Below, in pieces: positions 1-64,000 of a stretch of 64,000 bases of DNA. Under the pieces are notes generated by a model. That model was not told the DNA's origin. It saw only the letters and a program-made list of their open reading frames with translations, and ran no database searches. The position numbers were made by a program, and so were the translations under genes. The stretch is from Crossaster papposus (Eukaryota > Echinodermata > Asteroidea > Velatida > Solasteridae): NCBI GenBank assembly GCA_037893245.1, contig JBAIAA010000117.1:2852001-2916000 (forward strand), in the 5' to 3' direction. How positions within the stretch are numbered: the stretch's first letter is position 1; the number at the start of each line of letters is the position of its first letter.

Positions 1-75
1 TTGGTGGGGATATAAAACAAAAGGCATTGGTCAATTACAATAATTATGTCAGTGAGATGCACTTTTTAATACTGG

Positions 76-216
76 CTCTTCACCTAAGCAGTATTAGTAA
101 GCACTGCATGGTCAGTGTTGTCTGAGAATTAGCAAAAAATAATTTGCAAGCTTGCTCGGGTGGGCCTCAGACAACACTGAGCATGCAGTGATTATTAATA
201 CGACATCGGTGAAGGG
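76..216. repeat. Foldback hairpin, arms about 50 bp
   Basis: The arms at 76-126 and 166-216 are reverse complements with a few mismatches; the core GCACTGCATGGTCAGTG pairs with its complement on the right. The loop is about 39 bp. It lies downstream of the SAM gene and is probably a small foldback element. No target duplication was recognised. Confidence 0.7.
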
Positions 217-546
217 TAAAACTGAATAATAAAATATTTTAAGACTCTTAAAAAACTTCCAGAAATTATGAAATTTATGATCCTAAGATTATAAATACGC
301 AATCTGGTTAAAATTCAGTTCAAATGTTTTTTTTTTCTGGTTTGAATATCAATAAAGACTTACAATTTCCAGATCTTTACAATTAACAATTCTAAAGGTT
401 ACGTTGTAATTTTACTGGCCATTGTTCACTTTCAGGTGTGAAATCGGCAAACTTTCAGAGTTTGCACTGCACATTTTTAAAAACAAATATTTACCGATTA
501 CTTTGTTATGGTTATTAACTGAACTCTTTAAAAACTTATTATGGGT

Positions 547-3500
547 TCACATTTTGCTGGAGCAGAAAGCTCTGAAATCTCTTATTGTGCTGCTCTTCAC
601 ATTGCCTTTTATGCCGTACACAACCGATTGTAGGAATTCCCACGCCCCACAGCAACTATCTTGATATTGTAGGTCGCAGACAAAGTACGACTTAAAGCAC
701 ACATCCAGTGCTTTCAGAAGCGACGGCTGCTGCATGGCCCTCCTCTCCATTATAACGAATGCTTGCTGGGGTGACAGCGAAGTTCCCCCAAGGGCCAGGA
801 TGTATGGCTGAGAATGGGACTTGTGATCAATTTCCTTTAGATATTGGTCCAAACTCATGTTTTCCTGAGGAAGAAAATACCAAAATATACCAATATATAA
901 ACCAGGATGTTTCTCGAACCATGTCTCACCTGCTTTCACAATTACCTTATTTTACAACTTGACCTCAAATGATCTTTGAACTCAGTATGTGACCTTTAAT
1001 ATCACCATCACATATAAGTTTCCATATCTATGACCAAAGTTTGATTGCAATAGGAATTCATTTTTAAATGAGACTAATTTTACAACTTGACCTCAGTATT
1101 GACCTTTGACACGACCATCATAATGGTAGCAGTATTGCATGCAAGTCCCAAGATTGATTGAAATTGGACTTCAACTTTGTATATTGGAATTGGACAAATT
1201 TTTCAAAACTGTAACCAAAATGACATATGCAATATACATACATATACAAACTACATACTACATACAGAAATAGCGATTGCATGTAGTCTTTCTGAATTCA
1301 TTCAGACGAGGCAAACCAAATTTTAAGGTAATTATTGTTTGTTACTGGTATTCAGCTGGATTTTGCTTTAACATGAAGAGCACAGCGAGTTTTGGCTGGT
1401 AATCAGTTTCTACTGAGCAAGACTTTTTGAGGCTAATTTGTTTTGTTTGCTTACATGTTTCATGCAATTCGCCCCCGGTCAAAATCAGCACTAGCATTCG
1501 ACAAAAAAAGTGGGAAGCGTGTAGATGTCAACCAAAAAATATGTTTAACAATGCCGCTAAACAAGAAACAAGAAAAGCAGAGTGCAAAGTTGTGTGCAAG
1601 ACAATTAAGCATTAATGTCACTGCTTTCAATTAATGTTTTAGTTGTCCCATCATTAATACACATGGCATGTGATGAAACAGACTGTGTTTGCCAACTAAT
1701 GTATTATACATGTATATAGTCAATATAGTTTATGACAGAGTCTTGAATGTGACGCTATATTCGAGTTACTAATTTGAGAGTGTGAACCCCCTTGTTAAAT
1801 TAAAAGAGTTTTGCAACTTACACTCTTGAAGTCCATGAATGCTCCAGAAGACTCACTGAAGCTGATGCGGCCTCCTTTCCCCTTCCTTCTTCCAGTAAAA
1901 AGAAGTGGCAGGATGCCTATGGCCAAGTTCTTCATTTGTTCTAGATATCAAGGATATAACAAGGCTCAGTAGAAAATTTAAACCCATTTAATTATGTTAT
2001 GTTTCCAATGAGTTAAATAACACCAGTTTAGGCAATTTCTCAAACAGTGTATAAAAGGGACAACTCATCTACACAATTTGGTTTCCTTTACATGTACATT
2101 TTTCTTTGGGATCATCAAAATGTATACATCTCCTTATAAATAAATTTCATTATACATGTTCAAAAAACAATTACTCTGCAACAGTTCTGACAAAATTAAA
2201 GTAATTATATTTACCTGCTGTAAGGTTCTCCAGATCAGTTTCTTCCTCAAACATCTGTGACTGCCATGATGGACACGCCTTGGGACAATATTCCAGCAGA
2301 TGTTCCGATAGCTTAGACCATTTGCTGTATAGGTTGTTTGCAGCATCAGGGTGCAGTATCTCAAAGTCCTGCTCAATCTGTACAAAAATGTTGAACATTC
2401 AAAATTCATTTGGATAGGGTAGAATGCTATATTCAAGCAACAGTGTGATTTTATAAGTTATTCTGCGATCGCGTGTAGAACACAGAAAATGTATTGCGTA
2501 TTATGTTGGACACAGACAATATATTTTCTATGTTGAACGTGCGCAATGACAAATTTATCTTCAAGGAATTATTGCAAGTTCGCTTATTACGCATGCATGT
2601 TGCACGAATAGCACAACATACAGAGTGCGATGGACCTTGGCCGTGCTACAATGTTTTGCGTAATACCATGTTCCATATTAGACTGAGTATAGTGCTACAG
2701 TGCTCAGCATTCATAAGACCGGCTTCAGGTCAACCAGTGATTTGCTTGCGCCACAACTGAGCTAGCCTAGCTTGGTCAATGGTACGAAGCCAACAAATTA
2801 GATGGCCGAGAACAATTTACACTACATGTATATTGATGAATGCCTTAACTGTGACACTAGGCCTACTTGAAGATACATTTGTTCAATCCACTTGATAAAA
2901 CACAGAAAATGTAGTGTCTGTGTTTCATAAGCCACCCAACTTTCGGCCTTGAGAAACAGACACAGTACATTTTTCTGTGTTCCATGAGTACAAGTTCTTA
3001 CCTTTAAATTTAATGCAGGGACAAACCTTACCCCACTTTTCTATTTCATTTTGGAGAGGGTCAAACACAAATATATATACAACATACTAACCATTCCTGG
3101 ATCGAGCAAGCGTGGATATTCTTGCAGAATGTCATTCACAGATTTCTCTAGCCCTTCTTTTATCCACTGCATCCTGTACTGTGCAGTTTCGCTCATGTAG
3201 TACTTGACCTTCGCTGCATCATCTTTCCAGGTGTTAGCTTTCATCCACTCAACTTTATCTGTTGGTTCTATAATGCCTGTTTGAAAAAATAAAATAAAAT
3301 AAACACAATTAAACAATTTTCAGACCCAACGTGCAATGTGCAGTTATTAAATTAAATATTAAGTGTTGTTCTTCACCAACGTATAAACACTTTGCTCAGT
3401 TTGTCGTCGTCCTCCCACCCCCCCCCCCCCCCCCCATCACCAAGAATGTGAGAAAAACAACTTTCACTGGAGAGAATATAATCTTTTTGTTTGTTGACGT

Positions 3501-6500
3501 TGGTGTATTGAAGTGTATATTTACTGTCGGCAGGATTTCCATTTACAGTATTTACAGTATTTACCTTGAATTTACATTGCCCTGGTGCAAATTCCATTTT
3601 ATGGATTGGGTTAGTTACTTTATTTCCTCAGGTCATTTTTACTCAGAAACACTTCAACAAAGAAATTGACCAGTGTAGCAGAGCTTGAGCCTAACCATTC
3701 CGGTACGCTTACAAATTGGGCTATCCAGCCAGCCCTAGTATATTGGCAATTGCCAAAATTAGTCAATATCTTTGTTCAAGGGCCCCTAGTATGCCATACA
3801 GACAGGAACACGCCTAACGTCATGACACAGACGTATATAGGCAATGGCAAACAGGGAACATTCAGAGGGGATACCAGTACTTTCTATTGTTATAATTACT
3901 CGGTTTCCCTTTGAGGTTCATTTGGAAATGTTATGTTATTCATTTTAAAACTTTGTAAACGTTACGTTGCTTCTTTGCCGACTTCTCGCTGTCTGGAGAT
4001 TTTTCTTGGGGCCTCTTTCTGGACTGCTGAGATGACTCCCCTGACAGACTCATGTTGCTGATCCTACGTAGGTAGCAAAGCCTGTCTTCAATAGCCCCAC
4101 ATGCTGGCAAATGTGACGCCCCTCGGCAGTAGAAACTTTCCTGTTTTGGTTATACAAGGTTATATAACTCCCACTTTAATTTATAAAATGTTGCAGATAG
4201 AGGGTTACAATGAAGACAATTACTATCAATCAATTACTATTAATCTAACAACTATAGCAAGCGAGTACAAATGTCTTGGAACTGTATTTTGAACATGTTA
4301 AAACTGTGCCTTTCCACAGAGTTGCCATGGATAAGGCCAAACAACGAGAATGGTGTGTTTACAGTAACCCAACCTACCTTTATTTATGGCGGCCCAATTG
4401 CCAACCTTAAACTTTTTATTGGAAATTTACTAGATGAACATTTTAAATGAACACTGGTTTCAATTATTTGTCACAAACGTAAATATTTTCCACGCTTAAA
4501 ACTGGTCTAAAATGAAGACAGAAATAAGTAATTTCCTGCCTAACTTGAATTGTTTTTAAGCCGTTACCGTAAACACACCATTTATTTTGTTGGGCCTAAT
4601 TGTTCAGTGCAAGACAACATCCACTTTACATTTTGTGTAAATGTACTTTCACCTGTAACTATAAATGTTGGTACACCTGTGAAAGAATGCAATGAATTAC
4701 AAATAAAAAGAATATCGATTCAATTCAATTAAACTTACATAGCCAGTGCAACCCAGTGGGTCTTTCAGGAATGGAAAGTCCTTTATGATTTGCTTAGCCA
4801 GTTCCGCTTTAACAAAGAAAGAGGGCCTAAAAACAGAAACATGGTATTATACATTGTTAGAAAAATCCAGATTTGACATGACCCAAAAATCATTAAAAAA
4901 GAAGAAGTGGAAACTTGTTCTGAAGTATTGACCTGATTTCAACAAGCCTAGACAACAGTGAACCACACTTTATTTGTTACTTTTATTGTCCAATTTTAAG
5001 GGCATTTCAGTACCTTTTTGGTTTTTATATTTTATTTGTATTATTAAATAGAAAATTGGTAAATATTTTGCTGTCATAAATATTCTTTTTCTTTGGAAAT
5101 TTGTTGTTTTAGTACATGACTATAGGCCATGAGCACACTTTTCTCTCAAATGCAATCGATGGGCAATTTCTTTGGTTTACAATTTAAACTGAAATCTGCC
5201 TGAAATGACATCACAACAATATACCCTCATTTGTAAGTTAAAGTGTGGGATATTTAAATTGTTTGAAAGAAGTACTACTCTTTTCAATAAAAAAAGTAGA
5301 ATGTTGCACAAAATATGTTGCCAAGTTAACTTCATGTCATGAAATCTTTAATCAGTACACAAAGATACATGTACATGTACATTTTTCTGATATTGCTAAC
5401 TTACTTGTTTCCAAAGTGCTGCACAAGGTGAGCACATAATTTGTGCATCATTGTCTTTTTCTCGGCTTTTGACACGTATTTATTAGTCTTGATGTGCTCT
5501 ACCAGTTTCAGTCCAGCTGACGAGTCACTCAGGATCTTTGTTACGTCCTACAATTAGAGAAAAAGATTTTTAAAAATAAATAAAATAAGTTTAATATGAA
5601 AAGCAAGGGGAGGGAGTGCGGTTAGTGTACATAGAAGCAGCCTTTTTGACAACGTTACTGAAAACAAAATTAATGGGGGGGGGGGGGGGGGAGGCAATCC
5701 CCCACAAACATACCATACAAAACCTATGTTTCATGATCAGTCAGGAGGAAGTAAGAAATACTAAACGTAGATAAATGTATAGGCAATACTAGTCAGTCAA
5801 TACTATGTATTCCAAATTCTCACCGATTTTGAAAAAATTTTGTCCTGGAGAGTGGCAACCCTCATACATGCTGTACGTGTATTCATCAATCTAGAGTCGG
5901 CCTAAATTTTCTCTTAGAAAGTATATGAACTGCTGATATTACATTTTGCAGTATGGTTATTATTAGTGATGTTCTGCATTTCATTTCTGCTGTCATCAAG
6001 ATATAAATAGCACCATCATCATTATAGGTTAGTGACAGTTTTGACAGAAAACAAGCTTTAATAATAATAACAAAATAAACTTACAAACATTTGCTGCTGA
6101 CACATCAAGGCTTCATCAGGTGTATCTGGCTGATCAATTTCTGTTACTCTAGTGAAGTGACATTTGAATGGCAGACTACAGGTGGCTAGGCTAGACGAGG
6201 GAGATGAGCTACCAATTGGGCTTGGAGTCTCTGGGACTATCAAGGTGGTTGCTGATGAACTGTCGCTCATAAAGCTATCAATATCTGATGCTGATGAAAT
6301 GTTTTCTAGAAACTGCTGACGTGCAACATCCTGAAATGTAACTGGAAGGCACTCAGAATACTGCATGAAAGTGAACGAAAAAAAGAAACATTAACTTGCA
6401 AATGCTGCAGAAATGATACCCGAAAGTAACTAAATAAAAAAGTTTAACAATTTTGCAAAATTGTTTTAACACTTGCGAATTTGCGATTGTGATTTAGTTA

Positions 6501-9500
6501 TTTTCTCTGCCACAATATATTTATATACCTGTATTAACTTTGACATATTATTAGTCAAGAACTAAATATTAGTGTGACAAAGAATTGTAGCTAATCTTTG
6601 CAGTTTTAATTAGTGTACCTGTGTGTATTAGTGCTCTTCGCAAGGTCATCAAGCTAACTTGAAACGTGTGACGATAAACCAAACTGGATTTCTCACATCA
6701 TAGCATTTAACTGTATAAAGTGGCTTGTGGTCAAGAAGGTTTTCTGGAACTTTGACTTGAACATGTAGATTGGATTCTTTTACGGCATATGCACTGTAGT
6801 GTTGGTGGAAGTACAAAGTGGTCCACTGTTTGACAATCAACCTTAGTCTGCCATCTGCAATCACCATCTGCTCAACATTTGCAAACTGTGGTTCATCATC
6901 CCAACTAATCAAAACTTTAACATTTGGTCTGTAGGTATAACCATTGATTTTGGCACGACTAACAACCGTTATATCTTGGTCTGGAAGGCAACGAAGAGCT
7001 CTTACTACTTGTTCAGAGTTTTCCAGTGCTGAAGCCTTTACCACCACTAGGTTCCCAAGTTCTACAGATCGGCTGCCAATATCTTGTTTCATGAGGAATT
7101 CAAATCCTTGAGCCTTCTGGTGTCTTTGAGCTAGGGTCTTTGCAATATTCCTGAAGTTGTTGGAAGCTTTTGCCCACTTTTTCAGCTCTTTGTGTTTTGC
7201 CTCCATTCTCATCACTGAGTACTGAGTAAGCGGCCCAAGACATCTTATTACAGTAGGGTAATGAGTGCAGTTGTGCTGCTTAGGTGTCAGGTTCCTATCT
7301 GGAAAGAGCTTCATGAAGAGTACATGATGTTCTTGAATAATTGATTTTAGGAAGTATGTTGCCGTTTTGCTTATTTTTTGAGCACTCACAATCTTGAAAA
7401 TTTGCAGGATCTGTAGCAACAAATCCCAGTGTTCAGAATCTTCCTTCACTTTGTCCCCAATTAAAAGGGGGAAATACAACATGAGACATTTCATTTGAGC
7501 AGCCTTTTGGCCACTAGGTCCAGCTGGGTTAGCTATCTGATAAGCAGAGACAGAGCTTTGTCGGTTCTTTTTATCCATGAAGCCATAGTTAAAGGACTGC
7601 AGCCTGCTGTTAAAGTTTTCAAGAGTGATTTGCCTCCTTTCAAGTATTTTACCGAGTACCAATTTCATCTCGAGTGGTAGAACCCCTTCTAAAAGATCAT
7701 GCATTGTATCTACTGCCAAGTTATGAGTAACATGGTAATATGGCAGAGTATTCAATATGCTTTCGTAGCGTATTCCTGTTGCAGAAGGATCATTAGCACC
7801 AACATCATCATCATAACCTCCCTGGTTTCTAAGAAGCCCTTCATTCTCAACTGGTTGTCTCCGAGCCTGCTCTCGATACATTTTGCATATACGGCAGTAG
7901 TAGTTGCTCACAAAACTTGTTACATACCCAAGCATGGAATTCAATGCAAGGTTGTCCCCTGTCACTTGGAGTAATTTTGGCTTGACACTTCCAACATACT
8001 CAGGGCAGTTGATCTGTATTCCTGTTCTTTCCATGTCTAGTAGCTCTCGTGTAATTGGAGACAAGATACTTTCCATTCCATACTTGGTGACATACCGTGT
8101 GGGAGACAAAGCGATCACCAGAATGTTGCGTAGACTAGCTTGGTACTGCATAGGCAAGCATGGTAAAGATATATAAACTCCAGTAAGCTTGTGGATGCCT
8201 TTTCTTGAACCCAAGGGGTTACCAGTTTCAAAGTCATCCGAGTACAACAAAAACGGTATGACGGTTTCTCTTGATCTCCCAAGGCTCAGGCTTTCTTTGA
8301 AGTACAATCCATCGCGGTATGACTTTAACACACCATCGTCTTCTGATTCAGCCCCTTGTAAAAGTGCTGACGTGAAGCCTGGCTGCTGTAGAAACCTGGT
8401 AAACACTTTACTTGGAGGGATGTATTGGAAAGATTCGCTTTGTTGCTCCTGATAATTACGGCCAGTTGTTCTGTCAGTCTGAACTCTAAAAACTCGGCCC
8501 AGTTCCATCTCCACAGGCTCAACTAGTAAGTCTGCATCTTTAATGTATTTGTTTTGTTTATATTCAGTTTCAAAGTCACCATAAACACCTTTGACATCAT
8601 CCAGCATATTTTCCAGACTGTTTATCGACTCCTCAGTTGGTTGCTCCTCATTTCTTATACTTGTAAATAATGGCGACAACTTTTGTTTAATTTGTCCAAC
8701 AACATTACCCAACACCTCCTTTGATTCATTAATGACGTACTGCACAGTTGTTGCTGGAATTCCAGTACCTTGCAACCTTGCTACATAAGTTGCAATAGAA
8801 GCCTTTGTGTCTCCATCTGTACTTGCGTTTCCTTCTCCCACATTACCTGGTTCTTCAGCTACTTCTTGTTGTTCCTCAACATGGTGGGCATAAACATTCT
8901 GTCCTGGTTCAACAACTGGCCTTCCCTGTACTTCATTATTTTGATTCATGTGATTTTGTTCCAAATGACGTTTATAAGTTGAACCACGCCAGAAACATTT
9001 TCGGCAGTTTTGCTCTGCACATACCAGTTTTGTGCAAGTAGAAGAAAGAATAATATGTATAAACTTTAGATGTACAAAAAGTCCGCGGATTCCTCCTGGT
9101 ACTTTGATCAAACATTTGCAGCATGTAAATGATTTCATGTTTTATGTGACTGCTGATGCTCTGTGTTGTTAATCTGTAGATTTAAGCAGATAGTTGAAAC
9201 TTAGTGTACATTTGTTTCTTGTTTTTCTTTGCATACCTTCAGGAACATACGTGTACATGTTGAAATTATGTTGTAACTTGTATTCATGTTAAGTTACTTA
9301 CCTTAGCACGATGAAGGGACATGAACTTTAGACGGATGCCCAGCTTTGGAATAATTTCTTTTACTGTCTCATCTGTCAGTAGGGCAAATGCCTCATCATC
9401 AAATCCCTCTTCTGCAAAAACAATGAGATTGTTTTTTGTTTACTCATGTTATGCACTCTGCGGACCTAAGGGAGAAGGGGAGGGGAGGGGGGAGGGTAGA

Positions 9501-10983
9501 AAAATCGCAATCACACACCCCCTCCCCTTCCAAATTCAGCCAATGACGAATGTTACAATAAAAAATAAAAAATGGAATGCTAATATTTCTGAATTTACTG
9601 TCAATGAATACAGGAGAAGCATCAAACAAATTTCCCGGAAGTTAGCTTTGGAAACCCCAGCTCAAATGCTCCATCGGGATTTCTAAATGTAACACTGGGG
9701 CTCGATCACTACACAATTACCCCCGATGATGTGCATCGGATAAGGTTAACTAGACCAAAAAACGACCCAAAACATAACAAAATATAAAACTGAATCCACA
9801 CCAAAACCGATCTGAACTCTCCAACCTGACCCGACAAAAATTCAGGGAAAAACTGACCCGAATCGAAAAAAACATAGGCCCCTATAGAACCCCCCACAAA
9901 TTACCTGAAAAAAACCACAAAAAAAATGTCACTTTGTCAGCAACACACAGCGGCCATATACATGTAAAAACGGCGGGAGGTCCCCAAAACATTATATTGC
10001 TATGGCATATAGCGCCACCAACAGCAGCTTGGGTTGTTAATACAGCATGCGCCATAAGAATTCTCTTAGGGCTAGGCTAGGCCTAGCCCAGGTTGGACGA
10101 CGTTCTTCATTGCATTACGACTGACGTCCAGGGTATTAATGTATCCTGCCATAGCGAAATATTTTACAACAACATTTTTTCATATTTTTACCTGATGAAG
10201 GAAGCCAAAATCTCGCTTATGTATTCCTTGTGTCTGGAACTAAAGATCGTCATGGGTTATTAAAAGTTAATGTGTCTTTAGGCAACTTATTTACAGAAAA
10301 TCAATTTTTAAATCCACGCTTTTGGAAGTGAACATCATGTACAAACTCTCTACAATCCCTACATGCGTGCGCGGGTACCGTGCACGCGCCTGGCTTATCA
10401 GTTGTAGGCCGGCGCGGCTGCCGGGTACCCGCGCACGCATGTAGGGATTGTAGAGAGTTCGTATATGATGTTCACTTCCAAAAGCGTGGATTTGAAATTT
10501 ATTTTCCGTAAATAAGTTGCCTAAAGACACATTAACTTTTAATAACCCATGACGATCTTTAGTTCCAGACACAAGGAATACATAAGCGAGATTTTGACTT
10601 CCCTCATCGGGTAAAAATATGAAAAAATGTTGTTGTAAAATTTTTCGCTATGGTCTGATTAACATTAGGTCCAGGTATTCCGGGTTTGAGGCACATTTGT
10701 GGGGGCTAGCCAAGTTTGGATAACGTATCAATACACACCGGAGTTCCATGGCGTGTGACTGGGTTGCGGGTACGGCCGCGTGCACGTATTGTGTGCTTTG
10801 ATGTATTCTGGGCCACTACCGAATCAACAACGCATGGCATGAATGATTATATTTTGCAAAATCAGCAGAAACTTTAGATTCTAAATTGTGATCAAGTTAG
10901 TCTATGTTAATATACTTACCTTCAAATGTCGGTATCAGATTACCAAGCCCCCAATCTGACAAGTTTTGTGTCATTTTCTCCAT
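547..10983 (-). CDS. SAM-domain protein, SAMD3-like, ten exons
   Basis: Coding exons read on the minus strand: 10983-10920, 9411-9302, 6360-6085, 5547-5405, 4826-4739, 4140-3966, 3276-3092, 2377-2215, 1940-1822 and 864-547 (stop). Every intron has GT-AG borders, and every junction keeps the frame, which gives about 546 residues. That is close to the length I recall for vertebrate SAMD3. Exons 1-2 make an N-terminal SAM domain (residues about 1-60, containing GLGNLIPTFE and GIRLKFMSLHRAK). Exon 3 is a Ser-rich linker. The later exons carry family features: DFPFLKDPLGCTGY, an ERL/DRLCYLRR-type segment, and near the C terminus ALGG, QQAFVIMERR and SLLKALDVCFKSYFV. SAM domains mediate protein-protein contacts; no enzymatic role is visible. 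Related multi-copy SAMD3-like genes are frequent in fish and invertebrates, and some may travel with mobile elements. A transposase ORF sits in intron 2 and a MITE abuts the start codon. Confidence 0.82.
940..1140. repeat. TGACCTTTGACC-type dispersed repeat
   Basis: The phrase TTTACAACTTGACCTCA occurs at about 950 and again at about 1078, with TGACCTTTAATATCACC and TGACCTTTGACACGACC downstream of each copy. The motif is a DR1-like spacing of AGGTCA half sites. Such sequence is widely dispersed in marine invertebrate genomes, so I read it as a repeat rather than a regulatory element. It is in the last intron of the SAM gene. Confidence 0.55.
2478..2982. repeat. Possible MITE with AACACAGAAAATGTA ends
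   Basis: AACACAGAAAATGTATTG near 2479 is mirrored by CAGTACATTTTTCTGTGTT near 2958, and a further copy lies at about 2897. The element lies in an intron of the SAM gene. No clean target duplication was found, so the boundaries are approximate. Confidence 0.35.
3418..3435. repeat. Poly-C tract
   Basis: An uninterrupted C run in intron 6 of the SAM gene; a G run of similar length lies at 5675-5691 in intron 3. Both are prone to length error in sequencing and could form G-quadruplexes. Confidence 0.9.
6649..9138 (-). CDS. Zinc-finger DDE transposase-like protein, 829 aa
   Basis: A single open frame starts at ATG 9138 and ends at 6649, lying wholly inside intron 2 of the SAM gene on the same strand. 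Residues about 6-28 and 40-63 form two C2H2-like fingers (CCKC...H...H and CAEQNC...H...H). Residues about 85-240 are acidic and low in recognisable structure. The body carries motifs I know from a large family of uncharacterised animal proteins related to transposases: LLYSDDFETGNPLG (about 298-310), TGDNL (about 393), a CRIC knuckle (415-418), VDTMHDLLEGVLPLE (about 476-490) and GPLTQYSVMRMEAKH (about 635-649) followed by NNFRNIAKTLAQRHQ. D301/D302, D478/D481 and E646 are plausible acidic catalytic residues of an RNase H fold, but this is inference. I cannot place the superfamily firmly; CACTA/Plavaka/KDZ-like is the nearest guess. No stop or frameshift is visible, so it may be intact or recently active. 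Splicing from the SAM exons would not enter this frame, so it is a separate gene. Confidence 0.75.
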   Translation of the reverse strand: MKSFTCCKCLIKVPGGIRGLFVHLKFIHIILSSTCTKLVCAEQNCRKCFWRGSTYKRHLEQNHMNQNNEVQGRPVVEPGQNVYAHHVEEQQEVAEEPGNVGEGNASTDGDTKASIATYVARLQGTGIPATTVQYVINESKEVLGNVVGQIKQKLSPLFTSIRNEEQPTEESINSLENMLDDVKGVYGDFETEYKQNKYIKDADLLVEPVEMELGRVFRVQTDRTTGRNYQEQQSESFQYIPPSKVFTRFLQQPGFTSALLQGAESEDDGVLKSYRDGLYFKESLSLGRSRETVIPFLLYSDDFETGNPLGSRKGIHKLTGVYISLPCLPMQYQASLRNILVIALSPTRYVTKYGMESILSPITRELLDMERTGIQINCPEYVGSVKPKLLQVTGDNLALNSMLGYVTSFVSNYYCRICKMYREQARRQPVENEGLLRNQGGYDDDVGANDPSATGIRYESILNTLPYYHVTHNLAVDTMHDLLEGVLPLEMKLVLGKILERRQITLENFNSRLQSFNYGFMDKKNRQSSVSAYQIANPAGPSGQKAAQMKCLMLYFPLLIGDKVKEDSEHWDLLLQILQIFKIVSAQKISKTATYFLKSIIQEHHVLFMKLFPDRNLTPKQHNCTHYPTVIRCLGPLTQYSVMRMEAKHKELKKWAKASNNFRNIAKTLAQRHQKAQGFEFLMKQDIGSRSVELGNLVVVKASALENSEQVVRALRCLPDQDITVVSRAKINGYTYRPNVKVLISWDDEPQFANVEQMVIADGRLRLIVKQWTTLYFHQHYSAYAVKESNLHVQVKVPENLLDHKPLYTVKCYDVRNPVWFIVTRFKLA
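10148..10653. repeat. Long near-perfect palindrome, arms about 240 bp
   Basis: The left arm 10148-10389 and right arm 10414-10653 are reverse complements over almost their whole length, from GCCATAGCGAAAT inward to the GC-rich tip CATGCGTGCGCGGGTACC. The spacer is only about 25 bp. It sits in intron 1 of the SAM gene. A transcript of the gene would fold into a very long hairpin. It is probably a foldback element or an inverted duplication. Confidence 0.9.
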
Positions 10984-10990
10984 CTTGAAT

Positions 10991-11629
10991 TAGCCTTTTG
11001 ACAAGGCCTCGTGACTCTGGCTAAGCGGCTGAGATGAGTCTAGATACCCGGGGTGAACGCGCGACCGAGTGACGAATGTCACGAGGCCTTTTGCAATGTA
11101 GGTTTCACTGCTCGGCATGAATTATTCATAGATACATATTAGCATGCCAATACGCCCAATCAGAACGGCGATCTCCCAGTTGGTTTCGTTCGTGATTCGT
11201 TTAATATCAAAGCATGTAAGAAAAGGTACAAAAACGTAAATAAATGTTGCTTCTGAGTTGAATATATGAATGATAAATACAAGATATCACATTTAAATCT
11301 ATTTTACATGCAAAATTGCAATCAATTAGGAAGCAACTAATGATTTGAGCTAAATATTGTAAGTGACATGATTGAACATTCCCTGTTTGTAAAATGAACT
11401 AGTCCAACTCAAATATAAGCTGACGTCACGCAGAGATACGTTTGCTGATTGGACGCTACCATTTCGGTAGCGATTCAAACTGGAAACAAAGGTTAACATA
11501 AGAAATCCAAACCAGATTGATAAAGGCCACTTGTCTGGGCAATTCGCACTGACGTCACTCAGGTTTTCGCGATTAGTCTCTTTTTAGTCGCTCGGCGTCT
11601 ATCAGACATGTGGCCTTGTTTAAAGGCTA
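10991..11629. mobile_element. MITE copy 1, 8-bp target duplication
   Basis: The element begins TAGCCTTTTGACAAGGCC and ends GGCCTTGTTTAAAGGCTA, an 18-bp imperfect terminal inverted repeat. TCTTGAAT flanks it on both sides (10983-10990 and 11630-11637). Eight-bp duplications fit hAT, P or Merlin-type elements. It carries no ORF of note. It inserted next to the start codon of the SAM gene and so separates that codon from its former upstream sequence. Confidence 0.85.
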
Positions 11630-11637
11630 TCTTGAAT

Positions 11638-12155
11638 CGAAGCGTGTTGGCTGCAGCCGACGTACATGTAAAAATATGTGACACGATACTGTGCCCATCG
11701 CGCGCAATTATTTATAACCCTTAAGTCGGTAATATTTACACAGCCCATGTAACGCCTTATGTAACGTTTTGTAAAACTTACGTCGCCAATGTACAAGGTT
11801 ACACAACTCTTGTAAAAAAAAGAAATTACATTAAAAAAAAGAAAATTTAAACTTGCCGAATAGTTGTGTATTTCTTTTGGACCATATTTTACTTAAATTG
11901 TGTAATATTTTACCGTTTTTTTTTTACCTACTTTTTTTTTACAATTCATTCTGTGTGTGTAATATAGGGTATATTGGGTCGAAATGTCAACCCAGGAAAT
12001 TAATTGTGGTTTAAATAGGAGCATTTTGAAAAAGAAGTTGTTGACACTCTAACCATTTTGTCCACGTACAAGAACAAAGAGATGTCTCCACAAGGATACA
12101 CATTTGCGGAACATTGCACAAGTTTCAACGCACACAACGTTTGTGTATGTATGGT
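11638..12155. other. Gap without recognised gene
   Basis: Formerly the upstream flank of the SAM gene before the MITE insertion. AT-rich with T and A runs. I see no coding exon, repeat boundary or RNA gene. Confidence 0.6.
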
Positions 12156-12179
12156 TTAACCCTAACTCCCTACTCCCAT

Positions 12180-12475
12180 TTTCCTACATGTGACATGAAT
12201 CCTCCAATATCCTGTGACTCCAAAATCCTCCAGTGTTTAATACTGGGGACCAGTGCCTGAATCCTACAAAATCCTCCAGTGGATTTTGGATAAAAGCCCC
12301 AATACCCTCAATCCTCAGAGATTATCCAGCATCACACTGGGCCTGATTACCTGGATCCTCCATATTCCTCCAGGGGCAAAAACCACGAGTAACCTCAATC
12401 CTGCAAAATCCTCTGGTGCTTCAACTTCCAAAGATCCTCAATCGTCCAAAACTCCTGCATTTTGCAAATAGGATT
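12180..12475. repeat. AATCCTCCA-rich degenerate tandem repeat
   Basis: Variants of ATCCTCCA, ATCCTCAA and AAAATCCTCCAGTG recur about a dozen times. The same word, in both orientations, fills the piggyBac-like element at 20726-21190, which ties the two together as one family. Confidence 0.6.
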
Positions 12476-12543
12476 TTAAAGGATTAGTTACACAATAATA
12501 ACAACTGAAGCGGGTTAGTCCGGGAGCCCAGCCAGGTTTAATC

Positions 12544-13155
12544 TAGCCTTTTGACAAGGCCTCGTGACTCTGGCTAAGCGGCTGAGATGAGTCTAGATAA
12601 CTGGGGTGAACGCCTTTTGCAATGTAGGTTTCACTGCTCGCATGAATTATTCATAGATACATATTAGCATGCCAATACGCCCAATCAGAACGTCGATCTC
12701 CCAGTTGGCTTCGTTCGTGATTCGTTCAATATCAAAGCATGTAAGGAAAGGTAAAAAAACGTAAATAAATGTTGCTTCTGAGTTGAATATATGAATGATA
12801 AATACAAGATATCACATTTAAATCTATTTTACATGCAAAATTGCAATAAATTAGGAAGCAACTAATAATTTGAGCTAAATATTGTAAGTGACATGATTGG
12901 ACATTCCCTGTTTGTAAAATGAACTAGTCCACCTCAAATATAAGCTGACGTCACGCAGAGATACGTTCGCTGATTGGACGCTACCATTTCGGTAGCGATT
13001 CCAGTTGGAAACAAAGGTTAACATAAGAAATACAAACCAGATTGATAAAGGCCACTTGTCTGGGCAATTCGCACTGGCGTTCACTCAGGTTTTCGCGATT
13101 AGTCTCTTTTTAGTCGCTCGGCCTCTATCAGACATGTGGCCTTGTTTAAAGGCTA
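12544..13155. mobile_element. MITE copy 2, 9-bp target duplication
   Basis: Same family as the element at 10991-11629 and nearly collinear with it, lacking about 25 bp near the left end (the GCGACCGAGTGACGAATGTC segment). GGTTTAATC flanks it on both sides (12535-12543 and 13156-13164). The two copies with independent target duplications establish the element's termini. Confidence 0.87.
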
Positions 13156-13216
13156 GGTTTAATCATAATTTTGAGTGCAAAAGGTTTGAAGCGTGGGATA
13201 TGTTGGGGTGACTGGG

Positions 13217-14073
13217 ACAACTGCAAAATGGGTTTTCTTAAGTTTGGCGAGTGGTGCGTTGGGTGGGGGGAGCCCCTGACAGACCCCCAAAATTAGATTT
13301 AATCATAATCTTGAGTGCAAACATAATTTCTTCATGAGTCGAAAGTTTATCGTGTACTGAATAGGATTTGTATACTTAAGAACAATATAATTGGTGCTAA
13401 GTACACTTAAGAAGGTCTTTAATTAGTGCTAATTACACGTTTAATCATAATCAGGGATGGCACCACTTGAAACTTTCTTAAGTGGCAGATTTTGATCCAG
13501 TAAGGTGTCAGCTACACATTGACACTTGTTTTATTCTTGCACTCGAAATTATTATTAAACGTGTAATTAGCACTAATTACAGACCTTCTTAATTAGACTT
13601 TGCACTATATATCATGTTCTTAAGCTTGTGATCAGTGATCGGTCTATTATAACCTGTTTGTATACACATAAATGCAAGTTGCACTCAACGTTATAATTAT
13701 TGGTGTTTAATGACTTATGATGACCTTGACCCTTTCTTAATTAGGGATGGCACCACTTGAAACTTTCTTAAGTGGCGGATTTTGCTCCAGTAAGGTGTCA
13801 GCTACACATTGACACTTGTTTTATCCTTGCACTCAAAATTATGATTAAACGTGTAATTAGCACTAATTAAAGACCTTCTTAAGTGTATTTAGCACCAATT
13901 ATATTGTTCTTAAGTATACAAATCCTATTCAGTACACGATAAACTTTCGACTTGTGAAGAAATTATGTTTGCACTCAAGATTATGATTAAATCTAATTTT
14001 TGGGGGTCTGTCAGGGGCTCCCCCCCACCCAACGCACCACTCGCCAAACTTAAGAAAACCCATTTTGCAGTTG
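13217..14073. repeat. Large foldback element, arms about 235 bp
   Basis: The left arm 13217-13450 and right arm 13838-14073 are reverse complements, from ACAACTGCAAAATGGG inward to TTAATCATAAT. A third partial inverted copy lies at about 13550-13597. The segment starting GGGATGGCACCACTTG is directly repeated at about 13455 and 13745. It is a composite foldback transposon or a duplicated MITE pair; no coding capacity. Confidence 0.85.
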
Positions 14074-14446
14074 TTCGTGGGTGAGCTCACGGCTGGTCCC
14101 TAGCACAGTTCCTGGTCAACTGTGTGTGTCTCCACTGAACCATAATCCAACACATGTATAGTACCACTGGCCAGTCAACCGTACCAAGTCAATCAAACTT
14201 CAACAGTTGGACTTTGGCAGGTTTAGTACTGTTAGGTTTAGTATTGGTGGAGATTTAAAACCAAATTTTTTGAAATTTGGTTTTAATTCCACTATTCGGA
14301 GTCTATTTTGAAAACTGAATATTCGAAACCAACCTAACAAAAAATTAGGCCTTTCATTTTGTTGGACATGTACGTAGCTGAAAGAAAACAACTGCAACAT
14401 CCTCCAATGTGCTTCATGGTCTCTGATTGTAACTTAATTCACTTAC

Positions 14447-14597
14447 TAGTGGTTTCTGTAGCCTGCCCATTTGACTGAGAGTTCCCATCATTTTCCCCCC
14501 ACATTACAGCTCTTGAGTGTTTTGGTAAAGACCCAGTGGTCAGTGAATCCTGCAAACGACACAGTCTATAATCACTTTTTGTTGGCATGATTGTGAG
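14447..14597 (-). CDS. Putative internal exon near the SET exon
   Basis: An open segment bounded by a possible acceptor (CATCCAG) at 14597 and a good donor (GTAAGTG) after 14447, encoding about 50 residues beginning LTIMPTKSDYRLCRLQD. Its phase would follow the SET exon at 15715-15917, which ends in phase 0. I do not recognise the sequence; the link to the SET exon is inference from strand and phase only. Confidence 0.35.
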
Positions 14598-14857
14598 CTG
14601 GATGGGAACATCCAGTGAAATCAACTAATCGGTATTCGGTTTAAAAAAAATAGGAAAACCGGATTTTGAAACCTCTGATTTCTCCCACCAGTAGGTTAGT
14701 ACCGGTAATTACTGAACCTGTGTGCAGTTGTTGAAGTTTGTTAGGTTTGGTATGCTTTCTAGTGCGAGAGCCTAGGAGGTTAGGGTTAATATATTTAAAT
14801 TAATTGATTTGGCCATTGGTACATTCTGGAGCATTTCATTCAGAGCTCATTTCATTC

Positions 14858-14902
14858 TCTTTGCCAGAATTGCAGCAGGAGCAACCACTCAGAGCTGCCA
14901 AC
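14858..14902 (+). pseudogene. Orphan sliver of zinc-finger gene C terminus
   Basis: CTCTTTGCCAGAATTGCAGC and the following ~15 bases are repeated almost exactly at 15370-15402, where they code LFARIAAGATT in the larger fragment. Here the copy stands alone without an open frame. It is evidence of a second, broken copy of the same gene end. Confidence 0.6.
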
Positions 14903-15155
14903 TCGTAAAGATGTTCTGTATAAAATTCACCAAAAATATAGAAGTATGGATTTTGTAAAATCCAGTCATAATATTCAGGAAAGCAACTTTTCTACATAAA
15001 CAAAAATCTATTCGTAAAAAAACACACCTCATATTACCACGCATCGTCTTGTTTCATGTCGTGGCACTACCGTGAAATCTTGTGCATCCGCTGTTGATGA
15101 TTACACCAAACAGATTTCAAGTAAGAAGCCTGTCCATGATGAGGTGTTTCAATCC

Positions 15156-15225
15156 TTAACCCTAACTCCATAGGGTGTGTGCAAATTCCTATTGAAATTG
15201 GAGGATTCAGGAATGTTAGGGTTAA
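15156..15225. mobile_element. Tiny piggyBac-like MITE, 62 bp plus TTAA
   Basis: TTAA at 15156-15159 and 15222-15225 flank CCCTAACTCC...GGAATGTTAGGG. This is the minimum form of the TTAA/CCCTAAC family seen at 20726-21190. It abuts the start of the zinc-finger gene fragment, so its arrival may mark the break point of that gene copy. Confidence 0.55.
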
Positions 15226-15434
15226 CATCACCAGAAAAAGTTTCTGTGCAAAGGATGAACATTTTGATGGTGAGAGGGAAGAGGGGTAGAGGAGTACCTA
15301 TTCTTATTCCAGAGAACATCAAAGAAAGTATGGACATCCTAGCATCACATAACAAGGAGAAAACTTTCCTCTTTGCCAGAATTGCAGCAGGAGCAACCAC
15401 TCCAATGCGGGCATGTCAAGTTAGTGACATTTAG
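15226..15434 (+). pseudogene. C-terminal fragment of zinc-finger gene family
   Basis: The frame reads PEKVSVQRMNILMVRGKRGRG, then VPILIPENIKESMDIL and FLFARIAAGATT, ending at 15434. The pattern 'GKRGR-VPvL..e....ldlL...FlFA' is what I remember at the C terminus of large uncharacterised C2H2 proteins of corals, molluscs and deuterostomes, of which 18604-19665 is another broken copy. The DNA at 15229-15268 matches 19620-19659 at about 37 of 40 positions. Only this end survives here. Confidence 0.55.
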
Positions 15435-15714
15435 TGGCCATATTTGTCCCCCTACATGACACACAGTCGTACCTTCCATACGTACTGTGTACATTGTACA
15501 TCCCATAGGGTTTGTGTACATGTACTTTTTTTAACACCTCCATAGGATTTGTACACAAATGCACTTTGTGCGATGCACTTTGTGAGAGTGTTTCTGTGGT
15601 TGTTGGCACTGAAGTGTTGATTTTTGTTGACGTCACAAATTAATCGCGATATATTATTGGCAACTGCTTTGACTATTAATTGAAACGTTCCACCAAAAAA
15701 CTATGTTATCTTAC

Positions 15715-15917
15715 CTTCTTGTTCCATGGCAAATCCTTTTCAGGCACTCCGTAATCATCAAGCACTTCTTCTTCTAATTTAATGGGTCTGAGAGCAAACA
15801 AGCACAGCGTTGAAACACCATCAATTGTAACCACTTTCATTGCAGCATTTCTCTCTCCCTTATTCCCGTGGTTAACAAGGCGTCCAAGTGTGAGGCCTCT
15901 TTTTGGTTCATCAGTTC
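15715..15917 (-). CDS. SET-domain exon, KMT5A-like
   Basis: An exon with acceptor TTGATAG and donor GTAAGATAAC encodes the C-terminal part of a SET domain: TLGRLVNHGNKGERNAAMKV, then STLCLFALRPIKLEEEVLDDYG and LPWNKK. In SET methyltransferases the RLxNHS and (Y)DYG motifs bind S-adenosylmethionine and the substrate lysine. Here the NHS serine is Gly and the usual Tyr before DYG is Asp, changes that could impair activity. It resembles KMT5A-like proteins. Upstream exons were not found, so this is a partial gene, a remnant or one exon of a gene with long introns. Confidence 0.65.
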
Positions 15918-16379
15918 TATCAAAACTAAAAAGGGTAAAGTTTCTTAGTTTTATTTTCATTGAATGGCAGCCAAAATGATAATTTATTAGGCCAAACAAA
16001 ATCAATTGTGTGTGTACGATAACGTCTTGGAAACAAAATCCAGGCAGGTAGGTAGGGAAATAATTATATTTTGTCTTGTTTTCAGTCCAATTTCAAGTGT
16101 GGAAAATGGTTACTAGCAAAATGGCAATACAAAGTCTGAGGTTGGCAATTTAACCACCAAATATCCAAGTCGGGTCGCGTTCCTGAACACAAATTATTTT
16201 ATTTGGCCTTATGACGAACAAATTAAGTTCTCCAATTGTAATACATTTCAATGTTGGTGACGAGTGCACCTCAACATTGCCATATTTTTTTCCCACTACA
16301 AAAAACTGAGGAGTCGGTGGAGGGGAGAGAGATAATTCAAAGGCCCATCCCCCTTCCGCCCTGTTACAACTGATACTTA

Positions 16380-16510
16380 GTAACCAACGGATAATGTACC
16401 ACCAACCGATAATGTCACACAAATTGACCGATACTGTATCACTAACCGATAATGTAACAAAGAATTGACCGATAGTGTAGTAAAATGTACTACACTATCG
16501 GTGAATTTCT
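16380..16510. repeat. ACCGATAATGT repeats and a 15-bp hairpin
   Basis: ACCGATA(A/C/G)TGTA-like words occur at about 16386, 16403, 16428, 16447 and 16468. The last forms a perfect inverted repeat, ACCGATAGTGTAGTA with its complement and a 5-nt loop (about 16468-16502). The word CACCGATAGTGTA recurs once at about 23716, in the outer end of another inverted-repeat element. Confidence 0.6.
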
Positions 16511-17978
16511 GTTACATTAGCATAAGTTAGTTTCTAGCACAGTCAGTCCGCAGTACCAGCGATAATGAGGTCAAAGCACGCGATTTATTTGCAGCGCCAC
16601 GCACACAGTTCGGTCGCGAGACTTGCGTGTGATTTTTCGAGAGTTCACTTTCTTTCTTTCCTACACGTTCTAAAATGCGATACAGCTGACGGCCAAGATG
16701 GCGTGGCAAGTTTCTTGCGCGATTCTTTCCGAGTAGAATCATATAAAATTCGTCTAATATAACTTGTTTTTTTCACCGATTTATACTACCTGCAAAAGGG
16801 ATATAGTATCAGGAGTGATTTTGGCAGGTATTTTGGTAGGTGTGCCCTGACCCAGGAAGAAAAAAAAATGGAATTTGTCTGGGTTTTTGGAAAGATGCAA
16901 GCACATGCTTTCGTTTGATATAGGTTTTTTTTATGAAACATTCTTTTGCGCGAGATTTCAATTCTTTCCGAGGAAATTTCCCAGTATGTGTGCATATCAG
17001 TACATAATTGTGCATGTGGTTTGTGTGGTTGATTGTGTAGTTACGGGCCCCTCTTTAATTTGGATCCAATTCGAGTGACTGAAGGGTGTTTTTTTTATCC
17101 AAAAGGACTTTATAAAACTATTAATTATTATACTTCTCTCAACTGTAATGACACATTAAAAAAATGTTGTAAATTTTCTTAGACTTAGAGTTTTGCAGTA
17201 GGTGTCTTGCATATCAACACAGTTTTTAGTCAGAACGCAGTGCACACAAAAATTGTTTACAAAATTACGGGGACCGTGAATACACAATTGTCTTTATGTG
17301 CACCAACAACAATCCATACTAGCGATTTTAGTTAACATTTTTTTTAGTCTTTTCCTCAACTATTCTCGATCATTTGTTTCCGCAAAAATTTCCGCAATTC
17401 AAAACGGATGACTGATAAACATGCCACGACAACTCGGAGCGAGGCCGAGAATATCTGTCAGCCACCGGCTCGCAGCTGGCACCTCGTGGGCATGCTGCCC
17501 ACGGACTGTCTGCATAAGTTGATTTTATGCCCAACCTATTTTAAAATTATTCAAATTATTTTACATTTTATTTTACATTATTTTACATTACTGTTAATCT
17601 ATTTATGTATTTATTTACTTTCTTTGGGGTGTGCCTTAATATAGAATACCTCATGCCAATTAAGTTGTGTTAATGTCAAAAACTTAACATTATTACAAGG
17701 TGTTTATTTTTGCAGTTTTGCAAAATAACTAAAACAGGTAGCTTTTTATTCAATACGGGTTTAAGAAAAATGTGTTCTTGAAGGTTACAGTGAATAATAT
17801 ATTCTCCAGGTTTATTGTACACATGCATCCATATTTTGAAAATAAATTGAAAGAGTTTGAATGCCCGCCTTATCCAACTAACTAAAAAACACAGATCCCC
17901 TCCCCCCCCAAAAAAAAAAAAAACACTTGCCACATAGCCATGATCTACACTCTCTCACAGACACATGTTAATTTGTTA
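16511..17978. other. Gap without recognised gene
   Basis: Contains a CCAAGATGGCG motif near 16695 (YY1-like), a short palindrome CGTGGGCATGCTGCCCACG near 17484 and AT-rich TTTTACATTA runs at 17555-17595. No coding exon, RNA gene or bounded element could be supported. Confidence 0.5.
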
Positions 17979-18312
17979 GGCCAAATAAAAAACAAACATG
18001 TTTAGCGTCCTGCCTTTTTAAAAAGGAGGAGGAGGAGGGCCTTTTTTTTTTTTTTTTTTTTCTTCAAAATTTTGCAAGCTGGCTGCCAGTTTGGTTTTTT
18101 AATGGCTGCCACTAGGACTCTGGAAATGACTTATCAGCTTTTTCTGGGCTAGATGCAACAGAAAAAAGGTCTACGACTGGATTCTACGACTTTTTTGCTA
18201 AAAGATATAGAATTGTCTTATTTGAAGAAGAAAAAAAAGAGAAAAAAAAGCAGGCGGCCTCCAAAAAGGAAGCGGGCGGGGACGCTAAACATGTTTGTTT
18301 TTTTGTTTGGCC
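17979..18312. mobile_element. GGCC-ended MITE, about 334 bp
   Basis: GGCCAAATAAAAAACAAAC followed by ATGTTTAGCGTCC on the left matches the reverse complement of the right end (GGACGCTAAACAT then GTTTGTTTTTTTGTTTGGCC). The inverted ends exceed 30 bp. Internal T runs and A-rich stretches; no coding content. Confidence 0.75.
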
Positions 18313-18420
18313 AAATGCACACCATTTCAAAACTTACTCAAACACAAACTCATATTAATTTTGTTAATGAAGAACAAAACATTAGATATCAAAAATACGG
18401 GTCATATACATGTACCAACA

Positions 18421-18485
18421 GATCTTCACATTTACCTTGGTTGTAAAAAATGTCTTCATCAAGGAGCAGAACAGCTTCGTTGATC
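18421..18485 (+). pseudogene. Duplicated sliver of the zinc-finger gene
   Basis: CCTTGGTTGTAAAAAATGTC and the next ~25 bases (ATCAAGGAGCAGAACAG) match 19364-19403 inside the pseudogene below at almost every base. The sliver is out of order, upstream of the gene's own zinc finger, so the locus has been rearranged. Confidence 0.65.
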
Positions 18486-18603
18486 AAAAATGAAAAATGT
18501 GAAATAAACATTGTCAGTGATGAAGATGATGACAGCTGCAGTCATACGTCGTCTGAAAGTCTTCATGGGGACGAGGGTGAACAAAATTTGTTAACAAATT
18601 AAG

Positions 18604-19665
18604 CCACAAATACTCGTATTGTCTGTTTTGTGAAAAGCGACAGAAAAAACTGCCACGGCATTGTTGTCGCAAGCATCATGAAGAGGCAATTGTTGCTGAG
18701 GTGATGGCAGTTCCTAAGGAAAACAAACATCAGAGGCGAATGGAATGGCTTTACATACGGAATTTAGGTAACCACGAACATAATTTACGTGTTCACAATG
18801 GTGAGTCCAATGACCTCATTGTTAGAAAACGCCCTGCATCTGGCAAACGGAATAAAGAGGCACTCATCACAGACTACGTGCCATGCAGTAGCTGTTTGGG
18901 TTATTTCTATAGAAACTCCGTCTGGTTACATAGGAAAATCTGTCCAAAATTACAGGATAAGGCTTCATCAGGAGCTGGTACAAAGCAGGTAGAATGCTAA
19001 TACCACCAAAGTGTGACATGTCAGGCCAACTAAGACAAGTAGTTCTTAACATGATTCCTGATAAAATATCGTTGATTGCAAAAAATGATACAGAAATACT
19101 TAAAGTAGGGGAAAATGTCCTGAACAAGAGCAACTCGTCACGCAAGGTAGATAAGGCACGTGAAAAAATGAGGATTTTGGGCAAAGTTCTTTTCAATGCC
19201 CGAATTCTTGATTCCGAAATCAGACAAGCAAGGGATATCATCAAGCCAACTTTCTTTGATGTTGCTGTCCAGTGTGCACGTGTTGTTTCAGGATATGATC
19301 AGGTCAAGGGTGTGCACAACTCTTACTCTACTGCTCTAAAAGTAGGTTTTGCCCTTATTGATCTGGCCTTGGTTGTGAAAAATGTCTTCATCAAGGAGCA
19401 GAACAGAGCAATAATTACTGAAGTAGATAGCTTCCTTCATCTGAGAGAGACTGAACGGAGAATAGATGTCAATGCCTCTGCACATCGCCAAAGGCAAGAG
19501 AGAAGCTAGAAGGCCCCTATAGTCCTTCCACTCACTGAAGATTGAATACTTGAATAGGCGCAAAGAAGAGGTAAAACAGAAGATGACCCAGGCAGGATGT
19601 CTTACATCAACTCTATACTCCAGAAAAGGTTTCTCTGCAAAGGATGAACATTTTGATAGCGAGTT
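18604..19665 (+). pseudogene. C2H2 zinc-finger gene of marine-invertebrate family, broken
   Basis: The frame opens with a zinc finger (YCLFCEKRQKKLPRHC then RKHH at about 18610-18680), continues through EVMAVPKENKHQRR, VPCSSCLGYFYRNSVWLHRK (a second Cys/His group) and the segment from 18994 (MLIPPKCDMSGQLRQVVLNM) to 19505. Similar unnamed proteins are abundant in corals, oysters and deuterostomes; a distant tyrosine-recombinase relation has crossed my mind but I cannot show it. Damage: a frame change between the first and second blocks, a stop at 19507, and a further one-base shift at about 19545 inside the LPLTED/EYLNRR stretch. A jump to C-terminal sequence follows at 19620. It is a pseudogene. 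A GGCC-ended MITE follows at 19767. Confidence 0.7.
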
Positions 19666-19766
19666 AATGACTCGAGTATATTATACACAGCATCTCATGC
19701 AGCCACAATATAGAAAGGGCAGATTTCTTGTCTTAACCCTCCTTGCCAAAATGAGCAAATTGCTTA

Positions 19767-20088
19767 GGCCCCCAAAAAAAGGTTCTGGTTTCTGGTCTGC
19801 GCGCGCGCGTCGCCGTAGCAATGCGCGTCGGCAAAATATGTTTCAATGTAAGACCTTTCAAAACCGCTAAACTGACTGGTTTGACTGGAATCCTGCTGCT
19901 GCACAATTTAAACGTGTTTTTAGAGGGGGTAACGATCTAGTATTTAAGCTTTATGTGGCCTCTCTGGGCTCCCATTATATTCTGCACTAAATTTCGTCGG
20001 GCACTTTTTACAGAGTTTTATGGGGATAGAAAAAAACACTTTTGGGGCAAGCTCCATACCAGAAACCGGAGCTTTTGTTTGTTTGGCC
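19767..20088. mobile_element. GGCC-ended MITE with TTA duplication
   Basis: The left end GGCCCCCAAAAAAAGG followed by TTCTGGTTTCTGG pairs with the right end CCAGAAACCGGAGC...GTTTGGCC. TTA flanks both sides (19764-19766 and 20089-20091). A 3-bp TTA duplication with GG...CC ends is reminiscent of PIF/Harbinger elements, which is a suggestion only. Similar in size and ends to 17979-18312. Confidence 0.65.
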
Positions 20089-20102
20089 TTAGTTCTTTTC
20101 TC

Positions 20103-20112
<10 letters not shown>

Positions 20113-20141
<29 letters not shown>
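20113..20141. repeat. Poly-G tract, about 29 G
   Basis: An uninterrupted run of G following T10. A strong candidate for quadruplex formation and for assembly error. Confidence 0.95.
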
Positions 20142-20144
<3 letters not shown>

Positions 20145-20725
20145 CCCAAATCCCATAAACTTTGTACACGGTTTTTGCACATGTACTTGTAACAGAAAAC
20201 AAAGTCGTATCCCCAGCAAACCTAACATGTAGCCGATTTCACGAAACTTGATGCAATGGCGCAAGGCCCCTTGACCCACAATTTATTGCGTAAGTTGCGC
20301 AACATCTCATCATGCGCAACATTTCTCTTACGATAATTTCACGAACGTTTGATAGTGCGTTAGCCCGCGACTTGCGCCATAAATTAAATTAGGTGGCGTA
20401 AGTGGTGTGTAGCGACTGAAAATCATCTTTTTTACAAGCAAATCGTGATCTTCATGGATCCTGTCATTGCTCAATCTATCAAATTTGATTTGCTACACTC
20501 ACAGCTGTGTTTGTAATAGACAACTATTTTACTCCCGAGAGATTTTTTTTTAAAACATTGCCACACGATTCCGAAAAAACGTACGGTATAACAAAACTAT
20601 TTTTAAAATGGCGGGTGAACATATGGGCTGCAATTCAATGACTGTTTCATGACAGCTCCCATTTTCTGCAGAAACAGCTGTCGGAAACACTATTATTGTC
20701 CTCGTCCTAGATGGTTAAATTATTG
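20142..20725. other. Gap without recognised gene
   Basis: Contains repeated GCGCAA/TTGCGC words (GCGCAAGG, TTGCGCAAC, GCGCAACA) around 20255-20400. The same GCGCAAGT words resume at 21195-21290, on the far side of the piggyBac-like element, which suggests that element split an older repeat. No coding region seen. Confidence 0.5.
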
Positions 20726-21190
20726 TTAACCCTAACACTCCTCAATCCTCAAAAATCCTCATTGCAGTTTGAAGATTTTTGAGGATTGAGGCTGTATGGG
20801 GTTTTAAAAAAATGAGGATTTTTGAGGATTGAGGCACAATGCTGTTTCACAATGTTTCAAGTGTGGAGGATTTTTGAGGATTGAGGCACAATGGGGTTTT
20901 CAAAAAATGAGGATTTTGGAGGAATGAGGCTGTGGGGTTTTCAAAAAATCATAATGAGGATTTTGGAGGATTGACTTTTTTCAATCCCCAGATTCCTCAT
21001 TGCAGTTTTGGGAGGATTAACAAAAAAGAGGATTTTGAGAATTGAGGCACATGATGTTGTTTCAAGTGTGGAGGATTTTTGAGGATTGAGGCTAGATGGC
21101 GTTTAAAAAAAAGGAGGTTTTTTAAAAAATGAGGATTTTGGAGGATTGAGGATGGTTTCTAGCAAAAAGGGCCTAGAGTGTTAGGGTTAA
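20726..21190. mobile_element. piggyBac-like MITE with TTAA flanks
   Basis: TTAACCCTAACACTC at the left and its exact reverse complement GAGTGTTAGGGTTAA at the right. TTAA duplication and CCC(T/Y)-starting ends are the hallmark of piggyBac-type transposition. The interior is made of degenerate GAGGATTTTTGAGGATTGAG repeats, about a dozen. Non-autonomous. Confidence 0.75.
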
Positions 21191-21328
21191 TGTTGCACAG
21201 TTACGCCAATTTTCGTAAGTTTATTGCGCAGCTATGCAATAAACTTGTGGCGCAAGTCTTACGTATTGTGTAAGCTACGCACTTTTTCGGCTGCTGTAGT
21301 GGAGACTACCTTTTCTTTGGAGACCCTA

Positions 21329-21350
21329 TACATGTACATGTACATGTACA
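21329..21350. repeat. (TACATG)n microsatellite
   Basis: ACATGTACATGTACATGTAC. The same hexamer is sprinkled throughout the window (for example near 5370 and 22634), a habit of several marine deuterostome genomes. Confidence 0.85.
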
Positions 21351-21584
21351 GTGTATCTCCCTAATATAAGTCTGATTACCGGTAGGTTCATACTTGATAT
21401 TGGGTAGACCGGGATGTGTTATACCGGTATATGAAAATTGAGGTGATGTCAGGATTTTATACGATTTGATATGAATTATGAAGTTTTTGAACCTAAAGGC
21501 GATATCTCATGATACCGGTAATAAATTCAAAATTCTTTTTGTATAACAAATTTACAAGGTCTGTTAGGTACTGGTACATGTAAT

Positions 21585-21770
21585 AGATAGTTCCACCAAC
21601 AAATAAAACATCGGATGACGGTCATGATGACGTCATCAAAAATGCGATTTTCTAAAACACATACAAGAATTGATCCAATTGTCATGAAACTTGGTGGATC
21701 GTTTAGATAGTCACACTTATCCGAAGTGACATCATGATGACGTCATCAATTAAATTTTATTATTTTTACA
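21585..21770. repeat. Repeat with two TGATGACGTCATCA palindromes
   Basis: The 14-bp perfect palindrome occurs at 21625-21638 and 21735-21748 in similar surroundings (CATGATGACGTCATCAA). The core TGACGTCA is the CRE consensus bound by CREB/ATF proteins. Its surroundings look like dispersed repeat DNA, so function is not implied. Confidence 0.6.
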
Positions 21771-22254
21771 ACCCAAACCCCATGTTGTACATAGTGCTGC
21801 AGCCAAACCGAACTAAAAATAGCCTTCCGAACCGAACCCTAACCAAACTGAACTAAAATGGTACACATGTAGGTTCGGAAATTCGGAAGTTGTATGATAC
21901 TAATAGTAATAGAGCTAGAAATGTGTGCGACTGCATGCTGCTGATAATGATATGCAAGGTCGAGCCGGGGTCACCGCGCGCCGTATTCATATGCAGATAT
22001 TATTTTGAAAGACCACATATCAACGACATGAAAGCAAATTACGTGTACCGAGGCAGCTTGCAGAATTCAGCTGGAAATTTCACTTTTCATCCGAATCGTA
22101 AGTAAACCTTAGTATGTACATGTATGTACCACAATCTTAATCGTTGATGTGTACTTGTATCTCAGATGGCTTATCGAGTAATTTGGTGGCCGTTTTGAGG
22201 GTGATATCTGATGTTTCTTTGGGCAAACATTTTGGCAAAGTGGCATTTTGATTT

Positions 22255-22380
22255 AAATGTGAAGGGACCCATGCGAACTCCCTAGGACCCTACTATCACC
22301 AGATCATGTCCAGATGTTAAAAAAGCGATAAGTAAGGTCCTAGTTACTCGGACTAATGCCATGCCTGGTCAATCAAGTTT
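22255..22380. repeat. Dispersed repeat, copy also at 23860-24020
   Basis: ACCCTACTATCACCAGAT, then ATGTCCAGATGTTAAAAAAGCGATAA and TTACTCGGACTA recur at 23880-24010 (CCTAATATCACCAGACC; GTCCAAATGTTAAAAAAGCG). In the second location parts of the unit are tandemly doubled. Unknown family. Outside these repeats, 21771-23463 holds nothing I can call a gene. Confidence 0.6.
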
Positions 22381-23463
22381 TCATACTGATTTTTCAAGAC
22401 GAACTCCCCGGGGGAACTCCATCCACTTCCTTCTTTAACCAGTCCCATTTCTAAGCATTTTTGATGCCTTTTATATCAACAGTTTTTACATGCTCTTGTC
22501 CCTTTTCTTGTTCGCTGATGTCCTTCCTATTTTAAATCATTTTGACATGCGTGTTTTTGATGTCCAAACCCAGGATCCACGTTTTTCCAATATCCACATA
22601 GTGAGTGCATAGGTATAGTGTCCGTATCCCGATGTACATGTACCTGTACATGTATTCATTCACGCGGAATCAGACTATTAGACTGCAGTTCATAAAACGG
22701 CCAGACTGTACCGGTATGTTACAGAATGCGCACGGAGTCTGTGTCCTGCATCTTTTTATGGTTTTATATACGTATACAAAACACGGAGCCAGATGATATT
22801 TTTCCTTAAATAATGTTATGTGCGCTAGCAATGTCGTTGGATGAGCCGAAGTGCGGATTTATTTATTTTTGCGGTGGGATTTTTTTTAGCGTGAGAAATC
22901 CTGTGTGGGCGTGAGAATAACCCGAAATGTGCGACTCTCACGCTCAATGCGCGAGAGTTGGCACCCCTGGTTCTGCAATCCGTTCACTGCGAGTGCGAGT
23001 AGTTGCACGCCGATCACACCGGCGAAAAAACATCGGTTTCCTTCCGAAAATACAAGTAAAGCAAGTAAGCAAACCAGCAAATATGGACGACAAAAAAAAG
23101 GTTACAAGCATTTATGACGTAAAAAGTTATTTAGAAGCATTTTTGAAAAGACAGAAAAGACATGGATTTTGTGTCTAACTTGCCGATAAAACGGGGACAA
23201 TTCGTAGCAAGTGTTTTGTTTTGAAAGTCGACATGATTTTTGTTTCTAACGTTACTATAAGTTACCATGCAATAACTTGCCAATTAAAAACGGGGCAATC
23301 GTGTGACTTTCTTAATGCTGTACATTTTACACGTGTAGCAAAGGTTTCGTTTTCAGCAATTCAAGATCATTTACACATTTTCAAATTATTTTTTTGACCA
23401 AAAAATATTTACGGTCGGTCGGGTTACCGGAAACGTAACGCAAACAAACGTGGCGGCCTAATT

Positions 23464-23719
23464 GGTTGTGTTCTTACCTGTTTCGTGCACTGTGCTGTAG
23501 TGGATGGCTAAACCACCCATCCACTACAGCACAGTGCACGAAACAGGTAACAGCCGCTGACTATGCGACCGGAGTTGCGCGCGACGTTGTTGTCAACAAG
23601 AATGACGTCATGAGTTTGCTCAACAATGGCTACGTGCATTTGAATCGGCGAACATTGCTCCACATTTTGAGGCCCGATTTTCTCACTTTTTTAACACAAT
23701 AACAGGTAAGAACACACCG
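23464..23719. mobile_element. Inverted-repeat element with internal hairpin
   Basis: The outer ends GGTTGTGTTCTTACCTGTT (from about 23464) and AACAGGTAAGAACACACC (to about 23719) are inverted. Within, 23476-23549 is a hairpin with a stem of about 34 bp (CCTGTTTCGTGCACTGTG and beyond) and an 8-nt loop. Both outer ends read as a consensus splice donor, CAGGTAAG, pointing outward. A short open frame ending NNGYVHLNRRTLLHILRPDF lies between; I do not recognise it. Confidence 0.65.
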
Positions 23720-24025
23720 ATAGTGTAAGTGTCTTCCTTGATCCTTAGTGCCTACTGGGGACAAGCAGCATTTTTGTAAGTGGCCGTTTTCCGTGACATT
23801 TTTTGGGAAAAGTGTGGGAGGTCATGGGGATCGATGTGCAGACATTTCGTACAACGAGTCCAACCGGGTTTGCTTGGACCCTAATATCACCAGACCCTAA
23901 TATCACCAGACCGTGTCCAAATGTTGAAAAAGGTGATTTTTGGGTCCAAGTTACTCGAACTAGATAATGTCCAAATGTTAAAAAAGCGATAACTAGAGAG
24001 TACAGTAACTCGGACTAGCTGTAGT

Positions 24026-24951
24026 ACAGTTGTTTTCCTAGTTCCGGATCGCTTCAAATAAAAACCTACCTCTTATTGCTTGGTCTCCAATAATATTTGT
24101 TTAGATGAAGTGCATTTTGAAAAGAAACATATAAGCTTCTTGATACATAAACATATTTGTAATAAAATATCCAGAAAAGGAATTTGGCAAGATTTTCGAC
24201 TCGTACTTTGACATGTTTGAACGGTTTGTAAAAATCACGGGAGCCGCAAAACCGCGAACAAATATTCTGCGACATGTCACTAAAAACGTTTGATTTCATT
24301 TATGCCGTTTTGTAGTCTACAGTAAAACTCATGCATCGATTATTTGTCGAGTAAAAATAAGTCTAAAAGTCTCCAGTATTAAAAAATCTGCCAAAGACTG
24401 AACGTACATGTACATCTTTTCCTAGTTCCGGATCGCTCGTAAAATACATGCATCAACTACACGCGCGCAAGCGATTTCATATGACGTTTCCTGTAGGTCA
24501 AAGTTTATCGGCTCGTTGCCGCGCGCCACACACGTACATAGACAAAACATTTAAAAACATTTCTTTGCAAGTCCTCTTTTTAAACTTTATTGGAAGTGAA
24601 AGTATTTGAAATATATTTTAAACTGTATTTATATAAATTAATGAATACTTTATCAGAAATAAGGCTTGATTCGGGTTGGTTCTATTTCTAGCATGATTAT
24701 TTGTTTATGTACGAAGCAGTTTTTCACCCGATCCGGAATCGATTGAACCGATCCGCAACTAGGAAAAGTGATGTCGGTACTTTTGACGTCGTATTTTCAG
24801 AATAAGAAGAGCACAAATATCGAAACAAAAACTGTAGTTTCTCCATCACATAAGGTAAACTATTAAACCTATTTCATTTGAATTTCGAGGATTATACCTG
24901 TTGAAAACAGCCTGAATATTTTTTGCGATCCGGAACTAGGAAAACGTCTGT
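24026..24951. mobile_element. MITE with CCTAGTTCCGGATCGC ends, nested pair
   Basis: Left ACAG-TT-GTTTTCCTAGTTCCGG and right CCGGAACTAGGAAAAC-GT-CTGT are inverted repeats of about 27 bp. A second pair of the same terminal sequence occurs inside (about 24418, TTTTCCTAGTTCCGGATCGC, and about 24753, CGATCCGCAACTAGGAAAA), so a related element of about 350 bp appears nested in the larger one. Confidence 0.7.
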
Positions 24952-25497
24952 AGTGTACAAAAACGGCTGCAGCCAAATTAGCGAAGGGACAATGGCTTCA
25001 CGGGCAACAACAACTAGGTCTGGAAACAATATGATATGAAATTACCAGTCAGGAGGCATGGTACTTTTAATACTTCAACAACGTCCATCTTTCCTGTTCC
25101 GCATCGATGTCATCCTGCAGCTGGCCGGCTGGGGCGCTCGCGATGCGATGACACTACATGCGCCGCCGTCAGTCGAGTCTAGTCGAGTCTAGCAAGTCGA
25201 TGTCACGTAATACTGGCCGCAGGCGCTAGGCAGGCGCGTCGCGTACATAGCGTACAAAGGTTACCAACGAAACCAGTGTATTCACGTGCGGCAAACAGAA
25301 ACCGTACCAGTCAATATCTCCATGCATCAACAGAGGGCGCCAATCACTTTTTCGACCAGAGCTTTGGCGCGGCATCACATGTGTTTTTTGTGTGAGATGC
25401 ATCTAAAAACACCATGGGGGAAAGCACACCACAATCACAGGACCACGGCAAATTCATTGGATGATAAAGAGCGCCATCTGTTGACCCATTTCCCCAG
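24952..25497. other. Gap, GC-richer, no gene supported
   Basis: Contains CGAGTCTAGT doublets near 25180. No retroviral-type protease or reverse transcriptase reading frame follows the gag relic on its downstream (left) side, so the relic lacks pol in this window. Confidence 0.5.
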
Positions 25498-26744
25498 TTA
25501 AAAATGTGGGGACCGGCATTTCGGTCCCGTTGCGGCAACGTGCTCATTTATCCGGTGCGTTCTTCCGGAGATCCGAGCACGCCGGATGCGTGAGACCGCC
25601 ACACCGGGTGAGCTCAATGTATCTGCCGATCGAACCTGTTTGGCAAGTCCCGGACAATCTACCCGTCTGTGACCAGGTTGTTGGCACTTCCAGCAAATAA
25701 GTGGCCCTTTTGACCATTGAGTTTGTCTAGGCGTTGAACTAACGAGACATTTTAGTTCCATCAATGACCGTTCTAACTGGCTAATTTTACGTTTCAAGTC
25801 TGTGTTGGTTTGCTGGACTGCACTAGCTACCGGTAGCACAGAAAGGTAGTTCCTAGGAACCTCTTTATTACATTCAAGTTTAAGAAATGCCTCTTCTTCT
25901 AATGCCAAAGACGAAGCTTTACCCAAAGTTCTTGGCTTGGCTCGCCTAACCTGCATCCTTACTTCAGGTAAGTTTAACGACCTGATACATTGGTCTCTAC
26001 CAATCTCTTCCCTAAATTCAGAGGAAACATTAGAATAGGCCTTAACAACCAATCGATGAATTTCACTTGCAAGCTCAGGTAACGACTCGCCCTTTCTACG
26101 GCATCTGGCTCTCAGTTTGGCTCGATGAAGTTCCATCTGTCCCTTGGGACTGAATCTTTCTTTTAGGGCATCTATCAACTCAGAAAAATCATTCTTTTGT
26201 TCATCTGACAAATCTGTGTACACTTGTAATGCTGAACCTCTTAATCTTACAGCTAAGAATCTAGTCTTTTGTGCCTCATTCCATCCATTAATTTGACTAC
26301 ATAGTTCTACGTTTGTCAACCAATCTTCCAAGGGAGTTTTACCGTCATAAGTATCAGGCAATGAAACGGGTTTTATTTGAGTCGAGTTTAACAACCTGGA
26401 AGAAAAATTAATATCACCAGGATATACTCTTCCTGCAAATTCACTTTGAGTGTGCCTACGACTACTACATGTGGGTGTGTGCACCATAATTATCAAAAGT
26501 ACTAGCCGGTTTTTTTCCTTGTACATTTACATGCCTGCCCTGTGTATGTTCGACATTGCCCTTGGGGGAGGATCTGTGACTGGGTGCAAAACCAACTCTA
26601 ATACCCTCATAGATCAGGGCGGGGCGTGCCCTCCCTTTCAGCCACACCTATAGCTATCAAATTTAAATTACGATCTAATTCTTCTTCCAACATAGCCAGG
26701 GTACGGTCCAACTGGACCTTAATAGCAGCTCTTCTTGAATCCAT
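25498..26744 (-). pseudogene. gag: Gypsy element C gag, degenerate
   Basis: The start is ATG at 26744 (MDSRRAAIKVQLDRTLAM), just inside the primer-binding site. The frame then breaks: stops and a frame change between about 26640 and 26527 precede a 342-codon open stretch ending at 25498. That stretch has a retrotransposon gag domain (DTYDGKTPLEDWLTNVELC, then QKTRFLAVRLRGSALQVY and ELIDALKERFSPKGQ) and a CCHC zinc knuckle (CWKCQQPGHRRVDC) that binds genomic RNA in capsid-like particles. No protease, RT or integrase of this element is present. Ty3/Gypsy group. Element A sits immediately upstream, inside this element's LTR. Confidence 0.8.
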
Positions 26745-26804
26745 ACTGTTTTACTAAACTATATGAACATACGCAAACAGAAAGGGTCACCAAAGCACCA
26801 GCGA

Positions 26805-26889
26805 ATCCCACCGCTGCCACCAAAACTGTAACGAAACCCACTTGGGATCCGCCAGTGGACAAACAAACTCACAACAAAAAGGAACGAAG
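26805..26889 (-). mobile_element. Element C primer-binding site and LTR end
   Basis: On the minus strand an LTR end (GTTTCGTTACA) is followed, after GTTT, by TGGTGGCAGCGGTGGGA, a tRNA-primer-type site starting TGG. Element A uses the same site. The LTR fragment is 26827-26889 in plus coordinates (TGTAACGAAACCC...). It is cut at 26890 where element A begins; the likely remainder is at 55125-55594. Confidence 0.6.
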
Positions 26890-27086
26890 TGTGACGAAAA
26901 TGCCCCCTTGTCATTTTCTTAAAACTCACCTTATATGTCTGGACAAGCATACTTTAGATTCCATCCATTTTTGTATCACTCTGATGACATATTTTATCGC
27001 TAGAGTAGGAATAGATTTCACCATCCGTCATGACATGTCAGCTGTTTGCTTTGCACGTGTATAATGACTTTCTAAATATGTGACCT

Positions 27087-27494
27087 GTTCCAACGAAACC
27101 CGGATAAAGTCGCACATTGTGTTTTGTCACAATGTACTCCTGAAGTCATTTCTGGATGGATTTTACCATTTTGAGGTTTTAAGTTTTCCTAAGTCACTCA
27201 CTATTAATCTACAATCTCCTCAAATTTGAACAAAATCCGTCTACCAGAAGTGTGTTTTTTTGTCAATTTTGTGAAACATTTGTGTATAGACATAATACGC
27301 TTTTCTGAACTTCAAAGCTGTTTATCTCATAATTAGGTTGTCAGGGTTTTATCACTAAATCCAGACCCCAGGGAAGATAGGGTGGGGGTACATATGTAAA
27401 TGATACATCATTTTAAAGCTGAGAACCTAGAGAATTAGAAAAGGGCAAAATCTGAAAAACTAAAAAGTCGACTTTGTCCGGGTTTCGTTGGAAC
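27087..27494. mobile_element. MITE inside the 5' LTR
   Basis: Ends GTTCCAACGAAACCCGGA and its reverse complement TCCGGGTTTCGTTGGAAC, extending to 26 bp with one mismatch. The other LTR copy (around 54340) lacks these 408 bp, which confirms the insertion. No coding content. Confidence 0.8.
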
Positions 27495-27993
27495 TAAATC
27501 CAAGATGGCTGCCTTCTGAATCTCTAAAATCGACACGGATTGGTCTAAGTTTTAAAAGATTATTTCTTGATTTAGACTAAAATGTTGCCTTGAGTTAATT
27601 TACATCTACTTCAGTCCTTTAGCTAAGTTTTTAGAATAACGTTGAGTAAGGAATCAATTACCAATTTGTCTATGTTTTTCGTCTGCTAGTCAGTGACTTC
27701 AGTCATGAATATTGATGAGGATGACATCACTGAGTTATTATCAATGAAAATAGGTCATGTTTACGTTCAGTCATCAACTTAGTTTTTGCTCATAGGGAGC
27801 TGTATTCTAAATGCACATGAAAGTTTAGAGTTTAAAGAATATGTGAATACTTTGATTGAGAAATATACTGTTTAAATAATTGATTTTAGGATGAATTAAA
27901 ACTTTGTTGTGCATAGTAATTTTCATTGTTTTACAACTTGTGGGCGTGGCTTATCTACTACGCTCACGGAAATTACGCGCGTAAGTATACAAG

Positions 27994-28000
27994 TATAAAA
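27994..28000 (+). promoter_or_regulatory. TATA box of element A LTR
   Basis: AAGTATAAAAGGGC, shared by both LTR copies, in the position expected for the LTR promoter that makes the genomic transcript. Confidence 0.55.
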
Positions 28001-28208
28001 GGGCAAAGTTTTGGTTGGTTAGAGATAGTTGGTTGGTTGGTTTGCTTTGGGTTGGTTGAGCGCTGCGCTGCTGATTACTATATTGAGGAGCTGAGGAGCT
28101 GAGGAGCAGAGGAGCAGGAGAGGAGGCATTATATACGAGTTTTAGTGGGAATAATTTAACCGAGAACCGGGGGAAGCTAGAATAGTTGGAGGAGCTAAAG
28201 TCATTAGG

Positions 28209-28375
28209 ATAATAGAGTTGAGGAGCAGAGGCGCGAGTTGAGGAGCAGAGGAGCGAGTTGAGAAGCAGAGGAGCGAGTTGAGGGGCAGAGGAGCGAGTTG
28301 AGGAGCAGAGGAGCAAGTTGAGGAGCAGAGGAGCGAATTGAGGAGCAGAGGAGCAAATTGAGGAGCAGAGGAGCT
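28209..28375. repeat. GAGGAGCAGAGGAGCGAGTT minisatellite
   Basis: About eight tandem copies of a 20-21 bp unit, GTTGAGGAGCAGAGGAGCGA, within the 5' LTR downstream of the TATA box, thus probably in the transcribed R-U5 part. The matching stretch of the other LTR copy is deleted. Confidence 0.85.
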
Positions 28376-29086
28376 GGACCCAAATTCCGGAGATACATCG
28401 TGAGTTAGCTTACTCATTATTGGTCGGAATGGAGGAGTTGGATAAAATAATCTAAGGTCATCTAAGTTATCCCGAGTGCTAAGGTGATTCAAGAAACTAC
28501 TGGCAGACTCAGTCAGAGGCCTTAACTTAACGTTATTTTGTTTTGAGAGGCATTAGGATTTGCCTGTTGATTAATCTATTAGAGACTGCTTAGGGGATAA
28601 CTTGAAGACTGATTATTTTCCTCTCAGTGCAGAGAGCACTATCCTTTATTGCATCCTCGATTTGGTAAATTAATTGAGCTTTAGCACATCTGCGATTTGT
28701 GTGGATTGGAATTAAATAATTACTATCCTTTGAGTTGTGTTGAAAATCGGCCTGAAGAGTGAATTTATTTTAGTAATATAGTTGTCCTTAGTAATAAGAA
28801 GACTGGTTGACACTGCACTTAACTTCTTCACTGGTTCATATATCTTGACTACGAACCAGAGCCTGAGACCAAGAAATACTAAACCGGTGAGGCGGAACTC
28901 CGGGGGTTTAGTGCCTATAAATTTTCCGCCTGTTGGCAGCGCTATCTAGGACTGTTTTCCAGAACGCGTAGGCTTATTTAATTATTATTTAGCCAACGGG
29001 GTCGGGGCAAAGTCAAGTCCAATTGGAAAATAAATAACAGTCGTTCGTTGTTTGTTTTTCTCTTAAAATTTACTTTTCCGCCACAA

Positions 29087-29104
29087 TGGTGGCAGCGGTG
29101 GGAT
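29087..29104 (+). promoter_or_regulatory. Primer-binding site, element A
   Basis: TGGTGGCAGCGGTGGGA directly after the LTR terminus CCGCCACA. It starts with TGG, as expected for pairing with the CCA end of a tRNA; I cannot assign the tRNA. Confidence 0.65.
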
Positions 29105-29208
29105 AAAACAGTGAAGAGTAAGCAGTTCGATAAAGCAGTGGAAGAGACAAGGACTAACGTAAAACAGGAGGAACCGGTAGACACAGGGAGACGGAGAAGA
29201 GAGAACTT

Positions 29209-30626
29209 TTGGAACGAGAGGAGAAACGTGAACTGCACAAGACTACCAGGATGGAGGTTCAAGTGGAAGGTGATTACACCTCAGGGATCAGCAGCACAGG
29301 GCCGGCTACCCAAGGCAACCCAAACCACCAGAATATGACGAAGGGAAATGGAAAAGCAATTTCCATTGAAACGGAACAAGGAGCTAGAAGGAAAATCCCA
29401 GTACCGACAGGAGAGAGAACAAGAAGCCATGGTGACGAATGGAGAGCAGAACGGCGAGAACTCAATTTTAATTACCCCGAATTGGGACGTGGTGAGCCAA
29501 GTGAGCAGACGGGAATGGGCTTGTTGAACACCCAGGATCGGAACACTGACTTTGAGGGTGAAGACGCGGCGTATGCACAAGAGCAAGAAAACCATGGAAT
29601 TCATCGACAGGGATTATCAAAACAAAGGAGTGAATTGCGAGCAAATTGGGAGGACGAAGAAACCTACGGAGGAGCAAACCACAGAAATGTTGGGGAGCAA
29701 GAACATTTTCGAAACAGACGTGAAGTAAGCAGGAAAGAAGTTACCCCCGAAAGATTTGATGGCCGAGTTGGATGGAGAGATTATCATAAACACTTTGAAG
29801 CCTGTAAGATGATAAATAAGTGGTCAGACAGAGATGCAGCTTTTCATTTGGCTACACGCTTACAAGGGCCAGCCTTAAAAGTGCTTGGGAGTATGCCGAT
29901 GAATGGCTACACATCTTATGAAGAGCTTACTACGAAGTTGTCACAAAGATTTGGGCCAGGGAAACACCCAGAGAACTATCTACTTGAATTAAGAATGAGA
30001 CGGAGGAACCTAATGAAACTCTTCAAGAACTCGGACAGGAGATTCGAGACATGACCGCAATGGCATATTCAGAAGTACCCTGAGAAGTAAGGGAAAGATT
30101 GGCTAAAGGACACTTTCTGGATGCAATAGACGACTCTGAAATTAGAGCAGAAATTTTTCGGTCACAACCAGCTACACTGGATGACGCTATCAGATCAGCA
30201 TTGGGAACTGAATGTTTTCTGCATGCTGAACACAGCAGAGACAGAATAAAGCCAAGCCGATACACGAGGAACATCACTGTAACTGATAGAATGACTGAAG
30301 AGATGTCCAGTTTTGCGAAAGGACTAGCTGAAGTACGAGCATCACTGACTGAATTGACGACTACAGTGAAAGAGTTGCAGAGAAACCCAAGAAACAATGA
30401 AAGAGAAATGGACAGGAATAGACGGTCAAGTTTCACTGATAGGGACATCACATGCTTTGCATGTGGGAAGCTTGGACATATTGCTCGGCAGTGCCTAACA
30501 GGAGGAGCAAATGAGCAAAAGCAGACGATGCAGTTAAACTACCATCGGCCAGCTCAGCGGGTCGAGAGGTGGCCGAGGACTCGCAACGACCCAGTGAATC
30601 ATGGGAACAGAACTTCTTCGAAGTAG
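29209..30626 (+). pseudogene. gag: Gypsy element A gag, frameshifted
   Basis: An N-terminal charged region precedes a retrotransposon gag domain (TPERFDGRVGWRDYHKHFEA, then FHLATRLQGPALKVLG and ELTTKLSQRFG). The frame is lost near 30010, a TGA lies at 30080, and the product resumes at 30099 with RLAKGHFLDAIDD and a CCHC knuckle CFACGKLGHIARQC, ending at 30626. The knuckle marks the nucleocapsid part. The inferred role is capsid-like particle assembly. It is inactive because of the frame break and stop. It overlaps the protease frame at 30569. Confidence 0.8.
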
Positions 30627-31243
30627 GGAGTAATCTTCATGAAGCACCAGCGGACTCAAAGATAGGTGCAATGCAAGCAGGTGTTTTTGTAATGGGAACA
30701 ATTTGTGACAAGAGGGTCAAGTTTCTTGTGGACACGGGATCGACTCATACAGTGATTTCAAGGTCGACTTACATGAGGATGGATGACTGTAACAGACCAC
30801 AACTTTCACCAATGGAGTCGGGAATTAAACAAGCTGATGGAGCACCAATTGCAGTTATGGGGAGTGGATATTGTAACCTGCAAATAGGAAAGACACACAT
30901 TGAACTTTGTGTAATAGTGGCTGACATTCACAATGATGGAATCTTAGGATTAGATTTCTTGTTGAAGACAGGTGGAAGTTTGGATTTAAGAAGAGCGAAC
31001 TTGCAGATTAAAGACGAACAGATCCCATGCGTAAGTGTCACTGACAATGATCTTCAGATTAGAGTTAGTGTGGCAGAAACAACTACAGTTCCAGCAGAGA
31101 GCCATGTTGCCCCCCATTGCAGTCGGCACAATTCCCGCCAGAGGTCAAGCAGTTGCCACAGGCTCAGTAACTCAAAAATTACGGTCGTAACATGGAGCGT
31201 GACGAGTAAGGTGGCACATTTTCTGCTCTCCCCCAATAATTAA
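30569..31243 (+). pseudogene. Element A protease region
   Basis: GVFVMGTICDKRVKFLVDTG followed by STHTVISR carries the aspartic-protease DTGS active-site motif at about residues 50-53, and DGILGLDFLL is the second conserved block of retropepsins. The reading frame then runs into unrelated sequence, where the LINE begins at about 31.2 kb. It overlaps the end of gag in another frame, as in many Gypsy elements. Confidence 0.75.
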
Positions 31244-31313
31244 TTTCCTAAGCGCCACTTTGAAGTAAATACTGCCATTTCAACTACCACCTCACGGGCA
31301 ACTACTACTGGTC

Positions 31314-32197
31314 ATGTCTGATAACCAAACAACCAGGAAAACATCTAGAAATCGCCATAAACTGAGTTCGAAAAACGAATCTCCAGTCCCGAGTGACAGA
31401 GAACAAGTGGCGGCGCTGACAATTGTCCGTGCAGTGGCAACCTATCAGTCATTGAAGACAAGCTCGACAAAATCTTGAAGTCCATTCACAACATTGAATC
31501 GCGACTGACCTCCTTAGAAGTCCGATTTAAAGAAGTCCATCAGCAGGTGTCTTCAAATTCCAAAGACATTGTCGACTTGAAGGAATCTGTAACTTTCGTA
31601 CAAGACAAGTCCGACGCCATTAAGACACAGCTCAATGAGAAAACACAATACAACCTCAGGATAATCAGGAACATCGAAGACCAAATTGATGACATGCACA
31701 ATCGCAGCCGTCGCAACAATATCGTGCTTCAAGGTGTTCCGGAACGAAGTGAGGTTGGGTCTCAATCTTGTGAGGATTTTATTCATAAGTTTCTCACCAA
31801 CCATAAGAAGCTCCAGAACGGCGAGGACATTGAGATCGACCGGGCACACCGCACTGGTTCACTACCTGGGGTTGGCCCAGCTGCCGCACTCACTTCCCCG
31901 AGACCAAGACCAATCCACTGTCGTCTTCTTCGCTACAGCGATCGGCAGTACATCCTGAAAAATGCAGCAAAGCACCTCAAGAACAACAAGTTCAAGGACC
32001 ACAACATATTCATCACTGATGATGTAACACCCAAAGTCAGAGCACAGCGCAAGGAGCTGCGCGAATCACATCTACGGCGCATTCAGAACCAGGAGAGGGT
32101 CCATTTCGCATATATCCCGTGGTCTGTTCCAGCAATGATCCGGTACAAGATACGCGATGGCCCTTTCAAATCCTACCGTCCTGGGGGAGATGCCTGA
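31314..32197 (+). pseudogene. LINE ORF1 protein, one frameshift
   Basis: ATG at 31314 (MSDNQTTRKTSRNRHKLSS) opens a frame that must shift by one base between about 31405 and 31460 to continue into the long C-terminal frame ending at 32197. The latter shows a heptad-rich coiled coil (IHNIESRLTSLEVRFKEV) and an RRM-like region typical of L1/transposase-22 ORF1 proteins (RRNNIVLQGVPE, IEIDRAHRTG, RPIHCRLLRYSDRQYIL). Such proteins bind LINE RNA. The frameshift probably inactivates it, unless it is a sequence error. Confidence 0.75.
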
Positions 32198-32413
32198 AAT
32201 GTCTTAACCCACGCTCCACTTAATTTGTAGTTATTTATATAATGCAATTTTGTCAATTGCCCTGTCTATGTATGTATGTGTTTGTATGTGTGCACTGGTG
32301 TGAGACAAACCACTTTGGATGTATTCTGGTCTATACTCAACTGGTTGTGAAGGATCTTCTAAACATCGGTGAGTTAATATTTATTATTACTTAACATATT
32401 ACTTACAGTTAGT

Positions 32414-35251
32414 ATGAACTCTAATATTGACCCAGACTTAAATTTTCATATTCCTGACAATAACTGTAATTACTATGATCAGGATGAATTTTTGGATAAT
32501 TTTAAAAGTTACATTGGTACGAAGCTGCTGCACTTAAATGCTCGTAGTCTACCTAGAAATATATCAAGCATTATTCAATACCTAAATCTTTTACAAAATA
32601 GTTTTACAGTTATTGGAATATCGGAAACCTGGTTAACTGATATACAAGACCCTTTGATACAAATACCAAACTATGTTATTGAAGGTACTTGTAGACAAAA
32701 CAAAAGAGGTGGTGGTGTTGCACTTTATATAAAACAGGATTTAGTTTATATAAATCGTACTGACCTATGTTTTAATAACCCTGATATTGAATCATGCTTT
32801 ATTGAACTTGTTAATACCGGTAAGGCAAATATTATCATTGGTATTGTTTATAAGCCACCCTGCATATCATGTACTGACTTTATTGAATGTACTGATACAG
32901 TTCTGTCACATATAGACAGCGAGAACAAAAAGTGTTACATTTTGGGCAATTTTAATATAAACTTACTGGAGTATGATACTGATAATAGCGTACAAGCATT
33001 CATGAATACCCTTTTATCTCATTCATTTTTTCCCACCATAGACAAACCAACCAGGATTACTGATGATAGTGCAACACTTATTGATAATATTTTTACCAAT
33101 GTTTATCAAGACCAACCTGCTGGTATTTTGTCCACTGATATTAGTGACCATCTTCCCATATTTTTAATTATTGAAAACCTTACTAAAAAAGTCCGACCGG
33201 ATAGTAAATGTAAAAAGCGTGACTTTAACAATAGTAATGTTGATCATTTTATTCATGACTTGAATGATACTGAGTGGGACTGTATAACTTCTATAAACGA
33301 TATCCACAGTATGTATAACACGTTTTTATTACATATTAAACAACTTTATAATAAAAACTTTCCTCTGCACGAGGTAAAATGTCGCTATGATAAACTCAAA
33401 TCCCCATGGTTAACTGATGGTATTTATAACTCGATAAGGCGTAAGAATTACTTGTACAAAAAGTATTTGAAAAACCCTACTCCGCGAAATAAATCTACTT
33501 ATACTAGCTTTAAAAATAAACTTAACTCTCTGATTAAATTATCCAAAAAGAATTATCTATATAAAAAATTCAATGAAGTAAAAAATAATATAAAAGGTAC
33601 GTGGAATGTAATTAATTCTCTTTTAAATAAGCGTAAACAAAAAAGTAGCTCCTATTTTAACCATGATGGCATTAACATTACGAACGACACCGAAATTGCT
33701 GATTCATTTAACAACTATTTTGTTAATATTGGCAACAGTCTTTCTAGTGGACTACCATTATGTAACACCTCTTTTCATTCATTTTTAAATACCCGATGTT
33801 CGAATTCATTCTTCTTGTCACCTATTACCCAAGAGGAGATTGTGGACAATATTAACAAAATTCCTTCTGGCAAGGCCCCTGGTTTCGACGCTTTGAATTC
33901 TTTTGTAATAAAACAGGCAAGGTATTCGTTAGCAAAGCCTTTAGCTATTATTTTTAATAAATGTCTAACAGCAGGAGTATTTCCCGATAGCTTAAAAATA
34001 GCCCAAGTTATACCAATCTACAAAAAAGGTTGTAGACATGATATTACTAATTATAGACCAATTTCAGTTCTGTCGACATTCTCCAAGTTATTTGAAAGGC
34101 TTATATACATTAGGTTAATATCTTTTATTAACAAGAATGATATTCTTTCGGAGGCACAATTTGGCTTCAGACAAAACCGGTCAACTGAATTATCAACATC
34201 ATATGTTCTCAGTAAAATATGTAATGCGATCGATCATAATAAATTTTCAATTGGCATATTCCTTGACTTATCTAAAGCATTTGACACAGTCAATCATGAA
34301 ATATTAATAAGTAAGATGGAACATTACGGGGTGCGTGGGATTGCCTTGGACCTATTTAAAAGTTATCTGACTAATAGAAAGCAGTATGTGTCTTATAATT
34401 CTGTAAACTCAACTGATCGTGATATTGTCTGTGGAGTACCACAAGGTTCTGTGTTAGGTCCTCTATTTTTTATTCTTTATATAAATGATATTTGTAACAC
34501 CTCCGACATTATTTCATTTTGCTTATTTGCTGATGACACAAGTTTACTATATACTCACCAAAATGTTGACACTGCTGTTAGAAACCTCAATGTTGAACTT
34601 AAAACAATTAGCACTTGGCTCTTAGCAAACAAATTATGTCTTAACTTATTGAAATCTAACTATATGATTTTCTGTGCCCATCAGTATAAATATTCTCAAT
34701 CTGTTCCTCTAATTTTAAATGAATCAAGGCTAAACCAAGTAACAACTACTAAATTCCTAGGAATAACTATTGATGAGCATCTCACCTGGAGAAACCATAT
34801 TGATGACATAGCGACAAAAATATCTAAAAATGTTGGCATAATGAACCGTCTAAAATATTACCTGCCCAGTAGAATCTTGTTAACTCTGTATAATTCTTTT
34901 GTTTTGCCATATTTAAATTATTCAATCTTGACTTGGGGGGGTTCTTCATCTAAATACAACAAACTGTTTACCTTACAGAAACGAGCAGTCCGAATAGTAT
35001 CAAAAGCTGGCTATCGTGATCATTCCCTTCCTTTATTTACAAACCTGAGTCTTTTACAGTTTTATGACCTGTACTATTTTAATTTAGGCAAATTGATGTA
35101 TAAATTTAAAACCAATGTATTACCCCGTTGTTTTAATTCATTCTTCATGTTAACCTCTGACATTCATTTGTATAATACCCGAAGTACTGCCAAGAACAAT
35201 TTTTATGTCCAGTTTAGCCGAACAGAGTTGTGTAAAAATAGTGTTTTTTAG
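32414..35251 (+). CDS. LINE ORF2: endonuclease and reverse transcriptase
   Basis: 945 codons, uninterrupted. The N-terminal APE-type endonuclease is seen in KLLHLNARSLPRN, VIGISETWL, GGGVALYIK, and later TDISDHLPIFLII (the SDH catalytic motif). The reverse transcriptase in the middle carries IPSGKAPGFDALNS, NYRPISVLSTFSKLFE, DILSEAQFGFRQNRST, GIFLDLSKAFDTVNH, CGVPQGSVLGPLFF and the catalytic FADDTSL. The C-terminal part (TWGGSSSKYNKLFTLQKRAV) matches the jockey/CR1 layout. It performs target-primed reverse transcription. The translation ends at 35251, followed by AT-rich 3' sequence with further LINE-like residue KSSNSLSIFVKKLKFYLL in another frame, so the extreme C terminus may be lost by a frameshift. 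Confidence 0.88.
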   Translation: MNSNIDPDLNFHIPDNNCNYYDQDEFLDNFKSYIGTKLLHLNARSLPRNISSIIQYLNLLQNSFTVIGISETWLTDIQDPLIQIPNYVIEGTCRQNKRGGGVALYIKQDLVYINRTDLCFNNPDIESCFIELVNTGKANIIIGIVYKPPCISCTDFIECTDTVLSHIDSENKKCYILGNFNINLLEYDTDNSVQAFMNTLLSHSFFPTIDKPTRITDDSATLIDNIFTNVYQDQPAGILSTDISDHLPIFLIIENLTKKVRPDSKCKKRDFNNSNVDHFIHDLNDTEWDCITSINDIHSMYNTFLLHIKQLYNKNFPLHEVKCRYDKLKSPWLTDGIYNSIRRKNYLYKKYLKNPTPRNKSTYTSFKNKLNSLIKLSKKNYLYKKFNEVKNNIKGTWNVINSLLNKRKQKSSSYFNHDGINITNDTEIADSFNNYFVNIGNSLSSGLPLCNTSFHSFLNTRCSNSFFLSPITQEEIVDNINKIPSGKAPGFDALNSFVIKQARYSLAKPLAIIFNKCLTAGVFPDSLKIAQVIPIYKKGCRHDITNYRPISVLSTFSKLFERLIYIRLISFINKNDILSEAQFGFRQNRSTELSTSYVLSKICNAIDHNKFSIGIFLDLSKAFDTVNHEILISKMEHYGVRGIALDLFKSYLTNRKQYVSYNSVNSTDRDIVCGVPQGSVLGPLFFILYINDICNTSDIISFCLFADDTSLLYTHQNVDTAVRNLNVELKTISTWLLANKLCLNLLKSNYMIFCAHQYKYSQSVPLILNESRLNQVTTTKFLGITIDEHLTWRNHIDDIATKISKNVGIMNRLKYYLPSRILLTLYNSFVLPYLNYSILTWGGSSSKYNKLFTLQKRAVRIVSKAGYRDHSLPLFTNLSLLQFYDLYYFNLGKLMYKFKTNVLPRCFNSFFMLTSDIHLYNTRSTAKNNFYVQFSRTELCKNSVF

Positions 35252-35686
35252 CGTGGCACTTTATATTGGAATAGCTTAGACGAGTCTTTAAAATCATCAA
35301 ACTCCCTCTCTATATTTGTTAAAAAGCTGAAATTCTATCTTCTTGATTCACATCTATATAATTAGTTATAATTTATCAAATTAATTTATGTGGTTTTGTC
35401 TCTCACCAGCCTGTGTTTTCCAGTGTGTGTTTCGTTATATTGTTTGTTTACGTATAATGTCCTTTGTCCTGTGTGTTGACCATATAGATTGTCTGTCAAT
35501 AGGTTAGGGTACAAAAGCAATGCGCTTCACCTTATACCTAAATGTTGTCATTAATTTGGTTATAATTTTATACTTCTGTATATAATTATAATTAGATCAT
35601 TTAATTGTTTACTCTTTGTTAAAGTGAATTCTGTTTTCTTCTATTCTGTGCTAATGGCAGCGTTGAAATAAATGTACTACTACTAA

Positions 35687-36110
35687 ATGGTAGTAAATGC
35701 AATATTCAAGAAGCCTGGGAAATACCAAGGAAGTGGAATTATCGAGGGACTGCAACAGAATAATATAACTGACAGAGGAATCTTGGTGGCGCGAACTTTA
35801 GTCAATGCCGAAGCAAGTTTATTACCAGTTCGTCTGATGAACATTGGAGATCACGCCACAACAGTACAAGAAGGAACAGTGGTTGGATTATTTTCTTCCG
35901 TTGATGAGAACTCCATAACTACATCAATACGTGAGGAAACTAACTTCAATACAATTCGAGCCATGACTGAAATGGAAATGGAGATTCCAGAACATTTACA
36001 AGAGTTGTGGAAGGACAGTGCCGAGAATCTAAATCAAGCAGAACAAGAAGCTCTGGCCCAACTGTTAGTCAAGTATCAAGATGTTTTCTCGAAGGGGGAC
36101 TTCGATATTG
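35687..36110 (+). pseudogene. pol: Element A pol segment between protease and RT
   Basis: The segment GSGIIEGLQQNNITDRGILV, ARTLVNAEASLLPVRLMNIG and then LLVKYQDVFSKGDFDI is the spacer that leads to the RT of Gypsy pol. It runs directly into the LTR of element B at 36111. The next RT sequence of element A appears only at 42682 and starts well inside the RT domain, so about 130-140 residues of RT are missing. Confidence 0.75.
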
Positions 36111-36926
36111 TGTTACGGTCCGGAAAGTGCCAGACTAAAACAATACACAAATAAAGATGGAAACTCCCCAAACGCAACAAGGAGTCAAACAAGACCACAC
36201 TGATGTAAAGAACAATGACTATCATTTATGGATTCATCCCAAAATCAAAACAGATGCACTATGATTAGGTTGGGCTAATAATAATATTATCACAGTGAGA
36301 TCTTAAACTTTACAAATGAAATCTTATACAAAAGATACACAAAAGCTCATTCGAGAATAATATGACGAGGACTTGAACTTGAAGCTTGAGACTGAGAGTC
36401 ATGGAGGAATAAGTGTCTGTCCCGGGTAAATCCAGCGATGGGCACTCCTCAGATATAGAGCTGGAAGTTGCCGAGACAAACACAGTTTCGACATGGAGGT
36501 AAGTTTCTTTCTCTCAAGAAACAACGGCCAACTGCACACGGTGTTCGGGTAGCGTGTAGATTCCCGGCACATGTCATGGTGATTATTCTCCGTCAAACAC
36601 TCCCAGTACTTCCCATGATCCAACGTCGGTGTCACAAGTCCCGTCCAATACGTGAGGCAGACCCTCCTTTGTGCCTGGTGACTGCACCTTGATCACGTCA
36701 GGAGACCTGATCCCAGTTCAACATTTATTGCATCTTCAACATTTGGAGAAACGTGCGATGACGCCGCCATTTTTCTTCTCTCTCCCAGTCGGGGCGCCCC
36801 CTGTCGGCCATGCCAGAATTAAACCGGCCAGTCATGAATATTTAGATTATATTAGCTTCTAGGCAAGTTTCCTTAGAAAATATAGTAACAAATTATAGAT
36901 CAATCTCCCTAATTCTTGTTTGTACA
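36111..36926 (-). repeat. Element B 3' LTR
   Basis: On the minus strand it begins TGTACAAACAAGAATTAGGG and ends CCGGACCGTAACA. It is preceded on the minus strand by a polypurine tract. 816 bp. Confidence 0.9.
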
Positions 36927-37108
36927 TAACATCTCCCCCCTAAAAGAAGTGAAAATTTACAGGGGAAATTTTCGCTTATACTCTTTACGTAATTCACAAT
37001 AAAGGTGAATTAAAACTTTCACAGTAATACACAGTTAAAAGTTATGAAAAACAAAACAAAAGTACATGTACTCTGATCAACTTGGTACTGGCGATGGAGT
37101 GCAAACTT

Positions 37109-37492
37109 CTAAACTCTAGACAGAGCGTCTGCAATAACATTGTTTTTTCCGGCAATGTGCATAATCTTGAGTGGATATGGTTGCAAAATCAAACTCCATC
37201 GAAATAATCTCTGATTCTTGGTCTTGAATTTGTCTAAGAACACAAGTGGATTATGATCAGTGTAAATTATGGTTTCTTCAGCACCATTTGTCACATACAC
37301 TTCAAAGTGTTGGAGAGCAAGTACCAGACCCAACGCTTCCTTTTCGATGGTTGAATATTTGGTCTGGTGTTTGTTCAGTTTCTTAGAGAAGTAACTGATC
37401 GGTCGTTCAATGCCTAACTCATCATCTTGGAGCAAAACGGCTCCAACACCAACATCACTGGCGTCAACGGCTATTTTTGAACGCCTTGTCAA
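37109..37492 (-). pseudogene. pol: Element B RNase H domain
   Basis: KIAVDASDVGVGAVLLQDD, EKEALGLVLALQHFEVYV, IIYTDHNPLVFL and NNVIADALSRV are the conserved RNase H blocks of Gypsy pol, with the D, E, D residues present. It degrades RNA in the RNA-DNA hybrid. It is joined to RT by a one-base length difference in an A run at about 37480, which breaks the frame. Confidence 0.85.
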
Positions 37493-38720
37493 AATTAGGC
37501 GCGGCCAAAACTGGTTCGTTTGTCAGAATGGCTTTCAACTTGTCAAATGCATTTTGGCATGAGTCGGACCAAACAAACTTGACATTTTTCTGCAAGAGTT
37601 TAGTCAGTGGAGTGGCAATAGTGCTGAAGTTTGGAACAAACTTTCTGTAAAATCCACTCATTCCAAGAAATCGCATAAGTTCTCTCTTCCCAGTGGGAAT
37701 GGGAAAGTCCTGAATGGCTTGTGTTTTTGCCATCCGGGGCAGCACGCGACCCTGACCAACCACGTGACCTAAATATGTCACAGTAGCTTTGGCAAATTCA
37801 CTTTTCTTCAAGTTTATCACCAAATTGGCTTCATAAAGACGGTCAAATAGGGCATTCAAGTGTTTCAGGTGGTCTTCCCAGCTATCACTGTACACCAAAA
37901 TGTCATCAATGTAGACAACACAGTTTTCAAGCCCAGAAATGATTGTACTCATCATCCTCTGGAAAGTAGCCGGGGCGTTTTTCATCCCAAACGGCATCAT
38001 TTTGCACTGGTACAGACCATCGGGTGTCACAAACGCTGAAATTTCTTTGGCTTGGTCAGTCAAGGGCACTTGCCAATAACCCTTTAACAGGTCTATTTTA
38101 CTGACAAATGCAGAGTGTCCCACTCGATCAATACAGTCTTCTAATCGAGGTATCGGAAAAGAGTCACTCTTAGTTCCTGCATTGACCTTTCGATAGTCGA
38201 TGCAGAATCTAAGTGTACCGTCAGATTTTGATACCATGACAATGGGAGAGCTCCAAGAACTCTGACTTGGTTCTATAATGTCATTCTCTAACATGAAGTT
38301 AATTTCTTCCCGAACTTTTGACAACTTTGTCGGGTTGAGCCGATAGGGTGCCTGCTTTATAGGTCTTGTATCCCCTACATCGACATCATGAACTGCAACT
38401 GAAGTACGACCTGGTTTATCAGAACAAACCCGCTTGCACCTCTGGAGCAGGTTTGATAGGTCTTGTCGTTGGTCAATGCTCAAATGGCCAATGATGTTGT
38501 CTAAGTCGGCCATAATTTCAGAATTTGAAAGCTGAACAGTTAGAAACTCAAGTTCGGAAGCTTTTGTCTCATTGTCATTTTGTGGTTGTTCACTATTTGG
38601 CTCAATAACAGTTATCCCCACAGGCTGGCCAGAATTATTGCGCTCGTAATATCTCTTGAGCATGGCAAACTCTTTGGCTCTTTCGTCGGTCTGGGGTACT
38701 GATGACGTAATTGACGTCAT
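37464..38720 (-). pseudogene. pol: Element B reverse transcriptase
   Basis: Gypsy-type RT with LENDIIEPSQSSWSSPIVMV, LRFCIDYRKVNAGTKSD, KIDLLKGYWQVPL, MPFGMKNAPATFQR and the catalytic YIDDIL, then the connection domain (RFLGMSGFYRKFVPNFS). All RT blocks are intact. It lies downstream of integrase, the reverse of the normal Gypsy order. A one-base shift separates it from the integrase frame near 38660 (the LKRYYER stretch continues the integrase tail in another frame). Confidence 0.88.
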
Positions 38721-39849
38721 TCAGTTTCTTTTTGACACAGTAAGGCCCACTAAACTTGGCTTTAAGGGGCTCGCCAGGCAGAGGCAACAACACTAGAACT
38801 TTCTCGCCGGGCTTAAAGATGCGGACTTCGGATTTCTTGTCTGCTCTTGTCTTCATGACCCGTTGAGATTCCTTAAGGTGTTCTTGAGCGATAGAACAGG
38901 CTCTTGATAACCTCTCCTTGATGTTCGACACATAGTCGAGTAGATTGGTCTCGTCATCCTCTGCCAGGAACTTCTCCTTGATGAGTTTTAAAGGCCCCCT
39001 CACCTCATGACCGTAGACTAACTCGAACGGAGTAAAACCAGTCGATTCATTCGGGGAGTCCCTCGTGGCAAATAACTGAAAGGGAATTCCTTTGTCCCAA
39101 TCTTCTGGAAAATCCTTGCAGTAAGCTCTCATCATATTTTTGAGGGTTTGGTGGTACCTCTCCAGAGCTCCTTGGGACTGCGGGTGATACGCGGATGACT
39201 TTATCTGCTTTATCCCCATCTCACGCATAACTTTTTGAAACACACCCGACATGAAGTTAGACCCCTGGTCGGACTGCACTTCTTTCGGCAGTCCATATCT
39301 TGTGAAAAACTGCATAAGAGCCTCAACAACAACTTTAGCTGTGATTCTCCTCAATGGAATGGCCTCAGGAAATCTAGTTGACAAATCCATGATGGTCAAC
39401 AAAAACTGATGTCCAGACTTCGTCCGTGGCAGAGGGCCAACACAATCCACGAGGACTCTCGTAAATGGCTCATCAAATGCAGGAATTGGAATCATCGGTG
39501 CAGGCTTAATTGATGGTTGAGGCTTTCCCACCATCTGACATGTATGGCACGTCCTGCAGAATTTGACCACATCTTGGTGTAGCTTCGGCCAATAAAAATG
39601 TGCCATGACTTTAGACCGAGTCTTTCTTATGCCAAGATGACCTGCAACCGGAATGTCATGGGCGATTCTCAGGATATCGTCACGGTAGCAAGGAGGAACA
39701 ACAATTTGATAAACAATGGTCCATTTTTCATCAGCTGGTCTCCGGGTAGGTCTCCATTTCCTCATCAACACGCCTGATTTGAAGTAGTAGCATTCTGGAA
39801 CCTTTTGAGCTTCTTCTTCAGAACACGCTATCTGGGCGAGCTTTCTCAA
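38635..39849 (-). pseudogene. Element B integrase, upstream of RT
   Basis: The HHCC zinc-binding region is seen in HLGIRKTRSKVMAHFYWPKL and CRTCHTCQMVGK. The catalytic core has D, D and E in LVDCVGPLPRT, VQSDQGSNFMSG and HPQSQGALERYHQ; the C-terminal part contains FKPGEKVLVLLP and FSGPYCVKK. It inserts element cDNA into the chromosome. The open frame extends upstream of 39849 (to the end of gag at about 39900) in the +1 frame relative to gag, so expression would need a frameshift or the copy carries one more lesion. Confidence 0.88.
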
Positions 39850-39895
39850 ATCCAGGTCCGCTTTCTGATGTTCTATCAGCGAGGAACGGCTAAAC

Positions 39896-41737
39896 TTAGC
39901 ATCTTGAGACCCTTCCCTTATCTTCTAAATTATTGAAGAAAGTTTCAGCCAACCAAATACCAGAGTCGTCCTCTATGGGCACTGACTCCGCAGCATCCTT
40001 CCGCATCTGCTTCGTTCGAGATCTCGTCACTGCACACTTGGGGAAGACGTCTGGAAACTTTTCTTCCAAAGACTGAACTTCTGGCGCCTCCACAGGTTCA
40101 CCAGAAACAATAGGGGATGCCGACACTTTGCCTCCCGCGACGTCGTTGCCTAGCAAAAATCCAACACTTTTCATCGGTAGACTAGGAACCACTCCAACAA
40201 CCACAGGGCCAGTGAACAAATCACATCTCAACTTCACCCTATGCAACGGGACAGGCATATAATTTCCCCCAATACCTTGAATCAACATTTTCGCATTAAG
40301 CGAACTCTCTGGAGACAATGACATTACGTCCTCCAGCATCAGTGATTGTGACGCGCCTGTATCTCTCAGAATAACAACTGGACTGCAGGCTTCATCCGTC
40401 GTGCTGGACACATCACCATGATAAACAAAATCCTTGTAGATTTCATCAACCTGGTCGATTTTATCAACCACCTTCAAAGAAGAACCACGGTCGCCATCGA
40501 CCTCACCAGACTTCTCGCAAAGAAGAATGTCCTTGCCGACAAAAGCAACGGGCTTCCCAAAACGCTCACGTTCATCAGCCATGAACTTGAAGCACCTCGA
40601 CTTCGAGTGACCTTTCTTGTGACAATATTCACATGGAGGGAAATTAATCTTCTTTCGGTCCTCCTTGGCTTCCCTTGGCGATGAATACTTCCCTGGCGGC
40701 GCAAGATTTCCAGTGCTAGATTGTGCCTCAAACCCTGACTTGCCCTTCTCATTATCACTGTATTTGTAGAATTTCTTTGGCTGGAAATTAGTGTTATTCC
40801 TGCTCATTTTGTGAATTAGGTCATATTCGTCGGCTATTACTGCAGCTTTGTTTAATTTAGAGATCTGGTGCTCTTCTAGATGAATTTTAATACTCTGGGG
40901 AACACCGTTTTTAAACTCTTCCATGAGTACAACCTCTTTCAACTCCACATAATTCTTCTCATTCTTTAGCGATTGATACCAACGATCAAAACCAATTTCC
41001 TTCTGTCTCGCGAATTCAACGTAGGTTTGGGCAAACGATTTAGTCAATTTACGAAATTTTTGCCGATAGGCCTCTGGAACTAGCTCATAAGCATTCAGTA
41101 AGGCTGCTTTCATAGTAGCATAATTACTACACTGGTCCTTTGAAAGTGTGGCATACACTTTCTGAGCTTTACCTACAAATGTGCTCTGCAAGAGCAAAGG
41201 CCAAAATTTCTCGGGCCAACCGATACTTTCTGCAGTTTTCTCGAAAGACAGAAAATATGTATCAACATCATGTTCGTTGAACTTTGGCACCAACCTTACG
41301 TTTTTCGCCAGATCAAAGTTATTTGGAAATTTTCCCTGGTCAGAGTTTTTCTGTGTACCAATCTCGAGTTCTTTCATTTTTAGCTGATGTTCGAGTTCAA
41401 GCTTTCTCATTTCAAATTCTCTATCTTTTTCTTGCCTTTCTCTTTCCTTGTCGTTTTCTTGCCTTTCAAATTCAAGTCTGAGCTTTTCTTTTTCCAGCTC
41501 AATTTTGGCAAGTTCAATATCTCGATCAACACTTTGTGGATATTCTGTCCCGTCTAGATTTAACTTCTCCGCGAGAACATTCACCAGCTTGTGCTTCTTA
41601 GTACTTCGAGAAACTTCTAGATTAAGAAATTTGGCAAGTTCGTGCAACTCATCTTTAGTTAACTGCTGTAACTTAGTGAGTGACAAATCTTCAGATTCTG
41701 CGAAAGCTTGCACTTCGAACTGACTGGTACTAGCCAT
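39896..41737 (-). CDS. gag: Element B gag-protease, 613 aa
   Basis: ATG at 41737. Residues about 20-60 form a SAP-like helix pair (LQQLTKDELHELAKFLNLEV); about 75-135 is a charged coiled coil; the gag core follows (VPKFNEHDVDTYFLSFEKTA); then a CCHC-like knuckle CEYCHKKGHSKSRC. The aspartic protease motif is RDTGAS within VVILRDTGASQSLML. The frame is open to the stop at 39896. Such gag proteins form the virus-like particle; the protease matures it. Confidence 0.87.
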   Translation of the reverse strand: MASTSQFEVQAFAESEDLSLTKLQQLTKDELHELAKFLNLEVSRSTKKHKLVNVLAEKLNLDGTEYPQSVDRDIELAKIELEKEKLRLEFERQENDKERERQEKDREFEMRKLELEHQLKMKELEIGTQKNSDQGKFPNNFDLAKNVRLVPKFNEHDVDTYFLSFEKTAESIGWPEKFWPLLLQSTFVGKAQKVYATLSKDQCSNYATMKAALLNAYELVPEAYRQKFRKLTKSFAQTYVEFARQKEIGFDRWYQSLKNEKNYVELKEVVLMEEFKNGVPQSIKIHLEEHQISKLNKAAVIADEYDLIHKMSRNNTNFQPKKFYKYSDNEKGKSGFEAQSSTGNLAPPGKYSSPREAKEDRKKINFPPCEYCHKKGHSKSRCFKFMADERERFGKPVAFVGKDILLCEKSGEVDGDRGSSLKVVDKIDQVDEIYKDFVYHGDVSSTTDEACSPVVILRDTGASQSLMLEDVMSLSPESSLNAKMLIQGIGGNYMPVPLHRVKLRCDLFTGPVVVGVVPSLPMKSVGFLLGNDVAGGKVSASPIVSGEPVEAPEVQSLEEKFPDVFPKCAVTRSRTKQMRKDAAESVPIEDDSGIWLAETFFNNLEDKGRVSRC

Positions 41738-41868
41738 GATTATGTACGTAAACTACAATAACCAGCAAGCAACAATACACTAAATGTGTGATCCTGTTTG
41801 ACACATCGCTAGCACAAAATTGCAAAGTTGTGCCTATTTTGGTTCGTTTCCCGGACAGGCCCCCAATT

Positions 41869-42681
41869 TGTTACGGTCCGGAAAGTGCCAGACTAAAACA
41901 ATACACAAATAAAGATGGAAACTCCCCAAACACAACAAGGAGTCAAACAAGACCACACTGATGTAAAGAACAATGACTATCATTTATGGATTCATCCCAA
42001 AATCAAAACAGATGCACTATGATTAGGTTGGGCTAATAATAATATTATCACAGTGAGCTCTTAAACTTTACAAATGAAATCTTATACAAAAGATACACAA
42101 CAGCTCATTCGAGAATAATATGACGAGGACTTGAACTTGAAGCTCGAGACTGAGAGTCATGGAGGAATAAGTGTCTGTCCCGGGTAAATCCAGCGATGGG
42201 CACTCCTCAAATATAGAGCTGGAAGTTGCCGAGACGAACACAGTTTCGACATGGAGGTAGGTTTCTTTCTCTCAAGAAACAACGGCCAACTGCACACGGT
42301 GTTCGGGTAGCGTGTAGATTCCCGGCACATGTCATGGTGATTATTCTCCGTCAAACACTCCCAGTACTTCCCATGATCCAACGTCGGTGTCACAAGTCCC
42401 GTCCAATACGTGAGGCAGACCCTCCTTTGTGCCTGATGACTGCACCTTGATCACGTCAGGAGACCTGATCCCAGTTAAACATTTATTGCATCTTCAACAT
42501 TTGGAGAAACGTGCGATGACGCCGCCATTTTTCTTCTCTCTCCCAGTCGGGGCGCCCCCTGTCGGCCATGCCAGGATTAAACCGGCCAGTCATAAATATT
42601 TAGATTATATTAGCTTCTAGGCAGGTTTCCTTAGAAAATATAGTAATAAATTATAGATTAATCTCCCTAATTCTTGTTTGT
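41869..42681 (-). repeat. Element B 5' LTR
   Basis: 813 bp, about 98% identical to the other LTR by eye. It lacks the terminal 3 bases (TGT on the minus strand) present in the 3' LTR, exactly at the junction with element A pol, so the junction has lost sequence. Confidence 0.88.
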
Positions 42682-44913
42682 CTTCAGGATATTGGCAAGT
42701 TGAATTAGACGAGGAAGCAAAGGACAAATCTGCATTTGTTGTGCAAGGCGGTCTTTACTCCTGGGGTGTGATGCCATTTGGCTTATGTAACGCCCCTGCT
42801 ACATTTGAACGCTTGATGGAACGAATCATGGCAGGACTACAGTGGTAAATCCTGTTGTTATACATTGACGACATTCTGTGTTTTGGTAGAACTGTGCATG
42901 AGGCACTAGAACGTCTGGAGACAGTTTTCAAAAGACTGCGAGTGGCGAATCTGAAGCTGAAACCAAGGAAATGCCACCTCCTCAAGCAAAGTGTGCATTA
43001 TTTAGGACATGTTGTTTCAGCGGAGGGAATTACAACAGACCCCGACAAAATTGAAGCTGTAGAGAATTGGAAATGCCCTCAGACAGTGACCGAGATAAGA
43101 AGTTTTCTTGGATTGGCGTCATACTACCGTCGCTTTATCAAGGGATTTTCGGACATAGCACGACCACTTAACAGACTTACAGAAAAGAATAAACCGTTCT
43201 TGTGGACAGAAGAATGTGACCAAGCTTTTGCAGTGTTAAAGGAGAAGTTGGTATCGGCACCTATTCTGTCTTATCCACTACCAGCATGTGATTTCATACT
43301 TGACACAGATGCCAGTGGCTACGCACTTGGAGCGGTACTTTCACAGAGTCAAGATGGGCTGGAGAAAGTAATCGCATATTCCAGTAGAAGTTTAACCAAA
43401 CCAGAGAAGAATTACTGTGTGACGAGAAGAGAATTGCTAGCAGTGGTTTTTGCTCTTAAGCATTTCAAACCATACGTGTATGGCAGGGCAATAACAATAA
43501 GGACAGATCATGGAGCACTTCGCTGGTTGACGAATTTCAAGGATCCGGAGGGACAATTAGCTCGATGGCTGGAGACAATTAGCCAACACAATATCACGAT
43601 AATACATCGACCAGGGAGACAACACGGAAATGCTGATGGACTCTCGAGGAAATGTCAGCAATGTGGCCGAGAAGAACCAGTGGGAAAGCGAACTACTCAT
43701 GATGGAGATGAGGTAGCAGAGTCAGTAACTGGAACACTTCAGCCGAACAGCACAACCGGACTTGAGGCTGAAAAAGATGAGAAAACAAACGTCAGTATCA
43801 AAGGAAACAAGGAAGACAACAGCAATGGAGGAGGAAATTCATTGTCATGTAAGAGTCATTTCTATAGATCCAGAGATCACGAGAAAGGATATTCGTCTGG
43901 CTCAAGTTGCAGACCCAACGTTGGGAAAATTGTTAAATATGGTGGACAATAAAGAAGCACGGCCAGAATGGAAGGAGCTATCGGAAATGTCTTCAGAGTT
44001 CAAGATTTATTGGTCTCAGTGGAACCAACTTGAAGTAAAGGATGGCATTCTTTGCAGGAGATGGGAATCGGACAATGGGAAACAAGTGGACTACAAAGTT
44101 ATTCTCCCTAGGAAATTCAGACGAATGGTGTTACAATAACTCCATGGATCAAGGACAGCTGGACACCTTGGGATTAGAAAAACTAAAGAAAAAGTGCAGG
44201 ATCGGTACTATTGGGTTGGATTGAGTCAGGATGTAAGGTCATTCATTAGGAAATGCTGCTTGTGCACCCGACGGAAATCACATAGACAAAAGAAAGCCCC
44301 ACTGCAACAGTACCCTGTTGGAGCACCCATGGAGAGGATAGCTATGGACATACTTGGACCACTGCCAGAATCAGACAGATGAAATAGATATATTTTGGTA
44401 GTTGGGGATTACTTTACTAAATGGGTAGAGGCATATCCCCTACCGAATCAGACAGCAGAGGTTATTGCTAGCTAGGACATTAGTGGAGCAGTTCATTTGT
44501 CGGTTTGGTGTACCGAGAGAAGTGCACAGCGACCAAGGGCGTAACTTTGAATCTAGAGTAGTAGCTGAAGTTTGTAGTTTATTAGGGATTCAGAAGACTA
44601 GGACTACTCCGTATAATCCAAAATCTGATGGTTTTGTGGAGAGATTCAATAGGACTTTGATGAATATTGTAGCTACCATAGTAGATCCAGTCAGAAATCA
44701 GAAGGATTGGGATGAGCAAGTACCCTATGCCATGTTTGCTTATAGGAGTGCCATACAGAGAGTAAGGAGGAGAGAGAAGAGCGCACAGAGCAAGAAACAC
44801 CTGCAGAGCAGCCCGCAGGTGATGATGAGGCAGAAATTGAAGGAGATGAGACAGAAATTAAAGGAGCTGAGGAAGAGAAGGAGATTACTGCGGCAGACGC
44901 AGCCCTCTCTCAC
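42682..44913 (+). pseudogene. pol: Element A RT, RNase H and integrase, broken
   Basis: It resumes within RT (SGYWQVELDEEAKDKSAFVV, MPFGLCNAPATFERLME, then LLYIDDILCFG after an in-frame stop at about 42846). RNase H follows (DTDASGYALGAVLSQ, TDHGALRWL, GNADGLSRKCQQCG) and integrase (CCLCTRRKSHRQKKAPLQQY, AMDILGPLPESD, HSDQGRNFESR, DGFVERFNRTLMN). Lesions: a frameshift near 43790, another near 44140, a stop at about 44380 and a frame break at about 44467. Integrase stops at AYRSAIQ and jumps to an acidic tail (TEQETPAEQPAGDDEAEIEG) ending at about 44920, so the integrase C terminus is deleted. Normal Gypsy domain order. Confidence 0.85.
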
Positions 44914-44916
44914 CGC

Positions 44917-45265
44917 TGTTAATGCCGCGACAAACGGTTGTGCGCGTGCGTGTATTCTAAGCGCATGGAGCACGCCCTCTGTTGCCCAAATGAGGCCAGG
45001 GGCAGTGCTGCATAAACAATAATTTGCTTGTTGATTCGGCCAATGAAAACGGTTGTTATAAATATACTAATGAATATTTAAATAAATCTTACATATATTT
45101 AAATAGATTATACTCCTTATAACCAGTACACACCAGTTTCAACGGTGTACGCGTTTGTTTCGAGAATAAAACGGCTCCCGGAAGCAGTTCAAGCATGCAC
45201 GTGTTTCACGTCGTGTGGCTCGTCGGTTATGCTGAATTTAGGGATAGTTCTAGGTCCAAAAAACA
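44917..45265 (+). promoter_or_regulatory. LTR-like promoter block
   Basis: Starts TGTTAATGCC and ends CCAAAAAACA, with a CCAAT box (45040), a TATA box TTATAAATA (45056) and an AATAAA signal (45165) in the order seen in LTRs. The stop codon of the acidic pol tail overlaps its TGTTAA start. No target duplication and no second copy was found, and it does not match the LTR of element A, so it may be an unrelated solo LTR or an ordinary promoter. Confidence 0.3.
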
Positions 45266-45843
45266 TCAGTTAGTAAGTTAATCCATGACAAAATGAAGTG
45301 CCAGTATGATGAGAAACCCATGGAGACAGATTAACATGAAAGGTGAGTGGGCAAACCCCCTACGTAGCTTGGAGTTCTTTTTTTAATACACGTCTTCATT
45401 GCTGATGAAAAATTACTCTGCGTCTGTTTTGTACACGTTTCAATACAAACACATGACTTGACCGTCATGCATGCACTTGCTTTGTTCTGCCCGCATGGTG
45501 GTGGGTTTGTTTAGGTCAGGATTTTCCACTGTTTTAAGAACCACATGACCGACCATGATGACATGTTCTATTTTGATGCCAATGCTATTTCAGTAAATAC
45601 ATTATTATGTTTGTGATTATTGAAATTAACGGGATCAATAATTCTAGGCCTAAAAATATTCAACAAGCAATAGGCACCCCAAAAAAAATTAAGGAAAAAT
45701 GCGAGCAAGATATTTCTTGAAATCCCCTTTGTGAGTGGCTGTTGGCTATTTTTATGTTTATAAATTTCACTGATCACACTGATTCTTAACAAAATTAAGT
45801 CACGCTTTAAATTGTACATGTATACATACGTGTACTTTATAAA
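45266..45843. other. Gap without recognised gene
   Basis: Between the LTR-like block and the 3' end of the N-RAG-TP-like gene; TGGGCAAACCCC at about 45347 is mirrored by GGGGTTTGCCCA at about 51112. This is the only hint of paired ends around that gene. No coding exon seen. Confidence 0.4.
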
Positions 45844-48800
45844 TTATGATTCAGATTTCCGTTTGCGGGGCTTTCGCTGAGGACATGCACTTGATATGGA
45901 GGGATTGACAGTGAGCAGATGTTCTTGCATCACGCACATCAGTTTGAAGAGGTCAGGGTCTTGCTTGCTGGTGTTCTGGGCTCCATCAAAGCGCCTGTTC
46001 AGGGTGTTGAACACTGCATGCATGCACTCGCCGCCCTGTTCCCCCAGGAGCCCTAGTCCGTGCCGTGTTCTTCGGACGAATGACAGAACGTGGACTTCAA
46101 GGATGTGCATCTTTGGAGGGAAGCTTTTACCGGGAAAATTGGTTCGGTAAAATTCCATGAAACGAGTGATGTCGTCATCTAGAAGAAAAATTGTGACTTT
46201 TTTTGTTATCAATCAATCGAACACACATGACCAGGTAAGTGTTTTTTATCAAGATTGTTACATTATAATTTGTTTCGTTTGTTGTTAAATTTGAAGTTTT
46301 AATAAACAAACAAATAAGGTGATGATATCACAGTTTCCCAATAATGATTAGAGTACTTCTTTTTGGTTAAACTGCTGAGCATAACCAGCAAATCTTGTTA
46401 CGGTCATGTCTACGTGAAGATAAAATTCATAATCATATTCTACAAGGCAAGCCTAAAATCCTACATCACTCACCAAGTTTTGCAATGTCTGTGTCATTGA
46501 GGGAATCTGCTGTGTTGTAAACATTGTGGCACTTGGCAAAAAGTGTAAAAAGCATTGAGTATTTTTTGCAGATGCTTTTTTCATTTTCCACTTTTTCTGG
46601 GGCAAGGCGTGATGTCTCTTCCACAATGCTGTCTGTGACTTTGTGGATATTTATCTCCTGCATACATGCAAGTGAAACAAAATGTAACGAAAATGTGAAA
46701 CTATAAAGTTAACTTTCTGCATAATCATGTAATGTTAGTTACAACTCTATTGTTGCTTATTTGTTAAATTCCTGTAATGTTAAAGATTTTTATAAAGTAC
46801 ATACATTACTCACTTTCAAACACTTAGGTACATGATTCCCTATAAAGGTATTGCTGTAATAAGCTTGTCGTCGCACTTTTATGTCCTGGAGGCACTTGTC
46901 AAGGTTTTGCAGCAGTGGGTTGTGATGGTCGGGGAGCTTCTTCACTACAGTGCTTCGAATTGCCTCCTGTTAAAGGTAAATTTCAGGAGGATGTTGATTT
47001 CATTTCTTTTCATATAAATAATTTTGAAAGATATGCAACATTTTTTACCTGGTGTATTTTTCAATTGAAAGATAATTTCACTAACCTGCTTTTCAAGTTG
47101 TTTTCCCAGTGCATTTATTTCTAAATGGACACTGGAAACCACATCATCAACGTTGATGTTGTCATTGAGAAGTGCCACAAGTGCCAGTTGTTCCTGCAGT
47201 TCTCTCATTTCACTTGTTATTTCTTTGACACGCTCTTCAGCCAAATGCACCTCGGCAAGTTTCGCAACATAAACAGGGAAGGGACCATTTACAATACCAC
47301 TGGCACCCTGTGGAGAAATCGCAAGAGATGCTGCAATTTCCTCACCAAGATGTTTGCACTCCTCTTCCATCAAGGTGTAAAACTTGAACCACAATCCAAG
47401 ACTGATGTGGAGGGGAAGAGGACAAACCTAATAACAAGAAACCACAGAATGGTAATATATTAATTTATTGTGAATACATTAACAAGTGTTAATTATTATT
47501 AATGTTATATTTGCTTATAAATGATTGCAAAAATTAGAGATGACTTACGCAATCAATTGGTATTTCGAAGAATGCCCCGTTAATTACATTATTGAAGGTT
47601 TTGGCTTTGGTCAGCACTCCCCCAGCTGCAAGAAACCGTTGGTGGTCATGGTTGAGTGTCTCAGTTGTCCTGGTGTCACAAGGAGGACGCTGCGCCTTTG
47701 GCAATATCATGTCTTTTTTGTAGATGGTGCACCAAAGACATGAATGGCGACCTGCCAAAATATTATTCAGAACTTGTTTAAAATAACCGTTACATTTAAA
47801 CCTGATCTTGAGATGAAATGTGAGCCACTAAAACAAAGCACACGTATATTTAGTTTCCAGGATGAAACTAAGCTTAGATGAAACATACTACTTGGTCCAG
47901 AGAGGCCATACATCCTGCAGAGGAATTCGTAATCTCCAAACATAAAGAGGACAATCTTTTTTTCCTAAAGAGTAATCATAAAAGAAGGATTAATTCATTC
48001 ACAATGATATTGGCCCTATTTTCAAGTTATAAGAATACAAAGTTAAAAACATAAACACTAATAATAAAAAAAATAGAAAATCAAGAAGCATGTTTTGAAA
48101 TATGTTTTCTTGTACTACCTCCATGTAGTTGTAGACAGAGTTTCCACCTGTGTCTTGTAGCGGTTAATTCCGATGTGCAAATTTGCAGCAGAGTCATTTG
48201 CTGCAAATACACAAATTACGCTGGTGTTGCGTCTGGAGTTTGGATTGTCGACATTTGCCACTTGGAGCATCAACTTAAAAGAGCCACCACCCTTGTCACC
48301 ACCAAGCTTAATCCAAATTTGACCCTGCGGTTGTCCGTTTCTCCATTTCAGTTTGTCACACCTTGATGATATGCATAACGGGTACATATAATGTTTAACA
48401 GTTGTACTATACAGGAAACGAGTGTATGAACAAATTAGTTTCATTTATCATTATTTACCTTTCATATTCATCCAGGAGGTCAAGAGTGTACTTTGTCAGG
48501 TCAGTGATGAAGACGCATGGAGCTGGTTTGGTGACGAGGGCGTCCTTCTCATTAAATAGAAATGGCATAATTTCTCCTTCAACTGTCTCCTTTCGAACAC
48601 ATGCTTTGCCAAGGGCCCTGCTGGCTTGCTCATTTGCCATGACGACATTATATTTGCGTAACCACCTAAACAAGAATGTACATTTTTTTAAATGTGTTAT
48701 ACATTATCTTTATTGAGCACGTTATTAGACAGTCCTGTAATTGGCGACTTGATCGATGTTGGATTTGGTTAATAAATAAATACAACTATTTACATCGTCA

Positions 48801-51206
48801 CATAAAACTTTGTCTTACAATTTCAGCTCCCGAAGTGCAGCCCATGGACATGCCCAAGTCGGACTTTAGGGCAAGTTCTTCCAGTGGTGGGACAGTTGAC
48901 TTAAGCTGCATGTTGCGCAACAGGCTTTGCAGCTCCCCTCTTGGCGTACTCTTCAGATGATGCTGCAACTGACACTTTGGCTGCCCACCACTTACATGCG
49001 AGAGCTGCCTCTTGACTAGAGTGCTTCGGCGTTGCAAGGTCCGTTGACTTACTTCACAACTTGTTTTTTTGGGATGGGTAATTTGGTGGATGCGGAGAGC
49101 CTAATAATTAAATTTATGATACATGTTACTTGCTAGTAGATTTAAAGCTTTGCATATAGTACAGAATACGGAGTTTGTGGGTGACAACCCACAAAATAAT
49201 GTAAAAATTATAATGTAAAAATAATGTCTTCCAGGAAGGAATGGAAATTCTTAGAAAAAAACCCAGGGCATGATTGTCATTTTCAAACTAGTTTTTATCG
49301 AAAAACAATTTTGATGTCATTTTCTTAACTTAAATTTTGTTTTCCATAACAACAGCTTTACTCCCCGTTTAACTTTATTTTTCATGTACATCTACATTTA
49401 ATATTTTTTATTTTTTTCATTTCTAAACCTTACCTCACCGCCAGTAGAAAGCCGTACTTGTGTCGTTCTACTATTTTTCATCTCTGCTTTGATCAACTTG
49501 GATGTCATTTGCTGCCCAACTTTGCCAAGGGGAGAGACATTTCTTGACAAAATGTTTCGGAATATTTCCTCATCAATCTGTTGTGAGGATTGTGGGTTAG
49601 TGCAATCATGTGTAGATGTGCTTTTCAACAGGCTGCTTCTTTTGCAAGTTTTACACACTACCTTTGCATCCTGTAGAATATTTATGAAGTATTCCTTCAC
49701 TGGGGAGATTTTTTTCAGACTGATGTGTATGTGGCAAGTAGGACAGAGCACGGTAGAAGCAGAAGCTTTACTGAAAAGGGTGTGTAAACACTCTAAACAA
49801 AAGCTGTGCTGGCAGGGAGTCTCAACAGTTCATTATTTTATTGCAAATTTCACAGCGGTAGTGGCGCTCATCACAAAAGAAGCCATCACGAACAAATTCA
49901 GTAGTTGTGCCCATCATTTGTTTGAACCGCTCCTCCACCTCCAATCGTGTAGTTTCTTCATTTTGTGCAAGACGATGCATCCTGTCATATTTCTGTTTGA
50001 CTCCTGGGCTACCACCTTTGTTGTTTTTAACCCCTTGGCATACCACACATGTGCCTTCCTCTGGGTGGGGAGGCCAGTCATTGGGAAGGGTATGGGTTTT
50101 GGCCAAGTATAGATTTGAATAGCAGAGATGGCAAATATGTTGGGGATGGCGGTGTTCTTCATCAGCTGAAATATCGATGTGGTATTTTTCTTTAATTTTG
50201 TCCTTGTAGACGGCACATCTTTTCACTGGCTTGGCTTTATGTTTGTGTTTTTGGACATTGCTCCCGCACACCCTACATAACCTTTTAAGATTATGTATGT
50301 GCTCGTCGCTCATTTTGACCTTGGCTCGATCTACATGTTGAAAAAAGGTGGAAGTGAATGTTCATCGATTCTAAATTTGTATTCGTGTATGATCTTGATG
50401 GTGGGTCTTTGTAAGTTATGACAATAAAACAGGATCGATGTAATTTGGTTGAAATAAAATAATAATAACAATATCTATATATATTTCATTCCTGTTTACA
50501 TATGAAATGTTCTCCACATTATTATAAATGGGCATGTAAGCAAAAATAAGAAGGGCCTATGTTGAACTATGCCATGTTTATATTTCAAAATGCCTGTGGT
50601 ATTTTGTGTAGGCCCCTCCTATAGTTTATTTCTTCAAAACCAAATTAGATTTATTTTGGAATTGTTTTTAGAAAATCAAGAAATCAGAATTGAATAAATC
50701 ACAAAATCATAAGTGAAGTGTTGTTTTAAATTTACGAAATAAAGAGATAACTGCTTTTAAAATTATAACATTTCTGTATAAAATTGTAACATTTCTGTAC
50801 AAAGACTAAATAGTTCTGAAGAATGAATAAATCAGGTAAACGTAAGTGAAGTAATGTGTTGTATTAAATTTAGTTTTGTTGTCCAATAAAGAATAGATAC
50901 GATCATAAACAACGTCAAAACGATCCGTTAAAAAACCCTGTCATGCGATGTACTAGCGTGTTACCGCACACACGGGCCTGGCCGCCGCGCCGGTGCCCGC
51001 ATCAAACGTACACTCGTAAACGCGCACAAAGTATAGGTAATTCCCCCAATTTGTTGCCGACGAGGGACTTTGAGACGGGGAATCCCTAATGTTTTCCACA
51101 ATTCAAAGGGGTTTGCCCATCCTAAAAATTAATAGATGGTAGATGAAAGCTCATTCATTAATATGGTATACTGTCTAATGTATCGGGGGAACTTACCTTG
51201 ATCCAT
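45844..51206 (-). CDS. N-RAG-TP-like transposase gene, 11 exons, frameshifted
   Basis: Exons on the minus strand: 51206-51197 (10 coding nt, ATG GAT CAA G), 50330-49434, 49100-48819, 48665-48459, 48361-48119, 47964-47892, 47751-47549, 47427-47086, 46966-46814, 46657-46474 and 46178-45844; GT-AG throughout, about 970 residues. The N-terminal part resembles RAG1's N-terminal region: LKRLCRVCG, then HPQHICHLCYSNLYLAK and CVVCQG, and a RING-type finger (RCEICNKI...CQHSFCLECL...LCPTCH). The remainder is transposase-like: QIWIKLGGDKGGGSFKL, DNPNSRRNTSV, FGDYEFLCRMYGLSG, RHSCLWC, FPPKMHILEVH and GLLGEQGGECMHAVFN; D in GGDKGG, D in FGDYE and E in GEQGGE are candidate catalytic acids. This layout matches my memory of the N-RAG-TP transposon described from Aplysia. 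Lesions: a one-base shift at about 49813 between the RING cysteines, and phases that disagree at the exon 3/4 junction. Ubiquitin-ligase activity of the RING is possible but unproven. Confidence 0.72.
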
Positions 51207-51323
51207 AAATTAAGCACAAAAATCGCCGCATTTTCCGGATTACGCGCAACGTCAAGGCAAATTTGGTCAATGTTTTCACCAAATTTTCCGCGACTGGCTG
51301 CGCTTGAGAACAAAAGTTATGAG

Positions 51324-51360
51324 CTATTTATAATATTAAGGTATTCCTAGCTGTTATTGG
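51324..51360 (-). promoter_or_regulatory. CCAAT and TATA boxes of the N-RAG-TP-like gene
   Basis: On the minus strand CCAAT (51360-51356) is followed by TTATAAATAG (51333-51324), about 120 bp upstream of the start codon at 51206. Spacing suits a TSS near 51295. On the other side a GGCGCATGCGTA site (NRF1-like, about 51488) precedes the plus-strand ORF at 51548. Confidence 0.5.
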
Positions 51361-51547
51361 TCAGTAAATTTTTGCCTAGGTCATGAATATTCATTGAATT
51401 TCAGGTTTTTCTTGAACGTCCCACAGCATCTAAACTACTAGGGTCATACCTCATGCATATTCATTTTAGGTTGACCTCGCGACCAATCCGGCGCATGCGT
51501 ACAACCGTGTGTCGCGTCAAGGCTATTTTCAACAGCGGTGCTCTCTA

Positions 51548-51817
51548 ATGGCGTCAGATGTGGAGAGAGAGCTCGAGAGATTAGGGAGCGAGGTAGAGAC
51601 ACCTCCGTCTACTTTTGGAAAACCAAAGGCGAGCATGAAGCTGAAGAAAATGATGGAAGAAAGGGAAAAAGATACATACTGTAGTAGCACCGATAGTAGC
51701 AGTGAAGAGAGCAGCAGCGGTGATAGTAGCGACGATGAGAGCGACAGCAACAATGAGAGCGACAGCGACAGCAACAGCGAGAGCGACAGCGACAGCAATA
51801 GGAAGGAATGTAAATGA
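51548..51817 (+). CDS. Small acidic Ser/Asp-rich ORF, unknown
   Basis: ATG at 51548 in a good context opens 89 codons: MASDVERELERLGSEVETPP, a basic helix KASMKLKKMMEERE, then a run of Ser, Asp, Glu and Asn (SDSNSESDSDS type). I recognise no family. It is divergent from the N-RAG-TP-like gene with its start about 340 bp away, so it could share that promoter region. Alternatively it is a residue of the 3' end of element A. Codon repetition (AGCGACAGC) suggests simple-sequence expansion. Confidence 0.35.
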   Translation: MASDVERELERLGSEVETPPSTFGKPKASMKLKKMMEEREKDTYCSSTDSSSEESSSGDSSDDESDSNNESDSDSNSESDSDSNRKECK

Positions 51818-52537
51818 AGAAATTTTCTCTTTAAGGATCTGGCACGAGGAGTGATCAAAATCACAGAAAAACACACCACCACAATCTTCGGTCGGAATGG
51901 ACGAGTAACAAAACAAGATGTTACCAAGAGAACTTATGACATAAAAGGCCAAGATGGAAGAGTAGCGAACTGTAGAAACAGAATAACATCAATGAAAGTA
52001 CAGTTAAATTGTTTGATAAATTGTTGAGAATGTGTACAAATGGTGTTTATATTTCAAATTTGAGATGACTAAGAATTGTTTGATTGAAGAAACATAATAT
52101 AAAACGTAGTTATGATTGAGGCCAACATTGTACTTGCAGTTGCAGTGCATTTTTTTTTTAGTTTTACATTAATTATAATTCTTAAACTTAAAAGTGATAT
52201 TGGTTAACTTGATGATAAGAGTATCTCATGTTGTGTAAACAAATAATAATATATATATAATAATTACTGACCAGTTTTGATGGATTTTAATGTACATAAT
52301 GATTAGTCAAAATGTTTGTGTCCAAATTCTATATAGATAAAAATTGTAATTTGTGTAAAATTCCCAATTGCTAGGATGAGGTCTGACGATGAGATGTAGT
52401 ACTAGTAGTACAACGAAGTGTTTAAACATGGTAAAATATTTGTCAAGTTACTTGGACAATCTTACTCCATACTTTTTCACAAGTTTAAATAATATGTTTA
52501 CTTATTATAATTTAAACCTGCTGAGGACAGCAAAGGC
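51818..52537. other. AT-rich stretch, no gene supported
   Basis: Probably the 3' untranslated part of element A, because it leads into a polypurine tract and LTR. A 64-codon open stretch (about 51837-52027, GVIKITEKHTTTIFGRNGRV) follows a possible splice acceptor, but its phase does not fit the preceding ORF. Confidence 0.4.
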
Positions 52538-52551
52538 TTAGGGGAGGGCTG
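52538..52551 (+). promoter_or_regulatory. Polypurine tract of element A
   Basis: TTAGGGGAGGGCTG immediately precedes the LTR start TGTGAC, the position of the plus-strand primer in LTR elements. It identifies the LTR at 52552 as a 3' LTR. Confidence 0.55.
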
Positions 52552-53114
52552 TGTGACAAAAATGCCCCCTTGTCATTTTCTTAAAACTCACCTTATATGT
52601 CTGGACAAGCATACTTTAGATTCCATCCATTTTTGTATCACTCTGATGACATATTTTATCGCTAGAGTAGTGTGGCGGAATGCGACGTCGGCGGGGAGGC
52701 CTTCCGGGACAGATCTTATTGATCCCAGGACTCCAACCAACGCCTATTATCCCACAAAACTATTTATAACCTTACGAGGGGATGAGCGGCTATCCAGACG
52801 CAAGGGGGACAATTACGAACGGCGGCTTTAGCCTAGGGGCAGTTCGTTTGGTGGAAATATACCACCGTTCTGTGATTGAGAGGGTAACTTGAATGTAATA
52901 TAATCAGAGCACTAATTAATTGGTCCTAATAGTCCTCACACACTGCAAATAAACCTCGGTGACAACAGATTTCAAGGACGAGTATGATTGGTCTTATTCT
53001 TCTTCGATCACAGCCTTAATTATATTATAAGCAATCAATATATTTATACAATGATAATCCTCGCTTGTTACAACAAGGGGTCAACTGCACCTCTTATAAT
53101 AAACTTAGCTAGAA

Positions 53115-53310
53115 GTAGTCCTCACTGTGGTCAACTGCACCACTATAAATAACTTGGCTCCAAGTAGTCCTCACTGTGGTCATCTGCACCACTATAAATA
53201 ACTTGGCTCCAAATAGTCCTCACTGTGGTCAACTGCACCACTATAAATAACTTGGCTCCAAGTAGTCCTCACTGTGGTCAACTGCACCACTATAAATATA
53301 ATAACTAATA
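53115..53310. repeat. 49-bp minisatellite
   Basis: Four copies with exact 49-bp spacing of CTCACTGTGGTCAACTGCAC (53121, 53170, 53219, 53268), with CACTATAAATAACTTGGCTCC following in each, and a degenerate copy before. Each unit contains a TATAAAT word. It lies inside the solo LTR. Confidence 0.9.
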
Positions 53311-53359
53311 ACAATATAAATCCTCACAGGTCTTTACTAGCAAATAAAGTAACACTTAA

Positions 53360-53374
53360 GGGGGGGGGGGGGGG
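53360..53374. repeat. Poly-G tract
   Basis: Fifteen G inside the solo LTR, downstream of the minisatellite. Confidence 0.9.
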
Positions 53375-55124
53375 TACTTGCAATAACCCTCACACAGAAT
53401 AAATGAGCTCCACAATAACCAGGATTAATCCTCACTGAACAGAACGATCAGAATAACCCTCGTTGGACCTTAGAAACAATAGACCAGGTAAACGTCTCTG
53501 GGGACAGCTAGCTTAATGATCAGGGATGCACTCAACCGATGCTACGCCGCCTGGCATAGAACACGGCATGCAGACCCTTCAATCACCCTCAGCTCTGCTA
53601 AATCCCAATCAACAGGTCACCCTAGCCCCGTCCCTTACAGTCCCAGTGTTATCTGACTATCGGAACAGCTATTCAATCCACGAGGGTACCGCGCTACTAT
53701 TCCAGCAACAGTTACCCTCACACAACTACATGGACCAGTAATTATGCACAGACCAGGGTGCGAATACCCTCACAAGAACTAAGCGCTACGACGGTAAGCC
53801 TCACAGAGCTAGCTCCTCGACAACCACCGGATCGCCACTCAGCCGTCACCGCCACTACAGCGTTAAACCGACGACAGGCAATCACTACCCACAACAAGTA
53901 ACACTAGCTCTTGAACCAGGCTTCACTACCCTCGCACACACTATAGTTCCCGCAATAAATGCAATAACAATACACGGTAAAGTATACAACTACACTTACC
54001 GAAGCTAACGTTGAAACCCTGTTTCGTGTCGTGAGGAATGGAATCGTGCAAGTAACAGACATAGGTCATGTAGCATAGCCACCATTTGCAAGAACTGCCC
54101 AAAGCTTCGACGAAGCCCCGAACTAGAACCATACGCGCTGCTGATTGGTCGCGGCACACCACTGGATGGTCACCGACATACGCGGTATGAACCACTGATT
54201 GGCCCCCACACTCAATGCATTAAAGTACATGAATTAGACAAGTTTTAGTCTGACCCTGTTTCGCCACAGTAGGAATAGATTTCACCATCCGTCATGACAT
54301 GTCAGCTGTTTGCTTTGCACGTGTATAATGACTTTCTAAATATAGAGTTTTCTAAATCCAAGATGGCTGCCTTCTGAATCTCTAAAATCGACACGGATTG
54401 GTCTAAGTTTTAAAAGATTATTTCTTGATTTAGACTTTGAAACTTATGATTTATAGACTAAAATGTTGCCTTGAGTTAATTTACATCTACTTCAGTCCTT
54501 TAGCTAAGTTGTTAGAATAACGTTGAGTAAGGAATCAATTACCAATTTGTCTATGTTTTTCGTCCGCTAGTCAGTGACTTCAGTCATGAATATTGATGAG
54601 GATGACATCACTGAGTTATTATCAATGAAAATAGGTCATGTTTACGTTCAGTCATCAACTTAGTTTTTGCTCATACTTGGAAAACCTAGGGAGCTCTGGA
54701 GCTGTATTCTAAGTGCACATGAAAGTTTAGAGTTTAAAGAATATGTGAATACTTTGATTGAGAAATATACTGTTTAAATAAATAATTTTAGGATGAATTA
54801 AAACTTTGTTGTGCATAGTGGTTTTCATTGTTTTACAACTTGTGGGCGTGGCTTATTTACTACGCTCACGGAAATTACGCGCGTAAGGCGCGCGATTCGA
54901 AAAGTATAAAAGGGCAAAGTTTTGGTTGGTTAGAGATAGTTGGTTGGTTGGTTTGCTTTGGGTTGGTTGAGCGCTGCGCTGCTGATTACTATATTGAGGA
55001 TCTGAGGAGCTGAGGAGCAGAGGAGCAGAAGAGGAGGCATTATATACGAGTTTTAGTGGGAATAATTTAACCGAGAACCGGGGGAAGCTAGAATAGTTGG
55101 AGGAGCTAAAGTCATTAGGAGAAT

Positions 55125-55594
55125 GTTTCTTAAAGCCACGTCTTTTGGTTTTTAATTATTATATACAATTTAGGCAGTGTGGATTCAGTTTGAGCAATGA
55201 AAACAAATATATAATTGCGTGGCATGTTATCCATGCTGGATAACACGCAAATCCCCTCCAAAATGAATACAATCTAACGCTACTAAAAACTTATACAATC
55301 CTACAATACAATAAACAAGTACGGCTGAAAAGGCCGGGCATGGGCACATAACTGCATGTAAATTAAACTTACATGTACGACACATGAGGCCGGCAACCAA
55401 AGACGAAATGAAATCTAAAACTCAGAGAGACACATACACACACGTGTCTCCCCTACAGCACCCAGTCACAAGTCCTCCATGATAAGTATTGTGACACAGT
55501 TTATATACTGAAAAAGGCGGTCTTGAACGCGGTCTTATACTGAATTTGTAGCACATTGTATTTACATGATATACACAAACCTTGTTTCGTTACA
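55125..55594 (-). mobile_element. Probable remainder of element C LTR
   Basis: It ends CCTTGTTTCGTTACA at 55594, the exact inverse of the TGTAACGAAAC at 26827. Joined across the insertion, the LTR would be about 533 bp with 11-bp inverted ends, and its minus strand carries a TATA box CAGTATATAAACTG. The assignment depends on the nested model and no second LTR copy is present to prove it. Confidence 0.45.
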
Positions 55595-56185
55595 ATACCA
55601 TTGGGAAGGCCAGTAAAGGGATGCACACATGCAACAGTCAAATTTTGCAGAAGGGGGGCTCCTGATCTAGTCGGGATCGTCGCGGACCATTATTGTCCCC
55701 TTTTACTTCATACATCTCCTCTGAAAGCAAGGATTTTTGCTCCAAGCATGTTTCTATCCCTTAAAAGTACAAGAAGGAGAGTTAGAGACATGTACCGTAC
55801 ATAACTTATGTCATCACGCCATACAGTAATTAAAGGACCTACATCTACATGTTCCGGTAGCATGGCATAAAAATGAAAGAACAGAGATCATTAAATCGCC
55901 AAGACACGTGTACCGTAGTTTCCAACTTGGTTTTTAACAAGACACCCTTTTAGTTATGTCATGCCCAGAAATATTTAAGTGTAATATTTGAACACAGACT
56001 GACAGTTGGTGACGACAATGCTTAGTGTGAAAGCTCTGCTTCCAAGATGTGGTGGGAGAAAATTCACAGGTCTTGAACAGTCCTCCTTCATAAGCTAGTC
56101 CTGCAGATTACTACAATAATATTGCATTTAGTGATACAAGCACCAAAATTGGCACACATTCTAATTTTGGGTCACTTTAAACAAA
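55595..56185. other. Gap without recognised gene
   Basis: Sequence outside the nested insertions. I see no exon, repeat unit or RNA gene that can be supported. Confidence 0.5.
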
Positions 56186-56194
56186 AAACCCGTT

Positions 56195-56565
56195 AGCCAA
56201 ATTAAAATCCAAGATGGCCGCCATTTTTGAGGATGGCCGCCAATGGAGGCCAAATATCACCGAAATATTGATGTACGGATGGATAGAATGGCAATACAAG
56301 CACAAAACTTGGCATTTAACATCTGTTTGGTCTCCCTGTTGTTGGCATATCCAAAACAGGATATTAGGCACTTGAAAATTCAAGATGGCCGCCATTTTCC
56401 AAAATGGTCGCCACTGAATGGCTAGTAGTAGTGTTACCAAGGACCAAACAGTAATACAAGGACCAAAATGGGCATTTATTCTCCATTTGAATCGAATATT
56501 ATGCTAAAATTGTCAACCACTTGGTAATTCAAGATGGCTACCATTTTTAAAGATGGCCGCCACAA
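56195..56565. repeat. AAGATGGCCGCC interspersed tandem repeat
   Basis: CAAGATGGCCGCCATTTT-like words occur at about 56210, 56382 and 56531, with AGGATGGCCGCC, AAATGGTCGCCAC or AAGATGGCCGCCAC shortly after each, at a period of about 150-170 bp. The core AAGATGGC resembles the YY1 site. This is a well-known kind of dispersed repeat in invertebrate genomes. Confidence 0.65.
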
Positions 56566-56639
56566 GATAACTCAGCCTATATGTTACAAAAAGTGACACA
56601 TAAATCGTAACATATCTGGTACAAAGACATACAACACAC

Positions 56640-56990
56640 TCTAAAAACAGATTGGTTAAAAATAACCAATATATTGGTCGATTTCAACCAATCCAGTTGA
56701 TAGATATGTGGGTAACCAAAATATTGGTTAAAATAACCAATCTGATATTGGTTACCTAGTTAATCCATATTGGTTATAACACCAACCAATGCAATCTTGG
56801 TTAATTTAGCCAATCCACAAAGGACTCCAACCAATTTGTATTGGTAATTTGTATTGGTAATTTGTATTGGTTTTAGCACTATACATAATAGTAGGGCTGC
56901 ATATTCATATTGGTTAACACGCAACCAATTTGCATAACACCAACCAAACCAATTTGCATAACACCAACCAATACAATATTTAATTCAAAG
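56640..56990. repeat. ATTGGT/ACCAAT cluster
   Basis: More than twenty copies of ATTGG or CCAAT in both orientations within 350 bp, including the near-palindrome ACCAATATATTGGT and three tandem TTTGTATTGGTAA units. CCAAT is the NF-Y target. No ORF. Confidence 0.75.
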
Positions 56991-57189
56991 GTTCCCACGC
57001 AACCAATTAGTTACATAACGTTGACAAATTACGTAATGAAATGATACCAATGGAATTAACTTATTACACATTGCAATTACGCATAATACAATAATAACCT
57101 GTTCCTATTAGATATTAGCTACTGAACACTTACTACACACTCAGTTAATGTCGTTGTTAGTTTTATAGTTCGCTTTTTTGTCCACGAAG
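56991..57189. other. Junction before the satellite
   Basis: AT-rich unique-looking sequence between the CCAAT cluster and the satellite. Nothing recognised. Confidence 0.5.
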
Positions 57190-60100
57190 AAATCACTCAC
57201 AATCCCTCAGGTACATATTTTACTTTAAATTTGTATATACGACGTATCATTTAAAAAGACTCGAAATGCTTTAGGTACTTCTTTTACTTTACATTTGTAT
57301 AGACGACGTATAATTTGAAAAGACTGACCATCCTTTTCGTTTGTCTTTTATTTTACATTTGTATAGACGACGTATCATTTGGAAAGACTCACAATCCTTT
57401 AGGTACGTCTTTTACTTTATATTTGTTTAGACGACGTATCATTTGAAAAGACCCACAATCCTTAAGGTACGTATTTTACTTTACATTTGTATAGACGACG
57501 TATAATTTGAAAAGACTCATAAGCCTTTTCGTATGTCTTTTACTTTACATTTGCATAGACGACGTATCATTTGAAAAGACTGACAATCCTTTATATACGT
57601 CTTTTACTTTACATTTGCATAGACGACGTATCATTTGAAAAGACTCACAATCCGTCAGGTACGACTTTTACTTTACATTTGCATAGACGACGTATAATTT
57701 AAAAAGACTCCCAATCCTTTAGGTACGTCTTTTACTTTACATTTGTTTAGACGACGTATCATTTGAAAAGACTCTCAATCCTTTAGGTACGTCTTTTACT
57801 TTACATTTGTTTAGACGACGTATCATTTGAAAAGACTCACAATCTATTTCGTCTGTCTTTTACTTTACATTTGCACAGACGACGTAACATTTGATCACAA
57901 TCTTTTAGGTACGTCTTTTACTTTACATTTGCATAGACGACGTATCATTTGAAAAGACTCACAATCCTTTCCGTATGCCTTTTACTTTACATTTGCATAG
58001 ACGACGTTTCATTTGAAAAGACTCACAATCCCTCAGGTACATATTTTACTTTAAATTTGTATATACGACGTATCATTTAAAAAGACTCGAAATGCTTTAG
58101 GTACTTCTTTTACTTTACATTTGTATAGACGACGTATAATTTGAAAAGACTGACCATCCTTTTCGTTTGTCTTTTATTTTACATTTGTATAGACGACGTA
58201 TCATTTGGAAAGACTCACAATCCTTTAGGTACGTCTTTTACTTTATATTTGTTTAGACGACGTATCATTTGAAAAGACCCACAATCCTTAAGGTACGTGT
58301 TTTACTTTACATTTGTATAGACGACGTATAATTTGAAAAGACTCATAAGCCTTTTCGTATGTCTTTTACTTTACATTTGCATAAACGACGTATCATTTGA
58401 AAAGACTGACAATCATTTAGATACGTCTTTTACTTTACATTTGCATAGACGACGTATCATTTGGAAAGACTCACAATCCTTTAGGTACGTCTTTTACTTT
58501 ATATTTGTTTAGACGACGTATCATTTGAAAAGACCCACAATCCTTAAGGTACGTGTTTTACTTTACATTTGTATAGACGACGTATAATTTGAAAAGACTC
58601 ATAAGCCTTTTCGTATGTCTTTTACATTACATTTGCATAGACGACGTATCATTTGAAAAGACTCACAATCCGTCAGGTACGACTTTTACTTTACATTTGC
58701 ATAGACGACGTATAATTTGAAAAGACTCCCAATTCTTTAGGTACGTCTTTTACTTTACATTTGTTTAGACGACGTATCATTTGAAAAGACTCCCAATCCT
58801 TTAGGTACGTCTTTTACTTTACATTTGTTTAGACGACGTATCATTTGAAAAGACTCACAATCTATTTCGTCTGTCTTTTACTTTACATTTGCACAGACGA
58901 CGTAACATTTGATCACAATCTTTTAGGTACGTCTTTTACCTTACATTTGCATAGACGACGTATCATTTGAAAAGACTCACAATCCTTTCCGTATGCCTTT
59001 TACTTTACATTTGCATAGACGACGTTTCATTTGAAAAGACTCACAATCCCTCAGGTACATATTTTACTTTCAATTTGTATATACGACATTTCATTTAAAA
59101 AGACTCGAAATGCTTTAGGTACTTCTTTTACTTTACATTTGTATAGACGACGTATAATTTGAAAAGACTGACCATCCTTTTCGTTTGTCTTTTATTTTAC
59201 ATTTGTATAGACGACGTATCATTTGGAAAGACTCACAATCCTTTAGGTACGTCTTTTACTTTATATTTGTTTAGACGACGTATCATTTGAAAAGACCCAC
59301 AATCCTTAAGGTACGTGTTTTACTTTACATTTGTATAAACGACGTATAATTTGAAAAGACTCATAAGCCTTTTCGTATGTCTTTTACTTTACATTTGCAT
59401 AGACGACGTATCATTTGAAAAGACTGACAATCCTTTAGATACGTATTTTACTTTACATTTGCATAGCCGACGTATCATTTGAAAAGACTCCCAATCCTTT
59501 TCGTATGTCTTTTACTTTACATTTGAATAGACGACGTATCATTTGAAAAGACTCACAATCCGTCAGGTACGACTTTTACTTTACATTTGCATAGACGACG
59601 TATAATTTGAAAAGACTCCCAATTCTTTAGGTACGTCTTTTACTTTACATTTGTTTAGACGACGTATCATTTGAAAAGACTCCCAATCCTTTAGGTACGT
59701 CTTTTACTTTACATTTGTTTAGACGACGTATCATTTGAAAAGACTCACAATCTATTTCGTCTGTCTTTTACTTTACATTTGCACAGACGACGTAACATTT
59801 GATCACAATCTTTTAGGTACGTCTTTTACTTTACATTTGCATAGACGACGTATCATTTGAAAAGACTCACAATCCTTTCCGTATGCCTTTTACTTTACAT
59901 TTGCATAGACGACGTTTCATTTGAAAAGACTCACAATCCCTCAGGTACATATTTTACTTTCAATTTGTATATACGACATTTCATTTAAAAAGACTCGAAA
60001 TGCTTTAGGTACTTCTTTTACTTTACATTTGTATAGACGACGTATAATTTGAAAAGACTGACCATCCTTTTCGTTTGTCTTTTATTTTACATTTGTATAG

Positions 60101-63100
60101 ACGACGTATCATTTGGAAAGACTCACAATCCTTTAGGTACGTATTTTACTTTATATTTGTTTAGACGACGTATCATTTGAAAAGACCCACAATCCTTAAG
60201 GTACGTGTTTTACTTTACATTTGTCTAGACGACGTATAATTTGAAAAGACTCATAAGCCTTTTCGTATGTCTTTTACTTTACATTTGCATAGACGACGTA
60301 TCATTTGAAAAGACTGACAATCCTTTAGATACGTCTTTTACTTTACATTTGCATAGCCGACGTATCATTTGAAAAGACTACCAATCCTTTTCGTATGTCT
60401 TTTACTTTACATTTGAATAGACGACGTAACGTTTGAAAAGACTCACAGTTTTGTAGATACGTATATTACTTTACATTTGCATGGACGACGTATCATTTGA
60501 AAAGACTCACAATCCGTCAGGTACGTCTTTTACTTTACATTTGTTTAGACGACGTATCATTATCAAAAGACTCACAATCTATTTTGTATGTCTTTTACTT
60601 TACATTTGCATAGACGACGTAACTTTGATCACAATCTTTTAGGTACGTCTTTTACTTTACATTTGTATAGACGACGTATCATTTGGAAAGACTCACAATC
60701 TTTTAGGTACTTCTTTTACTTTACATTTGTATAGACGACGTATAATTTGAAAAGACTGACCATCCTTTTCGTTTGTCTTTTATTTTACATTTGTATAGAC
60801 GACGTATCATTTGGAAAGACTCACAATCCTTTAGGTACGTCTTTTACTTTATATTTGTTTAGACGACGTATCATTTGAAAAGACCCACAATCCTTAAGGT
60901 ACGTGTTTTACTTTACATTTGTATAGACGACGTATAATTTGAAAAGACTCATAAGCCTTTTCGTATGTCTTTTACTTTACATTTGCATAGACGACGTATC
61001 ATTTGAAAAGACTGACAATCCTTTAGATACGTCTTTTACTTTACATTTGCATAGCCGACGTATCATTTGAAAAGACTCCCAATCCATTTCGTATGTCTTT
61101 TACTTTACATTTGCATAGACGACGTAACGTTTGAAAAGACTCACAGTTTTGTAGGTACGTATATTACTTTACATTTGCATAGACGACGTATCATTTGAAA
61201 AGACTCACAATCCGTCAGGTACGTCTTTTACTTTACATTTGCATAAACGACGTATAATTTGAAAAGACTCCCAATCCTTTAGGTACGTCTTTTACTTTAC
61301 ATTTGTTTAGACGACATATCATTATCTTTTAGGTACGTCTTTTACTTTATATTTGTTTAGACGACGTATCATTTGAAAAGACTCACAATCCTTAAGGTAC
61401 GTGTTTTACTTTACATTTGTATAGACGTCGTAAAATTGAAAAAGACTCAAAAGCCTTTTCAAATTTTACTTTACATTTGCATAGACGACGTATCATTTGA
61501 AAAAAATCATAATCCTTTAGGTACGTCTTTTACTTTACATTTGCATAGACGACGTATCATTTGAAAAGACTCCCATTCCTTTTCGTATGTCTTTTACTTT
61601 ACATCTGCATAGACGACGTAACATTTGAAAAGACTCACAATTTTGTAGGTACGTCTATTACTTTACATTTGCATAGACGACGTATCATTTGAAAAGACTC
61701 ACAATCTATTTCGTCTGTCTTTTACTTTACATTTGCACAGACGACGTAACATTTGATCACAATCTTTTAGGTACGTCTTTTACTTTACATTTGCATAGAC
61801 GACGTATCATTTGAAAAGACTCACAATCCTTTCCGTATGCCTTTTACTTTACATTTGCATAGACGACGTTTCATTTGAAAAGACTCACAATCCCTCAGGT
61901 ACATATTTTACTTTAAATTTGTATATACGACGTATCATTTAAAAAGACTCGAAATGCTTTAGGTACTTCTTTTACTTTACATTTGTATAGACGACGTATA
62001 ATTTGAAAAGACTGACCATCCTTTTCGTTTGTCTTTTATTTTACATTTGTATAGACGACGTATCATTTGGAAAGACTCACAATCCTTTAGGTACGTGTTT
62101 TACTTTACATTTGTATAGACGACGTATAATTTGGAAAGACTCACAATCCTTTAGTTACGTCTTTTACTTTATATTTGTTTAGACGACGTATCATTTGAAA
62201 AGACCCACAATCCTTAAGGTACGTGTTTTACTTTACATTTGTATAGACGACGTATAAATTGAAAAGACTCATAAGCCTTTTCGTATGTCTTTTACTTTAC
62301 ATTTGCATAGACGACGTATCATTTGAAAAGACTGACAATCCTTTAGATACGTCTTTTACTTTACATTTGCATAGACGACGTATCATTTGATCACAATCTT
62401 TTAGGTACGTCTTTTACTTTACATTTGCATAGACGACGTATCATTTGAAAAGACTCACAATCCTTTCCGTATGCCTTTTACTTTACATTTGCATAGACGA
62501 CGTTTCATTTGAAAAGACTCACAATCCCTCAGGTACATATTTTACTTTAAATGTGTATATACGACGTATCATTTAAAAAGACTCGAAATGCTTTAGGTAC
62601 TTCTTTTACTTTACATTTGTATAGACAACGTATAATTTGAAAAGACTGACCATCCTTTTCGTTTGTCTTTTATTTTACATTTGTATAGACGACGTATCAT
62701 TTGGAAAGACTCACAATCCTTTAGGTACGTCTTTTACTTTATATTTGTTTAGACGACGTATCATTTGAAAAGACCCACAATCCTTAAGGTACGTGTTTTA
62801 CTTTACATTTGTATAGACGACGTATAATTTGAAAAGACTCATAAGCCTTTTCGTATGTCTTTTACTTTACATTTGCATAGACGACGTATCATTTGAAAAG
62901 ACTGACAATCCTTTAAATACGTCTTTTACTTTACATTTGTATAGACGACGTATCATTTGGAAAGACTCACAATCTTTTAGGTACGTCTTTTACTTTATAT
63001 TTGTTTAGACGACGTATCATTTGAAAAGACTCACAATCCTTATGGTACGTGTTTTACTTTACATTTGTATAGACGACGTAAAATTTAAAAAGACTCAAAA

Positions 63101-64000
63101 GCCTTTTCAAATTTTACTTTACATTTGCATAGACGACGTATCATTTGAAAAAACTCATAATCCTTTAGGTACGTCTTTTACTTTACATTTGCATAGACGA
63201 CGTATCATTTGAAAAGACTCCCATTCCTTTTCGTATGTCTTTTACTTTACATCTGCATAGACGACGTGACATTTGAAAAGACTCACAATTTTGTAGGTAC
63301 GTCTATTACTTTACATTTGCATAGACGACGTATCATTTGAAAAGACTCACAATCTATTTCGTCTGTCTTTTACTTTACATTTGCACAGACGACGTAACAT
63401 TTGATCACAATCTTTTAGGTACGTCTTTTACTTTACATTTGCATAGACGACGTATCATTTGAAAAGACTCACAATCCTTTCCGTATGCCTTTTACTTTAC
63501 ATTTGCATAGACGACGTTTCATTTGAAAAGACTCACAATCCCTCAGGTACATATTTTACTTTAAATTTGTATATACGACGTATCATTTAAAAAGACTCGA
63601 AATGCTTTAGGTACTTCTTTTACTTTACATTTGTATAGACGACGTATAATTTGAAAAGACTGACCATCCTTTTCGTTTGTCTTTTATTTTACATTTGTAC
63701 AGACGACGTATCATTTGGAAAGACTCACAATCCTTTAGGTACGTCTTTTACTTTATATTTGTTTAGACGACGTATCATTTGAAAAGACCCACAATCCTTA
63801 AGGTACGTGTTTTACTTTACATTTGTATAGACGACGTATAATTTGAAAAGACTCATAAGCCTTTTCGTATGTCCTTTACTTTACATTTGCACAGACGACG
63901 TAACATTTGATGACAATCTTTTAGGTACGTCTTTTACTTTACATTTGCATAGACGACGTATCATTTGAAAAGACTCACAATCCCTCAGGTACATATTTTA
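57190..64000. repeat. 64-bp satellite array with higher-order units
   Basis: More than 100 tandem monomers of 64 bp such as AGACGACGTATCATTTGAAA + AGACTCACAATCCTTTAGGT + ACGTCTTTTACTTTACATTT + GCAT. Marker variants recur: a CCCTCAGGTACATATTTTAC monomer at 57205, 58031, 59049, 59939, 61893, 62527, 63541 and 63993, and a shortened monomer (ACATTTGATCACAATC). Distances of about 1014-1018 bp recur (58031-59049 and 62527-63541), with 830, 890, 634, 1954 and 452 elsewhere, so a multi-monomer unit of about 16 repeats has been copied and partly deleted. The array runs off the window. Short open frames in it are chance. Confidence 0.95.

Follow-up and report, generated by a model that had tools for sequence, protein, structure and literature searches.

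RAG1 cuts antibody genes in vertebrates and made vertebrate adaptive immunity possible. The origin of its N-terminal zinc and RING region is debated: it may have been added by a late N-RAG-TP fusion, or it may be an ancestral region that was lost in most Transibs. The window analysed here (the whole stretch of 64,000 nucleotides) contains a gene that joins RAG1-like zinc motifs and a RING finger to a transposase body, and the question is whether these are unrelated parts or parts of one RAG1-like protein. The gene is very probably the single gene of a degenerate Chapaev cut-and-paste transposon, the host genome being that of an echinoderm and probably of an asteroid, and its protein follows the RAG1 domain order – a Chapa/RAG1 zinc domain, a RING with a zinc finger, a possible segment like the nonamer-binding region (NBD) of RAG1, and a RAG1-type core. 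Chapaev with Chapa and RING is already known as a kind of element. With its RAG1-like N-terminus, core-like homologue folds and asymmetric ends, this family is material for testing where the RAG1 N-terminus came from.

Gene structure and the N-terminal region

The gene was modelled on the minus strand as 11 exons with GT/AG borders, from an ATG at 51206 to a stop codon at 45844. Exon phases are consistent at nine of the ten junctions, the exception being a clash between exons 5 and 6, which bears out a sequence-only reading of this DNA that had counted eleven exons with nearly all phases agreeing. The motifs named in that reading are also in place on the minus strand: LCRVCG (50280–50263), HPQHICHLCY (50148–50119) and CVVCQG (50049–50032) in the N-terminal region, and KLGGDKGGG (48309–48283, with GGGSFKL following in the same exon), FGDYEFL (47940–47920) and GEQGGECMH (46044–46018) in the body. 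Exon 1 (51197–51206) holds the ATG and has the donor AAGGTAAGT. Exon 2 (49434–50330) encodes the RAG1-like zinc motifs, the RING and then a zinc finger, as judged from Pfam PF12560, RAG1 in the PDB and alignment to a homologue from Asterias rubens (P0001). Exon 3 (48819–49100) encodes a putative, weakly indicated equivalent of the RAG1 NBD; the profile alignments pass only weakly through that region of RAG1.

The zinc motifs, the RING and the adjoining zinc finger stand in the order of the RAG1 N-terminus. The first piece of the translation matched Pfam RAG1_imp_bd (PF12560) at 6.5e-9 (36.2 bits, cut-off 23.3), and with family profiles the structure of the N-terminal domain of RAG1 (21wb) was matched at 2.6e-10. 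Among PDB sequences the window N-terminus matched mouse RAG1 best; this match (E 9e-6) carries a large bias term and runs collinearly across residues 95–380, and P0001 matched RAG1 in the PDB at 9.7e-10 over 141–372. The sequence-only reading had proposed a RAG1-like N-terminus, and these matches sustain it: the first 250 or so residues, from the zinc motifs through the RING to the following zinc finger, are homologous to RAG1.

The window and 97 Chapaev-type proteins were ranked against a profile built from the N-termini of 16 vertebrate RAG1s; the first zinc motif lies within the first 120 residues in 33 of the 97, and most of the others look truncated at the N-terminus. P0001 ranked first (2.8e-16, 52.5 bits) and the window second (5.2e-16, 51.6 bits), so that, P0001 excepted, the window N-terminus scores closer to vertebrate RAG1 than those of the other Chapaevs compared. 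Third was P0041 (1.5e-14, 46.7 bits), which in the tree of transposase bodies is no close relative. In total 14 of the 98 sequences passed the inclusion threshold. The RING-bearing P0005 (Asterias amurensis) was removed by the search filters and scored 8.9e-9 with the filters off, and the crinoid P0002 reached only 5.7e-4. Pfam RAG1_imp_bd was recognised in 6 of the 56 homologues scanned and DUF1280 in all 56; that DUF1280 was also the domain used to gather these proteins accounts for part of the second count.

Cysteine-rich domains can resemble one another, and the N-terminal likeness might be a generic ZAD or RING similarity. The region does match zf-AD weakly (1.8e-5, under the cut-off) and a Drosophila ZAD structure at 0.002, the second piece matched Pfam RING families only at 2e-4 and weaker, under their cut-offs, and composition-bias terms were large both in the PDB search with the window and in the ranking. 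The window RING alone is not RAG1-specific, with RNF4 (4.2e-5) and TRIM21 (9.6e-5) ahead of the RAG1 fragment 1rmd (0.0024). In P0001, however, 1rmd at 1e-8 ranks above every non-RAG1 RING protein, the best PDB match of the window is RAG1 itself, the match is collinear from the zinc motifs through the RING into the zinc finger that follows, and none of 980 shuffled sequences was reported by the RAG1 profile. Generic similarity therefore has a negligible chance of being the explanation.

The transposase body and the RAG1 core

The body begins with DUF1280 (PF06918; 2.2e-16, 60.6 bits, cut-off 25), which starts in exon 4 (48459–48665) and continues in exon 5 (48119–48361); exons 6–11 matched no Pfam family under E 0.2. 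DUF1280 is described as the Chapaev transposase, in a clade shared with RAG1, in PMC3985635. For Kapitonov and Koonin (2015; PMC4411706), Chapaev belongs to the Transib superfamily; they call its N-terminal zinc domain Chapa, and report this domain followed by a RING in two Chapaev subgroups. The nearest named proteins all come from echinoderms (Asterias, Antedon and Amphiura), which is the basis for taking the host to be an echinoderm and probably an asteroid; an Asterias rubens protein was 57% identical across 59% of the query (E 1.5e-210), a likeness well beyond chance.

The RAG1 core family in Pfam (PF12940) gave no match to pieces of the window up to E 1. It gave none across the whole genome either, where control genomes were silent too and absence is accordingly not demonstrated. 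Profile searches of PDB sequences found no significant match for the body and no link to RAG1. The window core differs from RAG1 and RAG-like proteins in being too diverged for these sequence searches.

When profiles were compared with each other, 16 vertebrate RAG1s on the RAG1 side, the entire core aligned (RAG1 466–1010; E 1.2e-9 and 6e-9). In the homologue P0004, residues D529, C548, C551, H860, H865 and E886 pair directly with RAG1 residues that are, in mouse numbering (the printed Peromyscus numbers minus 5), D708, C727, C730, H937, H942 and E962, whose catalytic roles we take as given. The first aspartate is unpaired in the printed alignment, where P0004 D459 falls on the lysine of KHGSG; read by eye from the matching strand, it is probably the equivalent of D600. 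The window retains all seven residues: the first predicted catalytic Asp in exon 5 (48297–48295), the second in exon 6 (47892–47964; Asp at 47934–47932), the CxxC zinc ligands in exon 7 (47549–47751; ligands at 47740–47729), and the HxxxxH zinc ligands (46107–46105 and 46092–46090) and predicted catalytic Glu (46029–46027) in exon 11 (45844–46178), which ends with the stop codon. Of the intervening exons, exon 8 (47086–47427) probably covers a long-helix insertion, as placed on the model of a homologue, and exon 9 (46814–46966) carries a GNH motif; exon 10 occupies 46474–46657. With the first D placed by eye, the arrangement is that of the CMCT clade, in which the second D and the E of the D, D, E set are separated by C(2)C and H(3-4)H (PMC12730594).

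Models of two homologues, P0004 and P0005, resemble the core of RAG1 and have an RNase H-type fold; the fold evidence comes from these homologues, none of the models being of the window's own protein. Neither of the outcomes that would have refuted the sequence-only reading, an N-terminus without a RAG1 profile match or a body lacking an RNase H fold, was observed. The Foldseek score of the HzTransib transposase was under that of RAG1. The models support the view that the body is a transposase of the DDE type, with homologues folded in the manner of the RAG1 core. The same reading had called the body distinct from the RAG1 core, which is not borne out here: the core aligns profile to profile, the homologue folds match it, and PF06918 is the family of Chapaev transposases.

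These results bear on the origin by fusion, in which a RAG1 N-terminal region was joined late to an unrelated transposase, as in an N-RAG-TP-like chimera, the view taken by the sequence-only reading. The N-terminal likeness shows up far more readily than the likeness of the body, and the Aplysia N-RAG-TP is described in three papers (PMC8355894, PMC2996935, PMC13337447) as a transposon-encoded protein that resembles the N-terminal part of RAG1; by description, the window gene is alike in this. In a tree of 57 bodies, the 6 RING-bearing rows (strict pattern) fall in two places, one of which holds the window with the Asterias, Antedon and Amphiura proteins. Repeated gain of the RING is compatible with this tree (5 changes, with 93 of 500 shuffles as low and no significant clustering), but the two places also fit an old common layout followed by losses. 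Late fusion is rejected because the body, by profile and by the folds of homologues, is itself a homologue of the RAG1 core and stands in RAG1 order; we consider it improbable.

Element ends and target duplications

The whole element is 6630 bp long (44911–51540, minus strand) and was delimited by the break points of copies, the terminal inverted repeats (TIRs) and the target site duplication (TSD). At least 62 matching pieces are present in the genome (1.02 Gb, 1841 contigs), and copies elsewhere stop at or near 44911 and 51540. The TIRs were located through these break points; a scan for inverted repeats did not indicate them among the 25 longest of 48 pairs. The element is flanked by CTCT on the left (44907–44910) and on the right (51541–51544), strand not being applicable to either; this duplication lies within a CT run, so that 4 and 6 bp are indistinguishable at this locus. 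TSDs of 4 bp are clear in the internally deleted copies L015, L016 and L017 (TGCT, ACCC and TTAC). A 4-bp duplication is what we take to be a Chapaev hallmark. It differs from the 5-bp TSD of RAGL transposons.

The terminal repeats each consist of two boxes. CACCGCTGTT, which starts with CAC, is read inward at both termini, from 44911 and from 51540. In the left repeat, at the 3' end of the gene (44911–44950, plus strand), this box is followed by a 5-bp spacer and a second box, CGCGACAAACGGTTGTGCGCGTGCG; in the right repeat, at the 5' end of the gene (51492–51540, minus strand), by a 14-bp spacer and CGCGACACACGGTTGTACGCATGCG. The second box common to both ends is CGCGACAMACGGTTGTRCGCRTGCG, and the right box is identical to the left at 22 of 25 positions with a shift of 9 bp, a match equalled in none of 5000 shuffles and in 5 of 5000 random pairs from the window. 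The left layout is unchanged, with few substitutions, in five aligned gene-3' ends, and the right layout is repeated in five aligned gene-5' ends; these ends derive from six loci within a single family and do not count as independent.

DUF1280, a Chapa zinc domain with a RING (though a frame break interrupts the RING in the window copy), CAC TIRs and a 4-bp TSD all assign the element to Chapaev. It is like the Chapaev subgroups with Chapa and RING in each of these features, including the RAG1-like character of the zinc domain and, presumably, the TSD length. Where it departs from them is that its two ends differ in spacer length. The literature matches listed, from a search that left Repbase Reports and most subscription papers outside, included no report of asymmetric Chapaev ends.

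The element is also like RAG1 and the RAG-like systems (TransibSU, ProtoRAG and AanRAGL), in domain order, core fold, the positions of the second D, E and zinc ligands, CAC ends and asymmetric two-box ends. PMC9435367 gives spacers of 4 and 13 bp for the asymmetric ends of AanRAGL and describes Transibs as asymmetric too, and PMC8289069 gives 27 and 31 bp for ProtoRAG. Unlike those systems, the element showed no RAG2-like kelch gene in the sequence outside the span of the transposase gene, where 44911–51540 wholly contains no stop-to-stop frame of 100 aa or longer.

By analogy with RAG1 and Transib, on which every binding and catalytic step proposed here is modelled, a dimer of the transposase would place its core on the CAC-starting first box and the NBD-like segment on the second box, and would pair two unlike ends, one with the short spacer and one with the long. 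The DDE triad would then cut adjacent to CAC, and insertion would produce the 4-bp target duplication. The RING and zinc module may dimerise the enzyme or regulate it, perhaps through ubiquitin ligase activity.

It is conceivable, though on balance doubtful, that the ancestor shared by Chapaev, Transib and RAG elements had the full RAG1 plan, with N-terminal zinc region, RING/zinc dimerisation module and catalytic core, as well as a pair of asymmetric two-box ends with unequal spacers. If so, asymmetry of the 12/23 type predates RAG2 and the split of these lineages, and the RAG1 N-terminus was not acquired by fusion. Of the other Chapaev-type families in the genome, F7 and F3 have CAC ends and 4-bp duplications, with two copies each; the second box of F7 is weak (84 of 5000 shuffles as good), that of F3 was not seen (483 of 5000 as good), and the ends of F1 were not found within the 7 kb examined. 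We make no claim that asymmetric ends are a general Chapaev trait. When viral contigs were searched with this profile of the family, 71 pattern matches turned up but no relative.

Inactivation of the window copy

The window copy is a degenerate, inactivated Chapaev copy. Its frame is broken within the RING in exon 2 (about 49825–49830) and in exon 3, towards its end (about 48850), and the alignment to P0001 splits into pieces at both breaks. At the junction of exons 5 and 6, P0001 requires a phase that is absent from the window. The other assembled allele (L009) has identical DNA at all of the disrupted places, so sequencing error is unlikely; its DUF1280 stretch likewise contains a stop. A description of the gene as recently functional is thus too strong for this copy, with frame breaks and a phase clash in both alleles.

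The inactivation also bears on a host origin, in which the gene would have been domesticated from a RAG-like transposon, as has been proposed for sea urchin RAGL genes (PMC9885083). The many exons, the retention of most splice sites and the close Asterias relative would suit a host gene. Against this, it is flanked by TIRs and a TSD, its frame is broken in both alleles, and the genome holds further copies; domestication is accordingly extremely unlikely, and the locus is read as a decayed transposon. In copy L010 (93%), which is without the left element end, the frame continues across the RING and past the exon 3 break, but is interrupted at a separate site downstream of the RING.

Other DUF1280 transposons in the genome

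A second Chapaev family, F3, is present in the same Crossaster papposus genome (fetched loci L030–L036 and L041, with its ends in L050–L053). It bears a RING, as read by eye, and its copies are 98.5–100% identical, though alleles are possibly among them. Two copies at separate sites, on contigs C543 and C151, have the ends CACGGCAGTT and are flanked by target-site duplications of GATG and CCTT. F3 has apparently been active more recently than the Chapaev family of the window.

A motif like CCAAYAGAGGGCG was seen by eye close to one end in the window's family, in F3 and in a further Chapaev-type family, F7. It is reminiscent of a CTCF core.

The genome has 104 matches to DUF1280, the Chapaev transposase domain, and 14 control genomes have none. 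In a separate DUF1280 branch (L042–L047) the coding sequence forms one uninterrupted reading frame, of 983 aa in one case and 988 aa in another; the N-terminus of this branch is unlike that of the window's family, with CxxC motifs and what looks like a predicted coiled coil.

Zinc region and ZAD

The RAG1/Chapa zinc region at 50280–50119 of the window weakly matches the insect ZAD, both as a domain (zf-AD, 1.8e-5) and as a Drosophila structure (7po9, E 0.002). These weak matches hint at a possible link between ZAD and transposon N-termini.

Neighbouring elements and further copies

Further mobile elements lie beside the Chapaev element at 32378–44800, including an endonuclease-RT frame (32378–35248) and reverse transcriptase and RNase H frames (37467–38720 and 42849–43949). 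A retrotransposon remnant adjoins the element on its left side. In the other assembled allele, L009, the element's left end is missing: 44881–45144 of the window is absent.

A ca. 125-bp piece of the element's exon 2 occurs in at least 28 copies (88%), located on contigs C156, C186, C153, C18 and others of the host assembly. The four that were fetched (L018–L021) are internally deleted elements, embedded in a bigger repeat with a ca. 41-bp minisatellite. Six of the 10 neighbouring pairs on the same contig are spaced 259–270 kb apart; the overall pattern looks like the repetition of a very large unit.
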